NCBI RefSeq assembly: GCF_029607905.1
Contig: NZ_JAPHEH010000001.1
Span: 2,075,530 to 2,139,529 of the forward strand
Length of the DNA stretch: 64,000 bases
Source of the DNA: Thiovibrio frasassiensis
GTDB lineage: Bacteria; Desulfobacterota; Desulfobulbia; Desulfobulbales; Desulfurivibrionaceae
Reading direction: 5' to 3'
Shown: positions 1 through 64,000 of the stretch, piece after piece
Numbering within the stretch: position 1 is the stretch's first letter
Layout: each line of letters starts with the position of its first letter
Made by a program: the position numbers and the translations under genes
The notes under the pieces: generated by a model
The model's input: the letters and a program-made list of their open reading frames with translations, nothing else
Told to the model about the DNA's origin: nothing
Database searches by the model: none

Positions 1-968
1 TCAGCCAACGGTTGGCCCAGGACAAGGGTTGGAGCTATACGCCCGAGCAGATTCAGGTCTGTTGCGGCGGCAAGCACGGGCTTTACAATATGGCCCAGGC
101 CCTGTTCGGTCCCGGCGATGAGGTGCTGATCCCGACCCCGTACTGGGTGTCCTATCCGCCCATTGTCTTGTTGGCAGGCGCCACCCCGGTTGAGGTGCCG
201 CTCTCGGAGGAAAACGGTTTCGACTTGAGCGAGGAACTGCTCAGTCGCTACGCTACCCCGAAGACCAAGGCCATTATCCTCAATAGCCCTTCCAACCCCA
301 CCGGCGCTGTCTTTTCCGCCAAGGCCCTTGAGGCGGTGGCCAAGTTGGCTCTGGCCAATAAATGGCTGATCATCTCCGACGATATCTACGATACCATCGT
401 TTATGGCGACGGTACGCTTCCCCATATCCTGGATGTGGACAAGCGTCTCGCGGCCCAGACCCTGGTGCTCAACGGCGTGTCCAAATCCTTTGCCATGACC
501 GGCTGGCGCATCGGCTATACCGCCGGACCCAAGCACATTATCGCGGCCATGAACAAGATCCAGAGCCAGAGTACTTCCAATCCGACCTCCATCTCCCAGA
601 AGGCGGCGTTGGCCGCGGTGAGCGGGCCTCAGGATTTTCCGATCATGATGCGGGATGCCTTTGTTCCGCGGCTTGATTTCATCATGGGGGCTTTGGCTGA
701 TATTCCAGGTGTGACCTGCGTACGGCCCAAGGGCGCATTTTACGTGTTCCCCAACATCTCCGCTTATTTGGGCCGGAGTTTCAATGGGAAGGTAATGGCG
801 AACTCGGTTGATCTGGCGGATTATTTGCTGGATGAGGCCTTGCTGGCCACGGTGCCGGGTGCGGCATTTGGGGCGGATAATTTCATCCGTTTCTCCTTTG
901 CCACGGCAATGGGGACCATTGAAGAAGGGATGAGGCGGTTGGCTGAGGCGTTGGGGAAACTCTCGTAG
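1..968 (+). CDS. Aspartate aminotransferase family protein (5' end outside window)
   Basis: A class I/II PLP-dependent aminotransferase, most like aspartate aminotransferase, which moves the amino group between aspartate and 2-oxoglutarate in the cytoplasm. The reading frame is open from base 3 to the TAG at 966-968, so the N-terminus lies upstream; a TTG at 12 is internal. Visible family features are PTPYWVSYP, the NSPSNPTGAVF substrate/PLP loop, SDDIYDTIVY, and the PLP-binding lysine in VSKSFAMTGWRIGY (Lys codon 483-485). The last part carries the substrate-arginine region IRFSFA. The family fold is clear; substrate specificity within subgroup I-gamma cannot be fixed from sequence alone. 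Confidence 0.9.
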   Translation, partial: SQRLAQDKGWSYTPEQIQVCCGGKHGLYNMAQALFGPGDEVLIPTPYWVSYPPIVLLAGATPVEVPLSEENGFDLSEELLSRYATPKTKAIILNSPSNPTGAVFSAKALEAVAKLALANKWLIISDDIYDTIVYGDGTLPHILDVDKRLAAQTLVLNGVSKSFAMTGWRIGYTAGPKHIIAAMNKIQSQSTSNPTSISQKAALAAVSGPQDFPIMMRDAFVPRLDFIMGALADIPGVTCVRPKGAFYVFPNISAYLGRSFNGKVMANSVDLADYLLDEALLATVPGAAFGADNFIRFSFATAMGTIEEGMRRLAEALGKLS

Positions 969-1036
969 AAGACTGGTAAGGATCAGCTGGGGAGTTTTTC
1001 ATCGCTGTACGGTTTTTTGTAAACTGTAGGCGATTC

Positions 1037-1062
1037 CACGGGGGGGCAGATGCCCCCCTGTG
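1037..1062. terminator. GC-rich hairpin after the aminotransferase gene
   Basis: A run of G followed by CA-GA-TG and a run of C gives a near-perfect stem of about 12 bp (including one G-U pair). It lies 70 bp after the aminotransferase stop and just past the end of the converging small gene. There is no T-tract on either strand, so it may be an RNA-stabilising hairpin rather than a true intrinsic terminator. Confidence 0.4.
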
Positions 1063-1072
1063 ACGGGTTGAC

Positions 1073-1267
1073 TCAGCCTGGGCCGTAATCATTGGGTGCT
1101 GCTTCGCTCAAGGCCCAGGTCCAGCTGTCCAGAGGGCGCTCTTTCGAGACCGCCTTTTGGCCGTTCTGGGAGTAACACTGGTAGACCCACTCCCCACCTT
1201 TATTGAAAACCCTGATAAGTCCATGATTGGCGTGTGTGAACCACCCTTCAGAATATGTTCCGTCCAT
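1073..1267 (-). CDS. Small hypothetical protein (64 aa)
   Basis: A 64-residue protein that I do not recognise. It is rich in aromatic residues (EWVYQCYSQNG, DSWTWALSEA), has no signal peptide or membrane segment, and ends YGPG. In favour of a real gene: the ATG is preceded by a purine-rich stretch (GAGAGGGGCAC) and the composition is protein-like. It sits alone between the converging aminotransferase gene and the DtxR-type regulator. A function cannot be proposed. Confidence 0.5.
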   Translation of the reverse strand: MDGTYSEGWFTHANHGLIRVFNKGGEWVYQCYSQNGQKAVSKERPLDSWTWALSEAAPNDYGPG

Positions 1268-1322
1268 GTGCCCCTCTCTCTTTCCTGATGGTTATCTCTT
1301 TATAATCCCGCCTGCCACATTT

Positions 1323-1814
1323 CTATTTTTCAAGACAATGGGCAATACATTCCTTGCATTTCTTCTCGGTTTTTCCGGTCTGGCAGTACTTGCTGAATCC
1401 TGAGATGAGATCGCTGCCGCCTCGTGGGCATTGTTCGATGAAGCTGACGAACTGGGTCAGCCGGTCGATGATCTCCTTGGGCGCGGCATGTTCAATCTTG
1501 CAGGCCCCTTCTTCCGCTACTTGTTCCCCAACGGCGAGGACCTTGATAAAAAAATCCTTGAGTGCCCGATGCCGGAGGATAACATCCTTGGCCATTTCCT
1601 GCCCGGCTGGGGTGAGGGTGATAACCTCATAGGGTGCATAATTGATCAGACCCTTTTGGGACAGGGAGCGAAAGGCTTCGGTCACGGAGGAACGGCTCAC
1701 CTTGAGGGTGCTGGCGATCTCTTTAGCCCGGGCCACCTGCTTTTCGGCGATGATGTGGAAGATGGTCTCCAGATAGTCTTCCAGGCTGGCGCTGAGTCGT
1801 TTCGGAGTGGTCAT
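1323..1814 (-). CDS. DtxR/MntR-family metal-dependent transcriptional regulator
   Basis: A 163-residue iron/manganese-responsive repressor of the DtxR family. An N-terminal winged helix-turn-helix (about residues 5-65, with EIASTLKVSRSSVTEAFRSL as recognition region) is followed by the dimerisation/metal domain. That domain has the family's histidine (VILRHRALKDFF) and the C-x-x-E-H ligand motif (ACKIEHAAP). The C-terminus has an extra cysteine cluster (CPRGG, then four Cys in the last 25 residues), seen in the shorter DtxR relatives that lack an SH3-like third domain. No metal transporter gene is in the window, so the target genes are unknown. A TTAG/CTAA dyad about 100 bp upstream could be an autoregulatory operator. 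Confidence 0.88.
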   Translation of the reverse strand: MTTPKRLSASLEDYLETIFHIIAEKQVARAKEIASTLKVSRSSVTEAFRSLSQKGLINYAPYEVITLTPAGQEMAKDVILRHRALKDFFIKVLAVGEQVAEEGACKIEHAAPKEIIDRLTQFVSFIEQCPRGGSDLISGFSKYCQTGKTEKKCKECIAHCLEK

Positions 1815-1912
1815 TGGCTTTGGGCGGTTGTCCTCTGTGCGCGGAGGGGAAAAAAGGGTTTTGCAAGGTCAGGAAGCGATAAAATCCCTCTGTTCGTCTT
1901 TTGGAAATATTA

Positions 1913-1926
1913 TTAGGACGGACTAA
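1913..1926. promoter_or_regulatory. Candidate DtxR-type operator (TTAG-N6-CTAA)
   Basis: The dyad TTAGGACGGACTAA lies about 100 bp upstream of the DtxR-family start codon. It resembles the TTAGG...CCTAA half-sites of known DtxR/IdeR operators, though with a shorter conserved core. Its placement suggests autoregulation; this is inference. Confidence 0.3.
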
Positions 1927-1957
1927 CAGTATTAAGGACTGGAGTGGTTGTCAAGTT

Positions 1958-3967
1958 TTATTGGTCGAAACTGGAGGGAGTTTGGGAAAGTTCCTTAAAC
2001 ATTCTGGTGTGATAGCCGGCGCGTCTTTGGTCTGGTTTGAGGTGGAGGTAGATTGCGGCGAGTTCTTTATGGGGCAAGGCAAAATTGTCGTCGGCGGCAA
2101 TGGATTCTTCAAATGCGGCTATCGCTGCGGGAACTTTTCTTAGTTCCCGCTCAACCAAGCCAAGGTTGTAAAGATAGACTGATTTTTTCTGGGGGTCCAG
2201 CCGGATGGCTTCGTTAAATTCCCCGCGCGCCTTGTGGTATTCTTTGAGTTTCCAATAGGCCTTGCCAAGCTGGCCGTGAGCCGCCCCGGCTATGGGTGCG
2301 ACCTGTACCGCCTTGGCGAAGTACTTATGTGCATTTTGGTAGTCGCCTAAGCCGTAATAGGCAGTCCCGGTATTGAGCAGGGTAATATAGTGGTAGGGAA
2401 ATTTTTCCAGCATGGTCAAGAGGTGGGGCAATGCTTCGCTGTATTGCTCCTGAGCCAGATAGGCTGGGCCGATATAGGCATGCGGAGTCACATCGTTGGG
2501 TTGATAGTGCAGGCTTTTGTTGCCGCTGGTAATGACCTCCGGCCAGTTCTCTTCCACCGTTGCCACGCAGGTCTTGAGATAAAAATGGTCCGCGGCAATA
2601 GCCTTAAGGTTGTCCACCATAATGATCGGCGCAAACACGAGTAAAATTATCCCAGCATAGGCAGCAAAACGTTTGGGGATGTGGATAGGGTTGTAGATTC
2701 TTCCTTCCTGCGCCAGGGAGGCGAGAAGCCCGAGTAAAACCATGATGGTAAAAAGCGGGATCATCCTCTCAAAGGGAAAGCAGAACAAGGCGTTGATACC
2801 GATTCCCATCAGAGACAACCCTATGGCTTGGAGTTCGAGGGATTTTGTGAGATTCCCTCTGCACTCTTGGTGGGTTCTGAAAAAAAACAAACCCAGCGAT
2901 CCGATGAGTCCGGCGAAGAGGGCTAGGCCGACAAGGCCAAGTTCCGCCCAAAATTGCAGGTAATCGTTATGGGCGTCTTTGAGGTATTGGGTATAGAGAA
3001 AGAGTGACTCTTTTTGGACCGATGGAAAATGAACCTTCAGGTTTCCCAGCCCAACCCCGATGAATGGATGCTGACGGATCAGGGTGATGGTGTCTGACCA
3101 GATGGCGAAGCGGGCATGATTTCCCTGGATGGAGGCGATGGAGGCGGCCCGGAGGCCCACGGCTTCATAGCCGGGGGTGAAGCCGGCAGGGCCGATGTTC
3201 ATCATGGTCAAGACAACAAGCAGGCCAGCGAGTCCGGCCCATTTTTTTTGTTTGGACCAGAAAGGGGCGAGGTTCAGCCGGGTTGTCTTGCGCAGGACAG
3301 CGAACAGCAGGCATTGGCAGATAACTGCCAGCCATCCGGCTCGGGTTTGGGTATAGATGAGATAGGTCGTAATCGGGCTGAGCATGAGGCCAAAGGCCCA
3401 GGTGGTACTATTTTTTTGCGTGGTTAGAAAAAGGAAGCCGCCCACTGGAAAGAGCAGGACAATGAAGTGTACGGCCATGTTTTTGTTGGCATAGTTTGCT
3501 GCAGGCGGAGCAAGCTGGGGGATACTAGAGAAGCCAAAGAGATATTGGCTGATGCCCAGCACCGCGACCAGGAGGGCGGCACCGAACAGGGATACCAGTA
3601 CTTGGCGCCGTTGGAATGAGGAGCCAGCGACCTGTGAGATTAGGAAAAAAAAGAGAAGGCCCACCAGCCATTGGCGGCCAATTATCCAAGTCTCGTAGGA
3701 ATTGTGGGCAAAGGTGGAGGTGAACAACGCCCAGCCGAGAAAGAAAAGAAGGGGCCAGGTGAAAAATGGTAGTTTGTGGAGAGAAAAGGGCTTATAGGAG
3801 GTTTGGTTGGCCAGCCAGGAAAGGGTTAGAATAAGTCCGCTGGTCTTTAAAAATAAGTGTTGAGGGAGATTGGTATAGTCACTGATGCCAGGATAAAAAG
3901 TAAGAGGTACAGTAAAAACAATGAACAGGAAAAAAAAGAAAATTTGTTTACGAAGGGAGAAAGTCAT
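1958..3967 (-). CDS. O-antigen ligase/polymerase-like membrane protein with C-terminal TPR repeats; candidate pilin glycosyltransferase
   Basis: A 669-residue polytopic inner-membrane protein. The first 460 residues or so contain about a dozen hydrophobic helices, with the Wzy/WaaL-type periplasmic loop (HPFIGVGLGNLKVHFP, then KDAHNDYLQFWAELG), the signature of the O-antigen ligase superfamily. The last 180 residues are tetratricopeptide repeats (TAYYGLGDYQNAHKYF, GKAYWKLKEYHKARGEF, GLVERELRKVPAAIAAF). Members move lipid-linked oligosaccharide to lipid A (WaaL), extend it (Wzy) or attach it to pilins (PglL/PilO/TfpO). The gene is the next one downstream of the major pilin on the same strand, separated by a terminator, which favours a pilin oligosaccharyltransferase; this is a contextual inference. 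Confidence 0.75.
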   Translation of the reverse strand: MTFSLRKQIFFFFLFIVFTVPLTFYPGISDYTNLPQHLFLKTSGLILTLSWLANQTSYKPFSLHKLPFFTWPLLFFLGWALFTSTFAHNSYETWIIGRQWLVGLLFFFLISQVAGSSFQRRQVLVSLFGAALLVAVLGISQYLFGFSSIPQLAPPAANYANKNMAVHFIVLLFPVGGFLFLTTQKNSTTWAFGLMLSPITTYLIYTQTRAGWLAVICQCLLFAVLRKTTRLNLAPFWSKQKKWAGLAGLLVVLTMMNIGPAGFTPGYEAVGLRAASIASIQGNHARFAIWSDTITLIRQHPFIGVGLGNLKVHFPSVQKESLFLYTQYLKDAHNDYLQFWAELGLVGLALFAGLIGSLGLFFFRTHQECRGNLTKSLELQAIGLSLMGIGINALFCFPFERMIPLFTIMVLLGLLASLAQEGRIYNPIHIPKRFAAYAGIILLVFAPIIMVDNLKAIAADHFYLKTCVATVEENWPEVITSGNKSLHYQPNDVTPHAYIGPAYLAQEQYSEALPHLLTMLEKFPYHYITLLNTGTAYYGLGDYQNAHKYFAKAVQVAPIAGAAHGQLGKAYWKLKEYHKARGEFNEAIRLDPQKKSVYLYNLGLVERELRKVPAAIAAFEESIAADDNFALPHKELAAIYLHLKPDQRRAGYHTRMFKELSQTPSSFDQ

Positions 3968-3995
3968 GGGGTAGTAAGCCCATTAATGATTAATA

Positions 3996-4042
3996 CACAC
4001 ACAAAAAAAGCGGCTTCCATAGGGGCCGCTTTTTTTTGTGTG
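3996..4042. terminator. Bidirectional intrinsic terminator after the major pilin gene
   Basis: A CACAC-A7-GCGGC stem pairs with GCCGC-T8-GTGTG around a 10-base loop, so both strands give a GC stem followed by a T-run. It sits between the mshA stop (4075) and the ligase start (3967) and should end most pilin transcripts, leaving limited read-through into the ligase gene. Confidence 0.8.
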
Positions 4043-4074
4043 TAGAAATAAAGACTCAAGTTGCAGAAAAGAAT

Positions 4075-4497
4075 TTAGTTTCCCCAAGATCCTGTTTTTT
4101 TACCAAGGATTGCTGGTGTCGGAGCAGTGGTTGTATTTTCTGGAGTTGTAATTTCAATGACGTACGTTTTGTTATTTATTGAAACTGAAACTTCTCCAAC
4201 TGTTGCTGACGGGGTGGTTTCGTAATCTGTGTCAATAAGTTCCTCTAAGCGGGTTGCTCCGGCACTACTATCCAGAACTGGGGTCACAGAACCACCAGCA
4301 AGATTTTTAGCAAAATTGATGGTGGCACCACCGCGGGCTGCGCCCAGAACACCCTCTGCTGCAGCATTTGAAGCTTCAGTTGTTAGATCCTGATATTTAG
4401 GAACAGCAACTGCAGCAAGAATGCCCAAAATAACAATGACAACAATCAATTCGATCAGGGTAAAGCCTTTTTCATTTCCCACCAGATTCGTCTTCAT
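4075..4497 (-). CDS. mshA: MSHA-type major pilin (type IVa-like prepilin)
   Basis: A 140-residue prepilin. A short basic leader ends at Gly11, followed by the cleavage/N-methylation motif G^FTLIEL with Glu at +5 and the hydrophobic alpha-1 helix (VVIVILGILAAVAVPKY). After removal of the leader by a prepilin peptidase it would be the main subunit of the pilus fibre. The body is Thr/Ser/Ala-rich with no cysteines, so the C-terminal disulfide loop of classical type IV pilins is absent. It is the last gene of the pilus locus, with its own 126-bp upstream gap after mshG, a good ribosome site (AAGGAGAACGGT-ATG) and a strong terminator behind, which fits separate high expression. Confidence 0.85.
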   Translation of the reverse strand: MKTNLVGNEKGFTLIELIVVIVILGILAAVAVPKYQDLTTEASNAAAEGVLGAARGGATINFAKNLAGGSVTPVLDSSAGATRLEELIDTDYETTPSATVGEVSVSINNKTYVIEITTPENTTTAPTPAILGKKTGSWGN

Positions 4498-4623
4498 ACC
4501 GTTCTCCTTGTGAATGGTTATTGGTTTCCATTACTCTTTTTGCCTATCTCCGGTCAAATCATTTTTGTAGAAGTTTGATGCTTTCTACTGGTTTGTGCCT
4601 TACACAGCCTGAATTTGTCAGGG

Positions 4624-5877
4624 TCAGCCTCCTCCTCGAACCACCTTGAGCATGTCCCACATGGGTGTGAAAATGGCCAGGGCGATGAGCCCAACCATCA
4701 CGCCCAAAACCAGCAGAAGGATCGGCTCGATCAGGGTGGAGAGGTTTCTGATGGTGTAATCGCTTTCCAGATCGTAATAATCGGCCACCTTCTCCATCAT
4801 CTCATCGAGCTTGCCGGACTGCTCTCCAATCGCGATCATCTGCGGAACCATGGGCGGGATGGCGTGGTGTCTGGCCATGGCCTCGTGGAGGTTGACGCCC
4901 TCTTCGACCTCGCCGGTGATCTCCTCGACCATCTGGAAGAGGACCAGATTTTCCAAGGCGTTGGCCGAGAGTTGCAGGGTTTTGATGATGTTGATCCCGC
5001 TTTGGGTGAGTACGGCGAAGACCCTGCAGAATCTGGCCATGTAGATCTTGGTGGCCAGGGGGCCAAAGATCGGCACCCTCAGCAGCAGCCCGTCGCGGAA
5101 GAGGACGAAATCGCGGGAGCCCAAGGCCAGACGGTAGGCGATGAACAGGGCCAGGGCAGCGCCGACAATGCCCAGAGTATTGTCGGCAAAAAAGGTACTG
5201 ACCCCCATGAGAATCCGGGTGGCCAGGGGCAGCTCAACCTTGGCTGCGGCAAAGAGCTTGGCGAATTTGGGCACCACGAAGCTCATCAGGAAAAAAACCG
5301 CGCCGGTGATGGCGAAGATGACGATCTTCGGGTAGCGGGTGGCGGACTTGATCCGTTCCTTGATGGCTTTTTCGTTTTCATAGAGCGAGGCCAGGTAGGC
5401 AAAGGCCTTGTCCAGGGAGCCGGTTTCCTCGCCCACCTTGACGATATTGTAGAATAGGACGTTAAAGGTCCTTGGCTGGCGGCTTACGGCATCGCTCAGG
5501 CTGGCGCCGCTTTCCACCTCGGCGGTCATGGAGTGAATGATATCACGGAGGATGGGGTTGCTCACCTGGAGGGCCAGGATACCGAAGGACTCGATGATGC
5601 TGACCCCTGCGGCCAGCAGGGTGGCCAGTTGCCGGCAAAAAAGGATCTTGTCTTCCAGGGTGACTCCGAAAAGCCGTTCACTGAGCGTGGGCGAGGTCGT
5701 GGCCTGGGAGGTGTTTTTTAGTCCTGCGGATTGCTGTTCGGAGAGAACCTGGATGTTGACCGGGCTCAAGCCTCCTTTTTGCAGCCAAGCTTCCACTTCC
5801 GGCATGATCTCGGCAGCATGGGTGCCGGAAACAATCCGGCCGGCGGAGTTGATGGCCTCGTAACGAAAGATCGGCAC
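4624..5877 (-). CDS. mshG: MSHA biogenesis inner-membrane platform protein MshG (PilC/GspF family)
   Basis: The 417-residue polytopic platform protein on which the assembly ATPase acts. Two T2SSF repeats are visible: one near residues 75-195 (FCRQLATLLAAGVSIIESFG) and one near 280-400 (FCRVFAVLTQSGINIIKTLQ). Each is followed by membrane helices (IVIFAITGAVFFLMSFVVPK; ILLLVLGVMVGLIALAIF). Length and architecture match PilC/GspF/MshG. The gene begins 3 bp after the mshE stop, so the motor and platform are cotranslated. Confidence 0.92.
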   Translation of the reverse strand: MPIFRYEAINSAGRIVSGTHAAEIMPEVEAWLQKGGLSPVNIQVLSEQQSAGLKNTSQATTSPTLSERLFGVTLEDKILFCRQLATLLAAGVSIIESFGILALQVSNPILRDIIHSMTAEVESGASLSDAVSRQPRTFNVLFYNIVKVGEETGSLDKAFAYLASLYENEKAIKERIKSATRYPKIVIFAITGAVFFLMSFVVPKFAKLFAAAKVELPLATRILMGVSTFFADNTLGIVGAALALFIAYRLALGSRDFVLFRDGLLLRVPIFGPLATKIYMARFCRVFAVLTQSGINIIKTLQLSANALENLVLFQMVEEITGEVEEGVNLHEAMARHHAIPPMVPQMIAIGEQSGKLDEMMEKVADYYDLESDYTIRNLSTLIEPILLLVLGVMVGLIALAIFTPMWDMLKVVRGGG

Positions 5878-5880
5878 CGG

Positions 5881-7521
5881 TTACTCCTTCAGCTCCATGG
5901 TGACGCGGAATGCTTCGTCAACCGAGGTGTGGCCGCTGACCACCTTGGCAATGCCGGATTGACGCAGGGAGGTGAGGTCTTCTTTGAGCGCTTGTCGGAA
6001 GATATCCTGGCTGGAGGATTTCTTGAGGATAAGATCCTCGATGGCCTGGGAAATGACCATGGTTTCGTAGATGGCGATTCGTCCTTTGTAGCCGGATCCT
6101 TCGCATTTGTCGCAGCCCACCGGTTTGTAAAACCTCCGGGTCTGGTCATAGGTGAGCCCCAGGGCAAGTTGAAGTTCTTCCGGCGGGGTGAATGTTGCTT
6201 TGCAGTTGGGGCAAAGCAACCGCAGGAGCCGCTGAGCCACTACAATACCAACGGCCGAGGCGATAAGAAAGGGAGGGATGCCCATGTCGATGAGCCGGGT
6301 GATCGCCCCCGCCGCATCGTTGGTGTGCAGGGTGGAAAGCACCAGGTGGCCGGTGAGGGCAGACTGGATGGCGATCTCGGCGGTTTCCGCATCGCGGATC
6401 TCACCGATCATGATGATGTCCGGATCCTGGCGGAGGATGGAGCGCAGGGAGTTGGCAAAGGTGAGGTCGGCCCGGACATTGACCTGCACCTGATTGATTC
6501 CGGCCAGTTCGTACTCCACCGGGTCTTCCACGGTGACGATGTTCTTCTCCACCGAGTTGAGGTAATTGAGGGCGCCGTAGAGGGTGGTGGTTTTGCCGCT
6601 GCCGGTGGGGCCGGTGACCAGGATGATCTCGTGGGGTCGGGAGAGATGCTCCATAAACAGGGCGCGCTGGTAGGGCTCAAAGCCAAGCTCCTGCAGGTTG
6701 AAACGCATGGTGCCCTTGTCCAGCAACCGCATCACCACCTTTTCCCCGGCGTTTAGGGGCAGGATGGAAACCCGCACGTCAAATTCCTTGCCGGTGATGG
6801 GCATTTCAAAGCGACCGTCCTGGGGTTTACGGCGCTCGCCGATATCAAGATGGGCCAGGATCTTGATGCGGGAGATGAGGTTGGGGTGCATTTCCAAGGG
6901 AAAGGTGTTGCCTTCACGGAGGATGCCGTCCACCCGGGTGCGCACCCGGACCCGTTCATGGTCCGGCTCGATGTGGATGTCGCTGGCTCGCTGGCGCACG
7001 GCCTTAAGCAGGATATCATTGATGGCGCTGACGGTGGCGGATTCTTCCCCTGAGTCATCAAACCGTTGTTCGATTTTGATAGACGAGGCGTACAGACGGT
7101 CCATGGTGGCGATGATTTCCGATTCGATCCCCACGCAGACCACGGTCTTGTCCAGAATATAACGGCCAACCTCGTCGATGGCGAAGATGTTGAGCGGGTC
7201 GGCAAAAGCGACCAGGACCTCGCCGGGACGTTTGCCAAGGGCGATGACCTTGTATTTTCTGGAGACGGCTTCCGGAATGATCTGAGCCACCTCAGGATCC
7301 ACCACGATTTTGCGGAAGTCGATGAAGGGGATCTTCAGCTGTCGGGCAATGGTATTGGCGACGGCGGTGTCGTTGACAAAGCCGAGTTCGCGCAGGGCCT
7401 CGCCCAGTTTTATGTCGCGGTCGGTGCCATAGGCAAGGGCCTGTTGCAGCTGGGTTGCCGTGATCAACCCGCCTTCCACAAGAATGTCGCCAAATTTTCT
7501 GCGTTTTGGTGCTATTGTCAT
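5881..7521 (-). CDS. mshE: MSHA pilus extension ATPase MshE (GspE/PilB family) with MshEN c-di-GMP-binding domain
   Basis: The hexameric cytoplasmic ATPase that powers pilus extension, about 546 residues. Two tandem MshEN-type motifs lie in the first 60 residues (KFGDILVEGGLITATQLQQA and KLGEALRELGFVNDTAVANT); in Vibrio MshE this domain binds cyclic di-GMP. The ATPase core has Walker A (GPTGSGKTTTLYG), the Asp box, and Walker B/His box (IMIGEIRDAETAEIA, LSTLHTNDA). A four-cysteine zinc site follows (LCPNC and GCDKCEGSGY). I start at the ATG at 7521; a TTG four codons upstream is also possible and neither has a strong ribosome site. No retraction ATPase (PilT) is in the window. Confidence 0.93.
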   Translation of the reverse strand: MTIAPKRRKFGDILVEGGLITATQLQQALAYGTDRDIKLGEALRELGFVNDTAVANTIARQLKIPFIDFRKIVVDPEVAQIIPEAVSRKYKVIALGKRPGEVLVAFADPLNIFAIDEVGRYILDKTVVCVGIESEIIATMDRLYASSIKIEQRFDDSGEESATVSAINDILLKAVRQRASDIHIEPDHERVRVRTRVDGILREGNTFPLEMHPNLISRIKILAHLDIGERRKPQDGRFEMPITGKEFDVRVSILPLNAGEKVVMRLLDKGTMRFNLQELGFEPYQRALFMEHLSRPHEIILVTGPTGSGKTTTLYGALNYLNSVEKNIVTVEDPVEYELAGINQVQVNVRADLTFANSLRSILRQDPDIIMIGEIRDAETAEIAIQSALTGHLVLSTLHTNDAAGAITRLIDMGIPPFLIASAVGIVVAQRLLRLLCPNCKATFTPPEELQLALGLTYDQTRRFYKPVGCDKCEGSGYKGRIAIYETMVISQAIEDLILKKSSSQDIFRQALKEDLTSLRQSGIAKVVSGHTSVDEAFRVTMELKE

Positions 7522-7591
7522 CGGCAAAGCCAAGGATGATGGTTGGGCCGGAGGGGATTGTCAGCGTGCCAGAGGCCCAAGAGTTTGGTTT

Positions 7592-8836
7592 TCATTGTGA
7601 CCCTCGCATAAAAGGAGAGGGATACACGGGCCTCAAGTTTTCCGCCGTTGGTTCCCCTGCGGGCAAAGGTGTATCTGCTTCTCCCTCCAAAGGAGGGGTT
7701 GCTGTAGGGAGTGGGGCGGGCAGCGGCATGGTCTGCACCACCTTGCTCGGCTGGCTGGGCGGTTGCTTCGGGGTATTGGTCTGACCGTTGATCCAGACAA
7801 TCACTTTTTCCTGCCAGAGTTCCATGGATTGTCTGCCATCATCGGCCAGTTGCGTAAACCAAGCCGTTGTTTGCAGATACCATTGGGGCATGGCATCCCT
7901 ATCGTAGGAGATGGTCTGTGCAAGCCAGGGCGGAGCAAAGGCGGTTGCCCAGAAGAGGAGGATCAGGAGGCAAAATCCCGTCCCCCACCGGAGCACACGG
8001 GAGGCAAGCAGGCCCCGCTGCTTCGGGGTATTGAAGGAGGCTATTGCCTCGTTGACGATTTTTCGGGAGATTTTGGTTTTCTTTTCGGCATAGGCAACCA
8101 GCAACGCCCTGCTCATGATTTTGTTGATCAGGCGGGGATACCCTTTGGTGTAGCGCCAGATAAGGTCAGTGGTGGCAAAGGAGCGCGGCATTTCATAGAC
8201 GCCGCTTTTCTTGAAACGGTGGAGGATATAGTTGACCATTTCCTGCTTTGAAAGGGGGGCGAGGGTCTCCATGATGGAGACCCGCTGGACAAGCTGGCGC
8301 ATGTTGGTTTGGGAAAGCTTGCCGCGCAGCTCCGGCTGACCGAAGAGCACGATTTGCAAGAGTTTCTGGGTATCGGTTTCAAAATTGGAGAGCAACCGGA
8401 GCTGCTCCAGGCTTTCGTCGGGAAGATTTTGTGCTTCGTCGATAACGATAAGCAGCTTCTTGCCCTGTTGTGCCAGAGCGTACAGATGGTCGTTTAAGAT
8501 GCGCAGGAGCGAGTCGAGGCTGGCCGGATGTTCCGGCGGGCCGGCCAGGCCGATATCCTGAAAAATGGCGAGAAGCAGTTCAAGGCGGGAAAGGTGAGGC
8601 GAGAGGATCACGGCGGTTTCAAACCGGTCGGGCAGATCATCCATCATCAAACGGAGCATCAGGGTTTTGCCGGTGCCGATCTCGCCGGTGATGATGATGA
8701 ATCCCTCGTCTCCTGCGAGGCCGTAACGGATCACCTCACGTAGGGCGGCATGTCCCTTGGTGGGGAAGTAATAATTCCTGTCCGGTGTCATCCGGAACGG
8801 GTCGTCCTGTAGGCCGAAAAACTCAAGATGACTCAT
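7592..8836 (-). CDS. mshM: MSHA biogenesis AAA+ ATPase MshM (ExeA/GspA-like)
   Basis: A 414-residue AAA+ protein with a single membrane anchor. The N-terminus MSHLEFFGLQDDPFRMTPD is typical of the ExeA/GspA/MshM group. Walker A is GEIGTGKTLMLRL, Walker B is LLIVIDEAQNL, and a sensor region follows (SNFETDTQKLLQIVLFGQ). A transmembrane helix lies near residue 290 (GFCLLILLFWATAF), followed by a Pro/Thr-rich periplasmic tail with no recognisable peptidoglycan-binding domain. ExeA-type proteins help secretin assembly through the wall, which fits its place directly after mshL. Its ATG overlaps the mshL stop by 4 bp. Confidence 0.9.
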   Translation of the reverse strand: MSHLEFFGLQDDPFRMTPDRNYYFPTKGHAALREVIRYGLAGDEGFIIITGEIGTGKTLMLRLMMDDLPDRFETAVILSPHLSRLELLLAIFQDIGLAGPPEHPASLDSLLRILNDHLYALAQQGKKLLIVIDEAQNLPDESLEQLRLLSNFETDTQKLLQIVLFGQPELRGKLSQTNMRQLVQRVSIMETLAPLSKQEMVNYILHRFKKSGVYEMPRSFATTDLIWRYTKGYPRLINKIMSRALLVAYAEKKTKISRKIVNEAIASFNTPKQRGLLASRVLRWGTGFCLLILLFWATAFAPPWLAQTISYDRDAMPQWYLQTTAWFTQLADDGRQSMELWQEKVIVWINGQTNTPKQPPSQPSKVVQTMPLPAPLPTATPPLEGEADTPLPAGEPTAENLRPVYPSPFMRGSQ

Positions 8837-10272
8837 TGTGGCGGTAGTGTTTTTCCCTGGTTTGTTTTTGCCGAATCGTCAGCGGGAAGTGCCTCTTCCT
8901 TATGGTTGTCCTTGGGAGAGCCTGAAGGCACGGATTCTTTAATCGGCGCATTGCCAGTTCCTTCCTTAAGGGGGGAGGGGGGCGTTGCCTCGGCGGTTTG
9001 TGGGCGGCTCATATTGACAATGTGGGGGGTGATAAAGACCATGAGTTCCGACTGGTCGTTACGTTTGTTTGAGTTCTTGAAGAGGTTGCCAATGATCGGG
9101 ATGTCTCCCAGCCCCGGCACCTTGCTGTTCGAATTGCTCTTGTTCTGTTGGACAATGCCGCCGATGACCACGGTGACATTGTCTTCGAGAAAAAGATTGG
9201 TGGTGATCGCCTGTTTGTTGATGAGAAGCCCACTGGCCCCGGTGGTTGACTGGTCAACACTGTCGTTGGTGACCCCGACATCCAGAATGATATAACCACC
9301 CTGCAAGACGGTGGGTTTGACCTTGAGGCCAAGGTTTGCCTCCCGAAAGGTGGTGTTGACGGTGTTGGCGGTCTGGGTCACGTAGGGAACTTCCTTGCCT
9401 TGTTTGATCTCTGCTTCCTTGCCGTCGAGGACAAGAACGCTGGGCGAGGAAAGGATTTCCAGCAGGCTGTCGGACTGCATGGCCTGGAGTTCCACGTTGA
9501 GATTGACGTTCTGGCGGATAAAGCCGAAGGCCAAGCTGGTGGTGGGATCAGGGGCATGCAGGTCAACGCTGGAGGTGATCGGGTTGATCTTGCTGGCAAG
9601 GGCAGCGGCATCCATATAGTTGTTGTAGCCCCAGATGATGCCCAGCTGTTTCTTGGCCTCGTTGGAGATGGAGACGATGCGGGCCTCGATATGCACCTGG
9701 GGGATGGGCTGGTCAAGCTCGGTGAGCATGTCGCGCAGTAGGGGGATGTTCCCGGCCCGATCTTGGATAATCAGGCAGTTGCCGCGGTTGGTCAGGGTGA
9801 TCGTGCCATTCGGGCCCAGGAGAGGTTTCAGCTGGTCAAGATAGGCGGCGGCGTTGCCGAACTTGGTGCAGAGCCGTTCGCTGGCAAGGTCGCGCTGTTG
9901 TCCTTGAAAATCGGCTTTTTTCTCCACGAAGATGACGTTGTTTTTCTGGTAGTACCGCAGCTGCTTGGCGTCCATGATCACCTGAAAGGCCTCATAGAGA
10001 TTCAGCTTTTCAACGTCGAGGTTGATGGTGTCGGTGATATTGTCCGCCACCAGGATATTGATCCCGGCTTGGCGCCCCATGCCGCGCAAAAGGAGGGAGA
10101 CCGAGAGGTTTTCCGTCCGGAGGGAGGCGGGAAAATTTTTCAGCCCGGAGAGCAAGGGGGCATCATTTTCTGGCCCCAGCGGGGCGGCGGTCAGACTGCT
10201 TTCCGGGAGGAGTCCTTGCGCCAAAACAAGCAGGGCAGACAAGAAGATGGCGTGCAGGCAGGAGGTTCGCAT
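8833..10272 (-). CDS. mshL: MSHA outer-membrane secretin MshL
   Basis: A 479-residue secretin that would form the outer-membrane gate for the pilus. A signal peptide (FLSALLVLAQGLLPESSLTA) is followed by an STN/secretin short N domain (LLLRGMGRQAGINILVADNI, near residues 60-110). An N1-type domain comes next (CTKFGNAAAYLDQLKPLLG, then QDRAGNIPLLRDMLTELDQP). The C-terminal beta-barrel region contains the secretin signature VPGLGDIPIIGNLFKN. A Ser/Pro-rich, poorly ordered tail of about 60 residues follows the last barrel strand. The start codon overlaps the mshK stop (TGATG) and its end overlaps mshM, so translation is coupled. Confidence 0.93.
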   Translation of the reverse strand: MRTSCLHAIFLSALLVLAQGLLPESSLTAAPLGPENDAPLLSGLKNFPASLRTENLSVSLLLRGMGRQAGINILVADNITDTINLDVEKLNLYEAFQVIMDAKQLRYYQKNNVIFVEKKADFQGQQRDLASERLCTKFGNAAAYLDQLKPLLGPNGTITLTNRGNCLIIQDRAGNIPLLRDMLTELDQPIPQVHIEARIVSISNEAKKQLGIIWGYNNYMDAAALASKINPITSSVDLHAPDPTTSLAFGFIRQNVNLNVELQAMQSDSLLEILSSPSVLVLDGKEAEIKQGKEVPYVTQTANTVNTTFREANLGLKVKPTVLQGGYIILDVGVTNDSVDQSTTGASGLLINKQAITTNLFLEDNVTVVIGGIVQQNKSNSNSKVPGLGDIPIIGNLFKNSNKRNDQSELMVFITPHIVNMSRPQTAEATPPSPLKEGTGNAPIKESVPSGSPKDNHKEEALPADDSAKTNQGKTLPPQ

Positions 10273-10766
10273 CAGTGTTTTTTATCCTTCATGGGCAGAG
10301 GCCTGGGTGAGGCCTCGAGCCACAGTGTATAGGCGGCGCCATTTTGTTCAAAAATAACCAGATCCTTGAGGATCTGTTGGATAACCGAGTCGTTGACCCT
10401 CTCTCCCTTGGTGACCAAGTGGTCATTGATAACGGCCTGGGGATTGTTCTTGTCCCAGATTATACCAGAGAGGGTCAAGCCGCCAATGGAATTGCTTTTC
10501 TCCCGGGGCTCCTGGCTTTTGAAAAAGCTGATCTGCTCGCGGCTCCAATTGAAAGGATCTCTTTCCAGGGTTGGGTTGGTGGTTTTTTGGCCCCGATGGG
10601 CCTCGATCTTTTCAGGCCGTACCGTGAGCACCTGTGGCTCTGCCGACAGAAGAGGGAGCGCGTACCCAAGGAGCAGGACTGTAAAAAGGATGATTCTGCC
10701 CGTCTGTCGGCACGACAATCTCTTTCCTCGCACCACCAGCAGGGGAATCTGTCGTTTTTTTATCAT
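10272..10766 (-). CDS. MshK-like inner-membrane/periplasmic pilus assembly protein
   Basis: A 164-residue protein with a short cytoplasmic N-terminus, one membrane helix (IILFTVLLLGYALPLLSA) and a periplasmic domain. The domain has the GspC/GspB/PilP-like homology fold pattern: LTLSGIIWDKNNPQAVIN, then VTKGERVNDSVIQQILKD and a final VIFEQNGAAYTLWLE strand. Such proteins link the inner-membrane complex to the secretin, and this gene stands directly before mshL, the mshK position. Family assignment rests on gene order and this fold pattern. It overlaps the mshJ-like gene by 4 bp and mshL by 1 bp. Confidence 0.65.
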   Translation of the reverse strand: MIKKRQIPLLVVRGKRLSCRQTGRIILFTVLLLGYALPLLSAEPQVLTVRPEKIEAHRGQKTTNPTLERDPFNWSREQISFFKSQEPREKSNSIGGLTLSGIIWDKNNPQAVINDHLVTKGERVNDSVIQQILKDLVIFEQNGAAYTLWLEASPRPLPMKDKKH

Positions 10767-11425
10767 GGCTTGTCCAGGGTTGTTCTGCCGACAACCATAC
10801 TGAATTTAACCTTGGCCTGCTGATCATAGCCTGCGTTGGTGAGACGGAGCACGGAAAGATCTTCGATGATGCCTATCTCGGGTCTCCCTTCAATATATTG
10901 CAGGTATTTGTAGAGCAAGGGAAAGGGAACCTCCCCGGCCAAAGTCACTGAGTTCAGGGTGAATCCGTTCAGGGAACGGTCTTCCAATTGACTCATCTGT
11001 TGCAAATGGTTTTCCATGTTGATCGGAGCATTGGCATGCAGAGTAAAAAGAGTCTTGGAAAACTGCTCGCGGTCTGTCATCAATTGCCAATTTTCCTCGA
11101 TAAGGCGGATCTGCAGGGCCAAGGTCTCTGTCTGTTCCCGCAGTCCCTTTTGTTCGGTCTCAAGTTGGGAAACCTGCGCGGCGAGGACCTTGCCCAGCTG
11201 GGCGGGAGCGGTGCTCTCGACCTCAATTTTTTGGGCGAGTTTCTGCTGGAGCACCATTTTCTGCGGAGCCAGGAGCAGGGTTGAACCCCCATAGAGAATG
11301 GCTGCGCAGGCCAGAACCCCCAGGAGCAGTTTTCGCAGCTCAACAAAGGCCTCCGGATCGCTTTTTAACAGGAAAAACCACTCTTTCAGTTTGTTCCCGA
11401 GAATGATGAGTTGTTGGCTGTTCAC
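10763..11425 (-). CDS. mshJ: MshJ/PilO-like inner-membrane pilus alignment protein
   Basis: A 220-residue bitopic protein: a cytoplasmic N-terminus, one membrane helix near residue 40 (LLLGVLACAAILYGGSTLLL), a long coiled coil (about 60-120, QKLAQKIEVES to LRLIEENWQ type heptads) and a small alpha/beta domain. This is the architecture of PilO, GspM and MshJ, which pair with a PilN/GspL partner in the periplasm. The domain includes LNGFTLNSVTLAGEVPFPLL. It overlaps the PilN-like gene upstream and the MshK-like gene downstream by 4 bp each (ATGA), so these form a tightly coupled run. Confidence 0.75.
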   Translation of the reverse strand: MNSQQLIILGNKLKEWFFLLKSDPEAFVELRKLLLGVLACAAILYGGSTLLLAPQKMVLQQKLAQKIEVESTAPAQLGKVLAAQVSQLETEQKGLREQTETLALQIRLIEENWQLMTDREQFSKTLFTLHANAPINMENHLQQMSQLEDRSLNGFTLNSVTLAGEVPFPLLYKYLQYIEGRPEIGIIEDLSVLRLTNAGYDQQAKVKFSMVVGRTTLDKP

Positions 11426-11997
11426 GATGGATCAGGTTCTCGTTTCAGTTGAAAGGCGATGGTAAAGGTAAAGTCTGTTTTTTTTGCATCGGAGCTGCGA
11501 TCAAGGTCGCGAAGCATAACATTGCTAAAAAGCGGGGTGTTGCCCAGTGCTTTTACAAAAGCGGGAAGCTCCCGGTACTGGACGGCGGTACCGAAAATCT
11601 GGCCGCTATCCTTCTGGAAGATAATTTTTTCGCAACGAACCGAAGAAGGCATTGTCGTGCTGATGGCTGCAAGCATTCTGGAGAAATATTTCTTCCGTTC
11701 CTGGATAGTGGTGAGTTTAGTCGCCTGACCGTTCAACCGTTCCTTTTCGTCTTTCTGCTGTTTGATGTTGTTGGTCAGCAAGACGATCTTTGCCTGGGTT
11801 GCGGTTATTTCCCCGGCCCGTTGCTGGGCCACGGCAATCTCTTGGCTCAACGTGCTGATCCTGGATTTAAGGATCCGGTCGCTGGCGGCAAGAAAAAGAA
11901 TGACAAGGGCAAGAAGAATGCCGACCACGGGCAGGGTTGTTTTCCTGATCCTTTCGTCAAGGGGCAGTTGCGGAACAAGGTTGATTCGTTCAAGCAT
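11422..11997 (-). CDS. PilN-domain pilus assembly protein (MshI2-like)
   Basis: A 191-residue PilN-family protein. It starts with the cytoplasmic INLVPQLPLDERIR motif that, in the PilM/PilN pair, inserts into PilM. A membrane helix follows (LPVVGILLALVILFLAA, near residues 25-42), then a coiled coil (45-95) and a periplasmic ferredoxin-like domain (about 100-185). In Vibrio-type MSHA loci the PilM- and PilN-like parts are called mshI/mshI2; here they are separate adjacent genes with a 3-bp gap. It should bridge MshI in the cytoplasm to MshJ in the periplasm. Confidence 0.8.
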   Translation of the reverse strand: MLERINLVPQLPLDERIRKTTLPVVGILLALVILFLAASDRILKSRISTLSQEIAVAQQRAGEITATQAKIVLLTNNIKQQKDEKERLNGQATKLTTIQERKKYFSRMLAAISTTMPSSVRCEKIIFQKDSGQIFGTAVQYRELPAFVKALGNTPLFSNVMLRDLDRSSDAKKTDFTFTIAFQLKREPDPS

Positions 11998-12000
11998 GGT

Positions 12001-13110
12001 TCACCACCTCGCCCCTGTACCGAGGGCCAGGACATGCAACAGAGGGGAACAATCCGGGCCTCCGGCTGTGGAGGTCAAGGATTTGCACTGGGCCCCGAGG
12101 AGATTGTTACTGCTTTCCAATAGTTCAGGCCAGAAACCGTCGGCCCCTCCGACAAAGATGTTTCTGATGGCAGCACCCTTTTGAATGGAGGCGTAATAAT
12201 CACGGGTGCGGAGAATTTCCAGGGGGATTTTATGCAGATAATCCGTCCAAGAGGCGGTGTCCGTTTCTTCCTGGGAAGCGGCAAAGGCGGCTGCAGGAGT
12301 GGGGTCACCCTTGCCACCAGAGGACTCTTTGGAAGAAAGAATGGAAAAGTCAGCAAGAATGGAGGCGGTGTCCACCTGTTCTTCAAATTGCGGCGGCTCT
12401 TCAACGAGAATGAGCAGATCGTCGGTTAATTTCGGCAAATCGGTTGCTGAAGGCAGTTCTATGTCCATTGGTGATTGAAAGCAGATCTCTCCCTGTGGCT
12501 GCAGAGCTTTTACCGTGCGGATGAGGGGAAGCTTGCCTTTTTCGTATACGGCAAGGGAGATGCTGTCTTGCCAGAGTAAAACGCAGAGGGAGGCCTCGTG
12601 TGGAGGCACCATTTTTTCTTGGAAAAGAAAGGTGAAAGCGGCGAAGACGTCCGGTTCCAAAAAAGAGACCTTGATCTGTTTTCTCATAAATTCCCTGCGG
12701 ATCTTATGAAACAGACCGGCAGGGAAAAGATAGACCGTGATCTGGAGACGGTCTTTGAAACGGCCCGTGATCTGCCAATCATAAATGAACTCATTGAGCG
12801 GCTGATGCAGGGCTTTGGCAAGGTGGTAGGGCAGGGCTTTGCCCACCGCGCCATCCGGCATGGCCGGGATGGTGGTGGTGAGCACTTCAAAAAAGGTGAG
12901 GGGGAGAGCCATGGAGACCAGCCCATGGAGACTCCCGACGCCGGCGAGTAAGCGGGGAATAGTGACATCCGCAGTGATAGCGCTGTCCGTTGTGGCAAGC
13001 ACATGCAGCTGCGCCATGCCTGACGGCCCTTTGGAGACCTCGGCCAGCATGGTGCTCTCGCTGTCGCCGGTCAGAGCGAGATACCTTTTGTTGTTGAAGG
13101 GCAGCTTCAT
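12001..13110 (-). CDS. mshI: MshI/PilM-like cytoplasmic actin-like pilus assembly protein
   Basis: A PilM/MshI-type protein of about 369 residues with the actin-like ATPase fold expected of the cytoplasmic ring that links the motor to the inner-membrane complex. Recognisable stretches are YLALTGDSESTMLAEVSK, a central SLCVLLWQDSISLAVYEKG strand pair, and a C-terminal GAAIRNIFVGGADGFWPELL motif before LGTGARW. I chose the ATG at 13110 because the longer frame would overlap the preceding mshN-like gene and adds 32 low-complexity residues. A purine-rich AGAGGA lies 16 bases ahead, slightly far. Sequence divergence is high, so the call leans on order (before the PilN gene). Confidence 0.7.
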   Translation of the reverse strand: MKLPFNNKRYLALTGDSESTMLAEVSKGPSGMAQLHVLATTDSAITADVTIPRLLAGVGSLHGLVSMALPLTFFEVLTTTIPAMPDGAVGKALPYHLAKALHQPLNEFIYDWQITGRFKDRLQITVYLFPAGLFHKIRREFMRKQIKVSFLEPDVFAAFTFLFQEKMVPPHEASLCVLLWQDSISLAVYEKGKLPLIRTVKALQPQGEICFQSPMDIELPSATDLPKLTDDLLILVEEPPQFEEQVDTASILADFSILSSKESSGGKGDPTPAAAFAASQEETDTASWTDYLHKIPLEILRTRDYYASIQKGAAIRNIFVGGADGFWPELLESSNNLLGAQCKSLTSTAGGPDCSPLLHVLALGTGARW

Positions 13111-13135
13111 AAAAAAGATGGATTCATCCTCTTTG

Positions 13136-13795
13136 TCATTGCGGTTCCGGTGTCTGTCCAAATTGAGTCGGCCCCGCAAACAGGGAGGCGACCCATTGGT
13201 CATCAAAAAAATCTGCCTGCCCGAGAAGGTCGAGATTCTTGCGAAGCAGGGGGTGGTTTGGTGCCAGGGCGTGGGCCTCGCGGAAGAGCCTTTTGGCCGG
13301 GGCGCGCAATCCTAACTCGGCAAGGGCCACCGCCATGTTGATCAGGGCCTCTGGCCGGTCGGGCCGTTGCCTGCGGGCCTGATCGAGAGAGTAGATCCCC
13401 CGCCAGTGCTGGTTTTCCTGGATAAGCGCAATTCCGGTGTCGTTGAGTTGCCGGTACAGGTCTTTGTCCGTGTCTGACGGCAACGGTGCAACCGAAACCG
13501 CCGGGGTCGGAGGCAGCTTTGGGGATTGCTCCGTCAGGGAAGTTGGCGCCGTGGTCGATGGAGCACTCTCTGTGTCAGGGCTGGCAATGGGCCGAACATC
13601 TTTGTGCTTTGGCAGGGTAAGAAATAAGAGCAAGGCGAGGCACAGTAAGGCCGAGCCACTGAGCAGGACAATCCGTCGTGTCCTGCTTTTGTTTGCGGTC
13701 AGTTCAATTCCCGCGGCAGGCGCTGCTTTTTTCTCGGAAAAAACGCCCTTTTCGCCGGTGCGGATCTTTTCCAGGGTATTGTAGAGTCTGCTCAC
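13136..13795 (-). CDS. Membrane-anchored TPR protein at the mshN position
   Basis: A 219-residue protein with a cytoplasmic N-terminus (SRLYNTLEKIRTGEKG), a single membrane helix near residues 43-60 (IVLLSGSALLCLALLLFLTL), a Pro/Thr/Ser-rich linker, and two to three TPR-like helical pairs (GIYSLDQARRQRPDRPEALI; AVALAELGLRAPAKRLFREA). In MSHA loci MshN is a membrane-anchored TPR protein of similar design but usually longer. It lies 8 bp after the pseudopilin gene and 25 bp before mshI. The name is inferred from architecture and context, so no gene symbol is assigned. Confidence 0.65.
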   Translation of the reverse strand: MSRLYNTLEKIRTGEKGVFSEKKAAPAAGIELTANKSRTRRIVLLSGSALLCLALLLFLTLPKHKDVRPIASPDTESAPSTTAPTSLTEQSPKLPPTPAVSVAPLPSDTDKDLYRQLNDTGIALIQENQHWRGIYSLDQARRQRPDRPEALINMAVALAELGLRAPAKRLFREAHALAPNHPLLRKNLDLLGQADFFDDQWVASLFAGPTQFGQTPEPQ

Positions 13796-13803
13796 GCGTC
13801 AGC

Positions 13804-14442
13804 TTACCACTCAGAAGGCCGTCTGTCGGCGGAATCTACGTTGTCGGTGAGTTGTCGGTCGTCATTCACATAGAAGATTGCATCAACCCCCCGGCCATTG
13901 GCATCACGCGCATTGCCAGGATAGTAGGCCCAGCCGGCGGATTCATCAGCCAGTCTGGGGTTTGCCAGGGCATCGGTCATGCTTTTTTCGGAAACACCGG
14001 AAGGGCTGGCATATATGCCCGGGGGTTGGTCCGGGAGGTTGCAGAGCGGCAGGGCCTTGTTTTGTTCGGTGGAGTAAAAATCGCTGCGGACAATGCGTAA
14101 CCCGATCAAGGAAGCGGGACGGGTGGAAAGGCGCAATTCGTTGAATTGCAGCTCTTCCAGGGTGGGCCAGTCAGGATTGTCGCCGGTTGGCCCGGTGTTG
14201 ACACCGGAGGCAAGGATCTTGGCATGGGCCAATTCGAGTCCGCCCCGGATAGCGGCGAGCTTGCCTTTGACCACCGCGATCTTGGCTTCCTTCTGGATGT
14301 TGAGATAGTAAGGAATCGCCGTGGCGGAAATGAGCCCGAGGAGGATGATGACGATGATGAGCTCAATGAGGGTAAAGCCTTTGTTGTTAAGCCTAAGCAA
14401 TGGAAAACCTCCTGTTCCATGGTGTTTGTTCAGGGACAACAT
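13804..14442 (-). CDS. Type IV pilin-like protein (minor pilin, mshB-like position)
   Basis: A 212-residue prepilin. After an unusually long 22-residue leader comes the cleavage site G^FTLIEL and the alpha-1 helix (IVIILLGLISATAIPYYL), with Glu5 present. The globular part has a single Cys and ends in an aspartate-rich stretch (VNDDRQLTDNVDSADRRPSE). In GspG-like pseudopilins a similar Asp-rich region binds calcium, but no defined ligand set can be read here. It heads the second half of the pilus locus after a 262-bp gap and a weak terminator, so it probably has its own promoter. It could be MshB or a second structural pilin; larger size than mshA argues for a minor pilin. Confidence 0.75.
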   Translation of the reverse strand: MLSLNKHHGTGGFPLLRLNNKGFTLIELIIVIILLGLISATAIPYYLNIQKEAKIAVVKGKLAAIRGGLELAHAKILASGVNTGPTGDNPDWPTLEELQFNELRLSTRPASLIGLRIVRSDFYSTEQNKALPLCNLPDQPPGIYASPSGVSEKSMTDALANPRLADESAGWAYYPGNARDANGRGVDAIFYVNDDRQLTDNVDSADRRPSEW

Positions 14443-14704
14443 CGCTTCCCAACGAATTATCAGTGGAATTATTACCTTTTATCATATCTTTTTGTGACAC
14501 ACAAACAAATAACTTATTGTTTTATTAGGGAAAAATAATAAATAAGCATCATTTTTAATGATGGGCGGGTTAAATAATGTTTTTTTGCCTAGTAAAAAAA
14601 CAATATTTTTAGATAGTTAGAGAACGTTTGGGAGTGCTTACCATTGTAATAAGTGGCTAGCAATAAGGAGGACTCTGTATTTTTTGAAGATGACGGAGGG
14701 AGGG
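14443..14704. other. AT-rich intergenic region splitting the pilus locus
   Basis: This 262-bp gap separates mshP from the next pseudopilin gene. It is much more AT-rich than its surroundings. It holds a short CATCATT-TTT-AATGATG hairpin (14547-14563) followed on the minus strand by a T-rich run, which could end the mshQCDOP transcript weakly. The remaining 100 bp before the pseudopilin gene probably contain a promoter, but I cannot pick one out with confidence. Confidence 0.5.
14543..14563 (-). terminator. Weak intrinsic terminator candidate after mshP
   Basis: A 7-bp AT-rich stem (CATCATT/AATGATG) with a 3-base loop is followed on the minus strand by CTTATTTATTATTTTT. The stem is short and GC-poor, so termination would be partial. 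Confidence 0.35.
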
Positions 14705-15091
14705 TTACAGTTTGTAGTTGGCTTCAACCGTGCGGCTGATACCTGTGCCATGAAAGCCACGGACCCGGATGGTTACGTTTGTGCCTGGAGCAGAAAAAGC
14801 AAAGGCGGGTCCATCGGGAGGGAATTCTGTTGTAAGTCCTCCTACCGTGGGGATTACAGGTGCCGCAATTCCACCGCCACCATCATCCCCGAGAATATTC
14901 AACCGCAGGGTGGACTCGGCACTGTACAGGGCTTGGCCCCAGAGGTAATCCTCAGCCGAGGAGGTCTGGGTGGTTATGGTGTATCGGGTGATCAACAGGC
15001 CGAAGAGGGCGAGGATGACAATGGCAAAAATGGCAGTGACCAGGGCGATGCCGCGCCGGTTGGCAAGGGGGGCAAGATATTCAGGGCACAT
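14705..15091 (-). CDS. mshP: MshP-like minor pilus protein (PilX/GspK-like N-terminus)
   Basis: A 128-residue bitopic protein that begins with a short Arg-containing segment, RRGIALVTAIFAIVILALFG and a long alpha-helix (TRYTITTQTSSAEDYLWGQA), the pattern of MshP/PilX proteins, which resemble pilins but lack the canonical GFTLIE site. The periplasmic part is small and Gly/Pro-rich. It starts inside the end of mshO (11-bp overlap), as is usual for mshO-mshP pairs, and is the last gene of the mshQCDOP group. Confidence 0.78.
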   Translation of the reverse strand: MCPEYLAPLANRRGIALVTAIFAIVILALFGLLITRYTITTQTSSAEDYLWGQALYSAESTLRLNILGDDGGGGIAAPVIPTVGGLTTEFPPDGPAFAFSAPGTNVTIRVRGFHGTGISRTVEANYKL

Positions 15092-15878
15092 TACGGATCT
15101 GGACCTCCTTGTGGAAGTTTACGGTTTCCCCGTTACGCAAGATGGCGAAATGGATGCTCACCACACTGTTTCGGGTTGAGGTCCCGGGATCGTAAGTGAA
15201 ATAGGGCAATCCATTGCTTGGCACTACATTCTGGGCGAGGGGTTGTGGGTTGGCAAAAGCGGCCAAGGCACCTCCGGCATCCCTTGCGGCGGTTGATCGT
15301 GAGAGGGTTGTGCCTGTCACATCGAAACGGACGGCTAGTGCGCGCACCGCATAGTAGCGATTGTAGGGCGAGGCAATACCGATAGCCGGTGCCAAGGTCA
15401 TGGGATTGGTCCCGTTGCTCGTCACTGTGTATACGCTGCTCCCACCGGCGAAGACATCCCAGGAGGTATTGTAAATGGAAACCAAGGTGCCAAGCGGCAG
15501 GCCTGCTGCTGCGATGGCGGTCCTGTCGGTGATGGTTGTGGTGCCGGTGGGATAAACTTCCGTGTACTGACCAAAGACCCCGGCCATGCTGTTTTCATCG
15601 ATCACGCCGAAGCTGATGGTGTCATCAATGGCATCCCCATTTGAATCAAACGGTTCTTGCACTGCATTGGGCACGGCGATATGGATCTCCCGTTCCATCC
15701 GCACCAGAGCGGATTTGCCTTCCTCATACATCTCCATACGGGCATCGGTGGCAAAGAACCCCCTGAACGCCTCGCTGATGAAACCGGCCCCCATTGCCCC
15801 CAGGATGCCGAGCAGGACAATGATGATGATCAATTCGACCAGGGTGAATCCGTGTTGTTTTCTTTCGAATGGAGCCAT
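15081..15878 (-). CDS. mshO: MshO-like minor pilin
   Basis: A 265-residue prepilin with a basic leader (MAPFERKQHG), the cleavage motif G^FTLVEL and an extended hydrophobic helix (IIIIVLLGILGAMGAGFISE). The globular domain carries REIHIAVPNAVQ, the family pattern of MshO/PilW/GspJ-type minor pilins. Minor pilins of this kind are thought to form a priming complex at the pilus tip. The gene lies 17 bp after mshD and overlaps mshP by 11 bp. Confidence 0.82.
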   Translation of the reverse strand: MAPFERKQHGFTLVELIIIIVLLGILGAMGAGFISEAFRGFFATDARMEMYEEGKSALVRMEREIHIAVPNAVQEPFDSNGDAIDDTISFGVIDENSMAGVFGQYTEVYPTGTTTITDRTAIAAAGLPLGTLVSIYNTSWDVFAGGSSVYTVTSNGTNPMTLAPAIGIASPYNRYYAVRALAVRFDVTGTTLSRSTAARDAGGALAAFANPQPLAQNVVPSNGLPYFTYDPGTSTRNSVVSIHFAILRNGETVNFHKEVQIRNVP

Positions 15879-15895
15879 ATAATTTCTATTTTTTC

Positions 15896-16513
15896 CTAGA
15901 TATTGCAGGAAACCGCGACAAAACGGAAAATCTCAGACAAGGGGGAGGTGATAGTCACCACCACCAGTTTGGTGTCGGTGGTATTACCTCCGGCATTGTC
16001 GGTGGTTTGGTCGATGGTGTTGGTGGTACTGGCGATGTAACGCACCGCCACCTGCCGACGGTAGCCGGGGAGATTGGATGCCGCACCGTTTTGGTCCGTG
16101 AAGTTATCGGTCTCATCGATGCCGTTGTAGTCGTCCACATCATCAAAGTTGATTCTAATTTCGGGAATTGTTTCATTCGGGCCGAGGTTAGCCGTCGGAG
16201 TCGCAGTAGTAACGCAGGCATCAATGAGGGTCGGACGCGTGACCTGATTAGGGCTCTCGCCGGTACAGATCGGCCCCCCGCCCATGGGGGAGTTTTCATC
16301 CCAGCGCTTGGCCATGATCTCATCCATCATGGCCTGCCCCAGAGAGATGGCCCGTTCCCGGATCACCGGGTCGGGGCTATGGGTAATGGCGCTGAAGAAT
16401 GGCACCAGGATTCCGGCAACCGTACCGAGAATGACGATGGTGATGACAATCTCGATCAGGGTAAAGCCCCGGCTGTGGTGCGATGTTTTCTTTGTGAAAA
16501 TTTCGGCTTCCAT
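15896..16513 (-). CDS. mshD: MshD-like minor pilin
   Basis: A 205-residue prepilin with the cleavage motif G^FTLIEIVITIVILGTVAG near residue 18. It continues with the MshD/PilV-type stretch RAISLGQAMMDEIMAKRWDE, then a Cys-containing loop and a beta-rich C-terminal half that resembles GspI/PilV pseudopilins. It begins 2 bp after the mshC stop and lies 17 bp before mshO, consistent with one transcript. Confidence 0.8.
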   Translation of the reverse strand: MEAEIFTKKTSHHSRGFTLIEIVITIVILGTVAGILVPFFSAITHSPDPVIRERAISLGQAMMDEIMAKRWDENSPMGGGPICTGESPNQVTRPTLIDACVTTATPTANLGPNETIPEIRINFDDVDDYNGIDETDNFTDQNGAASNLPGYRRQVAVRYIASTTNTIDQTTDNAGGNTTDTKLVVVTITSPLSEIFRFVAVSCNI

Positions 16514-16515
16514 TT

Positions 16516-17007
16516 TTAGTTCACATACCCGGTTTCCGCACTTATCGTAACGTCATGGTTATTTGGTACAACGCCAATAGTGAAAGTCGTTGCTGCCGTT
16601 GGTTCTCCAAGACCGTTAAAAAAGACTGACCCAATGGTAATAGGGATGGTGCATGGAGGGGGATTTTCGGAGTTAAGGCATTTGTTAATGTAAGCGGGTT
16701 CAGCCGGAGGTTCACCGGCGGGGGCCGCCCCTGCCCGTCTTACCGTGTAGGTGGAATCGTTGTTCACCACAATTCCCCATGCGGCGGCATTGTTGGTAAA
16801 CTGTCTGGTCATGGCCTTGTGCTGGGCATAGCGTACTGCCCGTTTGAATTCTTTTGTCGCAGCCTCTTCCTCCAAGCCGACGGGCCACCGCACATAGACC
16901 ACAGCGGAAAGAATGCCGAGGATGACAATGATCATGATCAACTCGATCAGGGTGAAGCCGCGCTGGCGGTTTGTTTGGTCTGGGTAAAGAATCGTGGCCA
17001 TGGTCAA
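16516..17007 (-). CDS. mshC: MshC-like minor pilin (GspH/FimT type)
   Basis: A 163-residue prepilin. After QTNRQRG comes ^FTLIELIMIIVILGILSAV, then the GspH/FimT pattern of a second helix (EFKRAVRYAQHKAMTRQFT) leading into a beta-rich domain. The domain holds two cysteines (KCLNSENPPPC) that could form a disulfide. Its ATG overlaps the mshQ stop by 4 bp. MshC proteins are minor pilins placed at the head of the mshCDOP set. Confidence 0.8.
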   Translation of the reverse strand: MTMATILYPDQTNRQRGFTLIELIMIIVILGILSAVVYVRWPVGLEEEAATKEFKRAVRYAQHKAMTRQFTNNAAAWGIVVNNDSTYTVRRAGAAPAGEPPAEPAYINKCLNSENPPPCTIPITIGSVFFNGLGEPTAATTFTIGVVPNNHDVTISAETGYVN

Positions 17008-20000
17008 CGGATGATCTCCCGCCAGTTGATGATCCGGTCGTTGCCGCGATAGATGCCAAAATTGACCCGGGCGTTAAGGTCGGGGTCAAGGCTGCCGTTG
17101 TTGTCCCAGTCGATTTGCAGCCAGGGGTAGGCTGATACATCGGCGCGTATATTCACAAAACCAACATTGGTAGCGCCGGGCGCAGTAAACGAGAGGCCTG
17201 CATTGCCGCTTACAAAGGGAGCGTTGGTCATGACTGCCGAGGTGGTCGCGGCGCCAACGATCATAGCGGTGGTCCCTGGCTGTTCTGCCCCACCGGCGGT
17301 GGCCGGGTTGTTGAGGAATATCGTGGTGTTCAGGGGCAGGCTGGTGCAGTTATCCAGAGTATTGATGACGAATCCGGTACCATTGAAATATTCGGCTCGG
17401 AGCGCCATGATGAGCGGTGCGGTTTCCGGACCAAAGGCATTGGGGAGTCGCAACCGCCCATAGCGAATTTTGGTGTTGGGAGACAGTACGGTGGTGGCTC
17501 CAGGAATAGCGACTTCGTTTCGTCTGGTAATTTGTGCGCCATCGGCGTCAGCGACCGTGACTTGGAGTGTGAAGTTTTCGAAAGGGCCATCCGGATTTGC
17601 GGCCCGGTCGAAGCTGTATGTGCCGGAGCCGGTATAGGTGCCGCTGGTCCATTGAAAGGCGGGCAGGTCAGGGGTCAGCCGGTTGTTGAGCGGGGCAATG
17701 GGTGTGCCGTTGTTGTCGCCGTTGACGCTGAAGGCGGCCAAGGATGCATAGCCGTTGGTGTAGCGGGACAGTGGGGTTATCCCGGCGCTGGCCATGGCCT
17801 GGATAGCGAGGTTTATGCCCAAGGCTGGTTGGCCCATGTAGGTGAATTCATTGGCTGTTTCAGGGTTGCAGGCACCGCTCAGGACTGCCGTAACCTCGTA
17901 GTGGTCGGGGTAAAAGCGGCCTAGGGGCCCCAGGGCAGTCCCTCCGATATTGCAGCCGTAAACTCCCACCGCTGGGGTGTTAGAAGCGCTATTGGCGATG
18001 CAGTCTCCGGATCCATGGTCAACGGAGCCGACCAAGCCCGTTACCTGATCGACGGCGGTAAAGGTCTCATCGACGACGGCGTTGGCATTTAGAGTAATGG
18101 TCCCCACATCCAGATACTGAAAGGTGCCGATGGCACTGACCCCGGTTGCCGCAGCAAAAGCGCCGGTCAGGGTGTTTGCCCCGATGGCTGCATTGTTGTG
18201 GTCCACGACCTTGCTGGGATCGGTGGTCGGGGTGCCGGTGTAGCCAGCGGTGACCCCGGAATTGGCGGTGAGATTGAAGTTTGCCCCTGCTTTGAGGGTA
18301 TTTGCGGCGGGGTTCAGAGGGGTTGTGGTGGAGAGCGTCAGTTGTCGCGGACGGATGGCAAAGTTGTCCGAAGAACAGGTCGATTGGTTGGTGTTGGTGT
18401 TGCGGATGCGGACCCTGGCGTTGGGGGCCGCATAGGGGTAGTTGAAGTTGAAGGTGTGCCGCCCGTTATCCCAGAAGGTGAAAGAGTATGGCGCTTCCGG
18501 TGTCAGGCCGGTATTGAAGTCGCTGCAATTGCCGCTGGGTGCAGTTGGATCGACCAGGGCAACGGAAACCTGATCGGGAAAACCTGAGGCCAGGGACAGA
18601 ACATCCAGGGAAAAAGCGGTGCCTGCCAATTTGGTGTAGATGGGGGTCGAGGCGGATCTGCCCACCTCAACTGCGTCAAAACAGGCGGAGCTGGCGGTGT
18701 AGGTGAGAGAACAGCTCTGGGTCGCGCTATTGTAGCAGACCGCTGTGGCATTGGCGGCGGCGGGGGAGGTTACGGTGCCGCCGAGGGTTACGGTTCCGGC
18801 GGTCGTTTTTCTGAGGGTGACCGTGGTTTGTCCGCCGCTGAAGGTGACCGGATCGGATGACCAGCTTGCCCCGCCGATATTGGCTAAGTTTACGGTAACC
18901 GCCCCGGTAAAAAGGGTAGAGCAGCTGGAATCGGCACAGGCCTTCAGAATGATGTCTTCTGCGGCGCAGGTGAGCGCCTGGCCGTCATGCAGGATGCGGA
19001 CATGATCCAAAGTTGGCACGTGCTGGGGTTGGGCAGAACAAACCCGGAGATTGTCAAAGTCATGGATATTGGTGGCTCCGCCGGTGGAGCCGGTGAAAGA
19101 GAGATACCAGTTAATCGGGACCGCGGCTTGTCCTGCCGCCCCCTTTGCGTCGAAGGGGGCAATGAGTGAGGTGTAGCCGCTGCCGGTGTTGCGTTCCACC
19201 GAGGTGTAGGCATGGATGGCGTCGAGATGGTCGATGGTAATCCGGTAGCGATATCCCGGAGCAGGCGCAGACGACCCCGTGTTGTCTATGCCCGGACTGA
19301 GCGTGGTGGTGCCTGCCAGGTAGGTGTATCCGGTATAGAGAGCCCCGGAGCCGCGAATGGCCACCGAGTCAGGGCGCTGTCCCGGTCCGCCGGTGCGGCC
19401 TTCGGTGGGATTGGAAAAGTTGCCGTATTCGTCCAGGGCCACGCCCAGCCAGCCCCCGGTGAAGCCGGGATGGGTGGTGTCGCCCCCGGCGCTGGCCTGT
19501 TTGGGTGCGTAGCCCAGAGAACCGCCAAAAGCGCCGGGCACCGGGGCAAAGGAGGCGTCGGAGAACACAACGCACATCCCGTCTGCGCCGGAACCGTTGT
19601 AGGCATAGTGGTCGAACTCTATCACGATTTTGTTGCCGGCGGCGGGAAAGAGCTGGCGCAGGGCGGCCATGGTCGAGGCCCCGCCGGTATTATCGGTAAG
19701 ACGCAGGCGACCGTTGACGATTCTGGGGTCGCCGAAGGTGCCGCCTTCGTTTGCCACGATCCAGTAGCCGGTGGAGGTGACATCGGCCCGCTCGAAGTCA
19801 TCGGTGAAGCAGGTTAGCAGAGAGGCTTTTAATGCGATGGATTGTGTTGCCCCGGAGTCGGCATTGGCGGAGGTAGTAGCGCTGCGCGTGCCGGTCGGGC
19901 CGACAGCGGACCGGGCTTCATAATTCAACTCCATGGAGATCCCATTGGCATTGGGCGTTGCCTGTGAGGCAAAATCAATCGCTTCAGTCATGCCGACCGG

Positions 20001-21197
20001 CGGGCTCCAGGTCGAGGCGCTGGCAAATTCGTGAAGAGTGACGAGCATGTCGTTGGCCACGGTGGTGGTGATGCTCGGTGCCGTATGGGTGAGGGAGCTG
20101 GCCGTGGCATTGCCGGCTTCGGCATCGACGGGAGAGGTGGTGTCCACGCCGCTGAAGCTGGCAATGCCGCCAATTGGGCCTCCTTGTGCACCGCTGGAAA
20201 AGGTCCAGGTGTAGTTTGCCGGGTCGCTGGCTCCAACCACCTTGTAGTAGGTGGAGAGCACACTGGAGGTCGCATTGGTCTGGGTGACTTTGCGGATCAG
20301 AGTCCATCCTGCGGGAGCAGAGACGGTAATGGTGCTGGGAGTGGTGGTGATCGAGGCGATCATCACATCGTCGGTGATGGTGCCGGTGGGTTTATTGATC
20401 GTCAGGCTGGTGATGGACTTGAGGGCGAGTAAGGCGCCGTGGCTTTCCCCCGCCTGGTTTTGGGCGGTTGCCTGCAATGGGCCGAGAGAAGCGGGCGCAG
20501 GCTGGGTTGCAGAGAAAAGACCGATGGCGGAGTCATTGCCGGCACTGGTTCTTGAATAAAAGGACTGTGTCCAGCTGAGTCCGCCATCGGTCGATATGTT
20601 CAAACTGCTGGGGTTATTGGCGATATGGGCAGAAAAGAGGATCAGATCACCAGAAGAAGCGGTGGTGATGTTGCCGGTTTCCACGGTGAGATCCGAGGCG
20701 GAATATTGTGCGGCATATGGCACATCGAAGGGGTTTGCCGTGTCCACCCCGCGAAAAGCGGCACATTGAGCAATAATGCTATTCCCATTGCTGTGAGTGA
20801 TGGTTGGGTTTGATTCCGAGGCTGTGGCAATCTTGTAAAAGAGCGAAGCGCGATGGGCTGTACCGGTTAGGGAATAAAGCGTCTGCCAGCCGGTGATACT
20901 GTGCGCCACTGTATCGTGGGACTCCACCAGACAGAGAAGCAGGTCGTTGGCCTGTAGGCCGGTTGGTAATGATGCGGTCACACTGCCATTGTTTGAAGTT
21001 GCTGCGTTGCCGGAGCCCACATAGGTGATGCTGGAGACTGCGCTGGCTGAACTAGCGGCACGGAAGGAGATGGCGGCAAGAGCCGATTGGGCAAAGAACA
21101 GAACAACGACAGAGAAGAGCAATCCGGCCAGTAACCTTTTGGGGAGCACTTGAGAAGAAGAGCATTCAGGCGTGAGGCTGGGGGAAGGTCCGCTCAT
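17004..21197 (-). CDS. mshQ: Giant exported MshQ-like protein with L-type lectin-like and DUF6701 regions
   Basis: A 1,397-residue secreted protein. A signal peptide (LLAGLLFSVVVLFFAQSALA) is followed by repeated beta-sandwich modules (about 35-460), two of which share the ITVSAPAGWTLIRK and SLPTGLQANDLLLC patterns. A legume/L-type lectin-like domain follows at about 460-730 (IVIEFDHYAYNGSGADGMC; PGAFGGSLGYAPK). From about 790 to the end comes the long cysteine-containing DUF6701 region typical of MshQ. The protein probably sits on the pilus or cell surface and binds glycans or particles; that role is inferred. It is the first gene of the locus here, behind a good sigma-70-like promoter, whereas in Vibrio mshQ is last. 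Confidence 0.82.
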   Translation of the reverse strand: MSGPSPSLTPECSSSQVLPKRLLAGLLFSVVVLFFAQSALAAISFRAASSASAVSSITYVGSGNAATSNNGSVTASLPTGLQANDLLLCLVESHDTVAHSITGWQTLYSLTGTAHRASLFYKIATASESNPTITHSNGNSIIAQCAAFRGVDTANPFDVPYAAQYSASDLTVETGNITTASSGDLILFSAHIANNPSSLNISTDGGLSWTQSFYSRTSAGNDSAIGLFSATQPAPASLGPLQATAQNQAGESHGALLALKSITSLTINKPTGTITDDVMIASITTTPSTITVSAPAGWTLIRKVTQTNATSSVLSTYYKVVGASDPANYTWTFSSGAQGGPIGGIASFSGVDTTSPVDAEAGNATASSLTHTAPSITTTVANDMLVTLHEFASASTWSPPVGMTEAIDFASQATPNANGISMELNYEARSAVGPTGTRSATTSANADSGATQSIALKASLLTCFTDDFERADVTSTGYWIVANEGGTFGDPRIVNGRLRLTDNTGGASTMAALRQLFPAAGNKIVIEFDHYAYNGSGADGMCVVFSDASFAPVPGAFGGSLGYAPKQASAGGDTTHPGFTGGWLGVALDEYGNFSNPTEGRTGGPGQRPDSVAIRGSGALYTGYTYLAGTTTLSPGIDNTGSSAPAPGYRYRITIDHLDAIHAYTSVERNTGSGYTSLIAPFDAKGAAGQAAVPINWYLSFTGSTGGATNIHDFDNLRVCSAQPQHVPTLDHVRILHDGQALTCAAEDIILKACADSSCSTLFTGAVTVNLANIGGASWSSDPVTFSGGQTTVTLRKTTAGTVTLGGTVTSPAAANATAVCYNSATQSCSLTYTASSACFDAVEVGRSASTPIYTKLAGTAFSLDVLSLASGFPDQVSVALVDPTAPSGNCSDFNTGLTPEAPYSFTFWDNGRHTFNFNYPYAAPNARVRIRNTNTNQSTCSSDNFAIRPRQLTLSTTTPLNPAANTLKAGANFNLTANSGVTAGYTGTPTTDPSKVVDHNNAAIGANTLTGAFAAATGVSAIGTFQYLDVGTITLNANAVVDETFTAVDQVTGLVGSVDHGSGDCIANSASNTPAVGVYGCNIGGTALGPLGRFYPDHYEVTAVLSGACNPETANEFTYMGQPALGINLAIQAMASAGITPLSRYTNGYASLAAFSVNGDNNGTPIAPLNNRLTPDLPAFQWTSGTYTGSGTYSFDRAANPDGPFENFTLQVTVADADGAQITRRNEVAIPGATTVLSPNTKIRYGRLRLPNAFGPETAPLIMALRAEYFNGTGFVINTLDNCTSLPLNTTIFLNNPATAGGAEQPGTTAMIVGAATTSAVMTNAPFVSGNAGLSFTAPGATNVGFVNIRADVSAYPWLQIDWDNNGSLDPDLNARVNFGIYRGNDRIINWREIIR

Positions 21198-21266
21198 GTT
21201 TATTCCATTCCACCATTGTTATGCCGTTGGGGTTGGTTCGTGTTCTGCTGATACTTGACTGAGGCC

Positions 21267-21295
21267 AGTGTACATAAAGGATATGTCCGCGTCAA
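21267..21295 (-). promoter_or_regulatory. Predicted sigma-70 promoter of the mshQCDOP operon
   Basis: On the minus strand, TTGACG and TACACT are separated by exactly 17 bp, 70 bp upstream of the mshQ ATG. Each hexamer has one or two mismatches to consensus. No other gene could be served by it. Confidence 0.6.
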
Positions 21296-21324
21296 CGGAA
21301 GGCTGAGGTGAGAAATGCGGAATG

Positions 21325-22272
21325 TTATTCGGTGGGCGGGAGGTTGGCAAAAGAGGCAATGAGCTCTTTCAGGGCGGCATAGGAGGTCTGGTTGAATATT
21401 TGGCGTCTGATTTCAGCTCCGCCCACCACCCCCTTGAAATACCTCCCAGCATGGTTTTTGATCTGGGAGGGCGGGGTGTTGGGCTGATGCTTTGCGATGA
21501 GGGCCAGGTGGCGGTTCAGGGCTGCAATCCTGAAGGCCAGGGAGGGGATTTCCGGCGCATCGGCGGAAAAGATCCAGGGCGCACCCAGGGCAGCCCGGCC
21601 GATCATCACCCCGTCGCAGCCGGTTTCCGCCAGCATCCGTAGCCCATCACCATGGGACTGGACATCGCCGTTGCCGATCACCGGGATGGAAACCGCCTCT
21701 TTCACTTGGTGGATGATCCGCCAGTCCGCGGTGCCGCTGAAACCGTCGCTCCAGGTCCGGGCGTGGACCGTGATCGCTGCGGCCCCGTTGTCCTCGGCCA
21801 TTTTGGCGAAATCGCAGGCGGTGATGGTCTTGTGGTCCCAGCCGGAGCGGAACTTGACCGTCACCGGCAGAGAAGAACCCTGCACTACAGCCCGAATGAT
21901 CTTCGCCGCCAGGGAAGGGAGTTTCATGAGGTAACAGCCCGCCCCTTTTTTGATGACCTTCCTTGCCGGGCAGCCCATGTTGATGTCGATGCAGTCAATG
22001 GGGTATTCAGCAAGGATGGCCGCCGCCTCACCCATGAGCTCCGGCTCACTGCCAAAAAGCTGCATGGCCACGGGACGCTCAGTCGGTACGGTTCTGAGCA
22101 AGTCCAGGGTGTTCTGCTGCCGGTAATGGAGGCCGTGGCAGCTGATCATCTCCGAAAAGCATAAGGACGCGCCGAATTCCCGACAGAGCAGGCGGAAGGC
22201 GAGATCGCTGTATCCGGCCAGAGGGGCGGCGATGAAAGGGTTGTCGAGGCGGAGGGGGCCGATGGAAAACAT
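21325..22272 (-). CDS. dus: tRNA-dihydrouridine synthase
   Basis: A flavoprotein of about 315 residues that reduces uridine to dihydrouridine in tRNA D-loops. From the N-terminus: LDNPFIAAPLAGYSDLAFR (FMN-binding start), PVAMQLFGSEPELM, DINMGCPARKVIKKGAGC with the active-site cysteine, and VIGNGDVQS and TGCDGVMIGRAALGAPW for the phosphate site. The frame is open 139 codons further upstream, but that stretch is low-complexity, crosses a palindromic repeat and runs into the transketolase gene, so I place the start at the ATG at 22272. The subfamily (DusB-like) is likely but not certain. Confidence 0.9.
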   Translation of the reverse strand: MFSIGPLRLDNPFIAAPLAGYSDLAFRLLCREFGASLCFSEMISCHGLHYRQQNTLDLLRTVPTERPVAMQLFGSEPELMGEAAAILAEYPIDCIDINMGCPARKVIKKGAGCYLMKLPSLAAKIIRAVVQGSSLPVTVKFRSGWDHKTITACDFAKMAEDNGAAAITVHARTWSDGFSGTADWRIIHQVKEAVSIPVIGNGDVQSHGDGLRMLAETGCDGVMIGRAALGAPWIFSADAPEIPSLAFRIAALNRHLALIAKHQPNTPPSQIKNHAGRYFKGVVGGAEIRRQIFNQTSYAALKELIASFANLPPTE

Positions 22273-22323
22273 GGAGGTGAGACTCAAGATAAAAGGGGCA
22301 AGATTGATGGACTCATAAGAAAA

Positions 22324-22400
22324 GTGCTTCGACAAGCTCAACACGAACGCAGAAAATCTTGACGCATTGATTTCCGTTCGTGTTGAGCTTGTCGAAGCAC
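22324..22400. repeat. Perfect 26-bp inverted repeat (REP-like palindrome)
   Basis: Arms at 22324-22349 and 22375-22400 are perfect reverse complements (26 of 26) around a 25-base spacer. The core GCTTCGACAAGCTCAACACG resembles the CTTCGACAAGCTCAG-type palindromes that are scattered between genes in many proteobacteria and are moved by REP-associated tyrosine transposases. It lies between tkt and dus, both read leftward, and may also act as a terminator or mRNA-stabilising hairpin for tkt. Confidence 0.8.
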
Positions 22401-22435
22401 CTGTTTCTGGAACCGTGCCGTTTTCCGGCCTGGTT

Positions 22436-24430
22436 TTATAAAACCTCTTCGACGGCCTGCACCACATGTTCCGTGGTAAAGCCGAAGTAGGGGAACAGTT
22501 GCTCTGCCGGGGCGGATTCGCCGAAGCGGTCGATACCGATGACCTTGCCCTTGGTGCCGACATAGCGGTACCAACCGCCGGTGACTCCGGCCTCGATGGC
22601 GACCCGGGCCTCGACTGAATCCGGCAGCACGGATTGCCGGTATTCCTTGCTCTGGCTTTCAAAGCAATCGGTGCTGGGCATGGATACAACCCGGATCTTC
22701 TTGCCCTTGGCGGTAAGCTCCTTGGCTGCCGCTACCGCAAGCTCGACCTCGGAGCCGGTACCGATGAGGATGGCATCCGGTGTGGAGCCGCCGCAATCGA
22801 GCAGGACATAGCCGCCCTTGGCGATATCGGCCAGCTGTTCGGCGGAGCGGGGCTGGTGGGGGAGGTTCTGCCGGGAAAGCAGCAGACAGGTGGGGCCGGT
22901 GCCCCGCTCGATCGCGACCTTCCAGGCTATTGCCGTTTCTACCGCGTCACAAGGGCGCCAGACTCCCATGTTCGGGATCATCCGCAGGGTTGCCGCTTGC
23001 TCCACCGGTTGGTGGGTGGGGCCGTCCTCGCCCAGACCGATGGAGTCGTGGGTGAAGACGTAGATAGAGCGCTGTTTCATGAGCGCCGCCATGCGCAGGG
23101 CATTGCGGGCGTATTCGGAAAAGATCAGAAAGGTGGCGGTGTAGGGGATGAAGCCGCCGTGCAGGGCGATGCCGTTGGCGATCGCCGCCATGCCGAATTC
23201 GCGGACCCCGTAATAGATGTAATTGCCGCCGACATCTTTCTGGATGCCCTTGCTGCCGGACCAGATGGTCAGATTGGAGCCGGCCAGATCCGCCGAGCCG
23301 CCGAGGAATTCAGGGAGCAACGGGCCATAGCCGTTGAGGCAGTTCTGGGAGGCCTTGCGGGTGGCGACCTTCTCTCCCTTGGCGTTGACGGAGTCGATAT
23401 ATGCCCCGGCCTTCGCCTGCCAATCGGCCGGGAGCTTGCCGGAAAGACGCCGATCAAGTTCTGCGGCCAGTTCTGGGTGCGCTGCTTTGTAAGCAGTGAA
23501 ACGGCTGTTCCATTCCGCCTCACGGGCAGCGCCCTTGTCTTTGGCGTTCCAGCCACCATAGATCTCGGCCGGAACCTCAAAGGCGGGGTGGGGCCAGCCG
23601 ATGGTCTCACGGACCAGGGCGATCTCCGCGTCACCCAGGGGCGCGCCATGGCAGTCTTCCTTGCCCTGCTTGTTGGGGGAGCCCCAGCCGATCACGGTCT
23701 TGCAGCAGATGAGCGATGGTTTGTCGGTGACAGCCTTTGCCTCACCAAGGGCTTTTTTGACCGCCTCGCCGTCATGGCCGTCCACGTCTTCGATCACATG
23801 CCAGCCGTAGGCGCGAAAGCGCATGGGGGTGTTGTCGGTGAACCACCCCTCAACCTCGCCGTCGATGGAGATGCCGTTGTCATCGTACAGGGCGGTAAGT
23901 TTGCCCAGGCCCAGGGTGCCGGCCAGGGAGCAGGCTTCGTGGGAAATCCCCTCCATCATGCAGCCATCGCCCAGAAAGACATAGGTGTGGTGGTCGATTA
24001 CCGTATGGCCCGGGCGGTTGAACTGACCTGCCAGGGTTCTTTCGGAGATGGCCATGCCCACCGCATTGGCTATGCCTTGGCCCAGGGGGCCGGTGGTGGT
24101 TTCGATCCCAGGGGCGTAGCCGTATTCCGGGTGGCCCGGGGTTTTGGCGTGGAGTTGGCGAAAGTTTTTGATCTCCTCGATGGGCAGGTCGTAGCCGGTG
24201 AGGTGGAGCAGGGAATAGAGCAGCATGGAGCCGTGGCCGTTTGAAAGGACAAAACGGTCGCGGTTGGCCCATTTGGGGTTGGCGGGATTATGGCTCAGAA
24301 AATCGTTCCATAATACTTCGGCAATGTCGGCCATGCCCATGGGCGCGCCGGGATGACCTGATTTGGCTTTCTGGATGGCATCCATGCTCAGGGCGCGGAT
24401 GGCATTGGCAAGTTCTCTGCGGGATGGCAT
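22436..24430 (-). CDS. tkt: Transketolase
   Basis: A full-length, 664-residue TPP-dependent transketolase of the non-oxidative pentose phosphate pathway. The N-terminal thiamine diphosphate domain has [18 protein letters not shown], and the TPP motif starting GDG at residues 154-156 ([13 protein letters not shown]). The middle pyrimidine-binding domain includes [20 protein letters not shown], and a C-terminal transketolase domain follows. The ATG is preceded by an excellent ribosome site (GGAGGTCCCC). Nearest neighbours are lptE upstream and dus downstream; the gaps and repeats suggest it is transcribed on its own. Confidence 0.97.
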
Positions 24431-24675
24431 GGGGACCTCCAGGTTCTGATGCTGCTGATTGTAGGGTGATGTGATTACGGGGGTAAGGACGATTACAAAA
24501 CTTTTTTAGGAGCCGTTGCGGAATAACCATCACCGTTGACTGTGAGGTCTTACGGCTCCTTATGCCGTCCAAGCAATTTTGAAGGGCACGGTTATTTTAT
24601 TGCCACGGCCTATATACCTTTCCTGGCGTGAGATTGCTCATTAAAATTATGCAGACGATAGACAGCGCACAGCGT
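24431..24675. other. Intergenic region upstream of tkt
   Basis: This 245-bp gap between lptE and tkt contains a dispersed palindromic repeat (24502-24569) and otherwise ordinary sequence that should include the tkt promoter. I cannot define the promoter. Confidence 0.4.
24502..24569. repeat. Dispersed palindromic repeat, copy A
   Basis: It starts TTTTTTAGGAGCCGTTGCGG and ends ACGGCTCCTTATGCCGTC. The inner ends AGGAGCCGT and ACGGCTCCT are exact inverted repeats about 33 bases apart. The same borders recur, with changes, at 29872-29929, marking a repeat family. Confidence 0.6.
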
Positions 24676-25221
24676 TTAGTTTTTCAACCGGGCCTTGTTC
24701 TTTTCATACCGGCTGATGGCGCTGTAAAGGCGGATATAAATATCCTCGGCCAGTTTGTCCACCAGGGTGTCCAGAGCCTGTTTTTTGTGGGCATCGGTCT
24801 GGAGCGAATAGGTTTCCGTTAAGGCAAAGCCGGACTGCCAGGCGGATTTGCCGGTGCGGGTATCGGTAAGGGTGTAGCCAGTGCTCAGGGTGGCAATGAG
24901 CGCCAGGGCACGGTCTTTGGCGTCGTAGGCACGACCGGTATAACTCACCGAGTTGATCTTGCCGTTTAAGACATAATCCGCCTCTCCGGAGCTGTTCACC
25001 AGGGTGAACTGCTTGCTTTGCCCGAGCCAGTCCTGCAAACCATTGTGGATGTCGGAGGCAAGCCGGAGTTCATTGGTCGGGTTTGCCCAGAGAGGGACAT
25101 AGAGCTTGACGATCCTGCCCTGTTTGTCCGGCGGCAGCATGTTGGGATTGTGGTAGCCGCATCCGGCAACAATCAACAGGAGAAGCAGCAGGCTCAAGTT
25201 TTTTAGGCTAAACATTTTCAT
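24676..25221 (-). CDS. lptE: LPS-assembly lipoprotein LptE-like
   Basis: A 181-residue lipoprotein with an n-region and hydrophobic core (LKNLSLLLLLLIVAGC) ending in a lipobox with Cys21. The mature part has the LptE/RlpB pattern: VKLYVPLWANPTNELRLASD, then ADYVLNGKINSVSYTGRAYD and a C-terminal helix with LVDKLAEDIYIRLYSAI. LptE plugs the LptD barrel that inserts LPS in the outer membrane. It starts 30 bp after the leuS stop; leuS-lptE linkage is common in proteobacteria and supports the call. Confidence 0.85.
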   Translation of the reverse strand: MKMFSLKNLSLLLLLLIVAGCGYHNPNMLPPDKQGRIVKLYVPLWANPTNELRLASDIHNGLQDWLGQSKQFTLVNSSGEADYVLNGKINSVSYTGRAYDAKDRALALIATLSTGYTLTDTRTGKSAWQSGFALTETYSLQTDAHKKQALDTLVDKLAEDIYIRLYSAISRYEKNKARLKN

Positions 25222-25251
25222 GGGCTGGTTCCGTGGATGTCTGGCGTCACT

Positions 25252-27726
25252 CTAGATTACAATATTGATCAGCTTGTTTTGCACAACAATCACCTTGCGC
25301 ACCGGTTTTCCTTCCAGGAATTTTTGCACCTTTTCATCGGCCAGGGCCATCTGTTCCAAGTCCCCGTCGCTGGTGCCCGGGGCAACCTGGAGTTGGCTGC
25401 GCACCTTGCCCTTGACCTGAACGACGATGGTGACCGTCTCCTCCCTGATCGCTTCGTCATCGTACTCCGGCCAGAGCACTTCGGCAAGGGGGGTGGGATG
25501 TTTTGTCATTTCCCAGAGCTCGGCGGTAAGGTGCGGGACCATGGGGGAGAGCAGGGCAAGCATCGCTTCGATGGCTGCGCGGATTACCGCGGGATCGGGG
25601 GGGGCGCTGGTCTCGTCTCCGACAAGGCTGTACAGGGTGTTGGTGAGTTCCATCACCGCGCTGATGGCGGTGTTGAAATGGAATTTTGCCTCGATATCGG
25701 CCCCGAATTTGCGGATGGTCTGATGGGTTTTCCGGTGCAGGGCGGTACTGGCTGCGTTCATCTCCTGCGGCAGTCCAGCAGCTGGTTTTGCAAAGACCTC
25801 GAGGTTTTCGTCGACCAAGCGAAAGATCCGGTTCAAAAAGCGGTAGGCCCCTTCCACCCCCTGATCGCTCCATTCAAGATCCCGTTCCGGTGGGGCGGCG
25901 AAGAGGCTGAACAAGCGGACCGTGTCGGCCCCGTATTTTTCCACGAGATCATTGGGATCCACCACGTTGCCCTTGGACTTGGACATCTTGGTGCCGTCCT
26001 TGATGACCATCCCCTGGGTGAGCAGGTTGGTGAAAGGCTCGTCGATGGAAAGGTAGCCGAGATCGCGCAGAACCTTGGTGAAAAAACGGGAGTACAACAG
26101 GTGGAGGATCGCATGTTCCACCCCGCCGATGTACTGATCCACCGGTAGCCAGTAGTCACCCTTTGCCTTATCCAGGACGCCGTCGGTGCAGCGGGGGGAA
26201 ACGTAGCGGGCAAAATACCAGGAGGACTCGACAAAGGTGTCCATGGTGTCTGTTTCGCGTCGGGCCGGACCGTTGCAGAGAGGACAGCTGGTCTGGTAGA
26301 AGCTTTCCAGGGTGTGGAGCGGCGATTTGCCGGATTTGTCGAACTGGACATCGGTGGGCAGGCTGACGGGAAGATCTTTTTCCGGGACCGGCACTATCCC
26401 GCAATGGGCGCAGTGGAGCATGGGAATGGGTGCGCCCCAGTAACGCTGGCGGGAGATGCCCCAGTCGCGTAAGCGGAAGGTGGTGCGCTGGCAGCCGAAG
26501 CCCTTTGCTGCCGCCGCCGCCGTGATAGCTTCTTTGGCCTTTTCCGAATCCAGGCCGGTGAATTCGCCGGATTCGACCAGGGTGCCTGCCCCGTCATGGG
26601 CCTCGCTCATGGCTGAAGCCACAAGGGATCCGCCTTCCGGCTGAATGACGACCTTGATCTCGATCCCGTATTTGCGAGCGAACTCGAAATCGCGCTGGTC
26701 ATGGGCGGGCACCGCCATAACCGCGCCGGTCCCGTATTCCATGAGGACGAAGTTTGCAACATACACCGGCAGCCTTGTGCCGGTGAAGGGATTGAGGCAG
26801 TAGCCGCCGGTGAAGACCCCCTTCTTTTCTATCTCGTCTTCCGGTTTCTGCCGCTGTTTTTCAATCTTGATCCGGGCAACGAATTCTTTGACCGCCTCTT
26901 CCTGGGGAGTGCCTGCGCTCAACTCAGCTGCCAGGGGATGCTCAGGGGCGATGGACATGAAGGTTGCGCCGAAGATCGTATCCGGTCGGGTGGTGAAGAT
27001 GGTGAGGGTGTTTGCGGAGTTTTCGATGGGAAAGTTGACCTCGGCCCCCACGCTCTTGCCGATCCAGTTGCGCTGCATGGTGAGGACCTTTTCCGGCCAA
27101 CCCGTAAGCGTGTCGCATCCAGACAGCAGTTCCTCGGCATAATCGGTGATCTTGAAAAACCAGCTGTTCATCTCACGAGGCAGCACGGCATTGTCGCAGC
27201 GCCAGCAAGCGCCGTCGATAACCTGCTCGTTGGCAAGCACCGTCTGGCAGGTCTCGCACCAGTTGACCGTGGTCACCTTCTGGTAAACCAACCCCTTTTC
27301 GTACATCTTGATGAAGAGCAGCTGTTCCCAGCGGTAGTATTTGTCGTTGCAGGTGGCTATCTCGCGGTCCCAGTCGTAGCTGAAGCCCATGCGCTGCAGC
27401 TGTTTCTTCATGTAGTCGATGTTTTCGTAGGTCCACTTGGCAGGATGGGTATTGTGCTTGATCGCCGCATTCTCGGCGGGCAATCCGAAGGCGTCCCAAC
27501 CCATGGGGTGGAGGACGTTGAAGCCCTTCATCCGTTTGTAGCGGGCGACCACGTCGCCGATGGTGTAGTTGCGGACATGGCCCATGTGGATGCGGCCGGA
27601 GGGGTAGGGGAACATCTCCAGGAGATAATATTTGGGCCGGGTTGGATCTTCGCTTGCCCGGTAGGTGGAGTTGTCAAGCCAATGGGAGCGCCATTTGTCT
27701 TCAATGGCCTTAAAATCGTATTTCAT
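25252..27726 (-). CDS. leuS: Leucyl-tRNA synthetase
   Basis: A complete 824-residue class Ia synthetase that charges tRNA-Leu. The HIGH-type motif appears as [15 protein letters not shown] near residue 40, the CP1 editing domain lies at about 220-420 (including [20 protein letters not shown] and the [12 protein letters not shown] loop), and the KMSKS motif ([13 protein letters not shown]) is near residue 579. Two zinc-like Cys pairs (WCETCQ and HCAHCG types) are visible. The C-terminal tail ends [14 protein letters not shown]. It lies downstream of dnaB in the same direction, with a 95-bp gap. Confidence 0.98.
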
Positions 27727-27821
27727 GTTCGTAGATCCGATTTTTCAGTGCTTAAGCCCTGATTGCTTCGCCCTGGGGTGTGTTGCTCCGTGGTCGGCAA
27801 TAAGTTTTTAGCCCTGTTTGT

Positions 27822-29189
27822 TTATTCTGTTGGGGGAAAATTATGTTGGGCAAGATTTTCAAAGGTGGTGAAGCGGTCAAGAAAGGCCAGCTCCACGGTG
27901 CCGGTGGGGCCATTACGCTGCTTGCCGATGATGACCTCGGCAATGCCCTTTCTCGGGTTGTCTTCCGCCTTATTGTACACCTCATCCCGATAGATGAAGA
28001 TGATCAGGTCGGCATCCTGCTCGATGGCGCCCGATTCGCGCAGATCGGAAAGCTGGGGCCGTTTGTTGGGGCGGCTTTCCAGGCTGCGGTTGAGCTGGGA
28101 AAGGGCGATGACCGGAATGCTGAGCTCCTTGGCCATGGCCTTGAGCGAGCGGGAGATGTCGCTGATTTCTTGTTCGCGGGATTGGGAGTTTGCTTTGCCC
28201 CGCATCAACTGCAGGTAATCGACCACCACCATGCCGATGTTGTGTTCGGTTTTCAGCCGCCGGCACTTGGCCCGCATCTCCAGCACCGTGATGGCCGGGG
28301 TGTCGTCGATATAGATAGGGGCTTCGGAAAGCATCCCCACCGCCCGGGTAAGCTTGGGCCAGTCCTGTTCCTTGAGAAAGCCGGTCCGCAACCGCTGGGC
28401 GTCAACCCGGCTGATGGAGCAGAGCATCCGCATGCCCAGCTGCTCCTTTGACATCTCCAGGCTGAACAGCGCCACCGGTACCTTGTGGAGCAGAGCGGCG
28501 TTCTGCACCATGTTGACGGCCAGGGCGGTTTTGCCCATACTGGGACGGCCGGCCAGGATGATGAGATCCGAGCGTTGCAAGCCTGCGGTCATCTTGTCGA
28601 AATCATGGTATTCGGTGGGAACGCCGGTGATGTGCTCCTTGCGTTCGTAGAGCTGTTCGATGTATTTGAAGGTGCTGGAAATGACGGTCTTGAGCGAGTG
28701 GTAGGACTGGCCGCTCTTGGCCCGGGAGATCTCAAAAACGGTGGTTTCCACGTCATCCAGGAGGCCGTCGATATCATCCTGTTCTTCGTAGCAGCGGCCG
28801 GCGATCTCGGTGCCGGTCTGGATGAGCCTGCGGAGAATGGCTTTTTCCCGCACTATTCTCGCGTAATGTCCGATGTTTGCTGCGACCGGGACAATGTCGG
28901 TGAGGCTGGCAAGGTAGCTGGGGCCGCCGATTGCCTCCAACCGGTTGTTGTCTCTCAGGACGTTGGAAATGGTGATGAGATCAAGGGGTTCGCCGCGATC
29001 AAATAGGGAGATCATGGCGGAAAAGATGTGCTTGTGCGCGTCGCGGTAGAAATCTTCTTCGGTGAGAATTTCTGCCGCCTTGGGCATGGCGCCTTGTTGC
29101 AGCATGATTGAGCCGAGAACGCATTGCTCGGCTTCAAGATTCTGCGGGGGTAGACGGTGGGTGCTGGAAGGGCCTGGTCCGGATTCCAT
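27822..29189 (-). CDS. dnaB: Replicative DNA helicase DnaB
   Basis: A 455-residue hexameric replicative helicase. The N-terminal domain has PQNLEAEQCVLGSIML, the linker follows, and the RecA-like motor has Walker A AGRPSMGKT at residues 213-221. Further motifs are SLEMSKEQLGMRMLCSI, VVVDYLQLM (Walker B) and SQLNRSLE with the R-E-S-GAIEQDAD stretch. No intein is present. It follows rplI in the conserved rpsF-rpsR-rplI-dnaB order, with a hairpin in the 138-bp gap between the two. Confidence 0.98.
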   Translation of the reverse strand: MESGPGPSSTHRLPPQNLEAEQCVLGSIMLQQGAMPKAAEILTEEDFYRDAHKHIFSAMISLFDRGEPLDLITISNVLRDNNRLEAIGGPSYLASLTDIVPVAANIGHYARIVREKAILRRLIQTGTEIAGRCYEEQDDIDGLLDDVETTVFEISRAKSGQSYHSLKTVISSTFKYIEQLYERKEHITGVPTEYHDFDKMTAGLQRSDLIILAGRPSMGKTALAVNMVQNAALLHKVPVALFSLEMSKEQLGMRMLCSISRVDAQRLRTGFLKEQDWPKLTRAVGMLSEAPIYIDDTPAITVLEMRAKCRRLKTEHNIGMVVVDYLQLMRGKANSQSREQEISDISRSLKAMAKELSIPVIALSQLNRSLESRPNKRPQLSDLRESGAIEQDADLIIFIYRDEVYNKAEDNPRKGIAEVIIGKQRNGPTGTVELAFLDRFTTFENLAQHNFPPTE

Positions 29190-29212
29190 GGAGTATCGTT
29201 GGCTGTAATGGA

Positions 29213-29233
29213 GGGGGGCGGGTTACGCCCCCC
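29213..29233. terminator. GC hairpin between rplI and dnaB
   Basis: An 8-bp stem GGGGGGCG/CGCCCCCC closes a 5-base loop. No T-tract follows on the minus strand, so it is more likely an attenuator or mRNA-processing/stability element between rplI and dnaB than a full terminator. Confidence 0.4.
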
Positions 29234-29327
29234 TTCGGTTATCCTGCGTTATTCCAGGGACAAAGTCCGGGACTATCCGGAATACATGCCGGAGCCCTGG
29301 TCTGCCTTCTGTGTGCGGGACTATGGA

Positions 29328-29780
29328 TTATTCCGCGGCCAGGGGAACGATTTCAACCGTGATTTCCGCAGAAATCTGGTAGCCGATCTTCACCGGAACC
29401 ATGGTGACGCCCAAGGTCTTGATGGGTTCGTCAAGAATGATCCTTTTCTTGTCGATCTCGATACCCAGAGCGGCGAGTTTTTCTGCAATCTCAGCGGAGG
29501 TAATGGAGCCGAAGAGCTTGTTGTCGTCCCCGGAACGATGGGCAATAACCACCGTAGCACCGGCGACCTTCTTGGCCAGAGCTTCCGCTTCGTCACGCTG
29601 TTTTTTCTTTCTTGCCACGATGGCAGCCTTTTCCTTCTCCAGGATGGTAAGGTTTGACTTTGTGGCAGGCACTGCAAGACGACGAGGAATTAGGAAGTTG
29701 CGGCCATAGCCGTTCTTCACCTTAACAACATCGCCTTCCTCGCCAAGAGTGTCAATGGTTTCTTTTAAAATGAGTTCCAT
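29328..29780 (-). CDS. rplI: 50S ribosomal protein L9
   Basis: A complete 150-residue L9. The N-terminal rRNA-binding domain has MELILKETIDTLGEEGDVVK and the invariant VKNGYGRNFLIPRRLA. The long connecting helix (40-80) is followed by the C-terminal domain (DNKLFGSITSAEIAEKLAAL). Ribosome site GGAGGTACACC-ATG is good. Part of the rpsF-rpsR-DUF2232-rplI-dnaB run. Confidence 0.98.
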   Translation of the reverse strand: MELILKETIDTLGEEGDVVKVKNGYGRNFLIPRRLAVPATKSNLTILEKEKAAIVARKKKQRDEAEALAKKVAGATVVIAHRSGDDNKLFGSITSAEIAEKLAALGIEIDKKRIILDEPIKTLGVTMVPVKIGYQISAEITVEIVPLAAE

Positions 29781-29871
29781 GGTGTACCTCCGGTTGAATC
29801 CAGGCCTTGCCGGGATTCATTATTTCTGAAAAATGAAGACCCTGAAAAAGGCTCCAGTTTCATAGTGTTTA

Positions 29872-29929
29872 TTTTTAGGGGACGTTACGAAAAAGCCAAT
29901 GCGTTTTTGTAACGGTTCCTTATGTCGTC
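29872..29929. repeat. Dispersed palindromic repeat, copy B
   Basis: Borders TTTTTAGGGGACGTTACG and GTAACGGTTCCTTATGTCGTC match copy A at 24502-24569 at most positions. Here the inverted ends CGTTAC/GTAACG close a hairpin of about ten pairs. Just beyond, ATGTCGTCTGG is partly mirrored by CCAGATGCCGACAT, extending the structure to about 29947. It lies between the DUF2232 gene and rplI. Confidence 0.55.
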
Positions 29930-29966
29930 TGGCCATCCAGATGCCGACATTATCGTGTTGCAACGG

Positions 29967-30944
29967 CTAGGACACCGAGGTGTCATCCGCGTCTTTTTTG
30001 AGCCGCGGCTTTCTGAAATCAAGCCAAACATCAGCCAGTCCGAGGGCGGCAACAAATGCGATGCCGTAAACCTGCAGGAACAGCAAAGTGTATGTTATCG
30101 CCCTGATCGCCAGCGGCAGAGACCATCTCCGCATCATGCTTGAGATAATCGCCAACCCTTGCGAGAGATACAGGACCAGGAGCACCAACCCCAGATTTAA
30201 GCCCAGGGTATTGAACCGTTCTTCCGGAACAAGAAGTGCGATACCTGCTACTATAACCGGCCAGACCAGTAATTCCGGGAGCCGCCAGTTTTTTAAATCT
30301 TCCCGCTTTGTCCGGGAAGAGTCTTTTTTCTTCAGCAACCATTGGCCGACAACGATGTTCAACCAGACGGTGCAGATGATCGAGGTCAGGAGCAGGGCCG
30401 GAAAAAGCCGAGCCACCTGTTCCCTGAGCTGGCCAATAAACACCTTGATTTCTTCAAGGTCGCCAGCTGGGAAATGTCCTGAGTCCCTATACAAGGTAAA
30501 GGTTGCTTCAAAACCCTCATCCAGACTTTGCCGCAAGTCAAGATAGGTATTGCTCTGGGTTGCCAAACTGAGCAGCCAGCCAGAGACGAGCCAGGCCAGG
30601 ACGAGATAGCCAACACTCTTTATCCCTGCACGCTGAACGGGCTCGTTTTCCCTGTCTGCCTTGGCAAGAATAAAGCCAACAGGCAGGAGGGAGAGTGAAA
30701 AAATCAGCCCCGAGATGGTGCCGGCCCATAAAGAGAAGCTGCCGGCAATGCCAAGAGCCCAGGCAAGAATAACTGTCCCTTGTTTCTGGCCATACAGGGC
30801 CAGGAAGTAGTATACGGGCAAAGGCATCAGGCAGTGGAGCCATTCAAGGCCGGGAATAATTGCCGGCACCGTGAAAATGAGGGCGGTGATAGCGATAGCC
30901 CCGATGGTCTCTGTCTGTCTGTTTGCTCCTGCGCGTAAAAACAC
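29967..30944 (-). CDS. DUF2232 (YybS-like) integral membrane protein
   Basis: A 325-residue polytopic membrane protein with about eight hydrophobic helices (for example IGAIAITALIFTVPAIIPGL; LPELLVWPVIVAGIALLVP). The pattern MPLPVYYFLALYG near the N-terminus and YLSQGLAIISSMMRRWSLPL near the C-terminus match DUF2232 proteins. Genes of this family commonly sit between rpsR and rplI in deltaproteobacteria and Firmicutes. The function is unknown. The start is a GTG at 30944, 20 bp after the rpsR stop. Confidence 0.75.
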   Translation of the reverse strand: MFLRAGANRQTETIGAIAITALIFTVPAIIPGLEWLHCLMPLPVYYFLALYGQKQGTVILAWALGIAGSFSLWAGTISGLIFSLSLLPVGFILAKADRENEPVQRAGIKSVGYLVLAWLVSGWLLSLATQSNTYLDLRQSLDEGFEATFTLYRDSGHFPAGDLEEIKVFIGQLREQVARLFPALLLTSIICTVWLNIVVGQWLLKKKDSSRTKREDLKNWRLPELLVWPVIVAGIALLVPEERFNTLGLNLGLVLLVLYLSQGLAIISSMMRRWSLPLAIRAITYTLLFLQVYGIAFVAALGLADVWLDFRKPRLKKDADDTSVS

Positions 30945-30964
30945 GATTCCTGACTGGTTCCTAC

Positions 30965-31207
30965 TTACTGTTGGGCCTGACCGGCATACGGCAACAGGGC
31001 AATCTGGCGCGCACGCTTGATTGCCTCGGTGAGCTGCCTCTGGTGGTGAGCGCAGTTGCCATAGATGCGACGCGGGATAATCTTGCCGCGTTCCGTCACA
31101 AAATTGCGAAGGGTTTTAACATCCTTATAGTCAATCATCAGGCTCTTGTCCGTGCAGAAGCGGCAGACCTTGCGACGGTTGAAAATCTTCTTTTTCTTGA
31201 TAACCAT
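30965..31207 (-). CDS. rpsR: 30S ribosomal protein S18
   Basis: An 80-residue S18 with the zinc-type start [19 protein letters not shown] (two cysteines kept), [20 protein letters not shown] and [21 protein letters not shown]18 binds the 30S platform with S6. It lies 59 bp after rpsF with an AAGAGGAAAAGAAC ribosome site. Confidence 0.98.
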
Positions 31208-31266
31208 GTTCTTTTCCTCTTTTCTGGTTCGATATATGTATAGTTTAATCGCGACAGGCGGAAAAA

Positions 31267-31629
31267 CTACTCAGAGGCTTCTTCGTCTGTATCCGCAGGG
31301 GTGGCTTCCGGCTCTTCTGCCTTAGGGGCATCAGGGGTGAATACGTCCTGGGTTTTTACGGTCATGAACTTCAGCACCCGGTCATCAATCCGGAGGAGAC
31401 GTTCCATTTCCTTGACGCCATCGGGCACTCCGGCGTATTCAACATAGAGAAAGTCGCCCTGGACTTCTTTCTTGATGGGGTATGCCAATTTTTTCAGGCC
31501 CCATCTGTCGGTTCTGACAATGAGTCCGCCAAAACTTTCGACTGTTCCTGTTACTTTGTCGGATACCGCAGAGAATTCCGTTTCTCCGGCCCCCGGCTTG
31601 ACAATGATAATTGTCTCGTACCTGCGCAT
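31267..31629 (-). CDS. rpsF: 30S ribosomal protein S6
   Basis: A 120-residue S6. The ferredoxin-like fold is clear ([56 protein letters not shown]), followed by an acidic Glu/Ala tail. The frame is open 35 codons upstream, but the ATG at 31629 has a near-perfect ribosome site (AAGGAGGAATCA) and fits the family start. It is the first gene of the ribosomal-replication run and follows a consensus-like promoter. Confidence 0.98.
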
Positions 31630-31724
31630 TGATTCCTCCTTGTGGTCATTTGGCCCTTGCTTTTTGCGTTTCATGCGAAGAGCAAGAAGGTATGTGGGAA
31701 AAAATATTAAAAAAACAATCGCGA

Positions 31725-31753
31725 TTGATAGCAATTAACCGTTTGTTTGTCAA
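31725..31753 (-). promoter_or_regulatory. Predicted sigma-70 promoter of the rpsF operon, overlapping a 12-bp palindrome
   Basis: Minus-strand TTGACA and TATCAA are separated by exactly 17 bp, about 95 bp upstream of the rpsF start. The perfect palindrome CAATCGCGATTG (31716-31727) overlaps the -10 box and could be an operator. The -35 box overlaps the mazG stop codon. Confidence 0.65.
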
Positions 31754-32559
31754 TTGTTTTCTGGGGCTGTGTCCGCTTCTGATTTGGCCTGCTGCCAGAT
31801 CAGAAGAAGCGCCTCCGGGGCAAGGTCAACAAACTGTTGTCCTTGTTTACTCATGATCTTTTCCAGGGTAAGAAAACGGCGCGAGAACTTGGTCGTTGCC
31901 TCGTGGAGGGCATCTTCCCCATCGATATCAGCCTTTCTCGCCAGAACCGTGAGGGCAAAGAGGAGATCGCCCAACTCCTCTCTAATGTCTGTCCGTGAGC
32001 CATGGGCAAAGGCGTGATGCAATTCCGCGAATTCCTCGTCAACTTTACCTAAAGCGGAGGCAAGGTCCGGCCAGTCAAAACCCTCCCGGGCAACCCGGTC
32101 TGCGACGCGTTGCGCCCTGCGCAGGGCCGGAAGGCTTTTGGGGATGGAGTCCAGAGGATGGCGGGGGTGTCCCTTTCGCTCATTTTCCTGGTTTTTTATT
32201 GTCTGCCATTGCTGACGCAACTCCTGTTCCGATTCGATGGTTTGATTACCGAATACATGGGGGTGGCGGCGGACCATCTTGGTTGTGATGGAGTCAATGA
32301 CATCGAGCAGGGTGAAGAGGTTTTTTTCCTGGTAGAGATTGTTGAGAAAGATGACCTGGAAAAGGAGATCCCCGAGTTCCTCGCAGATGTGGCTGGGGTC
32401 GTCGTCGTTGATTGCCTCAAGCAGTTCGTGGGTTTCTTCGACCAGGTACTGCTTGAAGCTTTGGGGGGTCTGCTTTCTATCCCAAGGGCAGCCATTCGGG
32501 GCCCTGAGTCGGGTGATAATCTCAATGAGGGCGATAAATTTTTCCGCAGTGGGTGTCAT
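31750..32559 (-). CDS. mazG: MazG nucleotide pyrophosphohydrolase
   Basis: A 269-residue all-alpha NTP pyrophosphohydrolase that cleaves (d)NTPs to NMP and PPi. It has the duplicated MazG architecture. The first domain has GCPWDRKQTPQSFKQYLVEE and the metal-binding EETHELLEAI with ICEELGDLLFQVIFLN. The second has DEEFAELHHA and REELGDLLFALTVLAR. The ATG at 32559 fits the family start better than a TTG 15 codons upstream. It lies directly upstream of the rpsF promoter. Confidence 0.93.
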   Translation of the reverse strand: MTPTAEKFIALIEIITRLRAPNGCPWDRKQTPQSFKQYLVEETHELLEAINDDDPSHICEELGDLLFQVIFLNNLYQEKNLFTLLDVIDSITTKMVRRHPHVFGNQTIESEQELRQQWQTIKNQENERKGHPRHPLDSIPKSLPALRRAQRVADRVAREGFDWPDLASALGKVDEEFAELHHAFAHGSRTDIREELGDLLFALTVLARKADIDGEDALHEATTKFSRRFLTLEKIMSKQGQQFVDLAPEALLLIWQQAKSEADTAPENN

Positions 32560-33053
32560 GGGTGGCCTTTGATTATTATGGGGGGAAGATGGGCACGACG
32601 GCAAATGTTCCCGGTTCGTGCGTTTGCCCGAGTCAATTGCAGCACCATGAAGGGCTGGTTGTTTTTTTGCCCCGACTGGCTGAGCACCAGGAGGTTTTTA
32701 TATACCAGCTTGTGGGGGGAAAAAGAAGAAGTCGGTTGCATGGTCCGTTCGGAATTGTATCGAAAAGAGTGCGTGAGAAAGAGCGCAGTCAATGCAGTCA
32801 TAATTTAACAAGTTGTTTTTAAAGGATATATTTAATAAATGGGGCGTGGTGAAAAACAGCCCTCTGCTACGACTTGCAAAAAAATACTGAATTGGATATA
32901 AACAGAGGCTTCGTTGAAGAATCTTGTTGTTTCTTTGTTCTTATCAAGGCATCTGTAAAAAAAAGAGTATTTGGCGCAGGGGGGGCCGTGTTGTCAATGG
33001 AAACGTTGGCCATGGTATTTCATTGGTTTTGAACCTGTGCGAGGTGAGTAGTT
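32560..33053. other. Divergent intergenic region between mazG and the AP2-like gene
   Basis: About 490 bp with no convincing gene. It must hold the mazG promoter (leftward) and the AP2-gene promoter (rightward). On the minus strand a TACAAT-like -10 is present near 32755 without a good -35. I see no repeat or RNA gene in it. Confidence 0.4.
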
Positions 33054-33482
33054 ATGGCGAAGAAGGTTATGCTTGAAAAACACAAGGATGTGGCACGGAT
33101 AGATCAGGAAGATAAGCGCACACACGGCTGGTATGTGCGGGTTCGTTTTCAAGGAACAACGCATTCCAAGTTTTTTTCCGATGGCAAATGCGGCGGCCGC
33201 TATTCAAGTCTGCTGGCGGCGCTTACCTGGCGGGATACCATGGAAATAAAGCTGGGGAAAGTCCGCACCGACAAACATCTTGTCACTGTGAGTAATACCA
33301 CCACCGGTGTTGTCGGGGTCCGTTTTAACGAGAAACTGAATCGTTATGAAGTGAGCTGGGTAAATCGTCTTGGCAAGCAGGGCAAGACCTCCGTTTCCGT
33401 GAATAAAAACGGCAAAGAAAAAGCGTTCCAGATTGCCTGTGAGATTCGCAAGACAAAAGAAGCAGAGCGGCTCAACGCCTAA
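33054..33482 (+). CDS. Small protein with two AP2/ERF-like DNA-binding repeats
   Basis: A 142-residue basic protein built of two AP2-like units. The first (about residues 25-65) has GWYVRVRF, SKFFSDGKCGGRYSSLLAAL and TWRDTMEIKLG; the second (about 84-135) has GVVGVRFNEKLNRYEVSW and KAFQIACEIRKTKEAE. AP2 domains bind DNA through a three-stranded sheet; in bacteria they usually occur in homing endonucleases and mobile elements, but also as stand-alone proteins. There is no nuclease domain here. Start: ATG with GAGGTGAGTAGTT ahead. It may be a transcription factor or nucleoid protein. Confidence 0.7.
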   Translation: MAKKVMLEKHKDVARIDQEDKRTHGWYVRVRFQGTTHSKFFSDGKCGGRYSSLLAALTWRDTMEIKLGKVRTDKHLVTVSNTTTGVVGVRFNEKLNRYEVSWVNRLGKQGKTSVSVNKNGKEKAFQIACEIRKTKEAERLNA

Positions 33483-33533
33483 CGTCCATTCCCTTGTGCC
33501 GGGCACGAGCATTGCTTCGGCCTGGGGATTTTT

Positions 33534-34208
33534 TTAAATTAGGGGGCGGTGTTCCAGTAAAGGACACAGCTCAAGGGGAACGGAAAGCAAGGACTGGGCG
33601 CCATTCTCTTTCAGCTCGGCCGCAGTGCGAAAACCCCAAAGCGCCCCAACGGCATACATTCGGGCAGCCCGGGCTGTTTGCATGTCGGTGTTGGTGTCAC
33701 CCAGATAAAGAAAATTTGCGGGATCACGATGCAGCAGGCTGGCGATGCGCAATGCCCCTGCAGGGTCTGGTTTTCTGGGGATTGAATCCCTGGCTCCTGC
33801 AACTGCAGCAAAATGCCAGCCCGGCAGAAGTGTCCTGACGACCTCCTGGGTTAACTCGTCAGGCTTGTTGGACAGGATTGCCAAGGCTATCCCCCGGGTT
33901 GAAAGCGTGTCGAGCAACTCCGCAATGCCGGGATAGGGTTTTGTTGTGTCACCCCAGTGCGAGGCATATTCCTGCCGCATCTTTCGAACACACTCTTCAA
34001 TAATTTCCGGTAGTCGGGCCTTTTCAGGCAGGGCACGCTGGACAAGATTGCCTATCCCGTCTCCGACAAAATAGCGGTAGGATTGTGTCGGATGAGGGGG
34101 AAGCCCCTGTTGTGTCAGAACACGATTCATGGAATCGGCCAGGTCGGTGAGGCTGTCAACGAGTGTGCCGTCCAAATCGAACAGTACCACATCCTTATGA
34201 TGGGTCAT
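33534..34208 (-). CDS. gph: Phosphoglycolate phosphatase-like HAD hydrolase
   Basis: A 224-residue HAD-superfamily phosphatase. Motif I is LFDLDGTLVDSLTDLADSMN with the nucleophile and general-acid aspartates, motif II is LAILSNKPDE, and motifs III/IV are RKPDPAGALRIASLL and FLYLGDTNTDMQTARAA. The cap insert and overall length match Gph, which removes 2-phosphoglycolate from DNA repair or photorespiration-type metabolism; other small phosphates are possible. It starts 9 bp after the following CheY-like gene's stop on the same strand, so they are probably cotranscribed. Confidence 0.85.
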   Translation of the reverse strand: MTHHKDVVLFDLDGTLVDSLTDLADSMNRVLTQQGLPPHPTQSYRYFVGDGIGNLVQRALPEKARLPEIIEECVRKMRQEYASHWGDTTKPYPGIAELLDTLSTRGIALAILSNKPDELTQEVVRTLLPGWHFAAVAGARDSIPRKPDPAGALRIASLLHRDPANFLYLGDTNTDMQTARAARMYAVGALWGFRTAAELKENGAQSLLSVPLELCPLLEHRPLI

Positions 34209-34217
34209 GGACGTTTT

Positions 34218-34688
34218 TTATTTGGCCGAGGCGGGTTTGGAGGCATCCAGTAGGTTCAGAATCCGCAGGCCAACCCCAAGCCTTGCTCGAAGCAATGATG
34301 GTTTGGCGGGTTTGACCAGATAGTCATCGGCCCCGCCTTCCAGGGCAAGAACCTGTTCCTCAATGGAGCTGCGGGCGCTGAAGATGACCGTGTAGACATA
34401 GGGGCCATCCGTGCGCGTCCGGATGCGTTGGCAGACCTGCATACCGCTGAGGCCGGGGATGTTCCAGTCCAGGATGGCAATTCTTATGGCGGGGTCGGTT
34501 TCTAGAGCGTTCCATGCGGTATCGCCATTATCCGCCTCAATCGGTTCGTATCCCCATTTCACCAGGAAGTTGTTCAAGCCCTTGCGCACCACGGGATTAT
34601 CCTCTGCGACCAAGATTTTGTGCGGTTTTTGGGCTTTGGCTGGCTTCGGCTCTTCTGTTTTTTTGAAATAAGCTTCTTTTTCTTCCAT
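34218..34688 (-). CDS. Single-domain response regulator (CheY-like)
   Basis: A 156-residue receiver protein. After a lysine-rich 25-residue leader (KKTEEPKPAKAQKPHKI) comes ILVAEDNPVVRKGL, the phospho-acceptor aspartate in IAILDWNIPGLSGMQV, the Thr/Ser strand YVYTVIFSAR, and the conserved lysine in DDYLVKPAKPSLL. No output domain follows, so it acts through a partner. No histidine kinase is adjacent. Confidence 0.88.
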   Translation of the reverse strand: MEEKEAYFKKTEEPKPAKAQKPHKILVAEDNPVVRKGLNNFLVKWGYEPIEADNGDTAWNALETDPAIRIAILDWNIPGLSGMQVCQRIRTRTDGPYVYTVIFSARSSIEEQVLALEGGADDYLVKPAKPSLLRARLGVGLRILNLLDASKPASAK

Positions 34689-35050
34689 GGTGTTAGTTCT
34701 GCCGGTGTCAGTGTTTGCCTTCAGGAGAAATCAGTTCTTTTTTAAATAGTTACATAAAAAGGGGTTGAGGGGCAAGACAAAACCCTGCTGGGGTATTTTT
34801 TGTTGCAATTTTATCGTTATATTAAGGTGTTAGGTCGTCATGGGTAGTCTCGGTCGGATTGTCGTTACCCCTGTGTCTTTCCTCTTGACTCTCTATTCTA
34901 ATAGCACTATTCTTGCCGAGTTTTAATTGTCTTTAGTTTTTGCATATTTTGTAAGAAGAGAGCATATTTTTTCTGGTTCCAGAGAGATCATTGTTCTGGA
35001 GTCAGACCAGGATGTTTTTGGTTCAATAAAAAATTTTAAGGAGGATCACC
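34689..35050. other. Intergenic region upstream of ppaC
   Basis: A 362-bp AT-rich stretch between divergent genes. It includes a possible hairpin TTCCAGA...TCTGGA (about 34976-35000) and a plausible AAGGAGGATCACC ribosome site for ppaC. A -35/-10 pair near 34927-34955 (TTGTCT, 17 bp, TGTAAG) is weak. No RNA gene is recognised. Confidence 0.4.
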
Positions 35051-35980
35051 ATGTCAGTATGTGTTGTTGGCCATTCAAATCCCGATACCGATTCCATTGC
35101 CGCCGCCATTTCTTATGCACATTATCTGAAGGCAACCGGCACTGACGCCATTGCCTGCATGCAGATTGAGGCAGATAAGCTGAACCCCGAGAGCACCACC
35201 GTCCTCAAGAATTTCGGTCTTGCCGCGCCCCAGACCATGATGGATGCTGCTGGCAAGAAGGTTGCCTTGGTGGATTTCAGTGATATCGGTCAGGCTCCGG
35301 CAAACATCAAGGATGCCGAGGTTGTTGCCATTGTTGATCATCACAAGATTGGTGATATCACCACCAACAATCCGATTGTATTCAATGCCCAGCCGGTTGG
35401 TTGCACCTGCACCGTATTGTACGAAATGTACAAAAACAACAATGTCGCTCTGCCCAAGGATATTGCCGGTGCCATGCTTTCCGCCATCCTGAGCGATACC
35501 GTAAATTTCAAGTCCCCCACCTGTACCGCTCCTGACAAGGCTGCGGTTGCTGCCCTGAAAGACATCGCCGGCGTTGCCGACACCGATGCGCTGTTCATGG
35601 AGATGTTGAAGGCGAAGTCTTCCATCGACGGTATCCCCATGAAGGATCTCGTTTTCCGTGACTACAAGGATTTTGACATGAACGGCAAGAAGGTTGGTAT
35701 TGGCCAGCTCGAGCTCGCCACCCTTGAGCAGGTTGCCGGCATTCGTGCCGACCTGTACAAGGCTCTCGAGGATCTCAAGAAGGATGGCCGTCATTCCGTA
35801 CTGTTCATGCTCACCGATGTTGTGAAAGAGGGCACCGATCTGCTGGTTGTTTCCGAGGAGCCCGCAGTTATCGAGCAGGCTTTCGGTGGCAAGATTGCAA
35901 ACAACGCCATGTGGGTAAACGGCATGATGAGCCGCAAGAAACAGACCGTTCCGCCGTTGCAGAAGGCTTTCGGCTGCTAA
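35051..35980 (+). CDS. ppaC: Manganese-dependent inorganic pyrophosphatase (family II)
   Basis: A 309-residue DHH-superfamily enzyme that hydrolyses pyrophosphate, pulling biosynthetic reactions forward. Motifs: CVVGHSNPDTDSIAAAI (metal ligands), ALVDFSDIGQAP, the DHH motif VDHHKIGDITT, and the C-terminal substrate motif SRKKQTVPPL. There is no CBS insert, so it is the short, unregulated type. Ribosome site AAGGAGGATCACC is optimal. In sulfate reducers, pyrophosphate from sulfate activation (ATP sulfurylase) is removed by such an enzyme; this link is inferred from the likely host. Confidence 0.97.
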   Translation: MSVCVVGHSNPDTDSIAAAISYAHYLKATGTDAIACMQIEADKLNPESTTVLKNFGLAAPQTMMDAAGKKVALVDFSDIGQAPANIKDAEVVAIVDHHKIGDITTNNPIVFNAQPVGCTCTVLYEMYKNNNVALPKDIAGAMLSAILSDTVNFKSPTCTAPDKAAVAALKDIAGVADTDALFMEMLKAKSSIDGIPMKDLVFRDYKDFDMNGKKVGIGQLELATLEQVAGIRADLYKALEDLKKDGRHSVLFMLTDVVKEGTDLLVVSEEPAVIEQAFGGKIANNAMWVNGMMSRKKQTVPPLQKAFGC

Positions 35981-36010
35981 GACGCTGAATATTTCGTTGT
36001 TGTCTTAAGG

Positions 36011-36046
36011 CCCCTTGGACGGAAATCCCGTCCAGGGGGTTTTTTT
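36011..36046 (+). terminator. Intrinsic terminator of ppaC
   Basis: CCCCTTGGACGG pairs with CCGTCCAGGGGG (one bulge) and is followed by a run of seven T, 30 bp after the ppaC stop. Confidence 0.85.
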
Positions 36047-36089
36047 GTGGTGGGTTCTGGGACGCAGGCAAGGCCGAAGCCTCTTGGGG

Positions 36090-36944
36090 TTATTTCTTTA
36101 GAGCGGATTTCTTTTTGCTCGATTTCTTGGAAGGTGCTTTGCGCGAGGGAGGGGTGGCCAAGGACTCGGTGTTTTCCTCTGCCCAAGGTTTCCGGCCAAC
36201 CAGGCCGAGCAGTCGTTTGTCCAGCCGGATGAGGTGGTGCATGGCCCGTAATCGTTCCGGGTCGATTTCACTGTTGATATTGATAATGATCAGGCGATTG
36301 AGTCCGTATCCGTAACGATTGTTCAGATCGATCACTGCCCCGATCACCACCAGCCTGCCGCTTTCTATTCGTTGGGCGTAGCGCTTCATGGCCGTGGCTA
36401 CTTGGAAATCGACATTCTTTTCCACCAGTACGGTTTCTGGTCTTGCCATTGCTCCAGAGCCTGGCGCATTTGTCCCCAGGGAAAGTCGCAGGGAGTCCAG
36501 GTCATGGCGCAGGTCTGCGCCCAGATGGGTATACCCTTTTGCGAAAAGGCGGAGGCTGTCGCTGTTGGTGTTGCCGGTGATAAGCAGCACCGGGGTATGG
36601 AGTTCGTTGACTCCGTAATCAATGGCGCCGGCGGAGAGCGAGAATTGATTGCCCGGATTTCTCACCGCATAAATGGTGTCAACCGGGTCAGGATAGAACA
36701 GGGTTGCCTGCACCCGGGCATCGCAATCCGCCAGCCAGGTCATGTGCGGGGTGCCCGGTAACTTAAGGGGCTCGTCCGCAAGCCTGCTGGCCACGACCTG
36801 ATCGTTGTGCCGGGCAATCTTTTCAGCCACGGCATAGGGGGGGATTCCGGGGCGAAGTTTTTTGATCGGGCGCATATCCGCGCTGCTGGCTGCAGCAATA
36901 AGAAAAACGAGCAACGAGAGAGGAAGAGTTATTCTGAGGCGCAT
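36090..36944 (-). CDS. Exported beta-carbonic-anhydrase-like protein lacking the zinc ligands
   Basis: A protein of about 284 residues with a signal peptide (MRLRITLPLSLLVFLIAAAS) and a Lys-rich tail (SKKSSKKKSALKK). The core follows the beta-carbonic-anhydrase pattern: WLADCDARVQ (70-79) where the family has W-x-x-C-S-D-S-R-V, then YAVRNPGNQFSLSAGAIDYG matching the RNxGN and SLeYAV blocks, then LLITGNTNSDS (121-131) where the family has GHxxCG. The three zinc ligands Cys, His and Cys are thus Asp73, Asn125 and Ser128, while Asp75 and Arg77 remain. Catalysis by the usual mechanism is unlikely. The ATG at 36944 has AGGA 9 bases upstream; an ATG two codons earlier is also possible. Confidence 0.65.
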   Translation of the reverse strand: MRLRITLPLSLLVFLIAAASSADMRPIKKLRPGIPPYAVAEKIARHNDQVVASRLADEPLKLPGTPHMTWLADCDARVQATLFYPDPVDTIYAVRNPGNQFSLSAGAIDYGVNELHTPVLLITGNTNSDSLRLFAKGYTHLGADLRHDLDSLRLSLGTNAPGSGAMARPETVLVEKNVDFQVATAMKRYAQRIESGRLVVIGAVIDLNNRYGYGLNRLIIININSEIDPERLRAMHHLIRLDKRLLGLVGRKPWAEENTESLATPPSRKAPSKKSSKKKSALKK

Positions 36945-37160
36945 TGGCATTGATCCTGCTGTTTCAAAAGAGTACCGAGTATCTGCTACTCTCATTATCG
37001 GTGATTTCGTGGATGTCTAAAATTTTTTATTAATGACGAATCCATGTCCTCGGGGGAATACAGGACAATGCCCCTCGGCATAACGCAAAAACAACCAGTT
37101 AGATGAAATTTCTGTCGGTGACCCGATTTTTTCGTCATTCGACAATTCCCGGCTGTTGTC

Positions 37161-37189
37161 TTGACAATGAAAAAGAGCATACTTATTGT
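37161..37189 (+). promoter_or_regulatory. Predicted promoter of grpE-dnaK
   Basis: TTGACA and TATTGT are separated by exactly 17 bp, about 110 bp upstream of grpE. A 6-1-6 palindrome, GTTGGTCACCAAC (37188-37200), starts at the end of the -10 box, where an operator would cover the transcription start. No CIRCE element (the HrcA operator) is visible. Confidence 0.6.
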
Positions 37190-37200
37190 TGGTCACCAAC
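37188..37200. promoter_or_regulatory. Palindrome at the grpE transcription start region (candidate operator)
   Basis: GTTGGT-C-ACCAAC is a perfect 6-bp inverted repeat with a single centre base directly downstream of the predicted -10 box. Position suggests a repressor site; the binding protein is unknown. Confidence 0.35.
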
Positions 37201-37297
37201 TTGAAATTGCTTGGAAAAATCAAGTTATTGCAAATGGATACAGCCCGATTCGCAGAGAACCCCCGGATGGGGTCATTGCGCAGGAAAGGAGATACAG

Positions 37298-37849
37298 GTG
37301 ACGGAGCAAGAAGAAAAAAATGAAGAGGTTCTTGAGCAGCCCAGCTCAGGAGAAGAACAGATCACGACCGAGGCGGAAGATCTCTCGGTTCAGTTGGAAA
37401 AGGCGTTGGAAAGAAACCGGGAGCTTGAGGATAAGCTGCTGCGCTTGGCGGCTGAACAGGATAATTTCAGGAAAAGAATGCAGCGTGAGCGGGAATCCGC
37501 GTTCAAGTATGCAGAAGAAAATATCCTGCGGGAGCTGCTTCCCTTCCTTGATAATCTGGAACGCGCCGTTGGCCAGTGCCATGCCTCCCCTGATGCCGAT
37601 ACCCTTTTGGCCGGGGTGGAAATGACCTGCAAGGGGCTACTTTCCACCTTGGAAAAATTCGGGGTAAAACCTCTTGCCGGTGAGGGGCAACCCTTTGATC
37701 CGAATTTCCATGAAGCCGTAGCCATGGAAGCCAGTGCGGACGTGCCGGAAAACCAGATTATTCAGGAATATCAGAAAGGGTACATGTTTAAGGACAGACT
37801 TATCCGGGCGGCCAAGGTTGTGGTTTCAAAGGGTAATGTTGAAGAATAA
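37298..37849 (+). CDS. grpE: Nucleotide exchange factor GrpE
   Basis: A 183-residue DnaK cofactor. An acidic N-terminus and long coiled coil (about 20-75, DKLLRLAAEQDNFRKRM) are followed by the beta domain with EKFGVKPLAGEGQPFDPNFH and MFKDRLIRAAKVVVSKG. The start is the GTG at 37298 with AGGAGATACAG directly ahead; an upstream ATG at 37211 would add 29 residues with no homology. It lies 39 bp before dnaK, and no dnaJ or hrcA is adjacent. Confidence 0.95.
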   Translation: MTEQEEKNEEVLEQPSSGEEQITTEAEDLSVQLEKALERNRELEDKLLRLAAEQDNFRKRMQRERESAFKYAEENILRELLPFLDNLERAVGQCHASPDADTLLAGVEMTCKGLLSTLEKFGVKPLAGEGQPFDPNFHEAVAMEASADVPENQIIQEYQKGYMFKDRLIRAAKVVVSKGNVEE

Positions 37850-37888
37850 CAAGGATGCTTCATCCCGTTAGGTAAGGAGAATATTGAG

Positions 37889-39796
37889 ATGGGTAAAATT
37901 ATTGGTATTGATTTGGGAACAACAAATTCATGTGTCGCTGTGATGGAAGGCGGCGAGCCCAAGGTTATCACCAACGTGGAAGGGAACAGGACAACCCCTT
38001 CGGTCGTTGCTTTTTCCAGCAGCGGGGAGCGATTGGTGGGTCAGGTAGCGAGACGGCAGGCGGTTACCAATCCGGTCCATACCCTGCACGCCATCAAGCG
38101 CCTTATCGGTCGTAAGTTTACCGATGCGGAAGTGAAAAAAAGCATCGAGATCAGCCCGTTCAAGATCGTGAACGGCAAGGATGGCGATGCGGCGGTCGAG
38201 GTTGACGGCAAGGTGATGACCCCTGCCGAGATCTCCGCCATGATCCTTATCAAGATGAAACAGACCGCGGAGGAATATCTGGGCGAGGAAGTGACCGAGG
38301 CGGTCATCACCGTGCCCGCTTATTTTAACGATTCCCAACGCCAGGCGACTAAGGATGCCGGCCGGATTGCCGGCCTCAACGTGCAGCGGATCATCAACGA
38401 GCCCACGGCAGCGGCCCTGGCCTATGGCTTGGACAAGAAGGGCGAGGAAAAGATCGCTGTCTTTGATCTCGGCGGCGGTACCTTTGATATCTCGGTCCTG
38501 GAGATCGGCGATGGCGTCTTCGAGGTAAAATCCACCAACGGCGATACCTTTCTCGGCGGCGAAGACTTCGACATGCGCATCGTCAACTGGATTGCCGATG
38601 AGTTCAAGCGCGATCAGGGCATTGATCTGCGCACCGACAAGATGGCCTTGCAGCGTCTGCGGGAAGAGGCGGAGAAAGCGAAGATGGAGCTTTCCACCAC
38701 CATGGAGACCGACATCAATCTGCCCTTTATCACGGCGGACGCCTCCGGACCCAAGCATCTGCAGATGAAGCTTTCCCGGGCCAAGTTGGAAGGGTTGGTG
38801 GAGGATCTGATCGAGCGGACCATCAAGCCCTGTCAGATCGCCATGAAGGATGCCGGGATCAGCGCGGCGGACATCGACGAGGTAATCCTGGTCGGCGGTA
38901 TGACCCGGATGCCCAAGGTGCAGGAAAAGGTCAAAGAGATCTTCGGCAAGGAGCCCCACAAGGGGGTGAATCCGGATGAGGTTGTGGCCATCGGCGCTGC
39001 GGTGCAGGGCGGAGTCCTCAAGGGCGATGTCAAAGATGTCTTGCTGCTCGACGTTACCCCGCTTTCTCTCGGGATCGAGACCCTGGGCGGAGTAATGACC
39101 AAGCTCATTGAAAAGAATACCACCATCCCGACCAAGAAGAGCCAGGTGTTTTCCACGGCGGCGGACAGTCAGCCCGCGGTTTCCATCCATGTGCTCCAGG
39201 GTGAGCGCGAGATGGCGGCCAACAACAAGACCATCGGTCGCTTCGAGTTGACCGACCTTCCCCCGGCTCCTCGCGGGGTGCCGCAGATCGAGGTCACCTT
39301 TGATTTGGACGCCAACGGCATTCTCCATGTTTCCGCCAAGGATCTTGGCACCGGCAAGGAGCAATCCATCCGGATTACCGCTTCCAGCGGCCTTTCCGAG
39401 GATGAGATCAAGCGGATGCAGAAGGATGCCGAGGCCCATGCCGACGAGGACCGTAAGCGCAAGGAGCTGGTTGAGACCAAGAATCAGGCCGACTCCATGA
39501 TTTATGCCACGGAAAAAAGCATGAAGGATCTGGGCGATAAGGTTGACAGCGAGACCAAGAACAAGGTCCAGGTCGAGATCGACAGCCTCAAAAAGCTCAT
39601 GGAGTCCGATGATGTGGAGGCGATCAAGAAGGGTCTTGAGTCTTTGACCCAGGCCTCTCATAAGCTGGCTGAGATGATGTATGCCCAGGCCACCAAGGAT
39701 AAGGCGGCGGAAGGCGGCGAAGGCGCAGGTCCGGGTAGTGAGGCAAAGAAGGATGATGATGATGTGGTGGATGCGGATTTTGAAGAAGTGAAATAA
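37889..39796 (+). CDS. dnaK: Molecular chaperone DnaK (Hsp70)
   Basis: A full-length 635-residue Hsp70. The nucleotide-binding domain has [18 protein letters not shown], the [17 protein letters not shown] phosphate loop and [16 protein letters not shown]. The substrate domain begins near residue 385 ([18 protein letters not shown]), and the lid ends in an acidic [18 protein letters not shown] tail. Ribosome site AAGGAGAATATTGAG is good. A strong terminator follows. Confidence 0.99.
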
Positions 39797-39822
39797 CTTC
39801 CGCGTGCAGTGCAATGATTTTA

Positions 39823-39855
39823 GGCCAGGAGGCAGATGCCTCCTGGCCTTTTTTT
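39823..39855. terminator. Intrinsic terminator after dnaK
   Basis: A perfect 12-bp stem (GGCCAGGAGGCA/TGCCTCCTGGCC) with a 2-base centre and a run of seven T serves dnaK. It is also just beyond the stop of the converging cytochrome gene. Confidence 0.9.
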
Positions 39856-39866
39856 ATGCCCGGTGA

Positions 39867-41504
39867 TCAGTCGGCGCCGCAGCGAAGGCGGGAAAGCGCC
39901 TCGGCAAAAACGAATCGGTCGTCATGTTCGCCGCTGTGGCAGCGAAGGCAGGTGTCCATGGTCGGTCGGCCTGCTTTGGCCACCGCCGGCTGCAGGGTAT
40001 GCGCACGGGCTGGGCCATGGCACGATTCGCAGCCGACCTGGCGCAGGTCATGGGCAAGGGCAAGCATTTCCTGTCCTGTCTGGGCGGCGGGGCCAGTGAT
40101 GTGGCAGGGTAGGCACTGCACATTGAACTGCTGCCCCTTTGCCTCCAAGGTGTCATAGGCCATGGCGTGTTGGGTGCCCCTCCATTTCGCAAACTGCGGG
40201 GCATGGCAGCCGGTGCAGGCGGTGCTCCCGGCGTAATTTCCCGAACTCCCTTTCTGGTTCTCGCCAGAACTGTCTGCGATTCTCGCTTTTGCCGCATTCT
40301 TGCCGATCCGGTTCACCTCGCTGGTGGTTGCATTCACGATGGCCCGAACCGCCGGGTTGTCCGGCAGCTCTTTCCGCATGGCCTCAAAGTGATGGCTGAA
40401 GGAAGAGAACTGGGCACCTTGAGCATTCCTGCTGTTCTCCTCCTTCGTGAGGCGGCATAGTTCCTGGTCCAGCCTTTCGCGTTGGGCGAGTAATTCCTCA
40501 TAGGCGGCGAGAACCTCGGCTTGACCCTTGAAGGCAAGTTTCGGATCTCCATGCTTGCGGTAGCGGTTTATCTGCCAACCCAGCCGATCCAACTCGTTTT
40601 TTTTGTCCAGCAGCAGATTCTTTGCCCCAGGATCTTCCCATTTTCTGCTGTGCCGGTTCCAGCGCACTTCCAGAATGCCGATGGATTTCCCCTGCTGTTC
40701 CACCTGGGTAATCAGGGTGTTGTTGACCCGTTCCGGTACCAGGTTGCCGGAGCCAGTTCCCGCTTGCACGATGAGTTGGATTTCCGGGTGCGTTTCCGCA
40801 ATTTTTCTGTTTATTGGCGCAGGAAGATTGGAGAGCAAAACCAGCATATCAGTTTGCCCTTTCAGCACGGCGATCTCCTTGGGCAGGACATCGTCCCAGG
40901 GGAGAATGACAGCATTGTCTTTTTGCGGCAAAATTGCATCAGGACCCGGGCCGGTGAGACCGATAACCCCGATCCTTATCCCACCCTTGCGGAGCACGAG
41001 GTGCGGTTTGAAATATGGCTTGGCTTGGCTACGGCTGACAAGGTTTGCGCTCAACCAGGGGAAATCCGATTTCTGCTGCAGGGAAAGGAGAAAGGCTAAG
41101 CCTGCGGCAAGGTCTTGTCTGGCAACGCCGACCGCAGCAAAAGACATCCTGTTGTAGGCCGAGACAATGCCCTGGGCCGTGGTGGTGAGCTGTTGCTGCT
41201 GGTCCGGCGGTATTTTTTCCTCCTTGAACAGCAGGGCGCCGCTGTCCAGGGCCAGCACTGCTTTTTTTCCTTTTCGCAATTCTTCAAGTTGCTGTGCTTT
41301 CTTGGGCAGACCGCCCAACTGGTTACTTTTTCAGCCGCACGGTTCGGTTTCACCTCTGACATCATTGGAGAAAAAGATTGTTATGTCGTGCAGATCCGCT
41401 GGCGGTTTGGGTGGGTTCGACTTTTTTTCCGCACCCCCCGCGGTGATGGCAGAGGTGAGTGCGATGAGAAGGGCGAGCAGGAGCAAAAAAAATGATTTGT
41501 TCAT
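39867..41504 (-). CDS. Predicted selenoprotein: exported 5'-nucleotidase-like, tetraheme c-type cytochrome (Sec at codon 58, UGA)
   Basis: Read through one in-frame UGA (41331-41333), this gene encodes 545 residues. A signal peptide (MNKSFFLLLLALLIALTSAI) is followed by a 5'-nucleotidase/metallophosphatase-like region: ITIFFSNDVRGETEPCG-U-KSNQLGGLPKKAQ, then AVLALDSGALLF and IRIGVIGLTGPG. Cys-containing relatives typically read EPCGC...GGLPRKA, so U58 replaces a family cysteine in a C-G-U pair. Catalytic metal ligands of true nucleotidases (D-x-H, GD) are not conserved. A coiled linker leads to four CxxCH heme sites: CTGCH 430, CLPCH 464, CESCH 492, CLRCH 519. The frame is kept on both sides of UGA and a SECIS-like hairpin follows. 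A periplasmic redox role is inferred. Confidence 0.8.
41302..41333 (-). promoter_or_regulatory. Predicted bacterial SECIS element with its UGA codon
   Basis: Counting the UGA as bases 1-3, bases 16-21 (UUGGGC) pair perfectly with 27-32 (GCCCAA) around the loop GGUCU (22-26). In E. coli fdhF, the reference SECIS, the loop bases G23 and U24 recognised by SelB lie at the same positions and the stretch GGUCUGC (22-28) is identical. The 18-base UGA-to-loop spacing lies in the accepted bacterial range. The bulged U17 of fdhF is paired here. Confidence 0.75.
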
Positions 41505-41616
41505 GGGGGTCGTGCGCCTCAGGTTGGCAATTCGCTGTTGTAGGGAAATAAGGTCGTCATCTTGATAGTCAAAACACCATGGAAAGCCGGAGGAAATTGC
41601 GTAAAAAAAACGGAGA

Positions 41617-42954
41617 TTACTTTGTGACGGCTCCTGTTTTTTTCCGGTCTCGCAGCAGCTGCCGCCATTTGCCCAGCCGGTCACGGATGATTGCTTCATA
41701 GCCCCGATTGGCGGGTTGATAATAGGTTTTCCCCTCAAGTTGGGTCGGTAAATGATGTTGATCCACCAGGGCATGTGGGTCATCGTGGGCATACTGGTAG
41801 CCCTGACCATAGCCGAGGTCCTTCATCAGCGAGGTTGGCGCGTTCCGGAGATGGAGCGGCACCGGCAGGCTGCCCGTGCGCCGTATGTCCTGCATCACCG
41901 CGTTGTAGGCAGCATAAACGGCATTGCTCTTGGGGGCGGTGGCAAGGTAGGTGACAGCCTGGGCCAGGGCCAGTTCTCCCTCCGGAGTGCCCAGGGTCTG
42001 ATAGGAGTTTCTCGCGTTGATGGCAATCATGAGGGCCTGCGGGTCCGCATTGCCGATGTCTTCCGAGGCAAAACGGATAAGCCGGCGGACCACGTATAAG
42101 GGCTCCTCGCCGGAGGCGAGCATCCGGCACAACCAGTACAGGGCGCCGTCCGGATCGCTGTCCCGCAGGCTCTTGTGCAGGGCTGAGATCAGATTGTAGT
42201 GTTCTTCGCCGTCTGCATCATAGCGCAGGCTTTTGCGCTGGATGGCTTCTTCCACCGTGGCCAGAGTAATCTGCCGCTGCCCTTTGGCATCGGCTTCGGC
42301 GAGATTGGCGGCGATTTCCAGACTGTTCAGCAGGCTGCGGCCATCTCCGTCGGCAATCCTTGCCAGGTGTGCGGCCGCTTCCGGCTCTACGGAGATCTGC
42401 CAGGAGCCCAAGCCCTGTTCCTGGTCCGTGATGGCCCGCTGGAGGATGGTCTGCAAATTCTCCGGGCTCAAGGGTTCAAGGACCAGAACCCGACAACGGG
42501 AGAGCAGGGGCGCGATCACATGGAAAGAGGGGTTTTCGGTGGTTGCGCCGATGAGGGTCAGGAGGCCGCTCTCCACGTGGGGGAGAAAGGCGTCTTGCTG
42601 GCTTTTGTTGAAGCGATGGATTTCGTCCACGAAAAGTATGGTGGCACCGTTCCGCTCATCTTTTGCGGTTTGGGCTTGCACCACTATTTCCCGAATATCC
42701 TTGACCCCGGAAAGGACTGCGGAAAAGAAAGTAAATTCGGCGCCGGTTGTCCGCGATAAGATCCGGGCCAGGGTGGTTTTGCCAGTGCCGGGCGGACCCC
42801 AGAGAAGGAGGGAGGGCAGGTAGTTTTGCTGGATGAGGCGGCGCAGGAGCTTATCCTCGCCAAGCAGTTGTTTTTGCCCGACAAAATCATCTATTGTTTG
42901 CGGGCGGAGTCGTTCTGCTAAAGGGGCGGTGTGTGGGGCAGGTTGTCGGGCCAT
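41617..42954 (-). CDS. rarA: Replication-associated recombination protein A (MgsA/WRNIP1 family)
   Basis: A 445-residue AAA+ ATPase that acts at stalled replication forks. Start AERLRPQTIDDFVGQKQLLG; Walker A LLWGPPGTGKTTLARIL; Walker B and sensor FVDEIHRFNKSQQDAFLPHV and GATTENPSFHV; arginine finger in SRCRVLVLEPLS. The C-terminal tetramerisation region has SALHKSLRDSDPDGALYWLC and RLIRFASEDIGNADPQAL. Length and motifs are standard. Confidence 0.95.
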   Translation of the reverse strand: MARQPAPHTAPLAERLRPQTIDDFVGQKQLLGEDKLLRRLIQQNYLPSLLLWGPPGTGKTTLARILSRTTGAEFTFFSAVLSGVKDIREIVVQAQTAKDERNGATILFVDEIHRFNKSQQDAFLPHVESGLLTLIGATTENPSFHVIAPLLSRCRVLVLEPLSPENLQTILQRAITDQEQGLGSWQISVEPEAAAHLARIADGDGRSLLNSLEIAANLAEADAKGQRQITLATVEEAIQRKSLRYDADGEEHYNLISALHKSLRDSDPDGALYWLCRMLASGEEPLYVVRRLIRFASEDIGNADPQALMIAINARNSYQTLGTPEGELALAQAVTYLATAPKSNAVYAAYNAVMQDIRRTGSLPVPLHLRNAPTSLMKDLGYGQGYQYAHDDPHALVDQHHLPTQLEGKTYYQPANRGYEAIIRDRLGKWRQLLRDRKKTGAVTK

Positions 42955-43093
42955 AACTCTTTATCTGGCGGTTGTAAGGGGAGGTCTTTTCATTGTACAG
43001 AAACCAGTATGACAGGAATTGGTCTGAATGTCATCAGCAGATAACGGGCAAGGTGCGAGCGGTGTTTTAGTTGAGGTGAGGGAAAAGGGCTCT

Positions 43094-43894
43094 TTAGGCA
43101 AGCAAAACGGCAAGACGTTCTGCCAGTCGTTCCGCCGAAAAAATCAAGGATTCCAGATCGAGAAAATTGAGAACCTGACGATCGAAAAGAATCTTGACCT
43201 TTGGGGCAAAGCCGTCTTCCGGCTCAGCCTCCCAATAGACAAGATATTGGGGAATCTTGGGCAGCACAGGGATGATGCAGCCGAGCGTTGCCGAGAGAGT
43301 GGGAGCCTCAACGCCACCCAGGCGATGGCAGGCAGCGATGATTGTTGCAGCAGGAAGAGGGGAAAAGAGTTCGGCCAATCTCTTTTCGCAGTAAGTGGCG
43401 AGGGTCCGCACCTTTGAAATCGAGTTTGGCAGGGTTTCCAGGCCGATCCAGTCCTGGGTAGGGTCCACTCCCCCCTGGGAGTGGATATAGTTATAGAGGA
43501 GGATTTGATCCCTGGGATCATCCGGTACGTGCCCATCAAGGAGGATCCCTTCTCTGTTCAGGAGAACAGTCTGTCCCAGAAACGAAAAAGACAGGGTCTG
43601 ATTGTCCTTGCCGCAGAGGGTGGCACCCAATGGGGCGGCGATCCGGGTAAAGTCCAGGGTGGAAATCTTGCCTTTCAGGTATTCGATCAGGGCAAGATCG
43701 CGTTGCTCGGAAAGCTCCTCAAGGGCGGCCCCTTGTTGTTGCACAACGTTCAGGCCTGTGGTGTCAAGATAGGGACATTTGCCGAAGTCCTCTCCACTTT
43801 TGGCGACTGCCGCGGAAAAGGCAAGACAGCTGGGATAGCCACATTGTCCGCAATTGTTCTTTGGGGTGCGTTTGACAATCTCGATGGGAGTCAT
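43094..43894 (-). CDS. 4Fe-4S cluster and DUF3786 protein
   Basis: A 266-residue protein. The first 45 residues hold a corrinoid/CODH-type four-cysteine Fe-S motif (KNNCGQCGYPSCLAFSAAVA, then KCPYL). The remaining 200 residues match DUF3786 (DPRDQILLYNYIHSQGGVDP, DWIGLETLPNSISKVRTLAT). Such proteins are common in strict anaerobes, and the N-terminal motif resembles the Fe-S domain of the acetyl-CoA pathway corrinoid protein. The role is unknown. It starts 9 bp after the XXXCH-type gene and so ends the FHA-kinase-phosphatase operon. Confidence 0.75.
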   Translation of the reverse strand: MTPIEIVKRTPKNNCGQCGYPSCLAFSAAVAKSGEDFGKCPYLDTTGLNVVQQQGAALEELSEQRDLALIEYLKGKISTLDFTRIAAPLGATLCGKDNQTLSFSFLGQTVLLNREGILLDGHVPDDPRDQILLYNYIHSQGGVDPTQDWIGLETLPNSISKVRTLATYCEKRLAELFSPLPAATIIAACHRLGGVEAPTLSATLGCIIPVLPKIPQYLVYWEAEPEDGFAPKVKILFDRQVLNFLDLESLIFSAERLAERLAVLLA

Positions 43895-43903
43895 GGTAAG
43901 AGG

Positions 43904-44494
43904 CTACTTATGGAGTTTGTGGCAGACTTTGGTGAGGCGGTTTACTTCCTCGGCATATTCCAGGGCATTGGGAATCTCTCCCTTGCGGGCACAGGCCAGG
44001 CATTCTCGCAATTGGGCAAAACAGCGAAGCCACTCTTCGTGCCATGCCGGTTCGGAGAAAACGGTGTAGCTTTCAAAGGCGGCAACAAGGGCTTTCTCTT
44101 CGGCAGGGGTGGGTGGTTGCCCCTGTTCCAGGTTATGGGTAACGGTTTTCCAGAGGCGTGAGAGCTCTTTTTTTGTTTTTTTCCCCTCCGGTGGCCGCCC
44201 CTTTAAGCGAAACTCTTTGCTGTCGCTGCCCGCCGCGTTTTTTGGGGGAGCATGCTGTTGGTCGACTGTCACCCGGGTCTCTTTGTCTGAAGCAAGGAGG
44301 GGCACTTGAAAAGAAAGGGTGCAATACGCGGTGTCGCCGGTGATTTTCTGCTTGGTCTTGAGGAACAGAGGGTTGCCGATAGCGACGAGCCGATTGCCAA
44401 CCCGAAGTTTTCCCTGGGCAAGATCGTTGGCCAGGGCCAAAAGATCGGCGGCGATGTTTTCAAGGGTATTCTGGTTACAGTGTTGGACGGACAT
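43904..44494 (-). CDS. Hypothetical protein with XXXCH-like C-terminus
   Basis: A 196-residue soluble, basic protein that I recognise only loosely. It has an N-terminal helix pair (IAADLLALANDLAQGKLRV), a middle Lys/Pro-rich linker (LKGRPPEGKKTKKELSRLW), and a helical end closing with RLTKVCHKLHK. The end resembles the XXXCH domain, a short motif ending in Cys-His plus Lys found in deltaproteobacterial proteins of unknown role. No signal peptide is present. It lies 10 bp after the PP2C gene, in the signalling operon. The family assignment is tentative. Confidence 0.45.
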   Translation of the reverse strand: MSVQHCNQNTLENIAADLLALANDLAQGKLRVGNRLVAIGNPLFLKTKQKITGDTAYCTLSFQVPLLASDKETRVTVDQQHAPPKNAAGSDSKEFRLKGRPPEGKKTKKELSRLWKTVTHNLEQGQPPTPAEEKALVAAFESYTVFSEPAWHEEWLRCFAQLRECLACARKGEIPNALEYAEEVNRLTKVCHKLHK

Positions 44495-44504
44495 TGTTTT
44501 GCCT

Positions 44505-45272
44505 CTAGTAAAAAATTACCAGGGCGGTGATGTTGTCGCGTCCGCCTTGGTCGTTGGCTGCCTTGACCAGCGTTTCGCTGGCTTTTTCCGGGGAGGAGGC
44601 ATTGAGGAGGATCTGCTCGATGTGGGTGTGGTCAATCATATTCCATAACCCGTCGGAACAGAGCAGTACCCTGGTGCCAGGGAGCACAATGTTTTTGTGG
44701 TATTCCGGACCCTCCGGGGAGTTGAAGCCGATGGCCCTGGTAACCACATGGCGAGGAACCTGAATCTCTTTGTTGTTGGCATCGATTCTCTGGACGTACG
44801 TAACAGCGGTATGGTCCGTGGTGATCTGCTTCAGGACGCCCTTTTCGGAGAGATAACAGCGGGCATCCCCAACGTGGCAGGTGTGGAGGCGGTTTTCGTC
44901 AAGGAGGCAGGCGACCATGGTGCAGCCCATCCCTTTCATGGTCTCATCCGCGGAGGCCTTGTTCATTACAGCCTGATTGGCATGATGGAAGGCCTCCAAC
45001 ATACTCTGGTGGATCTTTTCATCGTTGCCCCGGATTTCCCGGATTTTTTCTTCAGAAAGAGATTCGAGCAGGGCTTCGATGGCCAACCGGCTGGCAATCT
45101 CGCCGGCATTATGGCCGCCCATGCCATCGGCGACCACGAAAAGCCGCCGGTTGCGGAGGGAGCAGAAGCTGTCTTCGTTATGGCCGCGGACCATTCCCGT
45201 ATCCGTGCGGCCATAAAAGGAAATGGCTCTGGGCTTGCTTTTACAGAGTTTCTTTAAGAACCCGAAGATCAT
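44505..45272 (-). CDS. PP2C-family Ser/Thr protein phosphatase
   Basis: A 255-residue metal-dependent phosphatase. The family metal and catalytic motifs are in order: GRTDTGMVRGHNEDSF, LFVVADGMGGHNAGEIAS, GCTMVACLLDENRLHTCHVG, VGDARCYLSEKG, LLCSDGLWNMI and GGRDNITALVIFY. The ATG at 45272 was chosen because the family begins soon after (RAISFYGRTDTG); a longer frame enters the kinase gene. It lies just downstream of the kinase gene, which ends at 45304. The pair probably sets the phosphorylation state of shared targets. Confidence 0.93.
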   Translation of the reverse strand: MIFGFLKKLCKSKPRAISFYGRTDTGMVRGHNEDSFCSLRNRRLFVVADGMGGHNAGEIASRLAIEALLESLSEEKIREIRGNDEKIHQSMLEAFHHANQAVMNKASADETMKGMGCTMVACLLDENRLHTCHVGDARCYLSEKGVLKQITTDHTAVTYVQRIDANNKEIQVPRHVVTRAIGFNSPEGPEYHKNIVLPGTRVLLCSDGLWNMIDHTHIEQILLNASSPEKASETLVKAANDQGGRDNITALVIFY

Positions 45273-45303
45273 GAATATTCCATTGTTTTCCCGAGCGGGG
45301 AAA

Positions 45304-47742
45304 TTACTCAAAGTGCAGTTGGTAAATGACCATCCAGAAGACAATAGCCCCATCTTTTCTTCCGGAAAGAAAGGTGTGGGGCTTGGGTCCGTGCGCTAAA
45401 CTGTAAATGCCGTCGCCTCTGCCGTCAAGAATGGCCAGGCATTCACCGCTGCTCGCATCCCAAAGCTTGATGATGTCATCTTCACAGCCGGAGATCAGGG
45501 TCTGATTGTCCTGGAGAAACAAGGCGGAAGAAATGGTTTCGTCATGGGCCTTGATCGATTTGAGGCAGCGTCCGGTCGTGTGTTCCCAAACCTTAAGGTG
45601 CCGGTCGGTGCTGGCAGAGATAAAGCGCTGGCCATCAAGGGAATTTGCCAGAGAGATGACCGGCATGGCATGCGCTTCGATAATTCTCGTGCATTCTTTG
45701 CCGTTGGCGTCCCAGAAACGCACAGAGCCGTCTTCGCTTCCTGTTACCAGGCTCAACCCTTTACCGGTATAGATAATGGCGCGGACAGAGCCGCCTTCCT
45801 GAATGGAGGTGCTCATTTCCGGGCCGGTGCCAAGTTTGCGGATCTTCATGATCCCGTCTGCACCACCGGAGGCGAGGTGGCGGCCATTTTCGTTAAAGGC
45901 CAAGGCGTGCACCTGGCCTTTATGGGCAGTTTCTTTTGATTCCTGCTTGCCGGTCTTTGTGGAAAAAAGGCAGACGGTTCCATCCTGAGCGCCTACGGCG
46001 ATATATTTTCCCATTGGGCAGATGGCCAACGCGGTGATGGCACTGCCGCCTTTTCCCAAGACAAAGCTTTGGTGGGCGGTAGCGCCCAGGTCGTGAAGGA
46101 TTATTTTTCCTTCGGGACCGGCGGCAACAAATTTCTTCGTGTTGGGGATATGGGCAAGATGCTTTGTCGGCCCTTCATCTCCTTTTAGGGTCAGAAAGCG
46201 CTGCACTCCCAGCACTTTCTTTTTGGTGCCAACCAGCAAGAGCCGGTGATAGACCATGTTGAAAATTTTGTCTTTTTTGAAGCTGCTGTTTTTCCATGCG
46301 GTCATCAGGATATCATGGCAGGGGCCATAGCGTTTATTATCCAAATGGTCGAGGATGTTGCGCTGTACCGAGAGGTGGAGTTGTCCTTCCCGGAATATTT
46401 CTAGAGAGTTTTTCGGAAGGCACAGGCGAAATTCCGGGAACTGCTGTTTGTTTGGTTCGACCTTGTCGGAAACCATGCTGCGTTTTACCGCCGCCTCCAT
46501 TTCGGTGAGCCAGGGCGCTGTGGCTCCGCGTTTCTTGGCGGTTTCGATCTGGCGAATAATTTTTGTCGCCTTTGTCCCCGAGCGCCAATTGAGCAGAATC
46601 ATATTGTATACAGCTTCGGGGAGCATCTCGTTGATTTCAAGGGTTTTGCTCAGGCAGGCGGAAGCCTCCTTGCTTTCCCCCAGCTCAAACAGGGAAACAG
46701 CCCTGTTGTTGAGACTGTCCGCTCTGAGGTCGATATTGCTGAGTTCGGCATAGGGGCAGGCGGTGTTAAAGGCGGCGGTATATGCTTCGTTCAAGGCCGT
46801 GCGCATTTCGGCGAAATTTTGATAACGCTCTTCAGGGTTGTAGGCCACGCTTTTGCGTAAAATATCTTTAAGCACTTTCGGGAATTTGACGTCCGGCGTC
46901 ACCGGAGTCGGGGTGGGTATTTTATGCTTCAGCGCATTGTTGATAAAGGGCTTCTTGCCGCAGAGCATCATCCAGAGGCAGAGGCCGAATGAAAAAATAT
47001 CCGTTCGCAGGTCAACAGTATGGGCATTGCGCAACTGTTCCGGGGAGGCGTAGCCCAGGGTGCCCCGGAACCCGATGGTTGCCTCGTGATCCGTAGTGCT
47101 CGCGCCGGGAACCTGGCCATCGCCTGTTTCGATCTCTCCATGGGCAAGGAGGATGCCGAAATCGGTTATTTTTAACAAGGAGTTTTTGGTGATCAGGACA
47201 TTCTGGGGTTTGATGTCGCGATGGATGATCCCGCGCTGGTGGGTAAATTCCATGCCGTGACAGAACTGGATGGCCAGTGACAAGGCGGTCCGGAGGTTTC
47301 GGCACCGGCCTGCCTTGATCCAGTCGGAAAGATTTCCGCCATCGATGAATTCAATGAAAAGATAGGGGATTTTGTTGACGGAAAGCACATAGAAACAGGA
47401 CGCGACATTGGGATGCATGCCCATCCTGACCCAGCTGTTGGCCTCCTTGAGTATGCGGCGCATGCCTTCACGGTCGGCAAGGACTTCCGGCCGGGGGGCT
47501 TTAATGGCGACCTTTATTTTCCAGCCGAGATGTTCGGAAATGTAAACATTGCCCATGGAGCCAGACATAACCTGTTCGATATGATACCGGTTAAGAATGG
47601 TGTCTCCAGGGGCCCAGACAGGCACCTGCGGGATTTCAGGAGAGAGTTTGGGTTCGATGGCTCTGGCGGACGGCTCCCCTGGGATGCCGGAAGAGGCGCC
47701 TTTTTTCCACTTGTTTATTTGGTCAAAGAGTCTCGCAAGCAT
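45304..47742 (-). CDS. Ser/Thr protein kinase with TPR-like linker and WD40 beta-propeller
   Basis: A Hanks-type kinase of about 812 residues. The kinase domain covers about 50-320: GSMGNVYISEHLG (Gly loop), VAIKAPRPE (ATP lysine), IIHRDIKPQNVLI (catalytic Asp) and ITDFGILLAHG (metal Asp), then RGTLGYASPEQL. A helical TPR-like stretch (about 350-430, ADSLNNRAVSLFELGESKEA) leads to at least six WD40 repeats to the end (VHALAFNENGRHLASGGADG; ISSALFLQDNQTLISGCEDD). There is no membrane helix, so the sensor is likely cytoplasmic. It starts 8 bp after the FHA gene with no clear ribosome site, which suggests translational coupling. Confidence 0.92.
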   Translation of the reverse strand: MLARLFDQINKWKKGASSGIPGEPSARAIEPKLSPEIPQVPVWAPGDTILNRYHIEQVMSGSMGNVYISEHLGWKIKVAIKAPRPEVLADREGMRRILKEANSWVRMGMHPNVASCFYVLSVNKIPYLFIEFIDGGNLSDWIKAGRCRNLRTALSLAIQFCHGMEFTHQRGIIHRDIKPQNVLITKNSLLKITDFGILLAHGEIETGDGQVPGASTTDHEATIGFRGTLGYASPEQLRNAHTVDLRTDIFSFGLCLWMMLCGKKPFINNALKHKIPTPTPVTPDVKFPKVLKDILRKSVAYNPEERYQNFAEMRTALNEAYTAAFNTACPYAELSNIDLRADSLNNRAVSLFELGESKEASACLSKTLEINEMLPEAVYNMILLNWRSGTKATKIIRQIETAKKRGATAPWLTEMEAAVKRSMVSDKVEPNKQQFPEFRLCLPKNSLEIFREGQLHLSVQRNILDHLDNKRYGPCHDILMTAWKNSSFKKDKIFNMVYHRLLLVGTKKKVLGVQRFLTLKGDEGPTKHLAHIPNTKKFVAAGPEGKIILHDLGATAHQSFVLGKGGSAITALAICPMGKYIAVGAQDGTVCLFSTKTGKQESKETAHKGQVHALAFNENGRHLASGGADGIMKIRKLGTGPEMSTSIQEGGSVRAIIYTGKGLSLVTGSEDGSVRFWDANGKECTRIIEAHAMPVISLANSLDGQRFISASTDRHLKVWEHTTGRCLKSIKAHDETISSALFLQDNQTLISGCEDDIIKLWDASSGECLAILDGRGDGIYSLAHGPKPHTFLSGRKDGAIVFWMVIYQLHFE

Positions 47743-47750
47743 CCGGGAGG

Positions 47751-48500
47751 TTAATTGAACCTGATTTTCACACTCTTGATCTGGATGATATCGCCTTTGC
47801 GTAGGAGGCGTTCCTCTTTGATGATGACATCGTTGAGTTTGGTATTCGCCCATGAACGCTGGGGTACAATGTAATATTTGTCTTTTTTGCTCACCACATA
47901 GCACTGGGTCTTGCTGACAAGCCAGCCGGGAATTAGTATGTCGCAGGAAGGATCCTTGCCGATTTTTGCGCTGCTCTTCCCGTCAAGGGAGAGCGTGCTT
48001 GGCGAAGCGTTGCCTTCAATTACCGTGAGTCTGTAAGTCTCGTTAGAGGAAGACGGCATGGCTTGACTGGGCTGGGTGAGGTTCTGTTGTCGGGGAGAGC
48101 TGACAAAGACAGTTGCTTCGTCGTCAATATCCATGGCTGTGGCGTATGATGAAGAAGTATGCTGTTCATCTGCCGCAGCCTGAAGCAAACGAAATTTTCC
48201 GATGAAAATGACGTCTTTATTTGTTACCGGGACCTTTGAGGCAATCTTTTTTCCATTGACGGTGGTGCCGTTGGTGCTTTTCAAATCGGCCAGGTAATGT
48301 CGGCCATCGCGAAGCTCAAGGGAAGAGTGGTGTCTGGATATGGCCGTGTTATCGATGGTCACATCCGCATCGGGGCTGCGGCCAATAATGAGCTTGCTGC
48401 CTTCATGGGTCGTAAAGCTTGTGATAACCCGGTCATTCAGCATAATGGTCCAATCTGATTTGGTGTAATCTTCGAGATTGATCGTTCCGTCCTGCATCAT
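47751..48500 (-). CDS. Double-FHA-domain protein
   Basis: A 249-residue phosphothreonine-recognition protein. FHA domain 1 spans about 25-105 (SKLIIGRSPDADVTIDN, AISRHHSSLELRDGRHYLAD, STNGTTVNGKKI) with the Arg, Ser and Asn residues that contact pThr. FHA 2 spans about 160-245 (SAKIGKDPSCDILIPG, KTQCYVVSKKDKYYI) and lacks the usual GR...SRxH residues. A disordered Ser/Gln-rich linker holds threonines that could be phosphorylated by the kinase next door. First gene of the operon FHA-kinase-PP2C-XXXCH-DUF3786. Confidence 0.88.
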   Translation of the reverse strand: MMQDGTINLEDYTKSDWTIMLNDRVITSFTTHEGSKLIIGRSPDADVTIDNTAISRHHSSLELRDGRHYLADLKSTNGTTVNGKKIASKVPVTNKDVIFIGKFRLLQAAADEQHTSSSYATAMDIDDEATVFVSSPRQQNLTQPSQAMPSSSNETYRLTVIEGNASPSTLSLDGKSSAKIGKDPSCDILIPGWLVSKTQCYVVSKKDKYYIVPQRSWANTKLNDVIIKEERLLRKGDIIQIKSVKIRFN

Positions 48501-48805
48501 CAGCGTTTCCCGGGGACTTCATTTTTTTTAGTTGGTTGTTTGGATCTGCATCCGCAGAAACAGAACAAGAGGATACTTCCTCTTTCCGCTGAAGCGTCTC
48601 ATTGAAATATTTATCATACTATATCAGAAAGTTGCATGAAATTTACTTGCCTGTTATGAACGTATCATATATCACATAAGGGTGTAATAAAAAAACGTTC
48701 CTATTGTAGATTTTTTTCTTAATATTACATAGTTATAATCGTAGGTTAGGGGCCAAAAAATGATGGGGGATTGGTTGTTCGAATTTTGGGTTGGTACAGG
48801 AAGAT
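48501..48805. other. AT-rich divergent promoter region (FHA-kinase operon / HDOD gene)
   Basis: A 305-bp gap that must hold promoters in both directions. Several -10-like AT stretches exist, for example TTGCCT...TATCAC near 48650-48680 for rightward transcription, but none is convincing. No repeat or RNA gene is recognised. Confidence 0.4.
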
Positions 48806-50368
48806 ATGACTGAGACCTCACCGCCTTCAAGCGGTAAACTAGCGGAAATATTCACAAAAATGAACATGGGCGAACTCCCGGCCATGTCCCATAATGTCCA
48901 GGAATTGATCGCCCTGACCCACAGCAGTCAAAGTGCGGGCTACGAGCTTTCCAAGGTCATCCTTAAAGATTATTCCCTTACCAATAAAGTATTGCAGGTG
49001 GTCAATTCCGCCTTTTATTCCCTTGGCCGCCCGGTCAATTCCATCTCCAGGGCTGTGACCATTATCGGCTTTGATGCGGTGCGTGACCTTGCCACCGGCA
49101 TTGCCCTGTTCGAGGATTTCGTTAAAAACGGCGTTGAGAAAGAGGGGATCAGTAAGCTGCTCACCCGTTCCTTTCTCAGCGCGCTGCAGGCCCGTGATCT
49201 GGCGGTTGAGAAAAATCTCAACATCGTGCCGGAAGAGGCGTTTATTTGTGCACTGCTGCATAATCTCGGGAAGATTATTGTCTGCATCTACATGCCGGAA
49301 ATCTCTCGGGAGATCGAAGAGAAGGTTGCCGGCGGCATGTCCGAGGATGCCGCTACCCGGCAGGTTCTCGAGGGGTTGACCTTTGAGCAAATAGGGGTTG
49401 AAGTGGCAACCTTCTGGAATTTGTCCGACAAGGTCTGCGCTTCCATGAATCCCAATCCCCCGGAGCCTCAAAATACTTACGATGCCCTCGGCTATTTGAA
49501 GAATGTAGCAAATTTCTCCAATAAACTCATTGAGCATGTCTGTGAGGAAAAGGATATCGACGGTCTTTTGCGTCAATATGGCGAAATGCTGTCAATGAAT
49601 TTGGAAGAGGCTGTTGAGCGGGTCAACAAGACGGTCGACGCTTCGGAGGACATCTCCGAGTCCATCCGTTACGGGCTTGCCAAGTTGAAGATGCGCAGCC
49701 GTTTGCGGGGGCTTGAGGAGGCCGTCAAGGCGCCAAAAACTGCGCGGAAGAAAAAGGATAAAAGCGAAAAGGTTTCGGGGGGGGAGGAGGCTGTCCGAGA
49801 AAAAGACAACGTTTTGGAAGAACTCGGCATTCAGGAGCTGGAAGAGTTGCCCACCAGTCCGGATAAATCCATCAACGATTTTATCCACGATATTACCGAG
49901 ACGTTAATGGGGCCTTTCAACCTCAATGACTTTTACATCAATTTGCTGGAAGGTTTGTACCGGGGCATTGGTTTTGATCGGGTGCTCCTGGCGGTGATCA
50001 GCGTGCAGCCAACGCGTCGGGTTTTAGTCGGGCGTTTTGGCCTGGGCGATATTGACCCCGCCGGAATCGCTAAATTCGAGCACGATCTTGCTCCGAGTGA
50101 CTACGTCATCCCCAAGTCCCTCAAGGCATGCAAGGACATGGCCGTCCCGCCGAATGCCCCAGGCGCCTTTCCTGAGAGCCTCAAGTTCTTTGTGAAGGAC
50201 CGGACGGTGTATCTTTTTCCAATCTGTCTTGACGACAAACCCATCGGGCTTATCTACCTTGACCGGAAAAAAGGCAGGCCGAAACTTGATTCAAACCGGA
50301 TCAAGGCGACTCGATTATTCCGTGATTTTGCGGTGATGGCGATCCGTAAGCTCCGCAGCCGCAAGTAG
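48806..50368 (+). CDS. HDOD-domain signalling protein with C-terminal GAF-like domain
   Basis: A 520-residue protein. The HDOD domain (about 20-225) has ELPAMSHNVQELIALTHSSQ, KDYSLTNKVLQVVNSAFYSL, TIIGFDAVRDLATGIALFED and CALLHNLGKIIVCIYMPE, in which the HD residues are replaced (HN), as in catalytically inactive HDOD proteins. A charged linker (about 300-340, KTARKKKDKSEKVSGGE) leads to a GAF-like domain (about 370-510, YRGIGFDRVLLAVISVQP; KPIGLIYLDRKKGRP). HDOD proteins act as signalling scaffolds. The ATG at 48806 has AGGA 4 bases upstream. Divergent from the FHA-kinase operon. Confidence 0.85.
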   Translation: MTETSPPSSGKLAEIFTKMNMGELPAMSHNVQELIALTHSSQSAGYELSKVILKDYSLTNKVLQVVNSAFYSLGRPVNSISRAVTIIGFDAVRDLATGIALFEDFVKNGVEKEGISKLLTRSFLSALQARDLAVEKNLNIVPEEAFICALLHNLGKIIVCIYMPEISREIEEKVAGGMSEDAATRQVLEGLTFEQIGVEVATFWNLSDKVCASMNPNPPEPQNTYDALGYLKNVANFSNKLIEHVCEEKDIDGLLRQYGEMLSMNLEEAVERVNKTVDASEDISESIRYGLAKLKMRSRLRGLEEAVKAPKTARKKKDKSEKVSGGEEAVREKDNVLEELGIQELEELPTSPDKSINDFIHDITETLMGPFNLNDFYINLLEGLYRGIGFDRVLLAVISVQPTRRVLVGRFGLGDIDPAGIAKFEHDLAPSDYVIPKSLKACKDMAVPPNAPGAFPESLKFFVKDRTVYLFPICLDDKPIGLIYLDRKKGRPKLDSNRIKATRLFRDFAVMAIRKLRSRK

Positions 50369-50418
50369 CAGTATTTCCCCTGCCCTTTTCAGAACCATGC
50401 AGGGCTATTTTCCCCTGC

Positions 50419-51849
50419 TCACATCTTGTCTATGCGAATGATCTTGTTTTTCAGGTCTTTTACCTTGGCGAAAAGAGGGTCTTTTTCGGTGAGGCCTTTC
50501 AGCGCCTCCTCGATGTGGTAACGGGCGGTGAGGCTTGATCCTTCATAGTAATGGTACAGGCCGAGGTTGTAGTGGCCGAGTGCTTTGTTGCCAAGGGCGG
50601 CTCTGATTCTGCCGATCTCCTGATAGAGTTTTGCATAGGTCGGCAGACGTTCGCTCAGGTTTTCATAGATCAGGACCGCCTTGGCAGCCTCTCCGTCTTG
50701 CTGCAGGGCTTTGGCAAGATAGTAGGCGTTGTATACCCCGTTGGGATCCAATTTATATATTTCCTGGAAGATTTCCAGGGCACCCTTTGTTTCTCCCGCC
50801 TCAAGTTTTATCCTGCCGAGATCTGTTTTGAGAATCTGCTTGTCTGGAAAGCGGCGGATAACTTTCTGGAGTGCCTCTTCTGCCTTGGGATAATCACGGT
50901 TGGCCAGATAGGCTTGGGAGAGGCCAAAGAAAACCATGGGGTCATTCTGGAGGGTGGTTGGCTCCTCCGCCTTGTTTTTCAGGATAGGCAGGATCGATTG
51001 CGTGTCCCGGGTAAGGGCCTGGACCCGGTATTTGAATCTCTGGTAAGCGAACTCATCCTGGGCTTGGATTTTTTTGGGCGGATCCTGTAGGATGAGGTCT
51101 TCAATGTAGCCGATCCTGTTTTCCGGTTCTGGATGGGTAAGGAGGTAGGTGGGGACCTGTTTCCGGTGATAGCGGCTGACCCGCCGCATTTTTTTGAGCA
51201 TATTCACCATGTCCGCCGGATCACGCTTTTCCTCTTGCATCCATTTGTAGGACAAGCGGTCGGCCTCTTCTTCGTCCTGGCGGCTGAAATTAAGGTTTGC
51301 GGTCAGCCCCCCGGCCATGGAGCCGGTGACAACGGCCTGGGAAAGGGCTCCTCCTTGGCCAAGGAGCAGGCCGGCCAGCATCAGGGCCGTGGTGGTAGCG
51401 TTGACCTTGCCTGATTTGCTGATCCGGTCGGCGATATGGCGGCTTGCGGCATGGCCGATTTCGTGGGAGAGGACGCTGACCAGTTCGCCCTCCGTGTCGC
51501 AGAGGTCAATGAGGCCTGAATGGAAAAAAATCAGGCCGGACGGGGCGGCGAAGGCATTGAATTCCTTGTTGTCGATGATGAAGAAATGATAATCAAAGAA
51601 CTGCGGCCCCGCGAGCTGCAGGGTCTCTCTCCCGAGGGTGGTTACATATTCGGTGAGGTCGGGATCATCAAGCAGGGTAAATTCCTTGCGGATGATGGAG
51701 AGGAGTTTTTCGCCAACCTCCCGTTCCTCGCCAATGGTGAAAGCCTGGGCCGGTGCTGGGGAAAAGCGCGGTGCGGTTCCGTTTCCGAGGATGAAAACAG
51801 CACAGAGAATGCAGGCGATGAAGCGTCGTACCGTTGTCTTGTGATTCAT
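50419..51849 (-). CDS. Exported M48-family metalloprotease with TPR repeats (BepA-like)
   Basis: A 476-residue periplasmic zinc protease. Signal peptide (FIACILCAVFILGNGTA), then the M48 domain with the gating NKEFNAFAAPSGLIFFHSGL and the zinc motif HEIGHAASRH (HEIGH at residues 129-133) with a third ligand in DEEEADRLSYKWM near 192. The C-terminal half is TPR (LSQAYLANRDYPKAEEAL; YLAKALQQDGEAAKAVLIYE). This is the BepA/YfgC design, which assists or degrades misfolded outer-membrane proteins such as LptD; the presence of lptE in this window is consistent. Convergent with the HDOD gene. Confidence 0.88.
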   Translation of the reverse strand: MNHKTTVRRFIACILCAVFILGNGTAPRFSPAPAQAFTIGEEREVGEKLLSIIRKEFTLLDDPDLTEYVTTLGRETLQLAGPQFFDYHFFIIDNKEFNAFAAPSGLIFFHSGLIDLCDTEGELVSVLSHEIGHAASRHIADRISKSGKVNATTTALMLAGLLLGQGGALSQAVVTGSMAGGLTANLNFSRQDEEEADRLSYKWMQEEKRDPADMVNMLKKMRRVSRYHRKQVPTYLLTHPEPENRIGYIEDLILQDPPKKIQAQDEFAYQRFKYRVQALTRDTQSILPILKNKAEEPTTLQNDPMVFFGLSQAYLANRDYPKAEEALQKVIRRFPDKQILKTDLGRIKLEAGETKGALEIFQEIYKLDPNGVYNAYYLAKALQQDGEAAKAVLIYENLSERLPTYAKLYQEIGRIRAALGNKALGHYNLGLYHYYEGSSLTARYHIEEALKGLTEKDPLFAKVKDLKNKIIRIDKM

Positions 51850-52014
51850 GGTAAATATTCTGAGAACCTGGGCTAGGGGAATTGTTTGGTTCCAGCTTTA
51901 GGTATTTTAGTTAATATAGTGATGATCGGGCATTTGCGCCACCATTTGTTCCGCTCCGCCACGCCAAACAGGTCAACCTTTGCAATCTCCCCATAATCCT
52001 GTATAGAGAATCTT

Positions 52015-53691
52015 ATGCTGAAGGAACTTATCATCACCAATCTTGCCCTCATCGAGAAACTGCATGTTTCTTTTGCCGAAGGGCTGACGGTTCTTACCGG
52101 CGAGACCGGCGCCGGGAAATCCATCATCTTGCAGGCCATCCATCTGCTCGAGGGGGGAAAGGCCGCGGCCACCTGGATAAGAGGCGGGGCGGAGACGGCA
52201 ACGGTGGAAGCCCTGTTTGAACTGAACCCCCAGCATGAGATCATTCTGGAGAAGCTGGCCGAGATGGGATATGACCCCGAACCCGAGCTGGTGGTCAAGC
52301 GGGTTGTTTCCTTGAAGGGGGCGAGCCGTTATTTCATGAACGGGAGTCTTGCCACGGCCAAGGCGGTGGGTGAGGTGATGGAAAATCTGCTCAGCGTCGC
52401 CAGTCAACATGATCATCAGCAACTCTTGCAGCCCCGCAGTCATCTTGATTGTATTGACGCGGTTGGCGGCCTCTGGCCGCAGCGGCTCGTCGTTGCCCAG
52501 TTTTATGACAAATGGCAGGAGTGCAAGCATCTCCATCAGGCGCTCGTGGCAAAGGAACGGGATAAGGAGCAGCGCCGGGATTTTCTCGCCTTTCAGGTCG
52601 GGGAGATTGAAGAGGCCGGACCCAGCCCTGGCGAAGATGCAGCCCTGATTCTTGAGCGTGACCGGCTGCGTGCCTCCGACGACCTGATCGGTCTGGGGAA
52701 GAAAAGCTGGCATCTTTTGGCCGATGCGGTCAATACCCCGCTTTCGGCGGTGCGTAAAAACCTGGCTCAGATGGCCGCCTTTGACCCGGGCCTTGCCGGG
52801 CTTGCCGAAGAGGTGGCCGGGAATTGTTTTCAGCTGGAAGACCATGTCCTTGCCATCCGCAACTATGTGGAGACCCTTGCCAGTGATCCGGCGCGTCTCG
52901 ATGTGGTTACGGCCCGTCTTGATCTGTTGCAGCGGCTCAAAAGAAAATATGGCGGGGAATTGGACGCGGTCATCGTTTTCGGGCGCGAGGCCAGGCAGGA
53001 ACTTGCGGAAATCGAGGCGCTGGATGAACGGCTGGCTGCCTTGGAGAAAGAAATGCGTGGGCACGAAGCCGACCTGCGCGAGGCGGCGGCGTTGCTGTCC
53101 CAGTCACGTCAGGCTGCGGCTCAGGAGTTGGCCGGTAAGATTCGTGCTGCTCTTGCCGCGCTCTGCTTTGAACAGGCGGTTTTCGAGATCTGTTTTAAAG
53201 GAGAGCCCGGGCAGCAGTTGGGCAGCATCTCCCGGTTGGGCTGGGATCGTCCGGAATTCATGTTTTCCGCCAATCAGGGCGAGGAGCCCAAGCCCTTGGC
53301 CAAGGTTGCCTCGGGCGGCGAATTGTCGCGCTTGATGTTGGCCTTGAAGACCCTTCTGGCCCAGAAGGATCAAGTGGATACGGTTATCTTCGATGAGATC
53401 GATGCCGGAATCAGCGGCAAGGCGGCAGAGGCGGTGGCCAGGAAAATCCGGGAGCTGTCAGCCCATCATCAGGTTTTTTGCATTACCCATCTCCCGCAGA
53501 TTGCCTCCCTGGCTGACGAGCATTTTCTGGTGCAAAAATCCGTGGTAGATGCACGGACCCAAACCACCATTATCCCGCTGGCCGTTGAAAAACGAGAGCA
53601 GGAACTTGCCAGGATGCTCGATGGAGACTCGGTCAGCGAGCAGACCCTCGCCTATGTGCGCACGCTCATGGAGCGGAAGGTTGCCTTGTGA
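52015..53691 (+). CDS. recN: DNA repair protein RecN
   Basis: A 558-residue SMC-like ATPase of double-strand break repair. It begins LKELIITNLALIEKLHVSFA with Walker A TGETGAGKSIILQAIHLL. Two coiled-coil arms (about 150-390) surround the centre. The C-terminal head has the SGGELSRLMLALKTL signature and the Walker B VDTVIFDEIDAGISG, then HHQVFCITHLPQIASLAD. Its stop overlaps the next gene by 4 bp (GTGA), so the two are translationally coupled. Confidence 0.95.
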   Translation: MLKELIITNLALIEKLHVSFAEGLTVLTGETGAGKSIILQAIHLLEGGKAAATWIRGGAETATVEALFELNPQHEIILEKLAEMGYDPEPELVVKRVVSLKGASRYFMNGSLATAKAVGEVMENLLSVASQHDHQQLLQPRSHLDCIDAVGGLWPQRLVVAQFYDKWQECKHLHQALVAKERDKEQRRDFLAFQVGEIEEAGPSPGEDAALILERDRLRASDDLIGLGKKSWHLLADAVNTPLSAVRKNLAQMAAFDPGLAGLAEEVAGNCFQLEDHVLAIRNYVETLASDPARLDVVTARLDLLQRLKRKYGGELDAVIVFGREARQELAEIEALDERLAALEKEMRGHEADLREAAALLSQSRQAAAQELAGKIRAALAALCFEQAVFEICFKGEPGQQLGSISRLGWDRPEFMFSANQGEEPKPLAKVASGGELSRLMLALKTLLAQKDQVDTVIFDEIDAGISGKAAEAVARKIRELSAHHQVFCITHLPQIASLADEHFLVQKSVVDARTQTTIIPLAVEKREQELARMLDGDSVSEQTLAYVRTLMERKVAL

Positions 53692-54689
53692 CCTGTGCCC
53701 TGGCTCTTTTTTCCGGCGGTCTGGACAGTATCCTTGCCTGTCGCGTGGTGGCGGAGCAGGGGATTACGGTGCTGGCGGTCAAGTTTGTTACTCCCTTTTT
53801 TGGCTATGAGCTGCTCGCCGAGGAGCAGGAATATGCGGAAAAGGTTCGAGAGCTTTACGGGATTGATGTTGTCCTCCATGACCTGAGCGAACCCTATTTT
53901 GCCATGCTGCGCAACCCTCCCCATGGATACGGGAAAAATTTCAACCCCTGCATTGATTGCAAGATCCTCCTGCTCCGGGAGGCAAAAAGATTGATGGCGA
54001 AATATTCCGCCTCTTTTTTGATTACCGGGGAGGTTATCGGCCAGCGACCAATGTCCCAGCGCCGTGATACCCTGCGGGTGATTGAGCGGGACAGTGGTTG
54101 CACCGGCATCCTTCTGCGCCCGTTGTGCGCCAAAACGCAGGAACCGACTTTTGCCGAGCGCGAGGGGTTGGTGGATCGGGAACGGCTTCTGGATTTCAGC
54201 GGCAGGGGGCGGCAGCCGCAGATGCAGCTGGCTGAAGAGTTCGGCCTCCGGGACTATCCCCGTCCTGCCGGAGGCTGTGTCCTTACCGAGTCGGACCAAG
54301 CAAAACGGATTGCCTGGTATTACGGGCACTATCCCACGGTCAGGCTGAATGACATCCGGATTCTCCTTTTTGGCCGGCATTTTCAGCTGCCGCATGGGGG
54401 ATGGCTTGTCCTGGGGCGCGATGCGGCTGAGAATGCGCGACTTGAGGAGCTCCATGATCCGGGCGATTATCTTGTTTATATGCCGGAGCGCCCCGGGCCG
54501 ATGGGGGTCTTGCATGATGCCGGGCACCCGGATGATCTTGCCGCGGCAGCCGGGTTGGTGGTTCGCTTCGGGAAAAAAATGGATGCTGCCTCGGCTGCGG
54601 CGACGGTGTTGTTTGCTTGTGCTGGGGAAGAGCGGACTCTGGTGGCGGAGCCTCTTGCCGACCTAATCTTTCAGGAGTGGTCTCTGTAG
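53688..54689 (+). CDS. PP-loop ATPase, MnmA/ThiI-like tRNA-thiolation-type protein
   Basis: A 333-residue protein of the adenine-nucleotide alpha-hydrolase (PP-loop) superfamily. LFSGGLDSILACRVV (residues 7-21) is the ATP-binding loop. KNFNPCIDCKILLLREAKRL carries a CxxC pair like MnmA/DUF814 relatives, and ITGEVIGQRPMSQR is the family's active-site turn. The second half, with GGCVLTES and RILLFGRHFQLPHGGWLVLG, resembles the DUF814/NFACT-R RNA-binding module. It probably acts on tRNA or thio-modification, but the exact substrate is unknown. Starts with GTG overlapping the recN stop. Confidence 0.7.
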   Translation: MTCALALFSGGLDSILACRVVAEQGITVLAVKFVTPFFGYELLAEEQEYAEKVRELYGIDVVLHDLSEPYFAMLRNPPHGYGKNFNPCIDCKILLLREAKRLMAKYSASFLITGEVIGQRPMSQRRDTLRVIERDSGCTGILLRPLCAKTQEPTFAEREGLVDRERLLDFSGRGRQPQMQLAEEFGLRDYPRPAGGCVLTESDQAKRIAWYYGHYPTVRLNDIRILLFGRHFQLPHGGWLVLGRDAAENARLEELHDPGDYLVYMPERPGPMGVLHDAGHPDDLAAAAGLVVRFGKKMDAASAAATVLFACAGEERTLVAEPLADLIFQEWSL

Positions 54690-54700
54690 GCGGAGGGAGG

Positions 54701-56071
54701 TTAGGTCAGGCCGTACTTGTGCATCTTGCTGAGCAGGGTTTTTCGGGTGATATTCAGGCGGCGGGAGGCTTCACTTTTGTTGCCGCCTGTCTCCGCCAGG
54801 ATGTTTTTGATTACCAGTTGTTCCGCTTCTTCAAGCGATCCAGGAGGAGCTGCGGCAGAGGCCTCTGCGGTGTCGTTGTTCGTGGTGAAACGCCGCACCG
54901 GGATGGGCAGGGACTCCTCATCGAGGTAGTCGCCGCGCATGAGGATGATCCCCCGTTCGATGGCGTTTTCAAGTTCCCGCACATTTCCGGGCCATGGGTA
55001 GTTGATAAGCAGCGCCATGCAGCGTGGCGTAATGCCCGCAACCTGGCGGTTGTTTTTCTTGGCAAATTTTTCCACGAAGTGTTCGGCCAGGATCGGGATA
55101 TCCTCTCGGCGCTCTTTGAGCGGGGGAACGTGCAGGGGGACCACGTTGAGCCTGTAGTAGAGATCTTCCCGGAACTCACCCCGTGCGACCTCTTCCTCCA
55201 GGTTTCGGTTGCTGGCCGCCAAAACGCGCACATCAACCCCAAGGGTTTCCTGCCCCCCAACCCGCTGGACCTCGTGTTCCTGTAAGACGCGCAGCAGTTT
55301 TGCCTGCATGCCCGGGGAGGTTTCGCTTATTTCGTCAAGAAAGATGGTGCCGCCATTGGCCTGGACGAATTTCCCCTCCCGGCGGCGATCTGCCCCGGTA
55401 AAGGCGCCTTTTTCATGCCCGAACAGTTCCGATTCGAGAAGATTCTCAACAAGAGCCGCACAGTTGACCTTGATGAAGGGGCCATTTTTTCTGGCGCTGT
55501 TGTGGTGCAGGGCCGCAGCGATCAACTCCTTGCCCGTGCCCGATTCTCCGGAAATAAGTACGGTTGCTTCGCTTGGCGCGACGTAGGAGACCATTTCGAG
55601 AAGTTCGCGCATCGGTGCGGAGTTGCCGATAATGCCCCCGGTCTCCATGCTCAGGGAGTTATTTTTTGGGGAAGCATTCTTGTTTTCCTGAACCTGGCGA
55701 TGGTCCAAGGCACGGGCCATGGTGAGCTTGAGGCGGTCAAAGTCAAGGGGCTTGGTCAGGTAGTCGTGGGCTCCGATCTTGATGGCCTCAACGGCGGCAT
55801 CCACCGAAGAGTATGCGGTCATAATGATCACGGGAATGGCCGGGTTGTATGCATGGATGCGCCGCAGAGCTTCTATGCCATCCAGCTTGGTCATGCGGAC
55901 ATCCATGAGAATGGCATCAAAAGGCGTGCTGTGCACCGCCTCGATGGCGGTTGTGCCGTCATCCGCTTCTTCAGTCTGCCAGCCCCATTGCTTCAGCATG
56001 GTTTTCAGCATGATGCGGTGGGTTTTGTCGTCATCGACGACGAGAATGGAAACCGGGTGGTTTTTTTTCAT
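54701..56071 (-). CDS. Sigma-54-dependent NtrC-family response regulator
   Basis: A 456-residue activator. Receiver domain (ILVVDDDKTHRIMLK, phospho-Asp in PFDAILMDVRMTKLDG, K in DYLTKPLDF), AAA+ domain with GESGTGKELIAAALHH, the sigma-54 contact loop EKGAFTGADRRREGKF, FLDEISETSPGMQAKLLRVL and LAASNRNLEEEV, then a Fis-type HTH (LAETGGNKSEASRRLNITRK). All residues needed for sigma-54 activation are present. No histidine kinase lies next to it, so its partner and targets are unknown. Confidence 0.95.
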   Translation of the reverse strand: MKKNHPVSILVVDDDKTHRIMLKTMLKQWGWQTEEADDGTTAIEAVHSTPFDAILMDVRMTKLDGIEALRRIHAYNPAIPVIIMTAYSSVDAAVEAIKIGAHDYLTKPLDFDRLKLTMARALDHRQVQENKNASPKNNSLSMETGGIIGNSAPMRELLEMVSYVAPSEATVLISGESGTGKELIAAALHHNSARKNGPFIKVNCAALVENLLESELFGHEKGAFTGADRRREGKFVQANGGTIFLDEISETSPGMQAKLLRVLQEHEVQRVGGQETLGVDVRVLAASNRNLEEEVARGEFREDLYYRLNVVPLHVPPLKERREDIPILAEHFVEKFAKKNNRQVAGITPRCMALLINYPWPGNVRELENAIERGIILMRGDYLDEESLPIPVRRFTTNNDTAEASAAAPPGSLEEAEQLVIKNILAETGGNKSEASRRLNITRKTLLSKMHKYGLT

Positions 56072-56132
56072 TGCTGCCAGTTGACCTGGGGCGAATTTTT
56101 AGGTTTTTTGCCGATTGGTAAATGGGAAGAGC

Positions 56133-56161
56133 TTGACACTTGCGGGTAAAGTTGATAGATG
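56133..56161 (+). promoter_or_regulatory. Predicted promoter of tRNA-Thr
   Basis: TTGACA is followed after exactly 17 bp by TAGATG, a weak -10. This is the only clear -35 box upstream of the tRNA. A TATAAT-like string abuts the mature 5' end and is too close to serve. Confidence 0.4.
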
Positions 56162-56212
56162 CAAAGCATCATTTATGAATACGAAATATATCGTTATTCT
56201 GCAAGATATAAT

Positions 56213-56288
<76 letters not shown>

Positions 56289-56297
56289 GTAAATGTA

Positions 56298-56331
56298 AAG
56301 GCTTGCGGAGTTATCCGTAAGCCTTTTTTTT
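56298..56331 (+). terminator. Intrinsic terminator after tRNA-Thr
   Basis: A 12-bp stem (AAGGCTTGCGGA/TCCGTAAGCCTT, one G-U) with a 4-base loop is followed by eight T. Confidence 0.9.
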
Positions 56332-56366
56332 CTTCCAATTAAATCCCCAGAAAATAACTAAAAAAA

Positions 56367-56389
56367 AAGCCCCGCCGAAGCGGGGCTTT
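56367..56389 (-). terminator. Intrinsic terminator after the cold-shock genes
   Basis: GCCCCGC-TTCG-GCGGGGC on the minus strand, followed by a long T run (plus-strand A run at 56361-56368), lies about 20 bp after the first csp stop. Confidence 0.88.
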
Positions 56390-56409
56390 AAAACATCATT
56401 CAACTGATC

Positions 56410-56610
56410 TTAGAGTTGAACAACATTGGCTGCAGAGGGACCCTTGGGACCGTCGACTACGTCGAAGGTAACGCGTGCGCCTTCCTGCAAAGATTTGAAG
56501 CCCTGAGCCTGAATCGCGGAATGATGTACGAATACATCCTTGCCGCCGTCCTGCTCAATAAAACCAAAACCCTTCGAATCATTAAACCATTTAACTGTGC
56601 CTTCTGCCAT
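56410..56610 (-). CDS. Cold-shock RNA chaperone (CspA family), copy 1
   Basis: A 66-residue CSD protein with the two RNP motifs KGFGFIEQD and VFVHHSAI, so it binds single-stranded RNA and melts secondary structure. [20 protein letters not shown] is the standard start. It differs from copy 2 only in the last residue (…NVVQL versus …NVVQQ). It is the last gene of the rhlE-csp-csp run. Its 5' UTR has a GGTTC/GAACC hairpin close to the ribosome site. Confidence 0.97.
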
Positions 56611-56717
56611 CTTGTACTACTCCTTTGAACTCGGTTCCACGTAAGAACCACTTTGTTATAAAGCCGAAATACCGTTTGATATCCCGACTGGAGGTTTGGT
56701 TGCCCAAACCTGAGGTT

Positions 56718-56918
56718 TTACTGTTGTACTACGTTTGCTGCGGAGGGACCCTTGGGACCGTCGACTACGTCGAAGGTAACCCGTGCGCCTTCCTGCAAAG
56801 ATTTAAAACCCTGAGCCTGAATCGCGGAATGATGTACGAATACATCCTTGCCGCCGTCCTGCTCAATAAAACCGAAACCCTTCGAATCATTAAACCATTT
56901 AACTGTGCCTTCTGCCAT
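56718..56918 (-). CDS. Cold-shock RNA chaperone (CspA family), copy 2
   Basis: A 66-residue CSD protein, 65 of 66 identical to copy 1 (308 bp away), with the same KGFGFIEQD and [11 protein letters not shown]-binding motifs. It follows rhlE by about 100 bp. The matching DNA outside the reading frame shows a recent duplication of the whole cassette. Confidence 0.97.
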
Positions 56919-57021
56919 CTTGTACTACTCCTTTGAACTCGGTTCCACGTAGGAACCACTTTGTTATAAAGCCGAGCTATCGTTTGATCTCACGGCTGGT
57001 GGTTTGGTTGCCCAAACCGGT

Positions 57022-58284
57022 TTACTGTCGTTGAGCGGGAACCGGGATGCCAAAATCAAAGGACGAGGCCCTGGCGCGCTTGTTTCTCCCCGATCCAGCA
57101 GGGGTAGGTTTTTTTCTCATCGGCATTTGACGCCGATACTTGATTGGTTCGTCACGGTCCTGAACGTCGGCAACAAAACCAACGATGCTCTTAAGGACCA
57201 TCTTTTTGCCCAGAGTGCGCTCGATGGCCTGGATCATCTTGCCATCTTCTCCGGCAGCCAAGGTAAGGGCTTCGCCGGTTCGGGTGGCACGGCCGGTGCG
57301 ACCAGTGCGATGCGTATATGCTTCGACCGTGTCCGGGACATCATAGTTGATAACATGAGAAATGCCGGAGACGTCAATCCCGCGGGCAGCGATGTCTGTG
57401 GCAACCAGAACCTTGAAGGTTCCGTTCTTGAAGCCATCCAGGGCCTGTTGGCGTTTCTGTTGGGACAAGTTGCCCTGGAGAGAGGTTGCACTGTAGCCGG
57501 ATTTCTCCAAGGCCAGAGCAAGGCTTTTCGCCTTGTGTTTGGTCTTGGTGAAAATCAGAGTGGTGGCCATCTCTTCCTGGGCCATGATGCTTTTCAGTAA
57601 GGAGGTTTTATTCTCTTTTGCGACCTGGAAGAGCACATGGGAGATGGTCGTCACGGCCTGGGTGTGATTGATCTGGACAGTCGCCGGGTTATTCAGGATA
57701 TCTTCGGCCAAGTGACGAATTTCCGCAGGCATGGTGGCGGAAAAGACCAGGTTCTGACGCTGGGTCGGCAGATGCTTGATGATCCGTTTGATATCCGGCA
57801 AAAAGCCCTTGTCAAACATATGGTCGGCTTCGTCGAGAACCAGAATCTCAACCTCACGGAGGTTGATGGCTTTGTCATTCAAGTGATCAAGCAACCGTCC
57901 GGGACAGGCAACGATGATCTCCGCGCCTTCTCTGATCTTTTTGATCTGGCCAGGCTTGCCGACGCCGCCATAGACGACAACACTGCGGAGTCTGGTCTGG
58001 CCGGCCATTTTGCCGATATTTTCGTGGATCTGTTCAGCAAGCTCCCTGGTGGGAGCAACGATAAGGGCGCGTACTTTTTTACGGGGTCCGTCCTGGAGAC
58101 GTTGCAAAAGCGGAAGCACAAAGGCGGCGGTTTTGCCGGTGCCTGTCTGGGCGAGGCCCAGCATATCGCGGCCAGCGAGAATGGGAGGCATGGCCTCGCG
58201 CTGGATGGGGGTTGGGGAAGTATAACCGCAGGCTTTTATGCCGGCAATTATTTGGGGGTGGAACTGAAACTCATCAAAACTCAT
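57022..58284 (-). CDS. DEAD-box RNA helicase, RhlE-like
   Basis: A 420-residue RNA helicase. Q motif FDEFQFHPQIIAGIKACGY and PTPIQREAMPPILAGRDM; Walker A AQTGTGKTAAF; PTRELAEQI; DEAD box VLDEADHMFD; SAT motif FSATMP; ARGIDVSGI and HRTGRTGRA. The C-terminal tail is basic (RRQMPMRKKPTPAGSGRNKR), typical of RhlE. It stands before two csp genes, forming a cold-adaptation set that would unwind cold-stabilised RNA. Confidence 0.94.
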   Translation of the reverse strand: MSFDEFQFHPQIIAGIKACGYTSPTPIQREAMPPILAGRDMLGLAQTGTGKTAAFVLPLLQRLQDGPRKKVRALIVAPTRELAEQIHENIGKMAGQTRLRSVVVYGGVGKPGQIKKIREGAEIIVACPGRLLDHLNDKAINLREVEILVLDEADHMFDKGFLPDIKRIIKHLPTQRQNLVFSATMPAEIRHLAEDILNNPATVQINHTQAVTTISHVLFQVAKENKTSLLKSIMAQEEMATTLIFTKTKHKAKSLALALEKSGYSATSLQGNLSQQKRQQALDGFKNGTFKVLVATDIAARGIDVSGISHVINYDVPDTVEAYTHRTGRTGRATRTGEALTLAAGEDGKMIQAIERTLGKKMVLKSIVGFVADVQDRDEPIKYRRQMPMRKKPTPAGSGRNKRARASSFDFGIPVPAQRQ

Positions 58285-58905
58285 TAGAACTCCTTTGTTC
58301 GAGTGGCAATGCGGCGTAATGGGATAAAGGGGAGCTGCATTGCGTAAACGGTGTCTTTTGTGAAAGCACCAAGATATTTTTTAATAGTGTGATAGGCATG
58401 CTGGAAGGTGTCAGGGACGGAACTTGAGTGAGTCAATGGTGGGTAAAATCAACAATGTTTCCGTCCGGGGGATATTCCGCTCAATTTTCTGTATTGTTAA
58501 CGAAGTATGTGGTCGACAGAAACTTTGCGGGAGACTGACGAAGCAGGGAGGAAATAACACAGCTGGATGGATATCATAAAGAGGTATTACTTCTATTAAA
58601 ATTCATATTCGTTATGTCAACATACTCTGCCTTTTCTCTTTGTGCAAGCAAATAAATGCAAGGCGGAAGGAAAAACGGAAAAAATAATGGAGGCTGGGCA
58701 GGAAACAGTAGGTGGGTATGGGCAAGAGAGGGAAATAAAGGTGTGGGGTTGGAGGGTTTCTTTAAGTATAGTTGTATAGTTGAACATCATGCTGCGTTTC
58801 TTTGGGGGATGGTTTTGCTGACAGTGGATATTCTGGGGCAAGGGATTGCTTGGTGCAACGCATGGCGCAAAAGATGAAAAACAAGACGGGAGATGAAGTA
58901 GTCGA
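58285..58905. other. Intergenic region between rhlE and the BON lipoprotein gene
   Basis: About 620 bp between divergent genes. I find no convincing reading frame, tRNA or terminator; a small basic frame at 58656-58877 lacks a ribosome site. It should hold both promoters and probably a long rhlE leader, as cold-shock mRNAs often have long 5' UTRs. Confidence 0.4.
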
Positions 58906-59484
58906 ATGAAAACACTGAATTTTTTTGTCGGGATGGCCTGTTATGGATGTGTCTTGGTCAGTTTTGGCTGTTCCGCCGCCGTTGTGGGCGGAACAGCAGC
59001 AGGCGGCTACGCCGTGGGCTCGGACGAGCGGTCTACCGGGACGATGGTCGATGATGGTGCGATCACTGCCAAGGTCAAAACAGAACTCATTGGCGATAAA
59101 AACGTCAAGGCCCGGAATATCGATGTTGATACCGTCTCGGGGGTGGTGGTCCTTTCCGGTTATGTCGATTCGCAACATGAGTCGAACCGGGCGGCGTTCT
59201 TGGCTAAATCGGTGTCTGGGGTTGTGCGGGTACGAAATGAACTCCAGGTCGGTTCCCGCACCCTTGGCCAGGGGTTTGACGATAAGGTGCTTGGCGCCAA
59301 GATCAAAGCCAGACTCGTGGAAGAGCCCGGGGTCAGATCGTTTAATGTCGATGTGGATGTCTATTCTGGTTCTGTTAGCGTTACCGGTACTGTTCCCAGT
59401 CAGGAACAGAAGCGGAAGGTGCTCAACCTGATTCGTTCCGTAGAGGGAGTCAAGGGAGTGGTCGACAACCTACAGGTTCACTGA
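58906..59484 (+). CDS. Outer-membrane lipoprotein with two BON domains (OsmY/DolP-like)
   Basis: A 192-residue lipoprotein: signal and lipobox LVSFGC (Cys22), a Gly/Ala-rich stretch (AAVVGGTAAGGYAVGSD), then BON 1 (about 48-115, AITAKVKTELIGDKNVKARN; VSGVVVLSGYVDSQHES) and BON 2 (about 122-190, VLGAKIKARLVEEPGVRS; GSVSVTGTVPSQEQK). BON proteins bind phospholipid surfaces and help envelope integrity, as DolP does in E. coli. The start has GGGAGATG ahead. Confidence 0.88.
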   Translation: MKTLNFFVGMACYGCVLVSFGCSAAVVGGTAAGGYAVGSDERSTGTMVDDGAITAKVKTELIGDKNVKARNIDVDTVSGVVVLSGYVDSQHESNRAAFLAKSVSGVVRVRNELQVGSRTLGQGFDDKVLGAKIKARLVEEPGVRSFNVDVDVYSGSVSVTGTVPSQEQKRKVLNLIRSVEGVKGVVDNLQVH

Positions 59485-59565
59485 GTTGTAGAAGATTTGT
59501 TCCGCTCGCCCACTGTTTTGCCGGAACAATGCTATTTTTTGTCAAGCTCAACAAGGTTCTCATCA

Positions 59566-60306
59566 ATGGCTATGTCTTGTGATCATCTCTGTGTCGTGCT
59601 CGTCGAGCCAAAAGGAGCTGGGAATATCGGCTCTGTGGCAAGGGTCATGAAAAATTTCGGCTTCGGTGAGTTGCGTTTGGTGCAGCCGCGGGCAAGCCAT
59701 CTCGGGGCGGAAGCCCGTAATATGGCGGTAACTGCCATCGATATCCTGGAACGGGCCAAGGTGTATGAAGATCTCGCTCTCGCTCTGGCCGACAGGAACC
59801 TTGCCCTGGGTACGACCCGTCGCTTCGGTAAATACCGCGAGGAACTGCTGTCTCCGGCAGAGGCGGGGACAACCGTTGCGACTTTGGCAAAAACTGCCAG
59901 GGCGGCATTGGTTTTCGGTCCTGAGGACACGGGGCTTAAAACCGAGGATCTGGATCTCTGCCAATACTGCGTGACCATCCCCACCCATCCCGAGCTGCCC
60001 TCCATGAATCTGGCCCAGGCTGTCGCGGTCTGTCTCTATGAAGCCTCCCTGCGGTTTGCCGCTCCTGTCGAGGACAAGGCCCGGGGCAAGCGGCCGGCCT
60101 TGGGGAAGAATCTGGAGGCCATGTTTGTCCAGATGCGTCAGGTGCTTCTTGAGGTGGGGTTTCTTAACCCGCAGAATCCGGAACATCTGCTCCGCGCTTT
60201 TCGACGGATGTTTGCCCGCCAGGGCTTGAGCGAACATGAGGTGCAGATTCTCCGCGGCCTCTGGGATAAAATTGCCTGGCTGCATCGGGGGAAAAATAGA
60301 TCCTGA
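59566..60306 (+). CDS. trmJ: tRNA (cytidine/uridine-2'-O-)-methyltransferase, TrmJ-like
   Basis: A SPOUT-class methyltransferase of 246 residues that methylates the 2'-O of position 32 in tRNA. Motifs: VLVEPKGAGNIGSVARVMKN, LRLVQPRASHLGAEARNMAV, VFGPEDTGLKTEDL and the knot SMNLAQAVAVCLYEASLRF. The C-terminal helical extension (RQVLLEVGFLNPQNPEHLLR, RMFARQGLSEHEVQILRGL) is the TrmJ-specific dimer region. I use ATG 59566; 59572 is also possible. It is followed by tRNA-His on the opposite strand. Confidence 0.92.
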   Translation: MAMSCDHLCVVLVEPKGAGNIGSVARVMKNFGFGELRLVQPRASHLGAEARNMAVTAIDILERAKVYEDLALALADRNLALGTTRRFGKYREELLSPAEAGTTVATLAKTARAALVFGPEDTGLKTEDLDLCQYCVTIPTHPELPSMNLAQAVAVCLYEASLRFAAPVEDKARGKRPALGKNLEAMFVQMRQVLLEVGFLNPQNPEHLLRAFRRMFARQGLSEHEVQILRGLWDKIAWLHRGKNRS

Positions 60307-60369
60307 AAGAGAAGAGCGATACACCCCGGATCGGTATAATCGTTCTGGCTCGGGGGGCTCTGGGGCAAT

Positions 60370-60400
60370 AAAAAAAGGGTTTCGCAATTATGCGAAACCC
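60370..60400 (-). terminator. Intrinsic terminator after tRNA-His
   Basis: On the minus strand GGGTTTCGCA-TAAT-TGCGAAACCC is followed by six T and ATT. It serves the leftward tRNA-His and lies just beyond the trmJ stop. Confidence 0.88.
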
Positions 60401-60412
60401 TTATCTCTTTCG

Positions 60413-60490
60413 TGGGGTGAGCGATGGGACTTGAACCCACGACCTCCGAGGCCACAACCCGGTGCTACCACCAGCTGAGCTACGCTCACC
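60413..60490 (-). tRNA. tRNA-His (anticodon GUG)
   Basis: A full cloverleaf on the minus strand: GTGAGCG acceptor pairs with CGCTCAC, preceded by an encoded G-1 that pairs with C73, the histidine identity element. CCA is encoded. The anticodon loop TTGTGGC has GUG (plus-strand complement at 60453-60455), and the T-loop is GGGTTCAAGTCCC. Confidence 0.96.
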
Positions 60491-60578
60491 ATATGGGGGA
60501 TATCCTCCCCGGAACCAACGCACCCTATATAATCAATCGTGTTCTCTTTCGCAAGGGCAAAGTCGGTTGTGGAGAGCC

Positions 60579-61232
60579 TTAAACTTCTTTACTGCAGTGC
60601 TTGCACATCTTGGCCTGGGATTTGATAATCTCCATACAGTAAGGGCATTCCTTACGGTGGTTGTTCTCCAGCAGCTGTTTTATGGACATGTTGGCCTGCA
60701 TCTCGATGTCGCCATGGATGAAGTTGTGATTGCGGATCGGATCGATGCAGTCGAGGTTGTTCAGGTCTACCAGAAGTTCGCAGGCGCGTTTACGTACCGC
60801 CAGCTCCGCACTGTTGTCAAGGATAAGACAGAGGACAGGGTTGAGATTGTTTTCTGCTACACAGGTTTCCAGATCGGTGGTGTGTGATTTTTGGTTTCGA
60901 TGGCGTTCGTTCTGTTTCTGGATGGCCTCGATATCAATGATCGATCCGGTAAAGGCATCGGCGCCGCCGACCATAATAGTCATGCCTGTATCCTCTCCCG
61001 GCAGCAGCATGTAGCGGCAGGAAGCCTTATGGCCGTATCGTTCCTCAAATTGCTCCCAACTGTTGGCGAAAATGGAGCAGTCATTGTTGAGGCAGATGAA
61101 CAGGATGTCCGATCCCCACCCCAGGCCGTCGCCGATGTGAAAGGGCGGGGCCTCGCAGCAGGAAAGGCGCTCCTTGCAATAGGGGCAGAAATGTTCTTCG
61201 TTGGCAAGCTTGATGCATCGATCGATGTCCAT
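60579..61232 (-). CDS. Hypothetical protein with N- and C-terminal zinc-ribbon motifs
   Basis: A 217-residue cytoplasmic protein that I cannot place in a named family. The N-terminus has a Cys cluster (HFCPYCKERLSCCE, later CLNNDCSIF), the middle is helical with an acidic patch, and the C-terminus closes with a second zinc ribbon (ECPYCMEIIKSQAKMCKHC). Similar proteins occur in other deltaproteobacteria as far as I recall, without function. The start has a very good ribosome site (GGAGGATATCACC). Confidence 0.75.
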   Translation of the reverse strand: MDIDRCIKLANEEHFCPYCKERLSCCEAPPFHIGDGLGWGSDILFICLNNDCSIFANSWEQFEERYGHKASCRYMLLPGEDTGMTIMVGGADAFTGSIIDIEAIQKQNERHRNQKSHTTDLETCVAENNLNPVLCLILDNSAELAVRKRACELLVDLNNLDCIDPIRNHNFIHGDIEMQANMSIKQLLENNHRKECPYCMEIIKSQAKMCKHCSKEV

Positions 61233-61325
61233 GGTGATATCCTCCGTAGGCGCATGGCCTTTGGTCTTCAGGGAGAGGGAACCGAATTGCCGGCGCTCCT
61301 TTCGGGGCGCTATTGCTGTGTCAGC

Positions 61326-61418
61326 TCACGAAGCTGGGGACGTGTTTTCAAAAGGGAAAACGAAAAAGCACACGCCCAAGAGCAGCAGGAAGACAATACA
61401 AGAAACTCGGTATTTCAT
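61326..61418 (-). CDS. Possible 30-residue membrane or leader peptide
   Basis: A very short frame, MKYRVSCIVFLLLLGVCFFV followed by FPFENTSPAS, with the look of a signal peptide or single membrane helix. No strong ribosome site precedes it (GATGAAGTGTTTA). It ends about 94 bp before the zinc-ribbon gene on the same strand and may be cotranscribed. It could be a real microprotein or chance. Confidence 0.25.
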   Translation of the reverse strand: MKYRVSCIVFLLLLGVCFFVFPFENTSPAS

Positions 61419-61837
61419 TAAACACTTCATCAGCGTAAAATAATGCACAAAGCGATGGAGGTCAACTACGCAAGTGAATTTTCGCGACAAATCGGTGTTG
61501 GTTGGGCGGTTCCGGGCAATTTGTCTGCCGGTGATGAAATGCGCTTGAGTTTATCCGGCCGAACAGAGTACACTTTCTCTAAAGGTAAGGGGGATGCGGG
61601 AAAGCACCTTTTGCCCGGTTGTTGCGCAACCCCTTGTATTCTCAGTGGCTTACCGGAAAACTGGTTGACTTTTTACGGGCTGGCAATTAAAGATGGTCTC
61701 GTGAAAAAATGAGGAATCAGCACCGTTGGCCTATGGGGTAAAATTCTTCCCGATAGAGTCACGAATGAACAGCACGGATTTTTCGTCTGTTGCTTTTTTT
61801 ATACACGATTGAGAATTTGGGGTTACCGAAGAGGATT
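61419..61837. other. Intergenic region upstream of purM
   Basis: About 420 bp between divergent genes. It contains a possible weak terminator at about 61771-61800 (AACAG-ACG/CGT-CTGTT with a bulge, then T7), about 40 bp before purM, which could be an attenuator. A frame at 61443-61712 has no ribosome site or recognisable motif and is not called. No purine riboswitch core is recognised. Confidence 0.35.
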
Positions 61838-62896
61838 ATGGCTAAGAAAGAGATTTCTCGTTACGCGGAAGCCGGAGTTGATATCGATAAGGGCAACGCT
61901 TTTGTCGATAACATCAAGCCGATAGTCGCTTCTACTTTTCGGCCCGGGGTGCTTACCGGCATCGGTGGCTTTGGCGGACTCTTCGCCCTGGGGAGCGGTA
62001 AGTTTCAGGATCCGGTTTTGGTCTCGTCAACCGACGGGGTCGGCACCAAGCTGAAGATTGCCGAGATGTGCAACAAGCATGATACCATTGGCATCGATCT
62101 GGTGGCCATGTGCGTGAACGATATTATTGTCTGCGGGGCGCATCCTCTTTTCTTTTTGGATTATTTCGCCACCGGCGGGCTTGATGTCGGCGTTGCCACC
62201 GATGTGGTCAAGGGGATTGCCAAGGGGTGCGAGATTGCCAAATGCTCGTTGATCGGCGGAGAAACGGCGGAGATGCCCGGACTCTATCAGGCCGGGGACT
62301 ATGATATCGCCGGGTTCGTGGTCGGAATCTGCGAGCGGGACAAGCTGATTGACGGCTCCGAAATCAGTGTCGGCGATAAGCTGATCGGTCTTGCTTCAAG
62401 CGGGGTGCATAGCAACGGTTATTCCCTGGTGCGCAAGATCTGTTTCGAAGAGATGGGTCTCAGCGTCAACGATAATATTGAGGAATTCGGTTGTACCTTG
62501 GGCGAAGAGCTGCTGCGACCGACCAGGATCTACAGCGAAACCTTGTTGAATCTGGTGAAAAATTTCAAGGTGAAAGGGCTGGTGCACATAACCGGCGGTG
62601 GCATTATTGATAATATCCCGCGGGTTCTGCCCAATGGCTGCAAGGCGGTGATCAACAAGAAGGGTTGGGATGTTCTTCCGGTTTTTGAGTTCCTACAGAA
62701 AAACGGCAAGATCTCATCCTATGAGATGTGCCGCACCTTCAACTGCGGAATCGGCATGGTTGTGGTGGTTGATGCGAAACAGGTGGATGATTGCATGCAG
62801 CAATTGATAGCCCTGGGTGAGACCCCATATCTGATCGGCGAGATTGATGCCATGAAGAAAAAGGATACCATGGCTGTTGAGGTAGATTGCGGCTGA
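61838..62896 (+). CDS. purM: Phosphoribosylformylglycinamidine cyclo-ligase (AIR synthetase)
   Basis: A 352-residue purine biosynthesis enzyme that closes the imidazole ring. Motifs: YAEAGVDIDKGNAFVDNIKP, LTGIGGFGGLFALGSGKF, STDGVGTKLKIAEM, GIDLVAMCVNDIIVCGAHPL and SLIGGETAEMPGLYQAGDYD, with SSGVHSNGYSLVRK and LVHITGGGIIDNIPR later. The ATG at 61838 (GAAGAGGATT ahead) fits the family start; an earlier TTG adds 16 residues. It is followed by a strong terminator. Confidence 0.97.
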   Translation: MAKKEISRYAEAGVDIDKGNAFVDNIKPIVASTFRPGVLTGIGGFGGLFALGSGKFQDPVLVSSTDGVGTKLKIAEMCNKHDTIGIDLVAMCVNDIIVCGAHPLFFLDYFATGGLDVGVATDVVKGIAKGCEIAKCSLIGGETAEMPGLYQAGDYDIAGFVVGICERDKLIDGSEISVGDKLIGLASSGVHSNGYSLVRKICFEEMGLSVNDNIEEFGCTLGEELLRPTRIYSETLLNLVKNFKVKGLVHITGGGIIDNIPRVLPNGCKAVINKKGWDVLPVFEFLQKNGKISSYEMCRTFNCGIGMVVVVDAKQVDDCMQQLIALGETPYLIGEIDAMKKKDTMAVEVDCG

Positions 62897-62923
62897 TTGC
62901 TTGACGTTGTATGATGTTTGCTC

Positions 62924-62953
62924 AAGGCTCACGGTTTCCGTGGGCCTTTTTTT
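62924..62953 (+). terminator. Intrinsic terminator of purM
   Basis: AAGGCTCACGG pairs with CCGTGGGCCTT around TTT and leads into a run of seven T, 28 bp after the purM stop. Confidence 0.9.
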
Positions 62954-62962
62954 GTCGCAGAT

Positions 62963-63457
62963 TCAGCTGCCGCAGTCTTTGCTTCCGCCTTTGATCTTGT
63001 AAATGGCATGCTGTAACGCGGGGAGCACTGCCGCCAGATTTTCTTGTGCCGCTTTTTTGCTCCCGGGGAGATTGATGATCAGGCTTTCTTTCCTGATGCC
63101 GGCGATGCCCCGGGAAAGAATGGCATTGGGGGTTTTTTGCAGGCTGGCCAGGCGCATGGCCTCGCCGATGCCCGGGATTTCCCGGTCAAGAACCTTGCGG
63201 GTCGCCTCGGGGGTCAGGTCGCTGGGGGAAACGCCGGTGCCGCCGGTACTGAGAATCAGGTCGATTTTCTTTTCATCCACCCAGGTCCGGAGGGTTTCCT
63301 CGATAATGGTGATTTCGTCCGGAACTATTGCGTAGGCCACCAGAGAATATCCTTGTTCGCGGAGCATTTCCTGCAGTTGCGGACCGCTGGTGTCTTCCCG
63401 TTCCCCGCGCGAGCCCTTGTCGCTGATGGTCAGTATGCCGCCGGTGTATGCTGTCAT
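62963..63457 (-). CDS. mogA: Molybdopterin adenylyltransferase-like protein (MogA/MoaB family)
   Basis: A 164-residue protein that adenylates molybdopterin before metal insertion. Motifs: GGILTISDKGSRGEREDTSG, VPDEITIIEETLRTWV, LILSTGGTGVSPSDLTPEAT and LDREIPGIGEAMRLASLQ, with LIINLPGSKKAAQENL near the end. MoaB and MogA are close relatives; the exact role is not separable here. Good ribosome site (GAAGGAGACCACAC). Molybdoenzymes such as formate dehydrogenases are common in the likely host. Confidence 0.9.
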   Translation of the reverse strand: MTAYTGGILTISDKGSRGEREDTSGPQLQEMLREQGYSLVAYAIVPDEITIIEETLRTWVDEKKIDLILSTGGTGVSPSDLTPEATRKVLDREIPGIGEAMRLASLQKTPNAILSRGIAGIRKESLIINLPGSKKAAQENLAAVLPALQHAIYKIKGGSKDCGS

Positions 63458-63659
63458 GTGTGGTCTCCTTCAAGCGAGTGATATGCGTCTGCATCTTAGT
63501 AAGAAAAATCCAATGAAGTCAAGCAGCTAATCGTAATGTCTGTTGTCTTCTCTCCGGCAACCTGCTATTTTGGTCGGTGAAAATAGGGATGCAACCGGAC
63601 TCTCGTTTGTCGATATTCCGGGGTTGCTGCAGGATCTCCACCCTTTCCGGTTACTTTTC

Positions 63660-64000
63660 ATGAAAAAACCCGCACAGGATACAGGAAAAATAGCCAGGTC
63701 CGCCGGCACGGTCGGGGTGGCGGTGATGTGCAGCCGGGTCCTGGGACTGGCCCGGGAGCAGGTTTTCGCCAGTTTTTTCGGGGCGGGTTTTGCCTTCGAT
63801 GCATTTGTGGTGGCCTTTCGTATCCCCAATCTCTTGCGCGATCTTTTTGGCGAAGGCGCCTTGAGCGCTGCTTTTGTCGCGGTTTTTTCCGATTATGAAA
63901 CCAATAAGGGCGAAAAGGCGACCTGGGCTCTGGCGGGCAATGTCCTGGTCTTTGTTGCGATTCTGCTCAGTTGCCTGACCCTGGTGGGCGTCTTTTTTTC
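63660..64000 (+). CDS. murJ: Lipid II flippase MurJ (3' end outside window)
   Basis: The first 113 residues of a MurJ/MviN-type polytopic transporter, which flips lipid II for cell-wall synthesis. IARSAGTVGVAVMCSRVLGL, AREQVFASFFGAG, FDAFVVAFRIPNLLRDLFGE and GALSAAFVAVFSDYETNKG are the family's N-terminal signature, followed by a second membrane helix (VLVFVAILLSCLTLVGVFF). The frame is open to the window end. ATG at 63660 is the likely start, though the frame is open upstream and no strong ribosome site is visible. Confidence 0.93.
   Translation, partial: MKKPAQDTGKIARSAGTVGVAVMCSRVLGLAREQVFASFFGAGFAFDAFVVAFRIPNLLRDLFGEGALSAAFVAVFSDYETNKGEKATWALAGNVLVFVAILLSCLTLVGVFF

Follow-up and report, generated by a model that had tools for sequence, protein, structure and literature searches.

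The window, by which we mean the whole stretch of 64,000 nucleotides from Thiovibrio frasassiensis that was analysed, carries on its minus strand a reading frame that opens with an ATG at 41504 and is divided by a single in-frame TGA at codon 58 (Table 1). Read-through of this codon yields a product of 545 residues, including NDVRGETEPCG-U-KSNQLGGLPKK and four CxxCH sites (residues 430–434, 464–468, 492–496 and 519–523). The first-pass annotation had taken the two frames split by one TGA to make one coherent protein. Its coordinates and its description of the gene hold on re-reading the minus strand.

Table 1. Features of the locus, in positions of the window.
Feature	Position	Strand	Basis
Predicted UshA-like PCGU selenoprotein CDS, Sec58, 545 residues	39867..41504	-	NF041198 match, residues 31-533
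Terminal stop, also TGA	39867-39869	-	sequence reading
Probable signal peptide, ~residues 1-25, hydrophobic stretch FFLLLLALLIALTSAITA	41430..41504	-	read by eye from sequence
In-frame UGA, assigned as Sec58 of the P-C-G-U motif	41331..41333	-	homologue TGA conservation; Cys in distant forms
Cys56, putative partner of Sec58	41337-41339	-	P-C-G-U motif
SECIS-like hairpin, 6-bp stem UUGGGC/GCCCAA, loop GGUCU (41308-41312)	41302..41318	-	pair counts on homologues
Metallophosphatase (UshA / 5′-nucleotidase)-like domain, ~residues 40-290, most metal ligands replaced	40635..41387	-	3ivd profile match
Cytochrome c554-like tetraheme domain, ~residues 424-529	39918..40235	-	PF13435, E 4.2e-13

The gene comes after rarA and faces dnaK-grpE both in the window and in its nearest relatives. 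The gene neighbours (rarA, dnaK-grpE, DUF3786, protein kinase and PP2C) give no hint of a substrate; rarA and dnaK-grpE are housekeeping genes. Elsewhere in the window, a minus-strand gene at 45307–47904 encodes a fusion of a protein kinase domain with WD40 repeats. A PP2C phosphatase (44508–45353) lies next to it and forms with it a signalling cluster, and a DUF3786/Fe-S protein (43097–43894) is found beside this cluster.

The protein is not new: its family has already been catalogued and has been known since 2008. It scores 629.1 bits against the NCBIfam entry NF041198 (UshA_like_PCGU, "UshA-like (seleno)protein"), whose cut-off is 275, and residues 31–533 align with positions 14–518 of the 519 in the profile, a span that takes in the PCGU domain as well as the heme domain. 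The P-C-G-U (CxU) motif arises by the in-frame UGA, and the heme domain is C-terminal. The same profile matches every member of alignment A1 (28/28). Since the tetraheme part lies inside the profile, the fusion of an UshA-like domain to a tetraheme domain is not new either. As 'COG0737, UshA-like, CxU', the family was described from the Global Ocean Sampling data, in which it had 76 Sec and 92 Cys sequences (PMC2398784); it has since appeared as the table row UshA-like, CxU (PMC9312934, 2022), and NF041198 has been cited by name (PMC13188914, 2026). No difference of kind from this family was found, the window gene being another sequence only. We found no published biochemistry or experiment for the UshA-like PCGU family, and UshA and cytochromes are not mentioned in Kivenson et al. 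2021.

A related UshA-like domain occurs in NF049981, UshA-like (seleno)protein family 2, a listed selenoprotein family. However, the window protein reaches 36.9 bits against the NF049981 cut-off of 140, and the motif of NF049981 is CxxU, whereas that of the window is CxU (PMC13188914). The domain is also homologous to that of UshA and the 5′-nucleotidases and of the thiosulfohydrolase SoxB, but the window protein lies far under the cut-offs of these families, has apparently lost most of the metal ligands and contains the PCGU loop. The C-terminal part resembles cytochrome c554 of Nitrosomonas (1bvb) and related multiheme cytochromes, as seen from the PF13435 match and from the NF041198 profile against 1bvb (E 8.1e-20), yet in the window protein this domain is C-terminal and joined to the UshA-like domain.

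The machinery for selenocysteine is encoded in the same genome. A tRNA-Sec of 72.5 bits, above the family cut-off, was called by ARAGORN as tRNA-SeC with anticodon tca (UCA), and SelA, SelB and SelD were all found, each over its family cut-off. The selenoprotein proposed in the first-pass annotation thus does not fail for lack of selA, selB, selC or selD. The SelD gene (L029) has an in-frame TGA of its own at roughly codon 110 of the open frame, in the motif AAGUAAKL, and SelD of this genome is itself predicted to be a selenoprotein. Among the 42 genomes with or near the family, tRNA-Sec exceeds the cut-off in 38, and its absence in the remaining four says little because these are incomplete or fragmented drafts. 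Two tRNA-Sec matches above the cut-off are seen in genomes G376, G357, G088, G319, G337 and G294.

A hairpin lies just downstream of the UGA. With the U of UGA numbered 1, positions 16–21 (UUGGGC) pair with positions 27–32 (GCCCAA), G23 and U24 stand within the GGUCU loop, and U17 is paired. The hairpin noted earlier, with this loop and G and U at positions 23–24, was confirmed at 41318–41302. It differs from the hairpin of E. coli fdhF, to which it was likened, in that U17 is paired here and not bulged. Two groups of homologues can be told apart by loop size, one with 5 bases and the other with 6. The proportions of paired cells are 96.9% and 94.4% in the two groups, and four cells are altered on both sides in each, as compensatory changes. 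When the stem partner was slid as a control, pairing reached only 26–60% and 14–53%. The second Gly codon of LGG, which occupies loop positions 22–24, is GGT in 35 of the 41 homologous genes (the window gene and genes of other genomes, which are kin to each other, so that counts over homologues throughout are not counts of independent events); further down the same 41 genes, GGT is used for 127 of 828 Gly codons (15%). Folding energy alone was ordinary and uninformative for the hairpin (z = 0.00). A hairpin immediately downstream of the UGA with a conserved loop G-U, as found here, is expected of a bacterial selenoprotein.

Alternatively, UGA58 could be a true stop, in which case the downstream frame would be the remnant of a pseudogene or encode a heme protein of its own. 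Mechanical ORF calling does divide the gene, and its terminal stop is likewise TGA. Nevertheless, codon 58 is TGA in 40 of the 41 homologous genes, window included, within the motif [P/A]CGU, and the homologues with this split at the identical place come from several families and conserve both halves. There are also Cys forms whose frame is uninterrupted, and the curated family NF041198 spans codon 58. By this conservation the true stop is already refuted for the NF041198 family, and we give it a very slim chance. A sequencing error, with TGC or TGT in place of TGA, is excluded because independent genomes share the TGA. In more distant CxxCH-bearing homologues (for instance, L062, L063, L065 and L066), CGC replaces CGU, and therefore the position exchanges with Cys. 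The earlier comparison with Cys forms of the motif was right, and the homologues, with Sec in close forms and Cys in distant ones, offer no refutation of the Sec reading. A general change of code, by which UGA would specify another amino acid such as Trp, found no support and is more improbable still: the gene's own terminal stop is TGA, the Sec-type tRNA with anticodon UCA is present, and Cys, not Trp, stands at codon 58 in distant homologues. Judged from the homologues, the Sec machinery and the hairpin, UGA58 codes for selenocysteine and the gene is a real selenoprotein gene.

The sole exception among the 41 genes is L049 (G111:C168, match 34–1512), in which codon 58 is CGA (Arg) and PCGU has become PSGR, Cys being replaced by Ser together with the replacement of Sec by Arg. 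Its hairpin is reduced to 3 of 6 pairs, the four heme sites (CxxCH) are kept, and its genome retains tRNA-Sec. The joint loss, a single case in a draft genome, is consistent with Cys and Sec working as a pair. Distant heme-less UshA-like paralogues (L068, L069, L071, L073, L074 and L077) have other Cys motifs at the place of the PCGU loop, in a variable Cys-rich loop such as EPCSTCPEG or ESGCCPETG.

The two-metal site of UshA is formed by the ligand set DxH, GD, GNHE, H and GHxH. The NF041198 profile matches the 5′-nucleotidase structure 3ivd (E 1.4e-30), and when ligand columns are assigned by sequence through this alignment, the window protein keeps Asp48 only; the other expected-ligand columns hold Arg50, Ala90, Arg129, Asn226, Gly249 and Gly251. 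None of the 28 aligned members has the Asn or the His of GNHE, and only 2 of them keep the His of DxH. By alignment, the two-metal ligand set of a 5′-nucleotidase or UshA is thus not present in the window protein. The first-pass description of a 5′-nucleotidase-like domain holds by homology only, because most of the metal ligands are missing. A protein still active as a metallophosphatase or nucleotidase, with a structural or side role for Sec, would accord with the clear domain homology to 5′-nucleotidases and SoxB, but a site reduced to Asp48 and a GNHE pair missing from all aligned members make it unlikely. Rather, the UshA-like domain is probably no phosphatase, since most of the two-metal-binding residues have been lost, and the former metal site is inferred to be non-functional. 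In the alignment, the PCGU loop comes directly after the strand bearing the first metal ligands. Structure prediction with 11 sequences gave a mean pLDDT of 53.5, and values under 50 for the PCGU and heme regions, which is too low to use; as read from the alignment, Sec58 may lie near both the former metal site and the hemes.

The Sec-bearing members L051, L054 and L059 end before the heme domain. Therefore, neither the heme tail nor electron transfer to fused hemes is essential to the UshA-like domain. Like the window gene, L051 and L054 adjoin a rarA-like gene, and the heme tail has been gained or lost at this conserved rarA-side site.

The best explanation as a whole, which we consider highly probable, is an exported NF041198 selenoprotein in which UGA58 is read as Sec and Cys and Sec form a probable redox site. 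SelB and tRNA-Sec would read UGA58 as selenocysteine, aided by the downstream hairpin, after which the protein would be exported and the four c-type hemes attached. The Cys56-Gly-Sec58 motif is probably the active site. Its selenol/thiol pair may react with an extracytoplasmic substrate and trade electrons with the tetraheme domain; for redox catalysis by Cys56-Gly-Sec58 in this form, the chances seem about even. The likeliest reading of the arrangement is an extracytoplasmic Cys-Sec redox site that would be wired to four hemes, and the unusual redox design suggested in the first-pass annotation is a fair proposal. More tentatively, a retired metallophosphatase site may have been replaced by a Cys-Gly-Sec centre wired to the fused tetraheme domain, giving a new kind of extracytoplasmic seleno-oxidoreductase, perhaps for a sulfur- or selenium-containing substrate; this we hold to be possible with some doubt.

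Our analysis adds to the known family the apparent loss, by alignment, of most UshA metal ligands, the joint disappearance of Cys and Sec in the sole Sec-less gene, and the finding that rarA-adjacent homologues can lack hemes. The gene is hard to annotate, as gene finders cut or truncate it at the UGA, and the call made from the raw sequence was correct. The NF041198 family is widespread in the phylum of the organism. A clean member of it in a genome of three contigs is a usable target for exploring the role of the Cys-Sec motif in what appears to be a metal-free UshA-like domain.
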